32,073 nt of DNA from assembly GCA_947624875.1 (NCBI GenBank), contig CANQMA010000019.1, forward strand, positions 1-32,073, in the 5' to 3' direction. Of the stretch, positions 1-32,073 are shown piece after piece. A model generated the notes under the pieces. It saw only the letters and a list, made by a program, of their open reading frames with translations. It had not been told where the DNA came from and did not search any database. A program made the position numbers and the translations under genes. Each line of letters opens with the position of its first letter. The first letter of the stretch is position 1. The stretch comes from an uncultured Lachnospiraceae bacterium (lineage in GTDB: Bacteria; Bacillota; Clostridia; Lachnospirales; Lachnospiraceae).

Positions 1-46
1 GAAAAGAAAAGCGAAGGACAGCCAATTTGTTTCATGACGCATTGGT

Positions 47-63
47 GCCTTTCGCAGAAAGGC
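47..63 (+). promoter_or_regulatory. Small hairpin overlapping the antitoxin ribosome site
   Basis: A perfect 7-bp stem, GCCTTTC (47-53) with GAAAGGC (57-63), closes on a GCA loop. Its 3' arm contains the purine-rich stretch GAAAGGCGG that is the only plausible Shine-Dalgarno site for the ATG at 75. The hairpin could limit translation of the antitoxin gene. The pairing is seen; the regulatory role is inferred. Confidence 0.35.
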
Positions 64-74
64 GGATTATAAAA

Positions 75-377
75 ATGGATAAAACAGCAACTTTAAATTT
101 GAGAGTTAATCCGACAGTAAAGAAAAATGCGGAGTCTGTGTTATCAAAATTAGGCATTCCCATGTCTATTGCCATTGATATGTACCTGAATCAGATTGCC
201 CTGACTGGAGGAATTCCATTTACGCTGACCTTACCGAAAGCGCCGGCGTCAGTAAATACTGCAATGATGTCAGATGAAGACATTCATGCAAAATTACAAA
301 AAGGTTATGCAGATGCCGAAGCAGGTAATATCAGCAATGCTGCGGAAGTGTTCACAAAGTTTAGGGAGAATCATTGA
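75..377 (+). CDS. RelB/DinJ-type antitoxin
   Basis: A 100-residue protein with the N-terminal ribbon-helix-helix pattern of RelB/DinJ antitoxins: the strand TATLNLRVNPTVKKNAE, then two helices containing LGIPMSIAIDMYLNQI. The block GGIPFTLTLPKAP is typical of the linker that leads into the toxin-wrapping tail. In this family the N-terminus dimerises and binds operator DNA while the C-terminus neutralises a RelE/ParE toxin. The ATG at 75 is chosen over an earlier in-frame start because the conserved domain begins there. The next gene begins 1 base after this stop, as expected of an antitoxin-toxin pair. The family call is firm; the cellular target of the pair is not visible. Confidence 0.85.
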   Translation: MDKTATLNLRVNPTVKKNAESVLSKLGIPMSIAIDMYLNQIALTGGIPFTLTLPKAPASVNTAMMSDEDIHAKLQKGYADAEAGNISNAAEVFTKFRENH

Positions 378-378
378 T

Positions 379-630
379 ATGAAGTACAGAGTGGTCATTA
401 CCAAAGAAGCCGAGCAGGATATGGAAAACATCTATAATTACATTGCGTTGGAACTCTTATCTCCGGAATATGCCATGGAACAATATAACAGAATTGCAGA
501 TTCAATCATGCAACTTGATACATTTCCGACTGGTTTCCGAAAGGTTGACTTTGAACCGGAACATTCGATGGGGCTTAGACGAAAAGAGTGCTTGTTATTT
601 GACAATCAAAAAAATACCGTTTATGCTTGA
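379..630 (+). CDS. RelE/ParE-family toxin, C-terminally shortened
   Basis: The reading frame from the ATG at 379 gives 83 residues starting MKYRVVITKEAEQDMENIYNY, the usual opening of a RelE/ParE-type toxin. It continues with the conserved middle (AMEQYNRIADSI, FEPEHSMGLRR). Family members usually run to about 95-105 residues and finish with strands carrying a YGRRD- or YSASD-like end. Here the protein stops after DNQKNTVYA, so the last strand or strands that complete the active surface are missing. It overlaps nothing and starts 1 base after the antitoxin stop. The most likely reading is a decayed or attenuated toxin with its antitoxin retained. A sequencing or assembly indel near 585-625 is the alternative. 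Confidence 0.7.
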   Translation: MKYRVVITKEAEQDMENIYNYIALELLSPEYAMEQYNRIADSIMQLDTFPTGFRKVDFEPEHSMGLRRKECLLFDNQKNTVYA

Positions 631-679
631 ACCACACAGGATTGCAAATCAGTCAGACAAAGCGGCGGGAGAAAAAGCA

Positions 680-1621
680 ATGCAGGGATTAGAATTATCA
701 AAAAAATATTATGAGAACAATAAAGATGTTTTTGCGCAAAAGTTCCCACAGATTTATGGACAGATGGCGTTCGGACTTGCGGGAGAGGGCTCGGAGTGTT
801 TTGGATTTGATGATGAAATATCAAAAGACCATGATTTTGAACCGTCCTTCTGTATCTGGATTCCGGAGAAAATCGAACAAAAATATGGCGCAGAAATTCA
901 GAAAATATATGAGGCGCTGCCAAAGACATTGGATACCGTAACCTTAAAACAAAACAGCGCTTATGGGAAAAACCGCAGAGGCGTCTGTTCTATTGAAAAA
1001 TTTTACCGCGATAAAACGGGCGGGGAAAAAGGGCCGAAGAGTCTGCAGGACTGGCTTTTTGTGCCGGAATATACGCTGGCTGAAGCCGTCAATGGAGAAA
1101 TTTTTTCCGATCCGTCCGGAAAGTTTACGGAAATTCGTGAAAGCCTTCTGAGAGGTTATCCGGAAGATGTGCGTAAAAAGAAAATTGCGGCAAGAGCAGC
1201 CTATATGGCGCAGTCAGGGCAGTACAATTACAGACGGTGCCTGGCGCGCGGGGAAATGGGCGCCGCAAGACTTGCGCTTGATTTATTCGTGTCGCATACG
1301 ATACAGATGATTTATCTGTTGAATAACCGCTATTGTCCGTATTACAAATGGATATTTCGGGGTATGAACCGGCTTTCACTGCTCGGGGAACTTTCAGAGG
1401 GGCTGACTGCACTTTTGTGCGCGCCGGATTCCGATGAAAATATCAATGTAAAAATGGCGTTGATTGAGCAGATCTGCGGGCAGGTAATCTCCGAATTGAA
1501 AAAGCAGGGATTGTCTGATGAAAGCAGCGATTATCTGGAGTCTCACGCATTTGCAGTCATGCAGACGATAGAAGACGGCAATCTCAAAAAAATGCACGTA
1601 ATGGCCGGCATTATGGCGTAA
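680..1621 (+). CDS. DUF4037 protein with nucleotidyltransferase-like N-terminus
   Basis: A 313-residue protein from the ATG at 680, preceded by the ribosome site GGGAGA. The N-terminal part carries GEGSECFGFDDEISKDHDF (G37-S38, acidic residues D44/D45 and D50/D52). This resembles the GS...D-x-D metal-binding signature of the nucleotidyltransferase fold. The rest is mostly helical and matches my memory of DUF4037 proteins, which often sit near regulators or toxin genes. The open frame extends upstream to 443, but that part overlaps the toxin in another frame and is not conserved-looking. No substrate can be assigned. No terminator is obvious after it. The family call is fairly secure, the enzymatic role is an inference. 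Confidence 0.75.
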   Translation: MQGLELSKKYYENNKDVFAQKFPQIYGQMAFGLAGEGSECFGFDDEISKDHDFEPSFCIWIPEKIEQKYGAEIQKIYEALPKTLDTVTLKQNSAYGKNRRGVCSIEKFYRDKTGGEKGPKSLQDWLFVPEYTLAEAVNGEIFSDPSGKFTEIRESLLRGYPEDVRKKKIAARAAYMAQSGQYNYRRCLARGEMGAARLALDLFVSHTIQMIYLLNNRYCPYYKWIFRGMNRLSLLGELSEGLTALLCAPDSDENINVKMALIEQICGQVISELKKQGLSDESSDYLESHAFAVMQTIEDGNLKKMHVMAGIMA

Positions 1622-1760
1622 AATAAAAATTTTTTCCAATCAGACGATTTTTACATTTGTCCGCATAGTCTGTCTTTATTTTTCCCCCAAGATATGGTAT
1701 TCTATTTCTAATAAAAAATGTCCATTGAAAGGCTCTTTTTTGAAAGAGATGGTACGCGAG

Positions 1761-2462
1761 ATGAGGAGAGTATTACTGAAACTGAGCGGAGAGGCGCTGG
1801 CAGGAGAAAAAAGGACGGGATTTGATGAGGATACCTGCGTGGCAGTTGCGCGCCAGGTAAAAAAGATTACAGAGCAGGGCGTTCAGGTCGCAGTTGTAAT
1901 CGGTGGCGGCAACTTCTGGAGAGGCAGGACGAGTAACAAAATCGATCGTGTAAAAGCCGATGGTATCGGTATGCTGGCAACGATTATGAACTGTATGTAT
2001 GTGTCCGAAATCTTTCAGACAGAGGGCATGGAGACCAATATTTATACGCCTTTTTCCTGCGGTACATGGACCAGCCAGTTTTCCAAAAAGGAAGCGGTGG
2101 CGGATTTGAATGCAGGAAAGGTGGTTTTCTTTGCAGGCGGTACGGGACACCCGTATTTTTCCACCGATATGTGTATGGTGCTCCGCGCGATTGAAATTGA
2201 AGCGGACTGTATTCTGGGCGCAAAGGCTGTCGACGGCGTTTACGACAGCGATCCGGCAAAAAATCCGGCGGCGCGCAAATATGACGAACTTCCTATCAGC
2301 AGGATTGTTGACGAGCGTCTGGGCGTCATTGATTTGGCGGCGAGCGTTCTGGCAATGGAAAATAAAATGCCGATGGTGCTGTTCGGCTTGAACGAGCCGG
2401 AGAGTATTGAACGGGCGGCATATGGAGAAAAAATCGGAACGAAAATTACAGTAGATGCGTAA
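1761..2462 (+). CDS. pyrH: UMP kinase
   Basis: A 233-residue amino-acid-kinase-fold protein that phosphorylates UMP to UDP with ATP in pyrimidine nucleotide synthesis; the bacterial enzyme is a cytosolic hexamer. Seen motifs are RVLLKLSGEAL at the start, VIGGGNFWRG in the phosphate-binding loop, and GGTGHPYFSTDM in the nucleotide site, with a C-terminal GTKI strand. The ATG at 1761 puts the conserved MRRVLLKLSG block at the N-terminus. In-frame ATG 1749 and TTG 1725 are possible alternatives, and the ribosome site is weak for all three. It is the first gene of an eight-gene + strand cluster and is followed 56 bases later by frr, the usual pairing in Firmicutes. Confidence 0.95.
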   Translation: MRRVLLKLSGEALAGEKRTGFDEDTCVAVARQVKKITEQGVQVAVVIGGGNFWRGRTSNKIDRVKADGIGMLATIMNCMYVSEIFQTEGMETNIYTPFSCGTWTSQFSKKEAVADLNAGKVVFFAGGTGHPYFSTDMCMVLRAIEIEADCILGAKAVDGVYDSDPAKNPAARKYDELPISRIVDERLGVIDLAASVLAMENKMPMVLFGLNEPESIERAAYGEKIGTKITVDA

Positions 2463-2518
2463 ATGCTTGAGGGCTGTGATTGATATAACATGAAAAGGAC
2501 AAAGAAAAGGAGAATATC

Positions 2519-3073
2519 ATGGAAGAATTATTGATGACTTATGAAGAAAAAATGGAAAAATCTTTAAATAATCTGTATGAGGAATTTTCCAGTATTCGGG
2601 CGGGGAGAGCAAATCCGCATATTTTAGATAAGATTAAGGTAGATTATTACGGGGCGCCGACGCCATTGCAGCAGGTGGGAAATATTTCTGTTCCGGAGGC
2701 GAGAATGATTTGTATTCAGCCGTGGGACGCTTCTCTGCTCAAAGAAATTGAAAAGGCGCTCAACACTTCTGATATTGGGATCAATCCTACAAATGACGGA
2801 AAAGTAATCCGTCTGGTATTTCCTGAGCTGACGGAGGAGCGCAGAAAAGAACTGGTGAAGGATATTAAGAAAAAAGGAGAGCAGACAAAAGTGGCTGTCC
2901 GCAATATCCGCAGGGACGCCAATGAAGCAGTGAAGAAAAAAGGAAAAGCGGACGGTATTTCTGAAGATGAAATCAAAGAATATCAGGATGATGTTCAAAA
3001 GTCCACAGATGAGTATATCAAAAAAATTGACAAAGCTGTGGCGGATAAATCCGGTGAGATTATGACAGTTTAG
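2519..3073 (+). CDS. frr: Ribosome recycling factor
   Basis: A 184-residue protein, matching the family's usual length of about 185. It acts with EF-G to split the post-termination ribosome and release mRNA and tRNA. The diagnostic block FSSIRAGRANPHILDKIKVDYYG lies near the N-terminus. The hinge and domain II region (PLQQVGNISVPEARM, IQPWD) follows, then the long charged coiled helices of domain I (ELTEERRKELVKDIKKKGE). The ATG at 2519 has an AAAGGAG site 7 bases upstream. It is co-directional with pyrH and followed by a hairpin at 3089-3112 that may lower readthrough into uppS. Confidence 0.97.
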   Translation: MEELLMTYEEKMEKSLNNLYEEFSSIRAGRANPHILDKIKVDYYGAPTPLQQVGNISVPEARMICIQPWDASLLKEIEKALNTSDIGINPTNDGKVIRLVFPELTEERRKELVKDIKKKGEQTKVAVRNIRRDANEAVKKKGKADGISEDEIKEYQDDVQKSTDEYIKKIDKAVADKSGEIMTV

Positions 3074-3088
3074 CGTATATTTCAAACA

Positions 3089-3118
3089 AGAGGAAACTTA
3101 CAGGTTTCCTCTATTTTC
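3089..3118 (+). terminator. Hairpin after frr, possible intra-operon attenuator
   Basis: A 9-bp perfect stem, AGAGGAAAC (3089-3097) with GTTTCCTCT (3104-3112), has a 6-base loop and is followed by the T-rich tract ATTTTCGCTTTG. The T tract is interrupted, so termination is probably partial. It would leave pyrH-frr transcripts more abundant than the downstream lipid genes. Confidence 0.55.
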
Positions 3119-3155
3119 GCTTTGAGAGAGACCGAAAGTCAGTGAAGGAGGCGTT

Positions 3156-3887
3156 ATGGCAAAAAAAACAGATATGGAGGGACTTGTGGTTCCTGAACAT
3201 ATTGCCATTATTTTAGATGGAAACGGAAGATGGGCAAAGAAAAAGCATCTTCCGAGAAATGCGGGACATGCCGCAGGGGCAAAGACAGTGGAAAAAATCA
3301 TTGAAGACGCGCACAATATGGGCGTAAAGTACCTGACCGTTTACGCTTTTTCCACAGAAAACTGGAACCGTCCGGAAGAAGAAGTCAAAGCGTTGATGAA
3401 ACTGCTCCGCAATTATTTGAAGGATTGTATCGAGCGGGCAAACAAAAACGACATGAGAGTGCGGGTGATTGGAGAGCGCAGCAGACTGGACGCTGATATT
3501 GTGGATAAAATCAATGAGCTTGAGGAATGTTCCAAAAATAATACAGGGATTACTTTTATCATTGCATTAAATTATGGCAGCCGCGATGAAATTAAAAGAG
3601 CGGTTCAAAAAATAGCAGCGGATTATAGAGAGGGAACCATTCAAAACGGCGGGATTACCGAGGAACTGATTTCTTCCTATCTCGATACGGGGGATATCCC
3701 GGATCCAGATCTGCTGATTCGCACGAGCGGGGAAATCCGTTTGTCCAATTATCTTTTATGGCAGCTTGCCTATACGGAGTTTTATTTTACAGATGTATTG
3801 TGGCCTGATTTTAATGCGGAAGAACTAAGGAAAGCGATTGTACAGTACAATCATCGCGATCGGAGATACGGAGGAGTAAAATCATGA
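3156..3887 (+). CDS. uppS: Undecaprenyl diphosphate synthase (cis-prenyltransferase)
   Basis: A 243-residue cytosolic or membrane-associated enzyme that condenses FPP with eight IPP units in cis to make C55-PP, the lipid carrier for peptidoglycan and wall polymers. The substrate loop HIAIILDGNGRWAKKK is present, with D21 as the metal and diphosphate ligand, followed by the helix with HAAGAKTVEKI. The C-terminal signature is RTSGEIRLSNYLLWQ, ending FTDVLWPDF. A strong GAAGGAGG site lies before the ATG at 3156. The stop overlaps the cdsA start by the ATGA arrangement, implying translational coupling. Its product feeds wall synthesis, while dxr and ispG in the same cluster make its substrate precursors. 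Confidence 0.96.
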   Translation: MAKKTDMEGLVVPEHIAIILDGNGRWAKKKHLPRNAGHAAGAKTVEKIIEDAHNMGVKYLTVYAFSTENWNRPEEEVKALMKLLRNYLKDCIERANKNDMRVRVIGERSRLDADIVDKINELEECSKNNTGITFIIALNYGSRDEIKRAVQKIAADYREGTIQNGGITEELISSYLDTGDIPDPDLLIRTSGEIRLSNYLLWQLAYTEFYFTDVLWPDFNAEELRKAIVQYNHRDRRYGGVKS

Positions 3888-4705
3888 TAAGCAAATTTGC
3901 CAACAAATCTTTTTTTATCAGGCTTGGAAGCGGAATCTGTCTGATTGCATTAATTTTGCTGATAATCATTCCGGGTGGAACACTTCTGTTTGAGGCAAAT
4001 CTTTTGATTTCCCTGATTGGCGTTTATGAACTTTACAGGGTTCTTGGAATTGAAAAAAGCAGTCTGGGAATTACGGGGTATGCCGCAACGGTCGCCTACT
4101 ATGAACTGCTGTATTTCCATAAAGAAGAATGGATTATGATTTGTATGGCGCTGTTTTTTATCTGCCTTCTGGCACAGTATGTATTTTGTTTTCCGAGATA
4201 CCGGACAGAGCAGATTTCCAATGCCATTATGGGAATGATTTATGCGGGAATTCTGTTGTCCTATATTTATATTATCAGGGAAAGCCCGAACGGAATTTAT
4301 ACGGTGTGGCTGATTTTTCTCTGTTCATGGGCAAGCGATACATGCGCTTATGCGGTGGGCGTTGCCTTTGGAAAACATAAAATGTCGCCGGTATTAAGCC
4401 CGAAAAAATCTGTGGAGGGCGCAGTCGGAGGCGTTGTCGGCGCTGCAGTTTTAGGCAGTGTGTATGCGTATATTTTCTCAGACAAACTGCATCTGTCTGT
4501 AAATCCGGTCATTGTGTTCGCCGTAATCTGCGCTGTGGGAGCGCTTGTTTCCATGGTCGGCGATTTGGCGGCGTCAGCGATTAAACGCAACCATGACATT
4601 AAAGATTATGGAAAATTGATTCCGGGACATGGCGGCATTATGGACCGATTTGACAGTGTGATTTTTGTCGCGCCGATGATATGGGTTTTATTACAGATTT
4701 TTTAA
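3884..4705 (+). CDS. cdsA: Phosphatidate cytidylyltransferase (CDP-diglyceride synthase)
   Basis: A 273-residue integral membrane enzyme that makes CDP-diacylglycerol from phosphatidic acid and CTP, the branch point for phosphatidylglycerol and cardiolipin. It has about seven or eight hydrophobic segments. The full family signature is at residues 231-255: SAIKR, then KDYGKLIPGHGG, ending MDR (D254, R255). The start overlaps the uppS stop (ATGA), so the two are probably translationally coupled. Length is normal for the Firmicutes form. Confidence 0.95.
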   Translation: MISKFANKSFFIRLGSGICLIALILLIIIPGGTLLFEANLLISLIGVYELYRVLGIEKSSLGITGYAATVAYYELLYFHKEEWIMICMALFFICLLAQYVFCFPRYRTEQISNAIMGMIYAGILLSYIYIIRESPNGIYTVWLIFLCSWASDTCAYAVGVAFGKHKMSPVLSPKKSVEGAVGGVVGAAVLGSVYAYIFSDKLHLSVNPVIVFAVICAVGALVSMVGDLAASAIKRNHDIKDYGKLIPGHGGIMDRFDSVIFVAPMIWVLLQIF

Positions 4706-4738
4706 AAAGGAGTGCAGCAGGGAAGCTGTAAATATTAT

Positions 4739-5881
4739 ATGAGACAGATTGCTATATTAGGTTCAACCGGTTCCATAGGGACCCAGACGCTTGAAATCGT
4801 GCGGGCAAATCAGGACTTAAAAGTGGTATCGCTTGCGGCGGGTTCTAATATAATAAAGTTAGAGGAACAGATACGGGAATTTAAACCGGAAATTGTATGT
4901 GTTTTTCATAAGAAAGCGGCAGAGGATTTGAAAATTGCCGTCGCGGATATGAACGTCAAAATCGTATCCGGCATGGAAGGACTGATTGAGGCGGCGGTTT
5001 ATCCGAAAGCCGAACTTGTCGTGACCGCGTTTGTCGGCATGATTGGTATCCGGCCGACGCTGATGGCAATTCAGGCGGGAAAAGATATTGCGCTCGCAAA
5101 TAAGGAAACGCTTGTGACGGCGGGACATCTGGTGATGCAGGCGGCAAAAGATTACGGCGTAAAAATACTGCCGGTAGACAGCGAGCACAGCGCGATTTTC
5201 CAGTCGCTCAACGGAGAAAATCCAAAGGAAATTGACAAAATTCTTTTGACGGCGTCAGGCGGGCCGTTCCGGGGACTTACCAGAGAGCAGATGAAATCAG
5301 TCAGGGTAGAAGATGCGCTGAAACACCCAAACTGGACGATGGGACAGAAAATAACCATTGATTCTTCTACAATGGTCAATAAAGGACTAGAGGTGATTGA
5401 AGCAAAATGGCTGTTTGATACGAAACTGTCAGACATTCAGGTTGTGGTACAGCCGCAAAGCCTGATTCATTCGATGGTACAGTTTAAAGACGGCGGTATT
5501 ATAGCCCAGCTCGGCACGCCGGATATGAAACTTCCAATTCAGTATGCGCTGTATTATCCAAACAGGCGGTATCTTGCGGGAGAACGCGTAGATTTTGCAA
5601 AGATTGGCCAGATTACTTTTGAAAATCCGGATTTGGAAAACTTTCGCGGACTTGCGCTCGCATACAGGGCGGCGGAACTTGGCGGTTCCATGCCGACAGT
5701 CTTTAATGTAGCCAATGAGAGGGCAGTGGCGTTGTTTCTTCAGAAAAAAATTCATTATTTGGATATTATAGATATGATAGAATACTGTATGGGCGAGCAT
5801 CAGACAGTGGAAAACCCTACCATAGAACAAATCTTAGAAATAGAAAGCGCAACTTATGAGTTGATAAGCAGCAGGTGGTAA
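4739..5881 (+). CDS. dxr: 1-deoxy-D-xylulose 5-phosphate reductoisomerase
   Basis: A 380-residue enzyme that converts DXP to MEP with NADPH, the committed step of the non-mevalonate isoprenoid pathway. The Rossmann loop GSTGSIG is at residues 8-14. The metal-binding block LPVDSEHSAIFQ gives D147 and E149. The substrate-binding block MVNKGLEVIEAKWLF follows, and the C-terminal helical domain is complete. The ATG at 4739 is chosen because the conserved IAILGSTG begins 3 residues in. A GTG at 4712 is in frame but abuts the AAAAAGGAG site too closely. Even so, the AGGGAAG site for 4739 is rather far upstream, so the start is the least certain point. Confidence 0.95.
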   Translation: MRQIAILGSTGSIGTQTLEIVRANQDLKVVSLAAGSNIIKLEEQIREFKPEIVCVFHKKAAEDLKIAVADMNVKIVSGMEGLIEAAVYPKAELVVTAFVGMIGIRPTLMAIQAGKDIALANKETLVTAGHLVMQAAKDYGVKILPVDSEHSAIFQSLNGENPKEIDKILLTASGGPFRGLTREQMKSVRVEDALKHPNWTMGQKITIDSSTMVNKGLEVIEAKWLFDTKLSDIQVVVQPQSLIHSMVQFKDGGIIAQLGTPDMKLPIQYALYYPNRRYLAGERVDFAKIGQITFENPDLENFRGLALAYRAAELGGSMPTVFNVANERAVALFLQKKIHYLDIIDMIEYCMGEHQTVENPTIEQILEIESATYELISSRW

Positions 5882-5882
5882 T

Positions 5883-7196
5883 ATGCAGACATTGATTAGT
5901 ATTATTATAGCGTTAATTATTTTCAGCCTTTTAGTGCTGATCCATGAATTTGGTCATTTTATTGTGGCAAAAAAATGCGGCGTGGTCGTCAATGAATTTT
6001 CGATTGGCATGGGTCCGAGGATTTGCAGCCATGTTGCAAAAAGTGGAACGAGATATTCCCTGAAGTGGCTGCCGTTTGGCGGTTCCTGCGCCATGCTGGG
6101 CGAGGACGAGGACAATGAGGAGGAAGGCTCCTTTAACTCCAAGCCGTTATGGGCGCGCATGGCGATTGTGTTTGCCGGCCCGTTTTTTAACTTTATTCTG
6201 GCGTTTCTGCTGGCGGCCGTTGTGATTGGATTTAACGGCGCCGATCCTTCCTATGTGACGGAGGTTACGGAAAACAGCGCCGCTGCTCAGGCAGGGCTCA
6301 GAGAGGGAGACGTCATTACCAAATTTAACGGTTCTCATATCTCTGTCGGACGGGAACTGTATCTGGAAGAATATCTCGAACCAATTGACGGAAAAGAAAT
6401 TTCGCTGACTTACAGCCGCGATGGAAAGAAACATGAGATTTCCTATGTGCCGGATTCCGCGAAAAAGCCGATGCTTGGTCTGAGTTATGCGCCGGGCGAC
6501 GGGGAGATGGTGATTACAAATATTACGGAAAATTCTCCAATCGAAAAAGCCGGAGCCCAGAGAGGCGATAAAATTATAGAAATCAACGGGACGAAAATAG
6601 AGACCGGAAATCAGTTTATGGAATATATGGATTCGGTCAGGGGAGAGGATTTTGAAAACACAGCGTTTGAGATTGTATTAAAGCGGAACAATACGGAAAT
6701 TCCGATAACAGTGAAACCCCAATATATTACAATTTATGATATGGGCTTTTCCTACAATATGGCACGGGAAAAACAATCTTTTGTGGGCGTGCTGAAATAC
6801 AGTCTGATTGAGACAAAATACCAGATTAAAGCGGTGGTAAAGAGCCTGAAAATGCTGGTGACGGGCCGCGTGTCTGCCAATGAAATCTCAGGGCCGGTAG
6901 GAATTGTAGATGTAATCGGGGATACCTACAAAGAGACAAAGAGTTACGGATTTTCAGTGACATTTTTTACAATGATGAATCTGGCCATTATGTTAAGCGC
7001 AAATCTCGGAGTCATGAATTTACTTCCAATTCCTGCGTTAGACGGTGGAAGGCTGTTTTTGTATATTATCGAGCTGATTATCAGAAGACCGATTCCAAAG
7101 GACAAAGAGGGTATGATTCATTTTATCGGTTTTGTACTGATGATGATGCTGATGGTATTTCTGATATTTAACGACGTTCGTAAGATATTCTTTTAA
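5883..7196 (+). CDS. rseP: RIP metalloprotease RseP (site-2 protease)
   Basis: A 437-residue intramembrane zinc protease that cuts transmembrane segments of anti-sigma factors or leftover signal peptides. The active site HEFGH is at residues 21-25 inside the first membrane helix. The second metal motif is in NLLPIPALDGGRL near residue 386. Two PDZ-like stretches lie between them (VTENSAAAQAGLREGDVI and ITENSPIEKAGAQRGDKI), which suggests tandem PDZ domains as in E. coli RseP, whereas many Firmicutes homologues have only one. The C-terminal hydrophobic helices are intact. It starts 1 base after the dxr stop, the usual dxr-rseP-ispG neighbourhood. Confidence 0.94.
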   Translation: MQTLISIIIALIIFSLLVLIHEFGHFIVAKKCGVVVNEFSIGMGPRICSHVAKSGTRYSLKWLPFGGSCAMLGEDEDNEEEGSFNSKPLWARMAIVFAGPFFNFILAFLLAAVVIGFNGADPSYVTEVTENSAAAQAGLREGDVITKFNGSHISVGRELYLEEYLEPIDGKEISLTYSRDGKKHEISYVPDSAKKPMLGLSYAPGDGEMVITNITENSPIEKAGAQRGDKIIEINGTKIETGNQFMEYMDSVRGEDFENTAFEIVLKRNNTEIPITVKPQYITIYDMGFSYNMAREKQSFVGVLKYSLIETKYQIKAVVKSLKMLVTGRVSANEISGPVGIVDVIGDTYKETKSYGFSVTFFTMMNLAIMLSANLGVMNLLPIPALDGGRLFLYIIELIIRRPIPKDKEGMIHFIGFVLMMMLMVFLIFNDVRKIFF

Positions 7197-7213
7197 GCGG
7201 ATTGAGGTAACGT

Positions 7214-8272
7214 ATGATAAGGGATAACACAAAAAAAATTCAGATAGGAACAAAGACCATCGGCGGCGGCAGCCCGATTATGATTCAGTCTATGACCAAC
7301 ACAAAGACGGAAGATGTCCATGCTACGGTGGCGCAGATTCTTCAACTCGAGGCGGCCGGCTGCGATATTATCCGCTGCGCCGTTCCGACGATGGAAGCGG
7401 CAAAGGCACTCAAAGAAATCAAAAGCAGAATTCATATTCCGCTCGTGGCGGATATTCATTTTGATTACCGGCTTGCGATTGCCGCTATGGAGTATGGCGC
7501 AGATAAAATTCGGATCAATCCGGGAAATATCGGTTCGATGGAGCGCGTAAAGGCGGTCGTTGACGTGGCAAAAGAACGGAATATTCCAATCCGCGTCGGC
7601 GTCAACAGCGGTTCTCTCGAAAAGCCGATTTTGGAAAAGTATGGGAAAGTGACCGCTGAGGGAATTGTCGAGAGCGCGCTGCAAAAAGTGAAAATGATAG
7701 AAGATTTGGGATATGACAACCTTGTCATCAGTATTAAATCCTCGGATGTCAAGATGTGCGTTCACGCGCACGAACTGATTGCGGGAAAGACAAAATATCC
7801 GCTGCATGTCGGCATTACGGAATCGGGCACCATTACGTCAGGAAACATCAAATCGGCAATTGGTCTGGGACTGATTTTAAATCAGGGAATCGGAGACACG
7901 ATCCGGGTGTCTCTGACAGGGAATCCTGTGGAAGAAATCAAAAGCGCAAAACTGATCTTGAAAACGCTGGGGCTGCGTACCGGAGGGATTTCAGTCGTTT
8001 CATGCCCGACCTGCGGCAGAACGGAGATTGATTTAATCGGTCTGGCAGAGCGCGTGGAGACGATGGTGACCAGGTATGACCACTTAAATCTCAAGGTTGC
8101 TGTGATGGGCTGCGTGGTAAACGGGCCCGGCGAGGCAAGAGAGGCTGACATCGGCATTGCCGGCGGAAAAGGCGAGGGACTGCTGATGAAACATGGCGAA
8201 ATCATTAAGAAAGTACCGGAGGAACAGCTTTTAAACGTATTGGAAGAAGAATTAAAAAACTGGGGTAAATAA
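7214..8272 (+). CDS. ispG: 4-hydroxy-3-methylbut-2-enyl diphosphate synthase
   Basis: A 352-residue iron-sulfur enzyme that reduces MEcPP to HMBPP, the penultimate step of the MEP pathway. The N-terminal TIM-barrel part holds IQSMTNTKTEDV, ADIHFDYRLA and IRINPGNIG. The [4Fe-4S] ligands are C264 and C267 (SCPTCGRTEIDL) and C300 (GCVVNGPGEA), with E307 as the fourth ligand typical of the family. The ATG at 7214 follows a GAGGTAAC site. With dxr it forms two of the pathway's steps in this operon, supplying uppS. Confidence 0.96.
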   Translation: MIRDNTKKIQIGTKTIGGGSPIMIQSMTNTKTEDVHATVAQILQLEAAGCDIIRCAVPTMEAAKALKEIKSRIHIPLVADIHFDYRLAIAAMEYGADKIRINPGNIGSMERVKAVVDVAKERNIPIRVGVNSGSLEKPILEKYGKVTAEGIVESALQKVKMIEDLGYDNLVISIKSSDVKMCVHAHELIAGKTKYPLHVGITESGTITSGNIKSAIGLGLILNQGIGDTIRVSLTGNPVEEIKSAKLILKTLGLRTGGISVVSCPTCGRTEIDLIGLAERVETMVTRYDHLNLKVAVMGCVVNGPGEAREADIGIAGGKGEGLLMKHGEIIKKVPEEQLLNVLEEELKNWGK

Positions 8273-8273
8273 G

Positions 8274-11200
8274 TTGGAACGAAAGAAATTTTATGATGTT
8301 TTTCCTACAATTAAATTATATGGAGATATTGCAGACCTCTTTGAAACCGTAGAGGTGACAAAGGTCGCCGTCAATGCAAAGCGAGACAAAATGCGTATCT
8401 ATATTGAAAGCAGCAGACTGATTGAAAAGTCTGCTATTTTCACTGTTAGGAACCAGATTGCGAGAACGCTCAAGACAGGAAAGCGTATCGGGATAGAACT
8501 GGTTGAGAAATATCATTTATCAGAGCAGTATTCACCGGAAAATCTGCTCGAACTTTATAAGGACAGCATTGTTTTGGAACTTGCTGAGAAAAGCCCGATT
8601 GTTTCCACGATGTTTAAAAAAGCGCCGCATCGTTTTGAAAATGGAAATCTGGTCATTGATCTGGAGACCAATATTATTTCGGACGCCCGCATGAAAATTT
8701 TGAAGGAAACGGTAGAAAATATTTTTCAGAACCGTTTTGAAATGCCCGTAAACGTGCAGATTATCAAACGCCGCACAATGGCAAACCGTTTTACGGAAAT
8801 CAATGCGAAGAAGTTACAGAACGAAGTCGACGTGCTGCTGAGTAAAAAACAGAATGAAGAAGCGCAGGAAACTTCGGAGAAAAAAACGGAAAGCAGAAAA
8901 AAAGCGCCGCAGTCAAAAGCGGGACGCTTGGAAAATTCGGATATTGTCTATGGAAAAGAGTTTAAATTTGAAAAGGAAGTAAAACTTTCCGATGTGTTTG
9001 AGGGTACGGGTGAATGTGTTGTCAAAGGGCAGGTTATGACAATAGACGAGCGCAAAACCAAAACGGATAAATACATTGTGTCTATGGATATTACGGATTT
9101 TACGGACAGTATTACTGTAAAAATATTTCTGTCGGATAAAGAGGCGCTCGATGCGTTTAAATCAAAAGTAAAAAAGGACTGCAGTGTCAGAATTAAGGGC
9201 GTTGCAATTTATGATACTTATGACAAGCAGGTAGAAATCAGTCATGTACAGGGAATGAAGCTGATTAAAGGATTTTCGGAGGAGAAGCGCGAGGATACGG
9301 CGGTAGAAAAGCGGATTGAGCTGCACTGCCATACAAAAATGAGCGATATGGACGGCGTCAGCGATTGTAAGAAAATCGTCAGACGCGCCTATGAATGGGG
9401 ACATAAAGCGATTGCCATTACGGATCATGGCGTTGTGCAGGCATTTCCAGACGCATGGCATGAATATTGCGACATCAAAAAGGAATGTAAAAAAGCAGGC
9501 AAAAAGATGGACTTTAAGGTCATTTACGGTGTCGAGGCATATCTTGTAGACGATTTAAAAGATATGATTACCAATCCGCAGGGGCAGAGCCTTTCGGATA
9601 CCTATGTGGTTTTTGATTTGGAGACGACGGGCTTCAGCGCAAAATCGGATAGAATTATTGAAATCGGCGCGGTGAAGGTGGTCAATGGAGAAATTACGGA
9701 ACGATTCAGCACCTTTGTAAATCCCGAAAGACCGATTCCGTTTAAAATTGAAAAACTGACCGGTATCAATGACGGTATGGTCATCAATGCGCCAAAAATA
9801 GAGGAAGTGCTGCCAAAATTTATGGAATTTTGTGCGGGCGCGGTGATGGTGGCGCACAATGCGGATTTTGATATGAGTTTTATTCGGGAAAACTGTCTGC
9901 GTCAGGATATTCCATGTGAATTTACGATTGTAGATACGGTGGCAATGGCGCGTTTTCTTGTGATCGGATTAAAAAATTACCGTCTGAATAACGTGGCGAA
10001 AGCCTTAAATGTCGTGTTGGAGCATCACCACCGCGCGGTTGACGACGCGGAGTGTACGGCGCTGATTTTTTTAAAACTCTGCAATATGCTCCACAAAAAA
10101 GGAATTACAAATCTTGACGACGCCAACAGGGAAGGAAAACAGTCCGGCAATCTGATTAGCAAGCTTCCGGCGCATCATGCGATTATCCTGTGTAAAAATC
10201 TGGTCGGCAGAGTCAATCTGTACCGCCTGATTTCGATTTCCCATACGGAGACTTTTGCAAATAAGCGGCCGAGAATTTTAAAAAGCGATTATTTAAAATA
10301 TAAAGAAGGTCTGATGATTGGAAGCGCCTGTGAAGCGGGCGAACTGTATCAGGCAATTCTCAGGGGACTGCCGGAGCAGGAGGTTGCGCGGCTGGCAGAA
10401 TTTTACGATTATTTTGAAGTGCAGCCGATTGGCAACAATGCCTTTATGCTGAAAACAGGAAATCCGGAGATTGATGAGCGCAAAAAATATCTGGTAGATT
10501 CTGTGGAAGAACTGCAGGAGGTCAACAAAAAAATCATCGCGCTTGGCCGGAAATTTCATAAAATGACGGTTGCGACCTGCGACGTACATTTTCTGGATCC
10601 GGAAGACGAAATCTACCGCAGGATTATTCAGTTCGGGCAGGGTTATAAAGACGCGGACGAGCAGGCGCCGCTGTATCTGCGCACGACTGATGAAATGTTA
10701 AAGGAATTTGACTATCTCGACAGCGATCTGGCAGAGGAGATTGTAATCAAAAATCCTGCAAAAATCAGTGAGATGATTGACGATATTTCACCAATCCACC
10801 CGGACAAGTGCCCACCGGTGCTGGATAATTCAGAAGAAGAACTCAGAAATATCTGCTTTAGAAAAGCGCACGATATGTACGGTGAAAAAATCCCGAAAAT
10901 TGTAACGGACAGGCTTGAGGTGGAACTGGATTCCATCATCGGCAACGGGTACGCCGTTATGTATATCATGGCGCAGCGGCTTGTATGGAAGTCCAACGAG
11001 GACGGGTATCTGGTAGGCTCCAGAGGCTCCGTAGGTTCTTCCTTTGCGGCGACGATGTCCGGTATTACGGAGTGTAATCCGCTGCAGCCGCATTATTATT
11101 GCGAGCATTGTAAAAGTTCTGTTTTTCAGGACGAATACTCTATGGCTGATGAGGGCGCTAATCTTGATGCAGTGAAAAAGTTACAGGAAGAAATTAAGCA

Positions 11201-12806
11201 GGTTCGGGAAGAATGCGGCGTGGGATTTGACCTGCCTGATGCGGTCTGTCCATGCTGCGGAGAAAAAATGAAAAAAGACGGGCTTGAAATTCCGTTTGAG
11301 ACGTTTCTCGGATTTGGCGGAACAAAAGAACCGGATATTGATTTGAACTTCTCCGGAGAATATCAGGCAAACGCCCATGCCTATACGGAAGTGATGTTCG
11401 GAAAGGGACATACGTTCCGCGCGGGAACCATTACCGGCGTGGCGGACAAAACAGCTTACGGATATGTAAAACGGTATTTTGAAGACCATAATATTACAAA
11501 GAGGACGGCAGAGATTGACAGAATTTCGCGCGGCTGTACCGGCATCAGGCGAAGCACCGGACAGCACCCGGGAGGCATTGTGATTGTCCCGAAGGACAAA
11601 GAAATTTATGATTTTACGCCAATCCAGAAACCGGCAAACGACATGAGCACCGACATTATTACAACGCATTTTGAATATCATGCCATTGACGCCAACCTGT
11701 TAAAGCTGGATATCTTGGGACATGATGATCCGACGATGATCAGGAGGCTTGAAAGTCTGACCGGCGTTCATGTGCAGGAGGAAGTTCCGTTTGATGATAA
11801 AAAAGTCATGTCGCTGTTTTTGAGCCCCGACGCATTGGGAATTACTTCCGAGGATATTGACGGGTGCCCGACAGGTTCGCTCGGTCTGCCGGAACTTGGG
11901 ACAGATTTTGTAATTCAGATGTTAGTGGATACGAAACCGACCAAATTTGCCGATCTGGTACGTCTTGCAGGCCTGTCGCATGGAACGGACGTCTGGCTTG
12001 GAAATGCGCAGAAACTGATTCAGGACGGACAATGTACCATTTCCTCCGCCATCTGTACGCGTGACGACATTATGGTGTATTTGATGGGAAAGGGAATTGA
12101 TCCGCAGATTAGTTTTCAGATTATGGAGCATGTACGAAAGGGAAAAGGACTGCAGGAGTATACGGACAAACAGGGCAACGACATCAATGAAGAACAGATT
12201 ATGATTGAGCATGGAGTTCCGGACTGGTATATCTGGTCCTGTAAGAAAATAAAATATATGTTTCCGAAAGCGCACGCGGCGGCCTATGTCATGATGGCGC
12301 TGCGCGTCGCCTGGTTTAAAGTGTACAAGCCGCTGGCGTATTATGCGGCATATTTTGGCATCAGGGCAAAAGCATTTAATTATGAAACGATGTGTCAGGG
12401 AAAAGAAAAGCTGGAATATTTTATATCAGAATTCAAGCGGAAAAAAGAAGAAAACACCGCTTCGCCAAAAGATGAAGCGGCGTTGGGAGATATGAAGGTC
12501 GTGCAGGAGATGTATGCCAGAGGATTTGAGTTTATTCCGATTGATATTTACAAAGCAAAGGCGCACGATTTTCAGATTATTGACGGGAAACTGATGCCGG
12601 CGCTCGATACCATTGAGGGACTCGGCGAAAAAGCGGCAGACGCTTTTGTAGAGGCAGTGGAAAAACAGAACGGCGAGCCGTTTGTTTCCAAAAACGAAAT
12701 GCGGGACAAAACCAAAGTGACCAAAACGGTTATCGAGGTGATGAGCGATTTACATCTGCTTGACGGGATGCCGGAGGACAGCCAGTTATCCATTTTTGAT
12801 TTCTAA
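8274..12806 (+). CDS. polC: DNA polymerase III alpha subunit, Gram-positive PolC type
   Basis: A 1510-residue replicative polymerase with its own proofreading exonuclease. Domains in order: N-terminal domain; OB fold at roughly 245-335; first part of the PHP domain (ELHCHTKMSDMDG, about 350); inserted DEDDh exonuclease with FDLETTGF (D448, E450), AHNADFD and HHRAVDDAE; rest of PHP; polymerase palm with PDIDLNFSGEYQANAH near 1020; zinc-binding pairs CEHC and CPCC at about 943-996; and the C-terminal fingers and OB region. The start is a TTG at 8274, one base after the ispG stop, with GGGGT upstream. No better start is available before conserved sequence. The gene closes the operon; length is slightly above the 1437 residues of B. 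subtilis PolC. Confidence 0.96.
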   Translation: MERKKFYDVFPTIKLYGDIADLFETVEVTKVAVNAKRDKMRIYIESSRLIEKSAIFTVRNQIARTLKTGKRIGIELVEKYHLSEQYSPENLLELYKDSIVLELAEKSPIVSTMFKKAPHRFENGNLVIDLETNIISDARMKILKETVENIFQNRFEMPVNVQIIKRRTMANRFTEINAKKLQNEVDVLLSKKQNEEAQETSEKKTESRKKAPQSKAGRLENSDIVYGKEFKFEKEVKLSDVFEGTGECVVKGQVMTIDERKTKTDKYIVSMDITDFTDSITVKIFLSDKEALDAFKSKVKKDCSVRIKGVAIYDTYDKQVEISHVQGMKLIKGFSEEKREDTAVEKRIELHCHTKMSDMDGVSDCKKIVRRAYEWGHKAIAITDHGVVQAFPDAWHEYCDIKKECKKAGKKMDFKVIYGVEAYLVDDLKDMITNPQGQSLSDTYVVFDLETTGFSAKSDRIIEIGAVKVVNGEITERFSTFVNPERPIPFKIEKLTGINDGMVINAPKIEEVLPKFMEFCAGAVMVAHNADFDMSFIRENCLRQDIPCEFTIVDTVAMARFLVIGLKNYRLNNVAKALNVVLEHHHRAVDDAECTALIFLKLCNMLHKKGITNLDDANREGKQSGNLISKLPAHHAIILCKNLVGRVNLYRLISISHTETFANKRPRILKSDYLKYKEGLMIGSACEAGELYQAILRGLPEQEVARLAEFYDYFEVQPIGNNAFMLKTGNPEIDERKKYLVDSVEELQEVNKKIIALGRKFHKMTVATCDVHFLDPEDEIYRRIIQFGQGYKDADEQAPLYLRTTDEMLKEFDYLDSDLAEEIVIKNPAKISEMIDDISPIHPDKCPPVLDNSEEELRNICFRKAHDMYGEKIPKIVTDRLEVELDSIIGNGYAVMYIMAQRLVWKSNEDGYLVGSRGSVGSSFAATMSGITECNPLQPHYYCEHCKSSVFQDEYSMADEGANLDAVKKLQEEIKQVREECGVGFDLPDAVCPCCGEKMKKDGLEIPFETFLGFGGTKEPDIDLNFSGEYQANAHAYTEVMFGKGHTFRAGTITGVADKTAYGYVKRYFEDHNITKRTAEIDRISRGCTGIRRSTGQHPGGIVIVPKDKEIYDFTPIQKPANDMSTDIITTHFEYHAIDANLLKLDILGHDDPTMIRRLESLTGVHVQEEVPFDDKKVMSLFLSPDALGITSEDIDGCPTGSLGLPELGTDFVIQMLVDTKPTKFADLVRLAGLSHGTDVWLGNAQKLIQDGQCTISSAICTRDDIMVYLMGKGIDPQISFQIMEHVRKGKGLQEYTDKQGNDINEEQIMIEHGVPDWYIWSCKKIKYMFPKAHAAAYVMMALRVAWFKVYKPLAYYAAYFGIRAKAFNYETMCQGKEKLEYFISEFKRKKEENTASPKDEAALGDMKVVQEMYARGFEFIPIDIYKAKAHDFQIIDGKLMPALDTIEGLGEKAADAFVEAVEKQNGEPFVSKNEMRDKTKVTKTVIEVMSDLHLLDGMPEDSQLSIFDF

Positions 12807-12818
12807 AGAGGTAATAAA

Positions 12819-13706
12819 ATGTCAAAAATCAGTGATTCTATCAGAAAAAGTTTTAAAGAAAATGACACCGTTCGGGATTCCGGTCTGGAAACGCCGGAAA
12901 CGATTATGCGTTTCGACGATATCGCTTATGGAAAAGACCGGCGTTTTCAGATGTTGGACATTTACCGACCGAAGGACAGAGAGGGAGAACCGCTTCCGGT
13001 CATTGTCAGTGTGCATGGCGGCGGCTGGATTTACGGCGACAAAGAAACGTATCAGTATTATTGCATGGATTTGGCGCAGCGCGGCTTTGCAGTCGTCAAT
13101 TTTTCTTATCGGCTTGCTCCGGAATATCAATTTCCGGCGGCTCTGGAGGATACGGCAGCAGTGTTTTGCTGGATTGAGAAAAACGCGGAGGCTTACGGAC
13201 TGGATACCGGTAACCTGTTTGCGGTAGGCGATTCTGCCGGCGCACATATTCTGGGACTGTTTACGGTGATGTGTACGAATCCGGAATATGCAGAAAATTA
13301 TTCTTTTGCGGTGCCAAAAAATATGCGGCTGAGCGCGATTGCCCTAAATTGCGGAGAATATGTGACGTCGACTGATGAAAAGGAAAACTATCTGATGAAA
13401 CTGTTTATCAAGGAAATGCTGCCGGAAAAAGGCTCTGAGCGCGAACTGAAACTGCTCAATGTACCGGAGCAGATTACGGAGGATTATGTACCTTGTTTTG
13501 TCATGACCTGCATTGACGACTTTCTGAAGGACAGTGCGCCTCTTGTCGTTCAAAAACTGACAGAGTGCGGAATCCCATTTGTATATCGCATGTATGGCGA
13601 CAAACAGAACCGGCTCACACATGTATTTCACTGTAATATCAGACTTCCGGAGGCGCGCAGATGCAATGACGAGGAATGTGCCTTTTTCAGAAGTTATATC
13701 AAATAA
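12819..13706 (+). CDS. Alpha/beta hydrolase, HSL/esterase family
   Basis: A 295-residue serine hydrolase of the hormone-sensitive-lipase group. The oxyanion-hole motif VHGGGWIYG is at 65-73 (H66), and YRLAPEYQFPAALED follows. The nucleophile elbow GDSAG places Ser at 139. An acidic residue in CIDDF (D233 or D234) and a histidine in THVFH (H268) complete the triad. There is no signal peptide, so it is cytosolic, acting on short acyl or aryl esters of unknown identity. An AAAGAGGT site precedes the ATG at 12819, only 12 bases after polC, so it may be a readthrough tail of that operon. Confidence 0.85.
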   Translation: MSKISDSIRKSFKENDTVRDSGLETPETIMRFDDIAYGKDRRFQMLDIYRPKDREGEPLPVIVSVHGGGWIYGDKETYQYYCMDLAQRGFAVVNFSYRLAPEYQFPAALEDTAAVFCWIEKNAEAYGLDTGNLFAVGDSAGAHILGLFTVMCTNPEYAENYSFAVPKNMRLSAIALNCGEYVTSTDEKENYLMKLFIKEMLPEKGSERELKLLNVPEQITEDYVPCFVMTCIDDFLKDSAPLVVQKLTECGIPFVYRMYGDKQNRLTHVFHCNIRLPEARRCNDEECAFFRSYIK

Positions 13707-13746
13707 CAATTTTCAAAAGTGATACCAGATAAGAAAATAGATTTTT

Positions 13747-13810
13747 GCGCAAAATACGGATTATGCCAAGTCAGGTAAGATTGTGCCAAGTCAGCAAAAT
13801 TCCGTAGCGC
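13747..13810. repeat. Paired 20-bp direct repeats inside an inverted repeat, upstream of the AlkD-like gene
   Basis: Two copies of TGCCAAGTCAG (13764-13774 and 13784-13794) lie exactly 20 bases apart, in two adjoining imperfect 20-mers at 13761-13780 and 13781-13800. They are enclosed by TACGGA (13755-13760) and its reverse complement TCCGTA (13801-13806), with GCGC outside on each side. The spacing of two helical turns fits a protein-binding site, and the enclosing arms could also make an RNA stem. The pattern is seen; the function is inferred. Confidence 0.4.
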
Positions 13811-13819
13811 GGAGGAAAT

Positions 13820-14506
13820 ATGAAGGAAATTACACAGCAGTTATTTACTCTGCAGGATTTACAATATCGGGACTTTCACGCCGGACTTATGCCGGATATC
13901 GATAAACAGAATATTATCGGCGTGCGAATGCCGGACATCAGAAAACTGGCAAAGCAGATTGCCGGAGAAGCGTATATAGATGATTTCCTGAGCGCACTGC
14001 CACATCGTTACTATGAGGAAAACAATCTGCACGCAGTATTACTCAGTTTAAAATATAAAGACATAGACGCTCTGCTCGGGCAAATTGAACTATTCCTGCC
14101 TTATGTCGATAACTGGGCGACCTGTGATATGATGTCGCCGAAAGGGTTCAAAAAGGACTTGGACAAGGTATATGGACATATCTGCCGGTGGCTTCAGTCC
14201 AATCAGACTTATACGGTGCGGTTTGCAATCGTGACACTGATGGGGTTTTATCTGAATGATGCGTTTTCGGAGGAAATGCCGCAAAAGGTGGCGTCGGTTT
14301 CCTCTGAAGAATATTATGTGAAAATGGCGGTCGCATGGTATTTCAGCACTGCGCTGGCAAAGCAGTATGACGCCGTTCTCCCTTATATAGAGCGTCAAAG
14401 GCTGGATACATGGACGCACAATAAAGCCATTCAAAAAGCAATCGAGAGCAGAAGAATTACTCCGGAAAGAAAAGAATATCTGAAAAGCCTGAAAGTAAAA
14501 TCTTGA
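13820..14506 (+). CDS. AlkD-like DNA alkylation repair protein (HEAT-like repeats)
   Basis: A 228-residue all-helical protein of the AlkC/AlkD DNA glycosylase superfamily, which excises N3- and N7-alkylpurines. Matching blocks are IIGVRMPDIRKLAKQI, then YYEENNLHAVLLSLKYKD and FLPYVDNWATCDMMSPK, whose Asp-Trp pair is characteristic. A later stretch, YVKMAVAWYFSTAL, precedes the C-terminal helix ESRRITPERKEYLKSLK. Length is normal for the family. A GCGGAGGAAAT site precedes the ATG at 13820. The gap from the upstream hydrolase (113 bases, with the repeat pair) suggests separate control. It ends at a strong bidirectional terminator. Confidence 0.85.
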   Translation: MKEITQQLFTLQDLQYRDFHAGLMPDIDKQNIIGVRMPDIRKLAKQIAGEAYIDDFLSALPHRYYEENNLHAVLLSLKYKDIDALLGQIELFLPYVDNWATCDMMSPKGFKKDLDKVYGHICRWLQSNQTYTVRFAIVTLMGFYLNDAFSEEMPQKVASVSSEEYYVKMAVAWYFSTALAKQYDAVLPYIERQRLDTWTHNKAIQKAIESRRITPERKEYLKSLKVKS

Positions 14507-14526
14507 GATTTTCATTGGGAAATTAT

Positions 14527-14583
14527 AAAAAAAAGAGGACGTTCTCAAAAGCCGTTAAACTTTTGGAGACGTCCTCTTTTTCT
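14527..14583. terminator. Bidirectional terminator between the AlkD-like gene and the symporter
   Basis: The arms AAAAAGAGGACGT (14530-14542) and ACGTCCTCTTTTT (14569-14581) pair perfectly, and the inner parts TCTCAAAAG and CTTTTGGAGA pair further. A-runs on one side and T-runs on the other allow termination of both convergent genes. Confidence 0.9.
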
Positions 14584-14600
14584 CATAAAATGAAATGCGG

Positions 14601-16019
14601 TTACTTTTCTAATTTCTTCCGCTGAAAATATTCTTTGGTTTCTTTCGCAATAATACCGCTTAGCGCAAACAGGGCGATAATATTTGGAATTGCCATCAGA
14701 CCGTTAAAGATGTCCGCAATCGTCCAGACAGCGGCAACAGTCATATAAGGGCCGATGAAGACCGCGAAAATGTAAAGCCACCGGTAAACGCTTACCGCCT
14801 TTTTGCTTCCGCCTGACAGATATTCCAGACAGCGCTCGCCGTAATAATCCCAGCCGAGAATGGTAGTAAAGGCAAAGAATACAAGGCACAGCATTAAGAT
14901 GACTGACGCTACGGAACTTGGAAGGAAATACAATCCCTTCTGGAATGCGTCCGTAGTCACCTGAACGCCCTCTAAGGCTTTATTCTGCCAACTGCCCATC
15001 ATCACGATGGAAAGTCCGGTCATGGTACAGATTACAATCGTGTCAATAAAAGTACCGGTCATAGTCACAAGACCCTGACGCACCGGCTCTTTTGTCTGTG
15101 CTGCCGCTGCTGCAATCGGAGCGGAACCAAGACCGGCTTCATTGGAAAAGATACCTCTGGCAACACCTTTTTGCATTGCAATCGCAATCGAAGCAAATGC
15201 GCCGCCGGCAATCGGACGAATACCAAACGCGCCCTCAAATATTTCAGCAAGGGCAGCCGGCAGTTTGTCCAGATTTGCAAAAATCAGTACCAGTACGGAT
15301 ACAATATATAATATTGCCATAAATGGAACAATGACCTGAGATACGCTTGCAATACGTTTAATGCCGCCGATGATTACCAGACCGACGCAGAGCGTCAGAA
15401 TAATAGCGGTAATCACGACAGAAATAGAATAGTCACTTCCGAAAAGTGAAACCGTATTTTCTTTGTTCGGATCAAAAAATCCCTGAACGGCGGAAGCAAT
15501 GCCGTTGACCTGCGTGATGGTTCCGATACCGAGCAGACCGACGCAGGCGCCGAAAAATGCAAAGATTTTTGCGAGCCACTTCCATTGGTGCCCCATACCG
15601 TTTTCTATGTAGTAAAACGGCCCGCCGAGCACATGTCCGTCTTTATCAATATGCCGGAACTTGATTGCAAGAAAGCCTTCCGCATATTTTGTCGCCATAC
15701 CGAAAAATGCGGCAACCCACATCCAAAAGAGTGCGCCCGGGCCTCCGGCAAGAATACCGATTGCGGTTGCAACCCCGACAATATTTCCGGTGCCGATTGT
15801 GGCGGAGAGCGCAGTACATAATGCGCCAAAACTGCTTACCTCGCCGGTTCCGTCCGTTTCATTCTGAAACATATATTTCAGCGCTTTCGGAAGGTGAAAT
15901 ACCTGCAGTAGTCTCAGACGGATTGTGAGCCAGATACCGGCTGCTAAAATCAGTACAATCAGCGGAATTCCCCAGACGAGGTCGTCAACCGACTGTAAAA
16001 AATTTGTGATTGTTTCCAT
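14601..16019 (-). CDS. Sodium:alanine/glycine symporter, AGCS family
   Basis: A 472-residue membrane transporter of the AGCS family that imports alanine or glycine with Na+ (or H+). It has about ten or eleven hydrophobic segments. Family blocks are SFGALCTALSATIGTGNIVG near the N-terminus, PGALFWMWVAAFFGMATKYAE, and FSNEAGLGSAPIAAAAAQTK. The ATG at 16019 is preceded on the minus strand by a perfect AGGAGG 5 bases away; an upstream in-frame ATG at 16034 lies across that site and is rejected. It is transcribed alone, convergent with the AlkD-like gene and divergent from fruK. Substrate choice between alanine, glycine and glutamine cannot be read from the sequence. Confidence 0.93.
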   Translation of the reverse strand: METITNFLQSVDDLVWGIPLIVLILAAGIWLTIRLRLLQVFHLPKALKYMFQNETDGTGEVSSFGALCTALSATIGTGNIVGVATAIGILAGGPGALFWMWVAAFFGMATKYAEGFLAIKFRHIDKDGHVLGGPFYYIENGMGHQWKWLAKIFAFFGACVGLLGIGTITQVNGIASAVQGFFDPNKENTVSLFGSDYSISVVITAIILTLCVGLVIIGGIKRIASVSQVIVPFMAILYIVSVLVLIFANLDKLPAALAEIFEGAFGIRPIAGGAFASIAIAMQKGVARGIFSNEAGLGSAPIAAAAAQTKEPVRQGLVTMTGTFIDTIVICTMTGLSIVMMGSWQNKALEGVQVTTDAFQKGLYFLPSSVASVILMLCLVFFAFTTILGWDYYGERCLEYLSGGSKKAVSVYRWLYIFAVFIGPYMTVAAVWTIADIFNGLMAIPNIIALFALSGIIAKETKEYFQRKKLEK

Positions 16020-16051
16020 AATACCTCCTAACATCTTTTTTTATTTCCCCG

Positions 16052-16102
16052 TAGGACATTTTGACCGAATACAAAAATCGGGAAAAATCGTGTTCAGTCC
16101 TA
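16052..16102 (-). promoter_or_regulatory. Possible structured leader of the symporter mRNA
   Basis: Inverted repeats TAGGAC (16052-16057) and GTCCTA (16097-16102) enclose a second pair CCGA (16065-16068) and TCGG (16078-16081) between the presumed promoter and the symporter ribosome site. No known riboswitch core is recognised, including that of the glycine riboswitch. Confidence 0.25.
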
Positions 16103-16108
16103 ATGCAT

Positions 16109-16137
16109 AATTTACCATAGAATGGAAACATGGGCAA
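16109..16137 (-). promoter_or_regulatory. Candidate sigma-A promoter of the symporter
   Basis: On the minus strand, TTGCCC (16137-16132) and TAAATT (16114-16109) are separated by 17 bases, with TGG just before the -10. Each hexamer matches consensus at four positions. It lies about 90 bases before the symporter start. Confidence 0.35.
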
Positions 16138-16151
16138 TAAAAAGTTGCATC

Positions 16152-16288
16152 AATTCAGCCATGCACATAAAAACGTCAAGCGCTGGAAAGACTGCTTGCA
16201 GGATTTCCACGATTGACGTTTTTATGTATTTGGGGAACCCAAATCAGCGAGAAGAAGCGAAGCGGATTCGAGCTGGCATGGCTGAATT
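16152..16288. other. Highly structured intergenic element, four-way-junction fold
   Basis: Four stems abut almost without spacers. P1 is 16152-16164 with 16276-16288, 13 bp perfect. P2 is 16165-16179 with 16213-16227, 15 bp perfect, continued inside by TGGAAA/TTTCCA and CTGC/GCAG. P3 is 16228-16234 with 16238-16244, 7 bp on a GAA loop. P4 is CGAA/TTCG at 16258-16270. It lies in the 519-base gap between the divergent symporter and fruK genes. It could be a non-coding RNA, a mRNA leader or a mobile palindromic element; the strand is undetermined. Its P4 and P1 3' arm are repeated downstream in the 67-bp array. Confidence 0.55.
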
Positions 16289-16431
16289 ATTTTGTGTAAA
16301 GAAGAACAAGTCAGCTTGAAGAAGCGAAGCGGATTCGAGCTGGTATGGCTGAATTATTTTGTGTAAAGAAGAACAAGTCAGCTTGAAGAAGCGAAGCGGA
16401 TTCGAGCTGGCATGGCTGAATTATTTTGTGT
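16251..16431. repeat. 67-bp tandem repeat, 2.7 copies
   Basis: Units are 16251-16317, 16318-16384 and a partial 16385-16431. Units one and two differ at one position seen (GGCATGG versus GGTATGG). Each contains the segment GAAGCGAAGCGGATTCGAGC and the P1 3' arm GCATGGCTGAATT of the adjacent structured element. No open frame of note crosses it and there are no unique spacers. Confidence 0.9.
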
Positions 16432-16464
16432 GGAGAAAATTGTCGCAAAAAATATTCAAACTTA

Positions 16465-16493
16465 TTGTAAATAGTGACAAAAAATGGTATTTT
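16465..16493 (+). promoter_or_regulatory. Weak candidate promoter of fruK-fruA
   Basis: TTGTAA and TATTTT are separated by 17 bases, about 50 bases before the fruK start. Imperfect arms TTGTCGC (from 16440) and GTGACAA (near 16474) flank it and might be an operator. Matches to consensus are modest. Confidence 0.25.
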
Positions 16494-16538
16494 TATAGTA
16501 ACAGATGTATAGATTGGAACGGAAGGAATTGAATAGTT

Positions 16539-17441
16539 ATGATATATACGGTGACATTTAATCCGGCGCTGGATTATACCCTTTGGGCGGACGACATTTC
16601 CAAAGGAGGCGTAATCCGAATGGAAAAGCAGGAGATTTTCTGTGGCGGAAAAGGAATTAACGTATCATTGGTATTAAAAGAACTCGGCTTTGAAAGCATC
16701 GCTTTGGGATTTGTGGCAGGCTTCACAGGACAGGAGGTGCTTCGCCGCCTTGACGAGGCGGGGATACAATCGGATTTTATCTGCCTGAAAAACGGATATA
16801 CGAGAATAAACGTAAAAATCAAGTCTGAGCCGGAGGTGGATTTAAATGCGGCGGGGCCGGACATTGATGAGGAATCCCTGAAATGTTTGTTTGAGCAGCT
16901 TTGCGCAATGAAAGACGGGGACTGCCTTGTTCTCGCAGGCTCCATTCCAAAGACGCTGCCGGACAATATCTATGAACAGATTATGGAAAAGCTTTCCGGG
17001 AAAGACATCAAAATGATTGTTGACGCGACGGGAAAACTGCTCGGCAATGTGTTAAAATACCGGCCGTTTCTGATTAAGCCGAATAATTTTGAATTGGAAG
17101 AATTGGTCGGAAGAAAACTGCCGGACGATCAGGCGATTGCAGAAGCCGCAATGGAATTACAGCAAAAAGGGGCTGTCAATGTACTTGTGTCACTGGGCGG
17201 CGACGGAGCCCTTTTGGTTGACGAATATGGAAAGGTCAGCAGGATTGGCGTAGCGCCATGCGAAATGGTCAATTCTGTCGGCGCGGGAGATTCCATGGTG
17301 GCAGGATTTCTGGCAGGGTATCTGAAAACAGGGGATTATGCGTATGCGCTGAAACTCGGAACGGCGTCCGGCGGAGCTACGGCAAACTCCGAAGGACTGG
17401 CAAAACGGGAGCGTATCGAATCACTACTGAATCTGATTTAA
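16539..17441 (+). CDS. fruK: 1-phosphofructokinase (PfkB family)
   Basis: A 300-residue sugar kinase that converts fructose 1-phosphate to fructose 1,6-bisphosphate. It opens MIYTVTFNPALDYTLW and has the PfkB N-terminal signature GGKGINVSLVLKELG. The ATP-binding C-terminal block NSVGAGDSMVAGFLAGYL places the catalytic Asp at 251. The NPALD opening and GGKGIN favour the FruK/LacC subgroup, and the fruA partner 23 bases downstream settles fructose 1-phosphate as substrate. A GGAAGGAA site lies before the ATG at 16539. No DeoR-type FruR gene lies upstream, unlike the common fruRKA order. Confidence 0.92.
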   Translation: MIYTVTFNPALDYTLWADDISKGGVIRMEKQEIFCGGKGINVSLVLKELGFESIALGFVAGFTGQEVLRRLDEAGIQSDFICLKNGYTRINVKIKSEPEVDLNAAGPDIDEESLKCLFEQLCAMKDGDCLVLAGSIPKTLPDNIYEQIMEKLSGKDIKMIVDATGKLLGNVLKYRPFLIKPNNFELEELVGRKLPDDQAIAEAAMELQQKGAVNVLVSLGGDGALLVDEYGKVSRIGVAPCEMVNSVGAGDSMVAGFLAGYLKTGDYAYALKLGTASGGATANSEGLAKRERIESLLNLI

Positions 17442-17464
17442 TTAAATATAAAGGAGGCTTTATT

Positions 17465-19420
17465 ATGAAAATTACAGATTTATTATCCAACGAATCCATT
17501 TGTCTGGGAGCGTCACCTGCTTCACAGGCAGAGGTGATTGACACGCTGATATCTCTGCATGAGGCGGCGGGAAACATTTCCGATGTCGGAGTGTACAAAG
17601 CAGCCATCTTAAAGCGTGAGAGCGAAGGTACAACGGCAGTCGGCGGCGGCATTGCCGTGCCGCATGCAAAATGCGATGCGGTAAAGACGCCGGGACTTTC
17701 CGCAGTTACCGTGCCGGACGGCGTGGATTATCAGGCACCGGACGGAGAACCGGTAAAACTGTTATTTATGATTGCAGCACCGATGGACGGAAACCTTCAT
17801 TTGGAAATTTTGTCCAGACTGGTGACGCTGCTGATGGATCCGGAGTTTATTACGGCGCTGGTAGAAGCGGATTCCAAAGAACAGTTCCTTGCAATTATTG
17901 ACAAGGCAGAATCCGCAAAATATCCGGAAGAAGCAACCGCAAAAGAAGAAGCCCCGAAGCAGGAGAGCAGCGCGGAATATCGCGTTCTGGCAGTTACAGC
18001 CTGCCCGACAGGTATTGCGCATACTTATATGGCGGCAGAAGCGCTGGAAAAAGCCGGAAAAGAAATGGGAATTCCATTAAAAGCAGAAACGAACGGTTCC
18101 GGCGGGGCAAAAAATGTTCTGACCGAAAAAGAGATTGCGGAATGCGACGGCATTATTGTTGCGGCAGATAAAGATGTCGCAATGGCGAGATTTGACGGAA
18201 AGCCTGTTATCCAGACGAAAGTGGCGGACGGTATCCACAAACCGCAGGAGTTGATTTCGCGGATTACAAGTGGAGATGCGCCTGTCTATCATCATACCGG
18301 CGGCGGAGCTTCTGAGAGCGTCAGCGCTGACGGCGAAAGCTTTGGCAGGAAAATATACAAGCAGTTGATGAACGGCGTATCCCATATGCTTCCGTTCGTT
18401 GTGGCAGGCGGTATTTTTATCGCTTTGGCATTTTTGATTGATACAATTGCAGGAAATGCAGGAACTTCAGATTTCGGTACGGTCAATGGCGTTGCCGCAT
18501 TCTTTAAAAACATCGGCGGCGTTGCGTTTAATCTGATGGTGCCGATTCTTGCAGGATATATTGCATATGCGATTGCAGACAGACCGGGATTGTTAGTCGG
18601 CATGGTCGGCGGATTCCTTGCAACCTCCGGAGCAACGTTTGCAGACCCTGCGGCAGCAAGTACAATTCCATCCGGATTTTTAGGCGGTATGCTTGCCGGT
18701 TTTGCAGGCGGATATCTGATGCTTCTGGTGGAAAGACTGTGTGACAAGATGCCGCAGTCCTTAGAGGGAATTAAACCGGTGCTGATTTATCCGCTGTCAG
18801 GTCTTGGTATTGTATCGGTTATGATGTGCGCAGTCAATCCAATCATGGGATGGCTGAACCAGTTACTCGCCGATGGTCTGACTTATCTTGGAGCCAGACC
18901 GGGACTCGCAGTATTACTTGGCTGTATCTTAGGCGGCATGATGGCGATTGATATGGGCGGTCCGTTCAACAAGGCGGCATATGTATTCGGTACTGCAGCG
19001 CTTGCATGGACGGGTACGGCACAGACTGCTGGACAGCAGGCAATGGCAGCAGTCATGATTGGAGGTATGGTTCCTCCGCTTGCAATTGCGCTTTCTTCTA
19101 CCTTCTTCCCGAAGAAATGGACAGAAGAGGAAAGAAAAAATGGCGTAGTCAATTACATCATGGGACTGTCCTTTATTACAGAGGGCGCGATTCCTTATGC
19201 AGCAGCAGATCCTGCCAGGGTAATTCCTTCCTGTATCGTCGGTTCTGCAGTGGCAGGCGGTTTATCTATGTTATTTAAGTGTACGCTGCCGGCACCGCAT
19301 GGTGGAATCTTTGTAATTGCAGTGGTAGGAAACTGGTATCTGTATTTGCTGGCGCTGCTGATTGGCGCAATCGTTTCCTGCGCACTTCTTTCATTATTAA
19401 AGAAAAATAAATCCGAGTAA
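17465..19420 (+). CDS. fruA: PTS fructose transporter subunit EIIABC
   Basis: A 651-residue fused phosphotransferase permease that imports fructose and releases fructose 1-phosphate. The N-terminal EIIA domain carries GGIAVPHAKCDAV with phospho-accepting H67. A charged Glu/Lys linker follows. The EIIB domain has VTACPTGIAHTYMAAEALE with active C180. The long hydrophobic EIIC domain runs from about residue 300 to the end with PTS signatures such as MLPFVVAGGIFIALAF and GGPFNKAAY. The ATG at 17465 has a perfect AAAGGAGG site; an in-frame extension into fruK is not real. The order A-B-C is typical of Firmicutes FruA. Confidence 0.94.
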   Translation: MKITDLLSNESICLGASPASQAEVIDTLISLHEAAGNISDVGVYKAAILKRESEGTTAVGGGIAVPHAKCDAVKTPGLSAVTVPDGVDYQAPDGEPVKLLFMIAAPMDGNLHLEILSRLVTLLMDPEFITALVEADSKEQFLAIIDKAESAKYPEEATAKEEAPKQESSAEYRVLAVTACPTGIAHTYMAAEALEKAGKEMGIPLKAETNGSGGAKNVLTEKEIAECDGIIVAADKDVAMARFDGKPVIQTKVADGIHKPQELISRITSGDAPVYHHTGGGASESVSADGESFGRKIYKQLMNGVSHMLPFVVAGGIFIALAFLIDTIAGNAGTSDFGTVNGVAAFFKNIGGVAFNLMVPILAGYIAYAIADRPGLLVGMVGGFLATSGATFADPAAASTIPSGFLGGMLAGFAGGYLMLLVERLCDKMPQSLEGIKPVLIYPLSGLGIVSVMMCAVNPIMGWLNQLLADGLTYLGARPGLAVLLGCILGGMMAIDMGGPFNKAAYVFGTAALAWTGTAQTAGQQAMAAVMIGGMVPPLAIALSSTFFPKKWTEEERKNGVVNYIMGLSFITEGAIPYAAADPARVIPSCIVGSAVAGGLSMLFKCTLPAPHGGIFVIAVVGNWYLYLLALLIGAIVSCALLSLLKKNKSE

Positions 19421-19471
19421 AACTTGAAATTTTCAAATTTTTCTATTATAACTAATATTTGAAAAAAATAT

Positions 19472-19586
19472 TCCCCCTTTTATTCTCAAAGAATTTTATC
19501 AATCTGTATGGTTGATGAAATTCTTTGAGGCACAAATAATCCGGAGCCGATGGCAGGATATTTGATGATTTTAAATAAGAGGGGGA
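19472..19586 (+). ncRNA. Putative structured RNA, three-way junction, ahead of the DUF4886 gene
   Basis: P1 pairs 19472-19484 with 19574-19586, 13 bp with one G-U. P2 follows with no gap: 19485-19502 with 19512-19529, 18 bp with one G-U and a 9-base loop. P3 pairs CAAAT/ATTTG and ATCC/GGAT (19533-19542 with 19556-19564), one bulged A, topped by GCC/GGC. The junction strands are 0, 3 and 9 bases. No T-run follows, so it is not an ordinary terminator. It does not match the riboswitch cores I know. The strand is assumed from the downstream gene. Confidence 0.5.
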
Positions 19587-19591
19587 TTCGT

Positions 19592-19656
19592 CTGTTATAA
19601 ATTTAATTAAAAATTTACTTAAATTTATATCAAATTATTTGGTTATCTTATAACAG
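19592..19656 (+). promoter_or_regulatory. AT-rich inverted repeat just upstream of the DUF4886 gene
   Basis: CTGTTATAA (19592-19600) and TTATAACAG (19648-19656) are perfect 9-bp arms around a very AT-rich 47-base interior. They end about 15 bases before the ribosome site. It may be an operator or the last stem of the leader above. Confidence 0.4.
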
Positions 19657-19689
19657 GACAAATTTGAAAGAGGACAGGAGGAAATTATT

Positions 19690-21294
19690 TTGAAAACAAA
19701 TTGGATGAAAAAAATTAGTTGCACTCTGTGTATTATTTTGTTTGCACTATGTTTCTACAGTCCGGTTGGAGCGGAAAATGTTGACGCAAAGCCAGAAGAA
19801 AAAACTACGATACACATCTTGTTTATTGGCAACAGTTCCACTTATTATAATCAGATGCCTAAGATTGTAGGAGGATTGGCAGAGGCAAATGGGATACCGA
19901 CAGAAATATCTTCCATTACAGCGGGAAATTACAAATTAACACAGTTTGCGGATGAGACGAACGCCTATCACACGCAGATCGTGGAGATGCTGAAAAAAGA
20001 AAAGTGGGATTATGTGGTTTTACAGGATCATAGGGAATCCATTATTCAAAATCTTTCTGAAAGCAAGGAGGCAGTCATGTCTCTGAAAAAACTCATTGAT
20101 GAAGCGGGAGCGCAGACAATCTTATATGAAACGCAGGCAGATTTGAATGGCCGGAGCTTTAAAATCAATGATATGTCCGTCTTTCTTGATCAGGAACAAA
20201 TTCAATATTTATTGAATCAAAATTATTATCAGTTGAGTAATCAGCTGAACGTAACATTGTCTCCGGCAGGTATGAATTATGTTAAATGTATGCAGGTTTA
20301 TCCTGAAATTAATCTGTACTATACGGATTCACAACATCCATCGATTGCAGGAAGTTATTTAGCAGCATGCAGTCTTTATGAAACTATTTTTGACGATACT
20401 GCCTATGGAAATGAATTTGTGCCGGGTAGTGAACTGGATACAAATAGTCTGTTGAAGGGACTGGATTTAGAGGAAGCACAGAAACTTCAGGAAGTAGCGG
20501 ATGAGAGAATCAAAATCAAAAAAAAGAGCCAGTCCGTTATTAAAGGATTTACAGGGGAAATTACCGCAGAACGGATAACTTCAGAAGATAATCCGCTCAA
20601 TGCAAAATTCAGCGACAGTGTAAAATATATCAGTCTTGATGATAAGGTCCTGTCGGTGAATCAGCATAATGGAACATTTACGGCAATCAACCCGGGAGAA
20701 ACGATGATTATGGTACTATCTGACAGCGGATTGATGGCGTTGAGCAGTGTTACGGTAACTCAGCCTGCCACATCGATTTCCATCGCAGAGGCAAGCGGAA
20801 CCAAACTTTATCGGGGAGATAAACTGGCCTATACCGTCTCTCTGGCACCGCTTGATTCAACAGATAATATCAAATGGACAAGCAGTAATCCTTCGATTGT
20901 AAGCGTTTCAAATAGTGGTGAAATCACTGCCAAAAAAATTGGAAGCGCAACAATTACGGCAACTGCGGACAGCGGTGTAAAAGTAAGCCGGACAGTGTAC
21001 GTTCGATTGAAGGAAGTAACCAAAGTAAAAGCGAAAAAAATAAAGACAAAGCAGAAAAAGAAAGCAAGCGTTAAGGTGACGTGGAAGAAAAATTCTGCAG
21101 CGGTGGTTTATTATGTATATCGAAGGGTAAAAGGAAAATCCAAGTATAAAAAAATTGCAAATGCATATTCTGCAAAATATACCGATAAAAACCGCGTAAA
21201 AGGGAAAACATATTATTATAAGATTCGTGCAGTCTATTCCAATACAAAATGTAACAGTTTAAAATCGGCGTATGCAAAAATTACTGTTAAATAA
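19690..21294 (+). CDS. Secreted DUF4886/SGNH-hydrolase-like protein with Ig-like and FN3-like domains
   Basis: A 534-residue exported protein. The signal peptide covers about residues 1-29, with a basic start, hydrophobic core and cut near VGAEN. An SGNH-type domain follows: FIGNSSTYYNQMP gives the presumed nucleophile S49, and DSQHPS gives D213 and H216. This matches DUF4886 proteins, which are predicted esterases or carbohydrate-acting enzymes. Next come two BIG2-like Ig folds (about 285-355 and 357-440; WTSSNPSIVSVSNSGEIT is typical). A very lysine-rich FN3-like domain ends the protein. No sortase motif is present. The TTG at 19690 is preferred because AGGAGG lies 7 bases upstream; ATG 19705 is too far from it. 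The substrate is unknown. Confidence 0.8.
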   Translation: MKTNWMKKISCTLCIILFALCFYSPVGAENVDAKPEEKTTIHILFIGNSSTYYNQMPKIVGGLAEANGIPTEISSITAGNYKLTQFADETNAYHTQIVEMLKKEKWDYVVLQDHRESIIQNLSESKEAVMSLKKLIDEAGAQTILYETQADLNGRSFKINDMSVFLDQEQIQYLLNQNYYQLSNQLNVTLSPAGMNYVKCMQVYPEINLYYTDSQHPSIAGSYLAACSLYETIFDDTAYGNEFVPGSELDTNSLLKGLDLEEAQKLQEVADERIKIKKKSQSVIKGFTGEITAERITSEDNPLNAKFSDSVKYISLDDKVLSVNQHNGTFTAINPGETMIMVLSDSGLMALSSVTVTQPATSISIAEASGTKLYRGDKLAYTVSLAPLDSTDNIKWTSSNPSIVSVSNSGEITAKKIGSATITATADSGVKVSRTVYVRLKEVTKVKAKKIKTKQKKKASVKVTWKKNSAAVVYYVYRRVKGKSKYKKIANAYSAKYTDKNRVKGKTYYYKIRAVYSNTKCNSLKSAYAKITVK

Positions 21295-21409
21295 AAAAAG
21301 ATAAAAAATGCATATTTTAATAAAAAACAGGGGAACTACAAATTCTTATCACATTTCTATGCTAGTTTTTACAATCGTATAATATAAAAGTTATATGAAT
21401 TATTACCAA

Positions 21410-21449
21410 ATGGCTTTATTTTGACAAGCCATAGCAGATATGATAATAT
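21410..21449 (+). promoter_or_regulatory. Candidate promoter and operator of the importer-acylation operon
   Basis: A perfect -35 TTGACA (21421-21426) is followed by TAATAT at 21444-21449 (17-base spacer) or GATAAT at 21442-21447 (15). Inverted arms ATGGCTT (21410-21416) and AAGCCAT (21426-21432) overlap the -35 and could hold a repressor. It lies 58 bases before the binding-protein start. Confidence 0.5.
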
Positions 21450-21506
21450 CGAGTTCGACATTCTACGAATTCTTTATTATAAATAAAAAGTGAAAAGAGG
21501 TAAAAA

Positions 21507-22496
21507 ATGAGGATGATGAAGAAATTTGCAGCATTATTGTTAGTTGCAGCGATGGTGACATGCGTATTCACAGCATGTGGAAGTAAGGATGCAGAAAACA
21601 CAGACAAGAAAGCAGAAATTACGATTGCATATCAGCCGAGTATCGGATATGCGCCGCTGCTTGTAATGAAAGAAAAAGGTCTGATTGAAAAGGCCTATGA
21701 CGGAGACATTCAGGTAAACTGGAAAGAAATGAACAACGGTTCTGAAATTACGGAAGCCCTGACAGCAGGTTCCCTGGATGTGGGCTGTGTCGGCGTTCCG
21801 GTTGCAGTAACCGGCATTAAGGCGGGAAGCCCATACAGAATTGCTTTTGGCATTTCAGCGCAGCCTTATGCAATCCAGACAAACAACCCGGACATTAAGT
21901 CTTTAAAAGATATCACAAAGAAGGATCAGATTGGTATCACAAATATTAACAGCCAGCCGCATATTCTTTTAGCAATGTGGGCAAAAAATGAACTGGGTGA
22001 CGCACATGCACTTGACGGTAATCTGACCGTGCTGAGTAATCCGGATGGATATTCTTCCATCGTGTCCGGCGCAGTTTCCTGCCATATGGTAATCTCACCA
22101 TTCAATTTTATGGAAACAGCCAGCAAGGAAAAAGCAATTCATGAGATTCCGGTAGACAACAGCGTATGGGCAGATGATAATACGGCGTTGGTTGCAATAG
22201 CAACACAGAGCTTGAAGAACGACAGACCGGAAGTATACGAAGCACTGATTCAGGCTGCTGACGAGGCAGATCAGTACATCGCAGACCAGCCGGAAGAAGT
22301 AGCGAAAATACTTGCGAAAGATTATGACGCTTCCGATGAGGAAATTTTATCCTGGATGCAGGATTCCAGATCTTCTTATGAAACTTCCATCAAAGGCGTA
22401 ATGCAGATGGCAAAATTCATGGAAGATGAAGGCTTTATTGAAGAGGCGCCAAAGAATATTGATGAAATCGTTTATGACAATGTAAAAGGAGAGTAA
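21507..22496 (+). CDS. ABC transporter substrate-binding lipoprotein, NMT1/SsuA-like
   Basis: A 329-residue extracellular binding protein with a lipoprotein signal peptide; the predicted lipidated cysteine is C24 in VFTACGSK. The body begins ITIAYQPSIGYAPLLVMKEKGLIEKA, the typical opening of the NMT1/SsuA/TauA family. It continues with GSLDVGCVGVPVAV and a two-lobed fold layout. Members bind sulfonates, taurine, nitrate, thiamine-pyrimidine precursors or small aromatic and other acids, so sequence alone does not fix the ligand. An AGAGGT site lies 6 bases before the ATG at 21507. It is first in the operon and is followed by a stem-loop that may keep its mRNA more abundant than the permease's. 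Confidence 0.88.
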   Translation: MRMMKKFAALLLVAAMVTCVFTACGSKDAENTDKKAEITIAYQPSIGYAPLLVMKEKGLIEKAYDGDIQVNWKEMNNGSEITEALTAGSLDVGCVGVPVAVTGIKAGSPYRIAFGISAQPYAIQTNNPDIKSLKDITKKDQIGITNINSQPHILLAMWAKNELGDAHALDGNLTVLSNPDGYSSIVSGAVSCHMVISPFNFMETASKEKAIHEIPVDNSVWADDNTALVAIATQSLKNDRPEVYEALIQAADEADQYIADQPEEVAKILAKDYDASDEEILSWMQDSRSSYETSIKGVMQMAKFMEDEGFIEEAPKNIDEIVYDNVKGE

Positions 22497-22520
22497 CTAA
22501 ATTTACAAAGTCAATATTTT

Positions 22521-22547
22521 AGAAAAGATCCTTCAGGGGTCTTTTCT
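22521..22547 (+). terminator. Attenuator-like hairpin between binding protein and permease
   Basis: An 11-bp stem, AGAAAAGATCC (22521-22531) with GGGTCTTTTCT (22537-22547), has one G-T pair and a 5-base loop. It lies between genes one and two of the operon without a clear downstream T-run. Such hairpins usually stabilise or partly terminate the binding-protein message. Confidence 0.55.
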
Positions 22548-22579
22548 ATGCGTTTAAAGATAATACAAGGAGAGGTAAT

Positions 22580-23356
22580 GTGAATAAGAGTTTTAAGAAA
22601 TTGATTGCCCAGATTTTATTTGTTATTGCAGTTCTTGCATTATGGCAGATTTTATTTTCCATGAAAATCTGGCCGGAAATATTGTTTCCGTCTTTAGGAG
22701 ATATCGGAGAAAAATTTATTAAGGCATTTCGTGTCGACGGTTTGGGAGGAATGGTACTCCATTCATTAAAACTGTTGTTAGAGGGACTTGCTTTGGGAAT
22801 TATCGTTGCGTTGATTTTTTCCAGTCTGTCCGTTATCAGCCAAACATTTTATGCAATCTACAATATGATTGTTTCCATGTTTGACCTGATTCCGGGTATC
22901 GCGCTGATCCCGGTTGCAATTCTGTGGATGGGCATCGGCGACGCTTCTATTATCTTTATGGTATTTCATTCTGTCGTATGGCCAATGTCAAGAAGCGTGA
23001 TTGACGGATTTAATGCAGTGCCGGACTTATATCTTGAGGTTGGAGAAAATATCGGATTAAATCCGTTTAAATTAGTGTTCGGCGTGTTCTTACCGGCGGC
23101 GCTCCCGAGAATTTTTTCCGGAATTAAAGTCGGCTGGGCGAGAGCATGGAGAGGCTTAATCAGCGCCGAGATGGTATTTGGCGGCGGAAGCGCTTTAGGC
23201 ATCGGTTATTATATTACCGACAGAAGAACCAACTTAGACGTTGCGGGAATTTTCGCGACAATCATTGTCATCATATTGATTGGTATGGTGATTGAATATG
23301 GCATTTTCCGCACTGTGGAAAACAAAACCTTTAAGAAATGGGGTATGACGCGATGA
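22580..23356 (+). CDS. ABC transporter permease, SsuC/TauC-like
   Basis: A 258-residue inner-membrane permease of the BPD_transp_1 family with about six hydrophobic helices. The EAA-type coupling loop is seen as VFLPAALPRIFSGIKVGWARA near residues 172-192, where the ATPase docks. The start is a GTG at 22580 with AAGGAGAGG just upstream. An ATG at 22578 overlaps it out of frame and meets a stop at once (ATGTGA), so GTG is the only workable start. The stop overlaps the ATPase start by ATGA, indicating translational coupling. It is partner to the NMT1-like binding protein. Confidence 0.92.
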   Translation: MNKSFKKLIAQILFVIAVLALWQILFSMKIWPEILFPSLGDIGEKFIKAFRVDGLGGMVLHSLKLLLEGLALGIIVALIFSSLSVISQTFYAIYNMIVSMFDLIPGIALIPVAILWMGIGDASIIFMVFHSVVWPMSRSVIDGFNAVPDLYLEVGENIGLNPFKLVFGVFLPAALPRIFSGIKVGWARAWRGLISAEMVFGGGSALGIGYYITDRRTNLDVAGIFATIIVIILIGMVIEYGIFRTVENKTFKKWGMTR

Positions 23357-24120
23357 ATAATAATCAGAAACCTATTTTGACCATTAACAATTTAAAGAAA
23401 CAATATGATAATTCGCAGCGCGTGATTATCAATAACATGAATTTAGAGGTATATGACGAAGACTTTTTGTGCGTGCTCGGCCCGTCCGGCTGTGGAAAAT
23501 CCACGTTGATTCGTTGTATTGCCGGTTTTGAGGATTACGAAGGAGTGATTGAAGTAGGGCAGAAAAAGGTGACAAAGCCGGGTCCTGACCGCATTATGGT
23601 ATTTCAGGATTTCAATCAGTTGTTTCCTTGGAAAACGGTGTTGAAAAACATTACCTATCCGTTAAAAGTGGGAGGAATGAAGAACAAACAGGAGCGTATT
23701 GAAAAAGCGGAAAAGTATCTTGACAAGGTAAATCTGCTGCCGTACAAGGATTATTACCCGCACCAGTTAAGCGGTGGTATGAAGCAGAGAGTTGCCATTG
23801 CAAAGGGGCTGGCGCTCGGTTCACGTATTATTTTGATGGACGAGCCGTTTGCCGCGCTGGATGCAATGACCAGAAACCAGATGCAGGACGAATTACTTCA
23901 TATTAAGGAAAAAGAAAAAATGACCGTCATCTTCATTACCCATAATATTCAGGAGGCGCTTTCTCTTGGAAACAGAATTATGGTCATGTCAAAGCATGGG
24001 GAAATTCGGGAACATCTATATAATACAATTGAAAAACCGGTGACGCCGGCAAGCGAAGGTTATGGAGAACTTTGGGAACACTTAAATCATTTATTAAGAG
24101 AAGAAAAAAACAAAGAGTAA
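23353..24120 (+). CDS. ABC transporter ATP-binding protein, SsuB/TauB-like
   Basis: A 255-residue cytosolic ATPase. Walker A is LGPSGCGKST, the Q-loop is VFQDFNQLFPWKT, the signature is QLSGGMKQR, Walker B is IILMDEPFAALDA, and the H-loop is FITHNIQEA. The PGPDR and FPWKT features are characteristic of the nitrate/sulfonate/taurine ATPase group. The ATG at 23353 overlaps the permease stop and is preferred over 23338. The stop lies only 13 bases before the SGNH gene start, which ties the importer to the acylation cassette. Confidence 0.95.
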   Translation: MNNNQKPILTINNLKKQYDNSQRVIINNMNLEVYDEDFLCVLGPSGCGKSTLIRCIAGFEDYEGVIEVGQKKVTKPGPDRIMVFQDFNQLFPWKTVLKNITYPLKVGGMKNKQERIEKAEKYLDKVNLLPYKDYYPHQLSGGMKQRVAIAKGLALGSRIILMDEPFAALDAMTRNQMQDELLHIKEKEKMTVIFITHNIQEALSLGNRIMVMSKHGEIREHLYNTIEKPVTPASEGYGELWEHLNHLLREEKNKE

Positions 24121-24133
24121 ATTGGAGCAGATG

Positions 24134-25657
24134 ATGAAAGTTAAAATTCAGAGAATACTAAAATCTATTTTGTTTTGTGTGCTGATTTTGGCAATGTTAA
24201 ATTTTATTACCCGCTTATTTACACCAAAGTGGCTGGAAAACCGGTGGGCTTCTGCCAAAACAAACAAAACGTTTTATGAGTTGAAAGACAATAGTATTGA
24301 CGTTGGGTTTTATGGTTCCAGCGTGGTAGCCGCAGCAGTCGACCCGTTTCAGATTTACAAGGAACAAGGCATTTCCAGTTATAATTTCGGTGTCATGTCG
24401 CAAAATATGATGGGAACCTATTTCTGGTTTAAGGAATCCTTGAGAACCCAAAAACCAAAGGTGGTCTGCATAGAGATTAAGGCGGCCGGAAGAACACAGG
24501 ATAAAGATCAGGATAAGGCCAGAAAATCTTACGATTACATGGAGTGGAGCAAAAACAAGCTGCAGTATGCTTATGAAAATGAGCATACCTATCACCAGGA
24601 TGAGTTATGGGAATACTTGTTTCCACTGGCAAAATATCATGACCGCTGGACTGAATTAGCATATGACGATTTTGATTTTATCTCTGGAAATTATAGAAGT
24701 TTCAGCAGAGGAATGGTTTCCCTGACCAGCGAGTGCAGGGAAAAAGATCCCGACCTTGCTGACACGCCGGGAATTCAGTTGGATCCAAAAAATGTCAAAA
24801 AGAATTTTAACAAAGTAAATGAAGCTTATTTAGAGCGTATTATTAAAGAGAGTCAGGCCCAGGGGATTCAGGTCGTTTTATTTAAAACACCGGATTCCGA
24901 TTGGACGACGCAAAAACATAACCATATTGTGGAAATTGCAAAGCGTTATAAAAATGTTGCTTTTCTGGATTTGAGTACCAGAAACTGGTTTGAGGAACAA
25001 AACTTTGTATATGCTACGGAAGCAAGTGATTATTTTCATGTAAATCTGATTGGCACGAAAAAAGTTTCCGCTTATCTGGGCAGTTATTTAAAAAAGAACT
25101 GTGACTTGCCGGACCGCAGAAAAGACCGGGAAATATCAAAAATATTTGATGAGGAATTGAAGGATTACGAATGTTTCTATGCAGATGCAATGCTAAACTT
25201 TGAAACGAATCCGACAAAATTCTTTGAAAAACTGAAAGAAGACCGGTATGCAATCTTAATCAGCAGTGGACAGTCTCTTGCAAGTCATTATTCTGATGAA
25301 GAAAAAAATGCATTGAAGGCTTTGGGACTTACGAATAAATTCTTTAAAGTTTATGAAGGGGGAACCAATGCAATTGCGATTTTGGATGGCAGTCAAAAAG
25401 ATATCATCACATCACAAATTACAGAAGACAAACCGCAGATCAGCACTTCAAAAATTTTGAGCAACGGGGTGCCTGTGAAACTTGTCAGCGGCAAGAATGC
25501 CAGCAGCATTGTGATTGGTGGAACAGATGAAGTCGTTACGACTAACGGCGTCAATCTGATCGTATATGACAAACAGACAAAATCAGTTGGGGATAGTGTT
25601 AATATTACATTAGACAGTAGTGGAAAAATTGTATTAAAAAGAAAGGTGGGTAGATAA
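24134..25657 (+). CDS. DltD/AlgX-like SGNH acyltransferase-associated membrane protein with ILEI-like C-terminal region
   Basis: A 507-residue protein with one N-terminal membrane anchor (about residues 11-28) and an extracytoplasmic body. The SGNH features are FYGSSVVAA (nucleophile S62) and SDYFHVN (D299 and H302), as in DltD and other partners of MBOAT proteins. These finish acyl transfer to a surface polymer. From about residue 371 a second region begins, with ILISSGQSLASHYSDEEKN. It ends GVNLIVYDKQTKSVGDSVN, which resembles the interleukin-like EMT-inducer (ILEI) domain of bacterial surface-glycan enzymes. The ATG at 24134 is chosen because GGAG lies 6 bases upstream; ATG 24131 and TTG 24122 are alternatives. 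The C-terminal call is from memory and less certain. Confidence 0.75.
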   Translation: MKVKIQRILKSILFCVLILAMLNFITRLFTPKWLENRWASAKTNKTFYELKDNSIDVGFYGSSVVAAAVDPFQIYKEQGISSYNFGVMSQNMMGTYFWFKESLRTQKPKVVCIEIKAAGRTQDKDQDKARKSYDYMEWSKNKLQYAYENEHTYHQDELWEYLFPLAKYHDRWTELAYDDFDFISGNYRSFSRGMVSLTSECREKDPDLADTPGIQLDPKNVKKNFNKVNEAYLERIIKESQAQGIQVVLFKTPDSDWTTQKHNHIVEIAKRYKNVAFLDLSTRNWFEEQNFVYATEASDYFHVNLIGTKKVSAYLGSYLKKNCDLPDRRKDREISKIFDEELKDYECFYADAMLNFETNPTKFFEKLKEDRYAILISSGQSLASHYSDEEKNALKALGLTNKFFKVYEGGTNAIAILDGSQKDIITSQITEDKPQISTSKILSNGVPVKLVSGKNASSIVIGGTDEVVTTNGVNLIVYDKQTKSVGDSVNITLDSSGKIVLKRKVGR

Positions 25658-25660
25658 AAG

Positions 25661-27256
25661 ATGAATTTTACAAGTCTGATGTTTTTACCTTTTGTTGCAG
25701 TTGTCTGCCTAATGTATTTTACAGTATTTCGCAGATGCCAGTGGTTTTTGCTTCTGCTGGCGAGTATTGCATTTTATCTTTTTTCAGGACCAAAATATAT
25801 TGTCTTTATTATCATTACAGCATTGAGTACTTATCTGTTAGCACTCCTGATTCAGGAGCTGCACGAGAAGGAAAAAGAAGCGCTCGCTGTTCCTGAATTG
25901 AAAAAAGAAGATAAGAAAAAAATTAAGAAAAAATATACCAGAAGAAAAAAATTCTGGCTGATTTTAGACTTTTTAATCAATATTGGACTGCTCTGTGTGA
26001 TTAAATATCTGGATTTTGCGCTGACCGGAGTAACAGCGCTCCTGAAACATTGGAATATTGACTGGAGCAGATCTTTCAACTTTGTCTTACCGCTGGGGAT
26101 TTCTTTTTACACCTTTATGACGGTTGGATATATTTTAGACATTTACTGGAAGCGTTATAAAGCAGAGGAAAATCCGCTCCGCTTTATGCTGTTTACGATG
26201 TATTTTCCGCATATCCTGCAGGGACCAATTGCGAGATACAATAAACTTGCTCCGCAATTTTGCGAAAAACATCGTTTTAATTATGATCAGTTTACCAAGG
26301 GCATTCAATTAATGCTTTGGGGTTATTTTGAAAAAATGGTCATTGCTGACCGGCTGGCTATTTTTGCCAACGGCGTCTATGCAAAGTGGGATTCCCTGAC
26401 AGGCGTGCCGCTTGTCATTGCCATCGTCTTTTTCTCCATGCGGCTGTATCTGGATTTCCAGGGATGTATGGACATTGCGCGGGGCGTATCTCAGATGTTT
26501 GGCATTGAACTGGAACTCAACTTCTGGCACCCGTATTTTTCAAAGAATATGCCGGAATTCTGGAGAAGATGGCACATCACACTGGGCGCATGGTTTAAGG
26601 ATTATCTTCTTTACCCGGTTTCCATGTCAAAACTGTGTAAATCCATCAACAAGTTTACGAGAAGAAAATGGGGCAATCAGGTTTCCCGTTCTCTGGCAAC
26701 AGTGATTCCTGCCGCATGCGTATGGTTGATAACCGGAACATGGCATGGCGCAGCAATGTGCTATATCCTCTGGGGAATTTATCATGGAATTCTGATCATA
26801 TTGAGTTCTCTCTTTGAAATTCCTATCATGAAATTGAACAGCGTACTTCATATCAATACAGAGTGTTGGAGTTTTAATTTATTCAGAATGGCGAGAACCT
26901 TTGTCCTCTCTGCAATCGGACGTATTTTCTTTGTTGCCACAGCAGGATTTGATCAGGCGGTTGCAATCATCCAGAGAACTTTTGATTTTAAACATTTCCG
27001 CCTATACACTTTATGGGATGAAAGTCTTTACACTTATGGATTAGACCGTTATAATTTTAACCTGGCAATTCTTTTGATTGTACTCATCTGGGGCGTTAGT
27101 ATGCTTCAGGAAAAGATGAATATTCGGGATGAAATCGCAAAGCAGAATTTAATTTTCCGCTGGATGTTGTATTTATTGCTCATTGCAGGTATTATTATCT
27201 TTGGTGTTTATGGCACAGGCTATGATGCATCATCCTTTGTATATGGTAAATTTTAA
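25661..27256 (+). CDS. MBOAT-family O-acyltransferase, AlgI/DltB-like
   Basis: A 531-residue polytopic membrane protein with around ten to twelve hydrophobic helices. It moves an acyl group from a cytosolic carrier to the outside of the membrane. Family blocks are LPLGISFYTFMTVGYILDIYW, YFPHILQGPIARY, FWRRWHITLGAWFKDYLLYP and the histidine pair in TGTWHGAAMCYILWGIYHG (H362 and H375). The early lysine-rich stretch (residues 75-97) lies in a cytosolic loop. A GAAAGGTGGG site precedes the ATG at 25661, 3 bases after the SGNH gene. The AlgI-type length and motifs fit a carrier-protein-dependent O-acyltransferase. The acceptor polymer is not known. Confidence 0.9.
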   Translation: MNFTSLMFLPFVAVVCLMYFTVFRRCQWFLLLLASIAFYLFSGPKYIVFIIITALSTYLLALLIQELHEKEKEALAVPELKKEDKKKIKKKYTRRKKFWLILDFLINIGLLCVIKYLDFALTGVTALLKHWNIDWSRSFNFVLPLGISFYTFMTVGYILDIYWKRYKAEENPLRFMLFTMYFPHILQGPIARYNKLAPQFCEKHRFNYDQFTKGIQLMLWGYFEKMVIADRLAIFANGVYAKWDSLTGVPLVIAIVFFSMRLYLDFQGCMDIARGVSQMFGIELELNFWHPYFSKNMPEFWRRWHITLGAWFKDYLLYPVSMSKLCKSINKFTRRKWGNQVSRSLATVIPAACVWLITGTWHGAAMCYILWGIYHGILIILSSLFEIPIMKLNSVLHINTECWSFNLFRMARTFVLSAIGRIFFVATAGFDQAVAIIQRTFDFKHFRLYTLWDESLYTYGLDRYNFNLAILLIVLIWGVSMLQEKMNIRDEIAKQNLIFRWMLYLLLIAGIIIFGVYGTGYDASSFVYGKF

Positions 27257-27269
27257 GGAGAGATAAGTA

Positions 27270-28757
27270 ATGAATGATGTCAATTCAATTGTAGAGGCGC
27301 TGAGTGTCAATGCAGAAAAAATCCCCAATAAACTGGCTCTGGCAGACAAGAAAAACAGTGTGACTTATGCCCAGCTCTGGGAGATGGTACAAAAAGGCGC
27401 GACATTTCTAAAGCATCAGGGAGTTTTAAAAGATGAGATTGTGATTATCCGCGGTGGAAACAAAGTAGAATTTATAATTGCAGTCTTGTCCGTACAGCTC
27501 GCTGGTGGAACTGCATGTCCGACAGAAAAGGCAATTAAGGATGATAGAGTTTCAGAGATTATGGAATTTCTTGGTTCAAAGACTTATATCGCGGACAAGC
27601 CGGCAGCGATTGAAAATATCAACAATATTAGTCTGAAAGAATTATTCAAATATGTGAAAGAACCGGAATCCCTGATGGAATCATTTCCATTTCCAAATCC
27701 GGAAGCGTTATCGGAGATTCTTTTTACAACCGGAACAACGGGAAAATCAAAAGGAATTGAAGTGACGTTTGCATGTAATATCAGTATTGCGCAAAACGTT
27801 ATTGACAGTGTGGATATGGGTGCTGACGAAGTGGAATTGATGACTTCTCCAATCAATCATTCGCTGGGAATCCGTCGAACCTACACTGCGATTTATCTTG
27901 GAAGTACTGCGGTATTGACAGAAGGATTTAAGTTTGCAAACAGCTTTTATAAGCTGTTGGATACGTATCAGGTCACCGCGATTACATTTGTTCCGGCTAT
28001 TCTGGAACAGGTACTGGCAGATAATGCAGAAAAATTTGCGACCTACAATCAACAGTTTCATTATATCCAGTTGGGTTCTGCACCATTGTCAGAGACTAAT
28101 AAGGAACTTCTCGTAAAGATGTTTCCGGATGTACGTCTGTATAACACTTATGGCGCTACGGAATCCGGCTGTACCATTATCTTAGAATTCAGCAAATACG
28201 GAAATAAACACAAATGTATCGGAAGAACGACTGTCAATACAACCGTACTGTTTGTAAATGATGAGAGGGAAATCATTGAGCCGACGCCGGACAATCCGGG
28301 ATACCTGTCATTTAAAGGTTCCATGAATATGAAAGGATATCACAAAGAACCGGAAATTACTGCAGAAGTAATGAGCGACGATGGGATTGTGTATACGAAC
28401 GATCTGGGTTATCTGGGAGAAGACGGTTTTGTCTATCTTCTTGGACGCGTCGGTGAGGTCATCAATATGGGCGGCATTAAAATTGCCCCGACCGAAATTG
28501 AAGAGGTTGTGATGAAACATCCGATGATAAAGGACTGCGCATGCATTCCAATCCCGGATGCAATCACCGGAGAAGCCCCGAAGCTGTTTGTTGCATTAAA
28601 CGACGGTTATGAATTTGATCAGGTTGAATTATCCAGATATATGTTGGACAAACTGGAGTCTTTGAAAGTGCCAAAGGTCTTTGAGGTCATTGATGAGATT
28701 CCGAGAACCTTCAATGGAAAGATTATTCGAAAAGATTTAAAGAATAGAAACTCATAA
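27270..28757 (+). CDS. AMP-forming acid ligase (DltA-position acyl-activating enzyme)
   Basis: A 495-residue ANL-superfamily enzyme that adenylates a carboxylic acid and passes it to a phosphopantetheine thiol, presumably the carrier protein encoded next. Core motifs are LFTTGTTGKSKGIEV (P-loop), YNTYGATESG (A5), GRVGEVINMGGIKIAPTEIEE (A7-A8 hinge), and PRTFNGKIIRKDL with the catalytic A10 lysine. The A4-like stretch MTSPINHSLGIRR has the aromatic/histidine form of acyl- and aryl-acid ligases, not the aspartate used by DltA to bind an amino group. The substrate is thus probably a plain carboxylic acid. An AAGGAGAG site lies before the ATG at 27270, 13 bases after the MBOAT. Confidence 0.85.
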   Translation: MNDVNSIVEALSVNAEKIPNKLALADKKNSVTYAQLWEMVQKGATFLKHQGVLKDEIVIIRGGNKVEFIIAVLSVQLAGGTACPTEKAIKDDRVSEIMEFLGSKTYIADKPAAIENINNISLKELFKYVKEPESLMESFPFPNPEALSEILFTTGTTGKSKGIEVTFACNISIAQNVIDSVDMGADEVELMTSPINHSLGIRRTYTAIYLGSTAVLTEGFKFANSFYKLLDTYQVTAITFVPAILEQVLADNAEKFATYNQQFHYIQLGSAPLSETNKELLVKMFPDVRLYNTYGATESGCTIILEFSKYGNKHKCIGRTTVNTTVLFVNDEREIIEPTPDNPGYLSFKGSMNMKGYHKEPEITAEVMSDDGIVYTNDLGYLGEDGFVYLLGRVGEVINMGGIKIAPTEIEEVVMKHPMIKDCACIPIPDAITGEAPKLFVALNDGYEFDQVELSRYMLDKLESLKVPKVFEVIDEIPRTFNGKIIRKDLKNRNS

Positions 28758-28832
28758 AACGAATCATCCTAGTAAATACAATGAAAATAATGAGCAGTTA
28801 TCAATGGCTCATGAGATATAAAAGGAGGTATC

Positions 28833-29057
28833 ATGATGAGAGACGAAGTGATTGAAATTATTAATTCAATTTGTCCGACATTGGATGTCACAGATGAGGA
28901 TTTAAACATCGCAGAAGACATGGATTCTATGGATATTATTGCTTTAATCGCAGAATTAGAAGACAAGTTTGACATTGACATCACAATGGAAGAAAAGACA
29001 GAAGAAAACTTCGAGAACGTTGACACTCTTGTAGAAATGATTCAGCGTTTACAGTAA
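28833..29057 (+). CDS. Acyl carrier protein, DltC-like
   Basis: A 74-residue acidic protein with the phosphopantetheine site DMDSMDIIALIAELED, the modified serine being S32. It is presumably loaded by the upstream ligase and serves the MBOAT. Its sequence is close to general ACPs, but the gene order gives it a dedicated role. AAAGGAGG precedes the ATG at 28833; ATG 28836 is equally possible. It sits 75 bases after the ligase, in a mostly featureless gap, and ends at a strong terminator. Confidence 0.9.
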   Translation: MMRDEVIEIINSICPTLDVTDEDLNIAEDMDSMDIIALIAELEDKFDIDITMEEKTEENFENVDTLVEMIQRLQ

Positions 29058-29065
29058 TAAGAATT

Positions 29066-29091
29066 AAAAAAAGAGCTTCGGCTCTTTTTTT
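29066..29091 (+). terminator. Rho-independent terminator after the carrier protein
   Basis: GAGC (29073-29076) and GCTC (29081-29084) close a TTCG tetraloop, extended by A7 on the 5' side and T7 on the 3' side. It lies only 16 bases before the ATG of the next gene. Confidence 0.85.
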
Positions 29092-29107
29092 ATAACAGGA
29101 GGAACAA

Positions 29108-29821
29108 ATGAAACAAAAGATAACAATCGCCTTGCTGCTTGTATCCGCATTGATGATGAGTGCCTGCACGAGCAGCAAAGAGGCCGGGCAAAGCAGTTCC
29201 GTAGAAAATACTGAGGATACGACGCAGATATTGCAGAGTGCCGAAGAGGAATCTTTAGAAACTTTTGAAGATCTGATGACCCAGATGGAGATCAGTGAAT
29301 ATCTCTTTAAAGAGCAGACAGGTGCAAAGCATCTGTTAGTGATTCAAAATAATTCCGACAAAACAGTAACCGTATCTTCCCATTCGGAAGCGCTTGGAAA
29401 GAAAGGAAACGTAGTCGGAGAGGGCAGTGGAACTGTGGAAGCCATTGGACCGGGTGCCGTTTCTTATATTTTAGAGGATATCAAGGCATCAAAAAGCATA
29501 TTCGAGTGTGAATATGAAATAGAAGTTTTAGAAGCAGAGGATTACGCCTCTGTGGTCGAAAATCTAAAGACCACGGTGGAGACAGTGGATGGAAAGGCTG
29601 TCGTTTCCACAACAAATGAAGGAATTCAAGAGGTAGAGAATGTTCAGGAACTGGCCGTTTTCACAAAGGAAGGAGTGGTTACCAATATTGTTTCTAAAGA
29701 TATTGCAGACAGCAGCTCTCCATTGACAGCGGAAACGACTCTTACCAAGGATTTCGAGGCGGGAAATGCAGAGTTTGATGACGTACAGGTTTATGTGAGA
29801 GGGTATAACAAAACCAAATAG
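29108..29821 (+). CDS. Putative lipoprotein of unknown function
   Basis: A 237-residue protein with a clear lipoprotein signal peptide; MMSAC places the lipidated cysteine at about residue 20. A Ser/Glu-rich linker follows, then a mainly beta domain (about 60-237) that I do not recognise. It has alternating short hydrophobic strands such as KHLLVIQNNSDKTVTVSS and a final DVQVYVRGYNK. AGGAGG precedes the ATG at 29108. Since the carrier-protein terminator ends 16 bases before the start, it has no room for its own promoter there. It probably depends on readthrough. By position it may assist the surface acylation system, which is inference only. Confidence 0.7.
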   Translation: MKQKITIALLLVSALMMSACTSSKEAGQSSSVENTEDTTQILQSAEEESLETFEDLMTQMEISEYLFKEQTGAKHLLVIQNNSDKTVTVSSHSEALGKKGNVVGEGSGTVEAIGPGAVSYILEDIKASKSIFECEYEIEVLEAEDYASVVENLKTTVETVDGKAVVSTTNEGIQEVENVQELAVFTKEGVVTNIVSKDIADSSSPLTAETTLTKDFEAGNAEFDDVQVYVRGYNKTK

Positions 29822-29843
29822 CAGACAGGATGATACAAGAAAG

Positions 29844-29879
29844 AAGAAAGGGACTGCAGAATTCTGCAGTCCCTTTCTT
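29844..29879. terminator. Bidirectional terminator, perfect 36-base palindrome
   Basis: AAGAAAGGGACTGCAGAA pairs with TTCTGCAGTCCCTTTCTT with no mismatch. It separates the lipoprotein gene (+) from the dehydrogenase (-) and can serve both. Its core arms recur in the terminator at 30867-30902. Confidence 0.85.
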
Positions 29880-29897
29880 AACAGACCAAACACCTAT

Positions 29898-30716
29898 TTA
29901 ATATCGGATATTATGAAACATTTCGTTTTTTGAATTCTTTAGTATGCGTTCGAATAGTTTTAATCCAGCCATCGGGAAAAATTTTGCGGAAAAATTCATG
30001 AAATGAGCATCTTTCCCAACAATAATCCGGTGTTTCTGTTTTTCCAGCTTTTTAATAATTTTGCGGGCTGTCTTATCCGGAGAAGATGCCAGTCTGTTTA
30101 CAATCCCATCTGCGGACATAATATACTGATTTCTGAAGATATCCGTTCGAATAAAACCCGGACAGACATAAGCAATATACAACTTCCTGCCAAGTTCTCC
30201 AATTAAGCTTTCTGCATATGCTTTCAACGCCGCTTTTGCTGCGCCGTAAATACCCGTACCCGTTAGGGAAAGCAGCGCATCTGCACTGGAGATATTCACA
30301 ATGCCCGGCATGGTTGAATTTTCAAGGAATGGAAGCATTGTCTTGATTGCATAACGACAGGCGTGAAAATTTACCGAAAAACACCGGTGAATGATTTCTT
30401 CGTTATAAGAAACTGATTTATCAAAGGGCGGCATCATTCCGGCATTATTAATCAGTAAATCTACGGAAATATCTTTTGTCCGCAGTTCCGCTGCGAACGA
30501 CTCCCATGCATCTGGGTCACTGACGTCAAACAGATAATATAGAAAACTGCCGCGTTGATAACTCAGCTCGTCTATCAGACTCATCATCTTTGGCTTTGAC
30601 TGGCCGATACCAATTACCCTGCAGTTTTTTTCTTTAATCAGTTGAATCGTCAGTGCACGTCCAAGTCCCGAAGATGCGCCGGTTACAATTACATTTTTTC
30701 CGCTGATCCAATCCAT
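29898..30716 (-). CDS. Short-chain dehydrogenase/reductase
   Basis: A 272-residue classical SDR. The nucleotide loop TGASSGLG has G13, G17 and G19. NNAGM is at 90-94. The catalytic set is N116, S144, Y157 and K161 (NISSAD, YGAAKAALK). CPGFIRTDIF follows the active site as in family members. The C-terminal extension KKLEKQKHRIIVGKDAHFMN ends in a hydrophobic helix, seen in SDRs that act on lipids or bulky substrates. The ATG at 30716 has GGGAG 9 bases upstream; the in-frame start at 30764 is rejected. The substrate is unknown. It stands alone between two terminators. Confidence 0.88.
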   Translation of the reverse strand: MDWISGKNVIVTGASSGLGRALTIQLIKEKNCRVIGIGQSKPKMMSLIDELSYQRGSFLYYLFDVSDPDAWESFAAELRTKDISVDLLINNAGMMPPFDKSVSYNEEIIHRCFSVNFHACRYAIKTMLPFLENSTMPGIVNISSADALLSLTGTGIYGAAKAALKAYAESLIGELGRKLYIAYVCPGFIRTDIFRNQYIMSADGIVNRLASSPDKTARKIIKKLEKQKHRIIVGKDAHFMNFSAKFFPMAGLKLFERILKNSKNEMFHNIRY

Positions 30717-30750
30717 TGTAAACTCCCTTTTCAGCCTGTGAAAATTATGC

Positions 30751-30778
30751 TTGCAAATTTCCATTTTGTTGATATAAT
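30751..30778 (+). promoter_or_regulatory. tRNA-Glu promoter
   Basis: TTGCAA (30751-30756) and a perfect TATAAT (30773-30778), spaced 16 bases, place the start of transcription near 30785, just before the tRNA 5' end at 30789. Confidence 0.75.
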
Positions 30779-30788
30779 AATACAGTAT

Positions 30789-30860
30789 GGCTCGTTGGTC
30801 AAGTGGTTAAGACGCCGCCCTCTCAAGGCGGAATCAGGGGTTCAATTCCCCTACGAGCTG
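30789..30860 (+). tRNA. tRNA-Glu (anticodon CUC)
   Basis: A full cloverleaf: acceptor GGCTCGT with ACGAGCT (a G-U at the end pair), D arm GTC/GAC, anticodon stem CCGCC/GGCGG with loop CTCTCAA (anticodon CTC), and T arm AGGGG/CCCCT with loop TTCAATT. The discriminator is G. CCA is not encoded. It reads GAG codons. A strong promoter is upstream and a terminator directly downstream, so it is a single-gene unit. Confidence 0.95.
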
Positions 30861-30866
30861 TTTTGT

Positions 30867-30902
30867 AAAAAAAGGGACTGCAAAACTTTGCAGTCCCTTT
30901 TT
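30867..30902. terminator. Terminator of the tRNA and of the opposing amidase gene
   Basis: The arms AAAAAGGGACTGCAAA and TTTGCAGTCCCTTTTT form a long perfect stem with a tight loop. A-run and T-run on either side suit both directions. Confidence 0.88.
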
Positions 30903-30945
30903 CAGATGATTTTAATCACCTTTCCCACAATCTCAATTGGAATAA

Positions 30946-31683
30946 TCATTTACTGCTCTTTTGTTTCTGCAAATATTTCATTTTGACCCATTCATTTTTC
31001 TTGAGCCGGTGTCCCATCAGATACCCTTTGATAAATTTTACCTGGTTAATGTTGCAGGATTCTCCCTTGGCAACCTCTCCGGTCTTTTTCAGGTTTTGAT
31101 CAAATGCCCGGATTTTCTTTTTTGCATTGTATTTTTGTACGCCGCAGGAATTTAGGATGCCGACGGCGATTGCCTGTGCCATTGCTTTTGCCTGATAAAG
31201 TTTTGCATCATCCTTGTCATCGACAAAGCAGCATTCAATAAGCATTGCCTGCGCCTTTGTTGCTTTTAATACATATAAGTTCGGATTTTCTTTTACTCCC
31301 CTGTTTTTAAAACCAAGTTTTGCAATCTCTTTGCAGACCTGCTTCGCCGCTTCGTATGGTCCGTCTTCTTTGCTGTAAATGTAAACCTCTGTCCCGGTTG
31401 TGACATGATTGCCCAGTAAATCAGACACCCCGCTGTTAAAGTGAACGGAAATATCCAGGTTTACAGTATGCGCATTGCACTTTTCGACAATCTTATTTAA
31501 AACATCCTGCTGACTGGTTCCTTTGTCGCAGGTACAGTTATAAACGGTGTGACCTGCCTTTTTGAAATATTGAATCAGGTATTTTACTACCTGCCTTGCC
31601 TCTGTTGATTCCTTGAGCAGCCCAACTGCCCCACAGGCTATTTTCCCATCAGGATTATGCCCTGCATGCACATTGTATTTCAT
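30946..31683 (-). CDS. N-acetylmuramoyl-L-alanine amidase, phage endolysin type
   Basis: A 245-residue Amidase_3-type zinc hydrolase that cuts the amide bond between MurNAc and the stem peptide. Zinc ligands are H9 (HAGHNPDG), E25 (LLKESTEAR) and H81 (DISVHFNSG), with catalytic E150 (MLIECCFVDD). After about residue 180 comes a basic tail (KKKIRAFDQNLKKTGEVAKGE) likely to bind the wall. There is no signal peptide, as expected of an endolysin released through a holin. The ATG at 31683 has GAGGT 11 bases upstream; a longer frame to 31815 overlaps the holin and is rejected. It starts 1 base after the holin stop. Confidence 0.88.
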   Translation of the reverse strand: MKYNVHAGHNPDGKIACGAVGLLKESTEARQVVKYLIQYFKKAGHTVYNCTCDKGTSQQDVLNKIVEKCNAHTVNLDISVHFNSGVSDLLGNHVTTGTEVYIYSKEDGPYEAAKQVCKEIAKLGFKNRGVKENPNLYVLKATKAQAMLIECCFVDDKDDAKLYQAKAMAQAIAVGILNSCGVQKYNAKKKIRAFDQNLKKTGEVAKGESCNINQVKFIKGYLMGHRLKKNEWVKMKYLQKQKSSK

Positions 31684-31684
31684 A

Positions 31685-31897
31685 TTATTCAACCTCATTT
31701 TGACGCATTTCCGGCAGACCAGCAAGCGAAGTGGCAATGGACAAAATTCCTGCCAATATCGTACCGGAAACAACAAGTTTCCAGTCAACTTGGGACAACA
31801 CGGCAGCAGAGCCAATCGTTGCCGTAAATGTCTGCGCCATTGTTTTTATGGAGCGGATGCATGCTGCCCTAAGCCAGATTTTTGTCTTTTTACTCAT
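31685..31897 (-). CDS. Phage holin, r1t-like
   Basis: A 70-residue membrane protein opening MSKKTKIWLRAACIRSIKTMAQTF, with two hydrophobic stretches ending GILSIATSLAGLPE. The WLRAACIRSIKT and SLAGLPE blocks match r1t-type holins, which open the membrane for endolysin release. The ATG at 31897 has AAGGA 6 bases upstream on the minus strand. It is directly followed by the amidase, forming a classical lysis pair. Confidence 0.85.
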   Translation of the reverse strand: MSKKTKIWLRAACIRSIKTMAQTFTATIGSAAVLSQVDWKLVVSGTILAGILSIATSLAGLPEMRQNEVE

Positions 31898-32073
31898 CAA
31901 TATCCTTCTTTCTTTTCTAATTATTGTATGATTCTGGCGATTCATGTGTTCCATAGAAACATTACAAAAAGGAATTTTGCAGTATCAGACTGGCAGTGCT
32001 GACTTGAAACAGTAAATTCTACTTTGTAAGATTAAATTCTACCGAAGATAAAAACTATGATAAAAAGATAGTT
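31898..32073. other. Window edge, no gene seen
   Basis: There is no supported coding frame. Two direct copies of TAAATTCTAC at 32013-32022 and 32033-32042 are 20 bases apart. No clear promoter for the lysis pair is visible. Confidence 0.5.

Follow-up and report, generated by a model that had tools for sequence, protein, structure and literature searches.

The window analysed here, a 32,073-nucleotide stretch of DNA from an uncultured Lachnospiraceae bacterium, contains an operon that appears to serve the predicted uptake of a small anionic acid and its attachment to the cell's own surface. As the initial annotation had it, seven ORFs encode, in this order and all on the plus strand, a substrate-binding lipoprotein, an ABC permease, an ABC ATPase, an SGNH protein, an MBOAT acyltransferase, an AMP-forming acyl ligase and an acyl carrier protein (ACP). 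They span positions 21507-29057 and are followed by a terminator-like hairpin. The permease and ATPase ORFs overlap by 19 bases, and the remaining gaps from the listed starts are, in order, 83, 1, 3, 13 and 75 bases, so that the spacing earlier described as overlapping to 75 bases does include an overlap and a 75-base gap but reaches a larger maximum of 83. The 1-base gap separates the ATPase from the SGNH gene and is counted from a TTG, with in-frame ATGs 9 and 12 bases further.

The hairpin (29065-29092, 12 pairs) was found as a palindrome on the minus strand and presumably also serves the plus strand. Since it lies between the cassette and a lipoprotein ORF (29108-29821), the operon end previously placed at 29821 is too far downstream and the lipoprotein gene is outside the operon. 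This ORF has no Pfam or NCBIfam family above cut-off, and no tblastn match at E ≤ 1e-3 in 40 loci, one of which (L033) ends at the ligase. At the former operon start, 21421, there is a promoter-like TTGACA-17-TAATAT (21421-21449, plus strand, TG before the second hexamer), but this is a consensus match only and the call is weak because the region holds 30 such sites compared with 23.5 in shuffles. Just upstream, a secreted DUF4886 protein is encoded at 19690-21294, and four other loci of the genus also have one close to the cassette.

Proteins of the operon

The binding lipoprotein (21507-22496) is NMT1_2/SsuA-like (PF13379, 69 bits), with NMT1_2/NMT1 above the Pfam cut-off, while it scores below the NCBIfam cut-offs of the SsuA_fam (101.7 versus 163.5 bits) and taurine (23.5 versus 304.25 bits) models; its single-sequence structure prediction is poor (pLDDT 38). 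The permease (22580-23356; PF00528, BPD_transp_1, 63.7 bits) and ATPase (23338-24120; PF00005, ABC_tran, 95.3 bits) are both above cut-off. The SsuABC and TauABC sulfonate importers likewise combine a single NMT1/SsuA-type binding protein with a single permease and a single ATPase; the window differs from them in the low SsuA_fam score and in having no desulfonation enzyme in the operon.

The SGNH/DltD-like protein (24122-25657) has no Pfam or NCBIfam match at E ≤ 0.001, and its probable assignment comes from its position and from residues G65, S67 and H306 (counting from the TTG at 24122), which are kept in at least 90% of 28 SGNH rows. Its hydrophobic N-terminus suggests a membrane anchor. 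The MBOAT (25661-27256) is above the Pfam cut-off (PF03062, 38.3 bits) and has H305 and H362, likewise kept in 90% or more of 28 rows, but it is far below the cut-off of the LTA_dltB model (141.5 versus 375 bits). Its C-terminus carries F-V-Y-G-K-F (27236-27253), an instance of the FXYXXF acyl-shuttle motif described in part of PMC12148441. The form F-x-Y-x-x-[FY] is present in all 32 complete MBOATs of the core ligase clade defined below, 28 of them with the strict final F. The motif is not specific to this clade: of the 20 MBOATs encoded near DltA-like ligases in these Clostridia, 17 also bear it. By their His, Ser/His and FXYXXF residues, the two proteins of the window would belong among MBOAT-SGNH machines in the broad sense. 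The ACP (28833-29057; PF00550, PP-binding, 27.8 bits, above cut-off), in which S32 is the likely phosphopantetheine site, falls below the cut-offs of two DltC models (29.8 versus 68 and 20.2 versus 52.35 bits).

The ligase (27270-28757; PF00501, AMP-binding, 179.9 bits, above cut-off) has the AMP-binding and C-terminal domains and the fold of the ANL superfamily, the latter in an AlphaFold2 model with a pLDDT of 91.7. It is not a DltA, as it reaches only 151.8 bits against a cut-off of 476 with the NCBIfam DltA model, and it lies outside the DltA-like clade in a tree of 122 ligases, the 125 distinct sequences less three short ones. At the A4 position it has S198, in contrast to Asp in 19 of 22 DltA-like rows; in DltA this Asp binds the amino group of D-Ala. 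The window ligase belongs to a core clade of 49, all of which have R202. A second Arg is found either at 203, with C301 (33 rows, including the window; R202-R203 at 27873-27878 and C301 at 28170-28172), or at 301, with T, C or S at 203 (16 rows), a difference in placement for which the tree needs two changes. In 4CL2, the counterparts of columns 203 and 301 are positions 243 and 340, which we take to be pocket residues; a literature search found no paper confirming them. R202 and the second Arg at 203 or 301 suggest a substrate with an anionic tail. At three pocket columns, 199, 239 and 293, the nine-row subclade of the window departs from the majority of core rows, and hence its acid may differ. 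Fold comparison did not discriminate between candidate ligands.

Importers and HpfG operons beside related ligases

An importer is encoded within 6 kb of the ligase in 40 of the 49 core loci (23 ABC, 14 DASS, one with both and two EutH), and this coupling holds despite shuffled gene order and swapped importer type. By comparison, no importer was found beside 24 other ligases of the family, which mostly do not have the second basic residue (a 22-row sister clade plus L135 and L225, several on short contigs), and 2 of 22 DltA-like controls have one, both at a locus shared with a core ligase. The importer neighbourhood is not due to chance, and its retention through shuffling and swaps bears out the initial annotation in treating the importer as part of the acylation cassette; that annotation had named importer-free cassettes in most relatives as evidence against itself, and this did not occur. 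Its proposal that the imported compound is the ligase substrate also gains support, because the importer stays with the ligase also at loci, for example L080, L090 and L212, in which neither an MBOAT nor an SGNH gene was recognised within 6 kb. L090, a core ligase beside a DASS, is from the cultured commensal Blautia schinkii DSM 10518. The same rearrangements remove any special meaning from the order SGNH-MBOAT-ligase-ACP (D-B-A-C), which is correct for the window but is replaced by B-D-A-C in L039, A-C-B-D in L075 and L211, and other orders elsewhere.

MBOAT, SGNH and ACP genes occur together within 6 kb in 26 of the 49 core loci, and in L213 and L040 the importer genes lie inside the cassette. 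The binding-protein class of the window is present in 6 of 160 family genomes, all of them within the 31 of 397 that bear a ligase (in G074, one outside the core clade), and a DASS class at 64-70% identity in the 160 genomes adjoins a ligase in three of three cases. DctM adjoins sister ligases. Several observations count against the function proposed below: 10 core loci, some on short contigs, have no MBOAT, SGNH or ACP gene within 6 kb; LIG4 and Bacteroidota ligases, mostly with K203, have no importer (0 of 4 and 0 of 8); and the EutH of two loci is a poor fit to an acid.

Two HpfG/aldehyde-dehydrogenase (ALDH) operons adjoin the acylation genes of relatives, as MBOAT-SGNH-ACP-LIG beside ALDH-LysR-HpfG-activase-ABC in L101 and as ALDH-ABC-activase-HpfG-LysR-FeADH-MBOAT-SGNH in L253, and an ALDH of the HpfG-operon type adjoins three sister ligases. 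L253 and the ligase locus L096 are on two contigs of one strain. HpfG exceeds its cut-off in 7 of 45 genomes with a ligase (a count that covers 45 of 80 loci, leaving out the Bacteroidota rows and most of the 24-row group), compared with 10 of the 397 family genomes and 2 of the 321 class genomes. Among core rows it is found in 5 of 9 without and 3 of 40 with an importer (Fisher p 0.003), a contrast chosen post hoc, after the data had been seen, and assuming for the family-sample rows that the HpfG and ligase counts share one 397-genome sample. L101 is counted as importer-less only because its nearest binding protein is 6.7 kb away. The HpfG operon of this locus includes a taurine-like ABC importer that lies slightly beyond the 6 kb limit, and p becomes 0.017 if L101 is counted as importer-bearing. 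Without L096 and L097, which are cut by contig ends, the figures are 4 of 7 versus 3 of 40 (p 0.006), and without all three p is 0.022. A tree-aware pair test gives two to three pairs in favour and none against, too few informative pairs for more than a median p of 0.25. Within one genus, G022 has HpfG and no importer at the cassette, and G002 has importers and no HpfG above cut-off.

The HpfG link also has evidence against it. HpfG and ligase above cut-off share a genome in 2 of 397 cases (G273 and G301; 0.8 expected, p 0.18; many sampled genomes are incomplete), three HpfG genomes still have an importer (L074, L076 and L212), and 20 of 22 HpfG-type neighbourhoods examined (16 of 18 above cut-off) contain neither an MBOAT nor a ligase of this family. 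The window's own genome (G000) gave no HpfG match, a weak absence as this genome is 84% complete.

Predicted function, known systems and alternatives

The sequence itself shows the genes, an importer coupling that is conserved, residues of catalytic and shuttle type, basic columns in the pocket and links to HpfG; from these we infer a direction of flow, a ligand, a series of transfer steps and an acceptor. The ABC importer would bring in a small acid that bears an anionic group besides its carboxylate; the ligase would adenylate the carboxylate and load the acid on the ACP phosphopantetheine, as DltA does for DltC; the MBOAT would move the ACP-borne acyl group across the membrane and onto Tyr528 in the FVYGKF shuttle at its C-terminus; and Ser67 of the SGNH protein would pick it up and hand it on to an extracellular polymer. 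We propose, with a probability of about 0.68, that this is an importer-fed variant of MBOAT-SGNH surface acylation and that a C2-C3 sulfo-carboxylate is the most likely acid, 3-sulfopropionate being the first candidate, because relatives seem either to import the acid or to make it from dihydroxypropanesulfonate via HpfG and aldehyde dehydrogenase. To judge by related operons, this acid may be a sulfonate that other gut microbes give off as a by-product. A more specific and tentative version, which we regard as somewhat less than an even bet, is that the operon esterifies a surface polymer with 3-sulfopropionyl or a near sulfo-acyl group, giving a permanently charged sulfonate coat with acid from the breakdown of plant sulfoquinovose by neighbours. 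Relative to the initial annotation, the putative anionic pocket, the importer swaps, the MBOAT-borne shuttle motif and the candidate acid are new.

The predicted machine resembles Dlt, the D-alanylation system of teichoic acids (DltABCD plus DltX), which also has an AMP-forming ligase, a dedicated carrier, an MBOAT and an SGNH partner, and whose DltB/DltX/DltD mechanism with a carrier-bound acyl donor is treated in part of PMC12148441. It differs from Dlt in having no A4 Asp for an amino acid, two basic pocket residues, the shuttle motif on the C-terminus of the MBOAT rather than on DltX, an importer within the locus and a variable gene order. A reading as an ordinary D-alanylation operon below an unrelated, chance importer has the DltB-like MBOAT, the ligase, the carrier and the general logic in its favour, but it is ruled out for practical purposes by scores under the DltA, DltB and DltC cut-offs, the tree position, S198 and the clade-wide importer. 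Lic1 takes up choline, activates it and transfers it to teichoic acid or LPS as a phosphorylcholine decoration, so it too places a scavenged small molecule on a surface polymer, but as a choline phosphodiester rather than an acid ester and with no known MBOAT, SGNH or ACP. The scavenge-and-decorate idea, earlier offered as undescribed, is not new, because choline scavenging for this decoration is already known. An open-access literature search listed, among matches seen as titles and abstract starts, neither an importer-coupled MBOAT-SGNH system nor a sulfopropionyl or sulfoacetyl polymer. PatA-PatB peptidoglycan O-acetylation (PMC12148441, in part) uses, like the window, an SGNH partner and an MBOAT whose C-terminal part itself carries the shuttle motif, but PatA takes acetyl-CoA directly, whereas the window has a ligase, an ACP and an importer.

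According to part of PMC11489063, Enterococcus gilvus makes 3-sulfopropionate via HpfG-HpfD-HpfXYZ, and similar clusters occur in gut Firmicutes. This pathway converts dihydroxypropanesulfonate to 3-HPS and 3-sulfopropionate, and its HpfG, activase, ALDH and Fe-ADH are the genes adjoining relatives' cassettes. There the acid is an end product of a CoA-acylating ALDH and an ADP-forming ligase, whereas in the window an AMP-forming ligase and an ACP would retain it and put it to use. The acyl groups that known MBOAT-SGNH systems attach (acetyl and D-alanyl) come out of the metabolism of the cell itself, and a clade with dedicated, exchangeable importers would tie the surface chemistry of some gut Clostridia to diet and other microbes. 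If the acid is 3-sulfopropionate, sulfoquinovose breakdown would be linked to envelope structure, a new sulfonate modification that mass spectrometry could find is predicted, and excreted 3-sulfopropionate would gain a use besides respiration by Bilophila (PMC11489063, in part). Gut sulfonates would then have a further fate besides excretion and respiration to H2S, with lineages switching between import and synthesis of the acid.

The same machine might handle a dicarboxylate such as succinate, a possibility we consider unlikely but worth serious attention. Succinate has a distal anion that the two Arg could also hold and is a usual DASS substrate; the ligase-linked DASS are of the CitMHS/Na_sulph_symp type, one matching the SLC13 and VcINDY carriers in the PDB, and the DctM permeases beside sister ligases are TRAP-type. 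Binding proteins of the SsuA/NMT1 type are not commonly known for succinate, though, most cells make it, so that a dedicated importer is hard to explain, and the two HpfG/ALDH operons and the ALDH beside three sister ligases point instead to 3-sulfopropionaldehyde. It is improbable that importer and ligase feed CoA metabolism, in catabolism or assimilation, beside a separate MBOAT-SGNH system. The core ligases with an importer and no MBOAT or SGNH gene nearby, the 10 loci without any cassette gene, and ligase scores with acyl-CoA ligases and MenE (under their cut-offs) agree with such a role, but the 26 loci with MBOAT, SGNH and ACP and the importer genes within the cassettes of L213 and L040 do not, the presence of a dedicated ACP next to the ligase suggests that the product is bound to a carrier, and AMP-forming activation would cost a fermenter ATP. 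Still more improbable is recycling, in which the importer would recover acyl groups hydrolysed off the cell's own polymer rather than a foreign acid; the DUF4886 protein suits this reading, which needs an internal source of the acid, whereas the window's 84% complete genome has no HpfG match.

Two further candidate clues were set aside: the pantothenate genes beside the ligase in L083, L086 and L212 were read as a shared chromosomal site, and a special kinship of HpfG-linked with ligase-linked DASS was not supported, the two HpfG-linked DASS of G058 being no closer than six others (41-43%). G538, one of the two class genomes with HpfG, looks like ligase genome G506. The DASS gene of L108 overlaps the ligase end, and in L099 PrpD/MmgE adjoins the ligase.

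Operon boundaries and the MBOAT shuttle motif

The operon consists of seven genes on a single strand (+, 21507-29057), and the families named for them in the initial annotation agree with our family searches, with the SGNH protein of the window alone matching no family model. Residues G65, S67 and H306 of this protein are kept in at least 90% of 28 SGNH rows. A terminator-like stem of 12 pairs (29065-29092) closes the operon, and the lipoprotein ORF just past it (29108-29821; no family above cut-off) is outside. Upstream is a DUF4886 and Big_2 protein (19690-21294), possibly a surface esterase, which is also found near the cassette in the fetched loci L033, L034, L035 and L036, in either orientation. 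The genome (1.79 Mb, 84% complete), of which the window is contig C19, has two more MBOAT genes, of 32-35% identity, at other places.

The window MBOAT contains H305 and H362 and ends in FVYGKF. According to PMC12148441, the FXYXXF acyl-shuttle motif of Dlt systems is carried by the microprotein DltX, and that of PatA by the C-terminal part of the MBOAT itself; in this placement the window MBOAT resembles PatA. F-x-Y-x-x-F is present in the final 25 residues of 28 of the 32 complete MBOATs near core-clade ligases (in the other four the motif has Y as its final residue), and the strict motif is shared by 17/20 MBOATs near DltA-like ligases, so it is not specific to this system.

Association of importers with the ligase clade

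Loci were obtained from an MBOAT search with fetched regions, from a ligase-alignment scan (one genome per species, best 80 of 566 relatives, among which the named ones are mainly Lachnospiraceae, uncultured Eubacterium and further Clostridia), and from a search of 397 family genomes, 31 of which have the ligase at E<=1e-90. A quick IQ-TREE search on 122 ligases places that of the window in a 49-row clade (SH-aLRT 95), termed the core clade. Of the 49 core rows, 40 have an importer no more than 6 kb from the ligase (23 ABC, 14 DASS, one ABC plus DASS and two EutH), and 31 have one within 3 kb. In the same 6-kb table the DltA-like control rows have an importer in 2/22 (L095 and L215, two loci that contain a core ligase and its importer as well), and none was found near 24 other ligases (22 rows that form a sister clade, together with L135 and L225), nor within 6 kb in the Bacteroidota (0/8), LIG4 (0/4) or ALDH-paired rows (0/3). 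DctM or DASS genes accompany the ligase in 2/7 rows of one small sister group (3/7 at a lower threshold) and in 3/5 of another.

The seven-gene order, proposed as something to be sought in other genomes, recurs whole in G013, G002 and G103, and in G006 as far as the ligase, where the contig ends. Elsewhere it varies: G049 has importer-MBOAT-SGNH-ligase-ACP, L213 has MBOAT-ACP-LIG-SBP-PERM-ATP-SGNH, and in L219 LIG-ACP is divergent from SBP-PERM-ATP. G019, from the window's genus, has no ABC importer of the window kind near its cassette and a DASS permease gene directly after the ligase, while in G055 a DASS gene is situated between ACP and ligase. That adjacency is kept while gene order and importer type vary argues for a shared function of importer and cassette, and the original proposal that the importer belongs with the acylation genes is supported.

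The converse association was also observed. The window-type SBP is present in 6/160 family genomes (E<=1e-20), adjoining the ligase in three (the window's genome G000, G049 and G103) and away from it in three (G074, G222 and G240). All six are among the 31/397 genomes with the ligase, that of G074 being a LIG4-type enzyme (L044) outside the core clade; the chance of such 6/6 overlap is ~2e-7, (31/397)^6, assuming independent genomes, which these are not fully. A DASS of the ligase-associated type (64-70% identity) occurs in 3/160 family genomes (G240, G222 and G055), each time beside the ligase, and the next-nearest DASS proteins are 41-43% identical.

The separate parts are known, and the combination of importer, ligase, carrier, MBOAT and SGNH protein was not found in the open-access literature searched. 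This clade-wide arrangement, with its exchangeable importer, is best read as a variation on surface acylation by MBOAT and SGNH proteins whose function is predicted from sequence; the acylation, its acceptor and the ligand of the window system are likewise putative.

The ligase pocket and a possible HpfG connection

With columns numbered as window ligase residues, column 198 is Asp in 19/22 DltA-like rows, where we take it to bind the D-alanine amino group, and S, A or T in core rows. R202 is present in 49/49 core rows, R203 is paired with C301 in 33 and T, C or S203 with R301 in 16; none of the 49 has both R203 and R301, or neither. Parsimony requires the swap to have happened twice in the tree, once within a 15-row clade and a second time in L096. 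Columns 203 and 301 align by phmmer with 4CL2 positions 243 and 340, which presumably line the acyl pocket, and retention of the second Arg though its place shifts suggests a distal anionic group on the substrate. In the 24 other ligases column 203 is mostly V or another non-basic residue (R203 in one) and column 301 is mostly G. K203 also occurs in most LIG4 and Bacteroidota rows, none of which has an importer within 6 kb, and this counts against a simple pocket-importer rule. Fold comparison of the ligase model (pLDDT 91.7) does not discriminate.

The sulfonate lead comes from L101, in which an MBOAT-SGNH-ACP-ligase cassette is convergent with genes for an ALDH, LysR, a glycyl radical enzyme, the activase of that enzyme (assigned by eye) and an ABC importer of taurine-like type. 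NF048009 identifies the glycyl radical enzyme as (2S)-3-sulfopropanediol dehydratase, HpfG (1286 bits; cut-off 1000). PMC11489063 gives its product as 3-sulfopropionaldehyde, part of which Enterococcus gilvus oxidises to 3-sulfopropionate, detected in spent medium, and places similar clusters in several gut Firmicutes. L253 reads ALDH-PERM-SBP-ATP-activase-HpfG-LysR-FeADH-MBOAT-SGNH up to the contig end, and L096, from the same genome, starts 228 bases ahead of its core ligase; these are separate contigs and were kept unjoined. L101 and L253 are 65% (ALDH), 63% (SBP) and 66% (HpfG) identical. The sister ligases of L226, L227 and L150 adjoin ALDH, with Fe-ADH next in L226, and their genomes (G301, G273 and G537) all have HpfG over cut-off. 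In the window's genus, the HpfG operon of G022 contains its own ABC importer, an ALDH 66% and 69% identical to those of L226 and L227, and an Fe-ADH 58% identical to that of L226. Against the sulfonate lead, an MBOAT or ligase of this family was absent from 20/22 HpfG-type neighbourhoods examined (16/18 over cut-off).

HpfG over cut-off is found in 7/45 ligase genomes versus 10/397 family genomes (Fisher p 6e-4) and versus 2/321 class genomes (p 8e-6), one of these two, G538, being identical in place and score to ligase genome G506. Within the 397 family genomes HpfG and ligase are together over cut-off in G273 and G301 only (0.8 expected, p 0.18). Among core rows, the genome has HpfG in 5/9 without an importer (L060, L085, L086, L096, L101) versus 3/40 with one (L074, L076, L212), a contrast chosen post hoc after L101 was seen (p 0.003; p 0.006 with two contig-cut rows removed). 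The importer of the L101 HpfG operon is just outside 6 kb, and scoring L101 as importer-bearing gives p 0.017; without L101, L096 and L097 p is 0.022, and a tree-aware pair test of the core rows cannot reach significance. The contrast is plainest between two genomes of the window's genus. In G002 (L055) the cassette is accompanied by ABC and DASS genes, and no HpfG exceeds the cut-off; in G022 (L060) the cassette lacks an importer, and HpfG scores 1490 bits. The window's genome gave no HpfG match, as would be expected if lineages either make the acid with HpfG or import it, although this genome is incomplete. Pocket columns 199, 239 and 293 in the window's 9-row subclade, which includes L074 from an HpfG genome, are unlike those of most core rows, so the window's acid may be another anionic acid.

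Related ligases and importers in other settings

In L279 and L280 (G222 and G240) the window-type ABC importer is accompanied by a LysR-like gene, with ligase and DASS elsewhere in the genome. TupA-like ATP-grasp genes directly follow the window-type importer of G074 (L278:10190-11086) and lie near the ligase in L096 (4639-5520). L104 (9062-11506; by Pfam) and L087 (7149-9596; by length and homology) each hold a single ORF of ~815 aa that joins a LysR regulator in frame with a core-clade ligase, and each has a EutH gene within 6 kb, immediately ahead of the ligase in L104. Sister-clade ligases in L094, L112, L114 and L120 are near a DctM-type permease, which is adjoined by a small membrane ORF (~100 aa) in 3/4 and beside which no binding protein was recognised by eye. 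The Bacteroidota ligases L124, L127, L133, L139, L140, L149 and L151, from the same scan (best 80 of 566 relatives), have two neighbours in common, an exporter-like protein of ~970 aa and an oxidoreductase (both identified by eye). In L055 (4780-11952) an arylsulfotransferase (ASST), APS kinase and SsuA_fam importer adjoin DASS and the acylation cassette, and in L099 (7074-9968) amidohydrolase and MmgE/PrpD genes, a possible route to another acid, are directly ahead of a sister-clade ligase-ACP-MBOAT-SGNH cassette.
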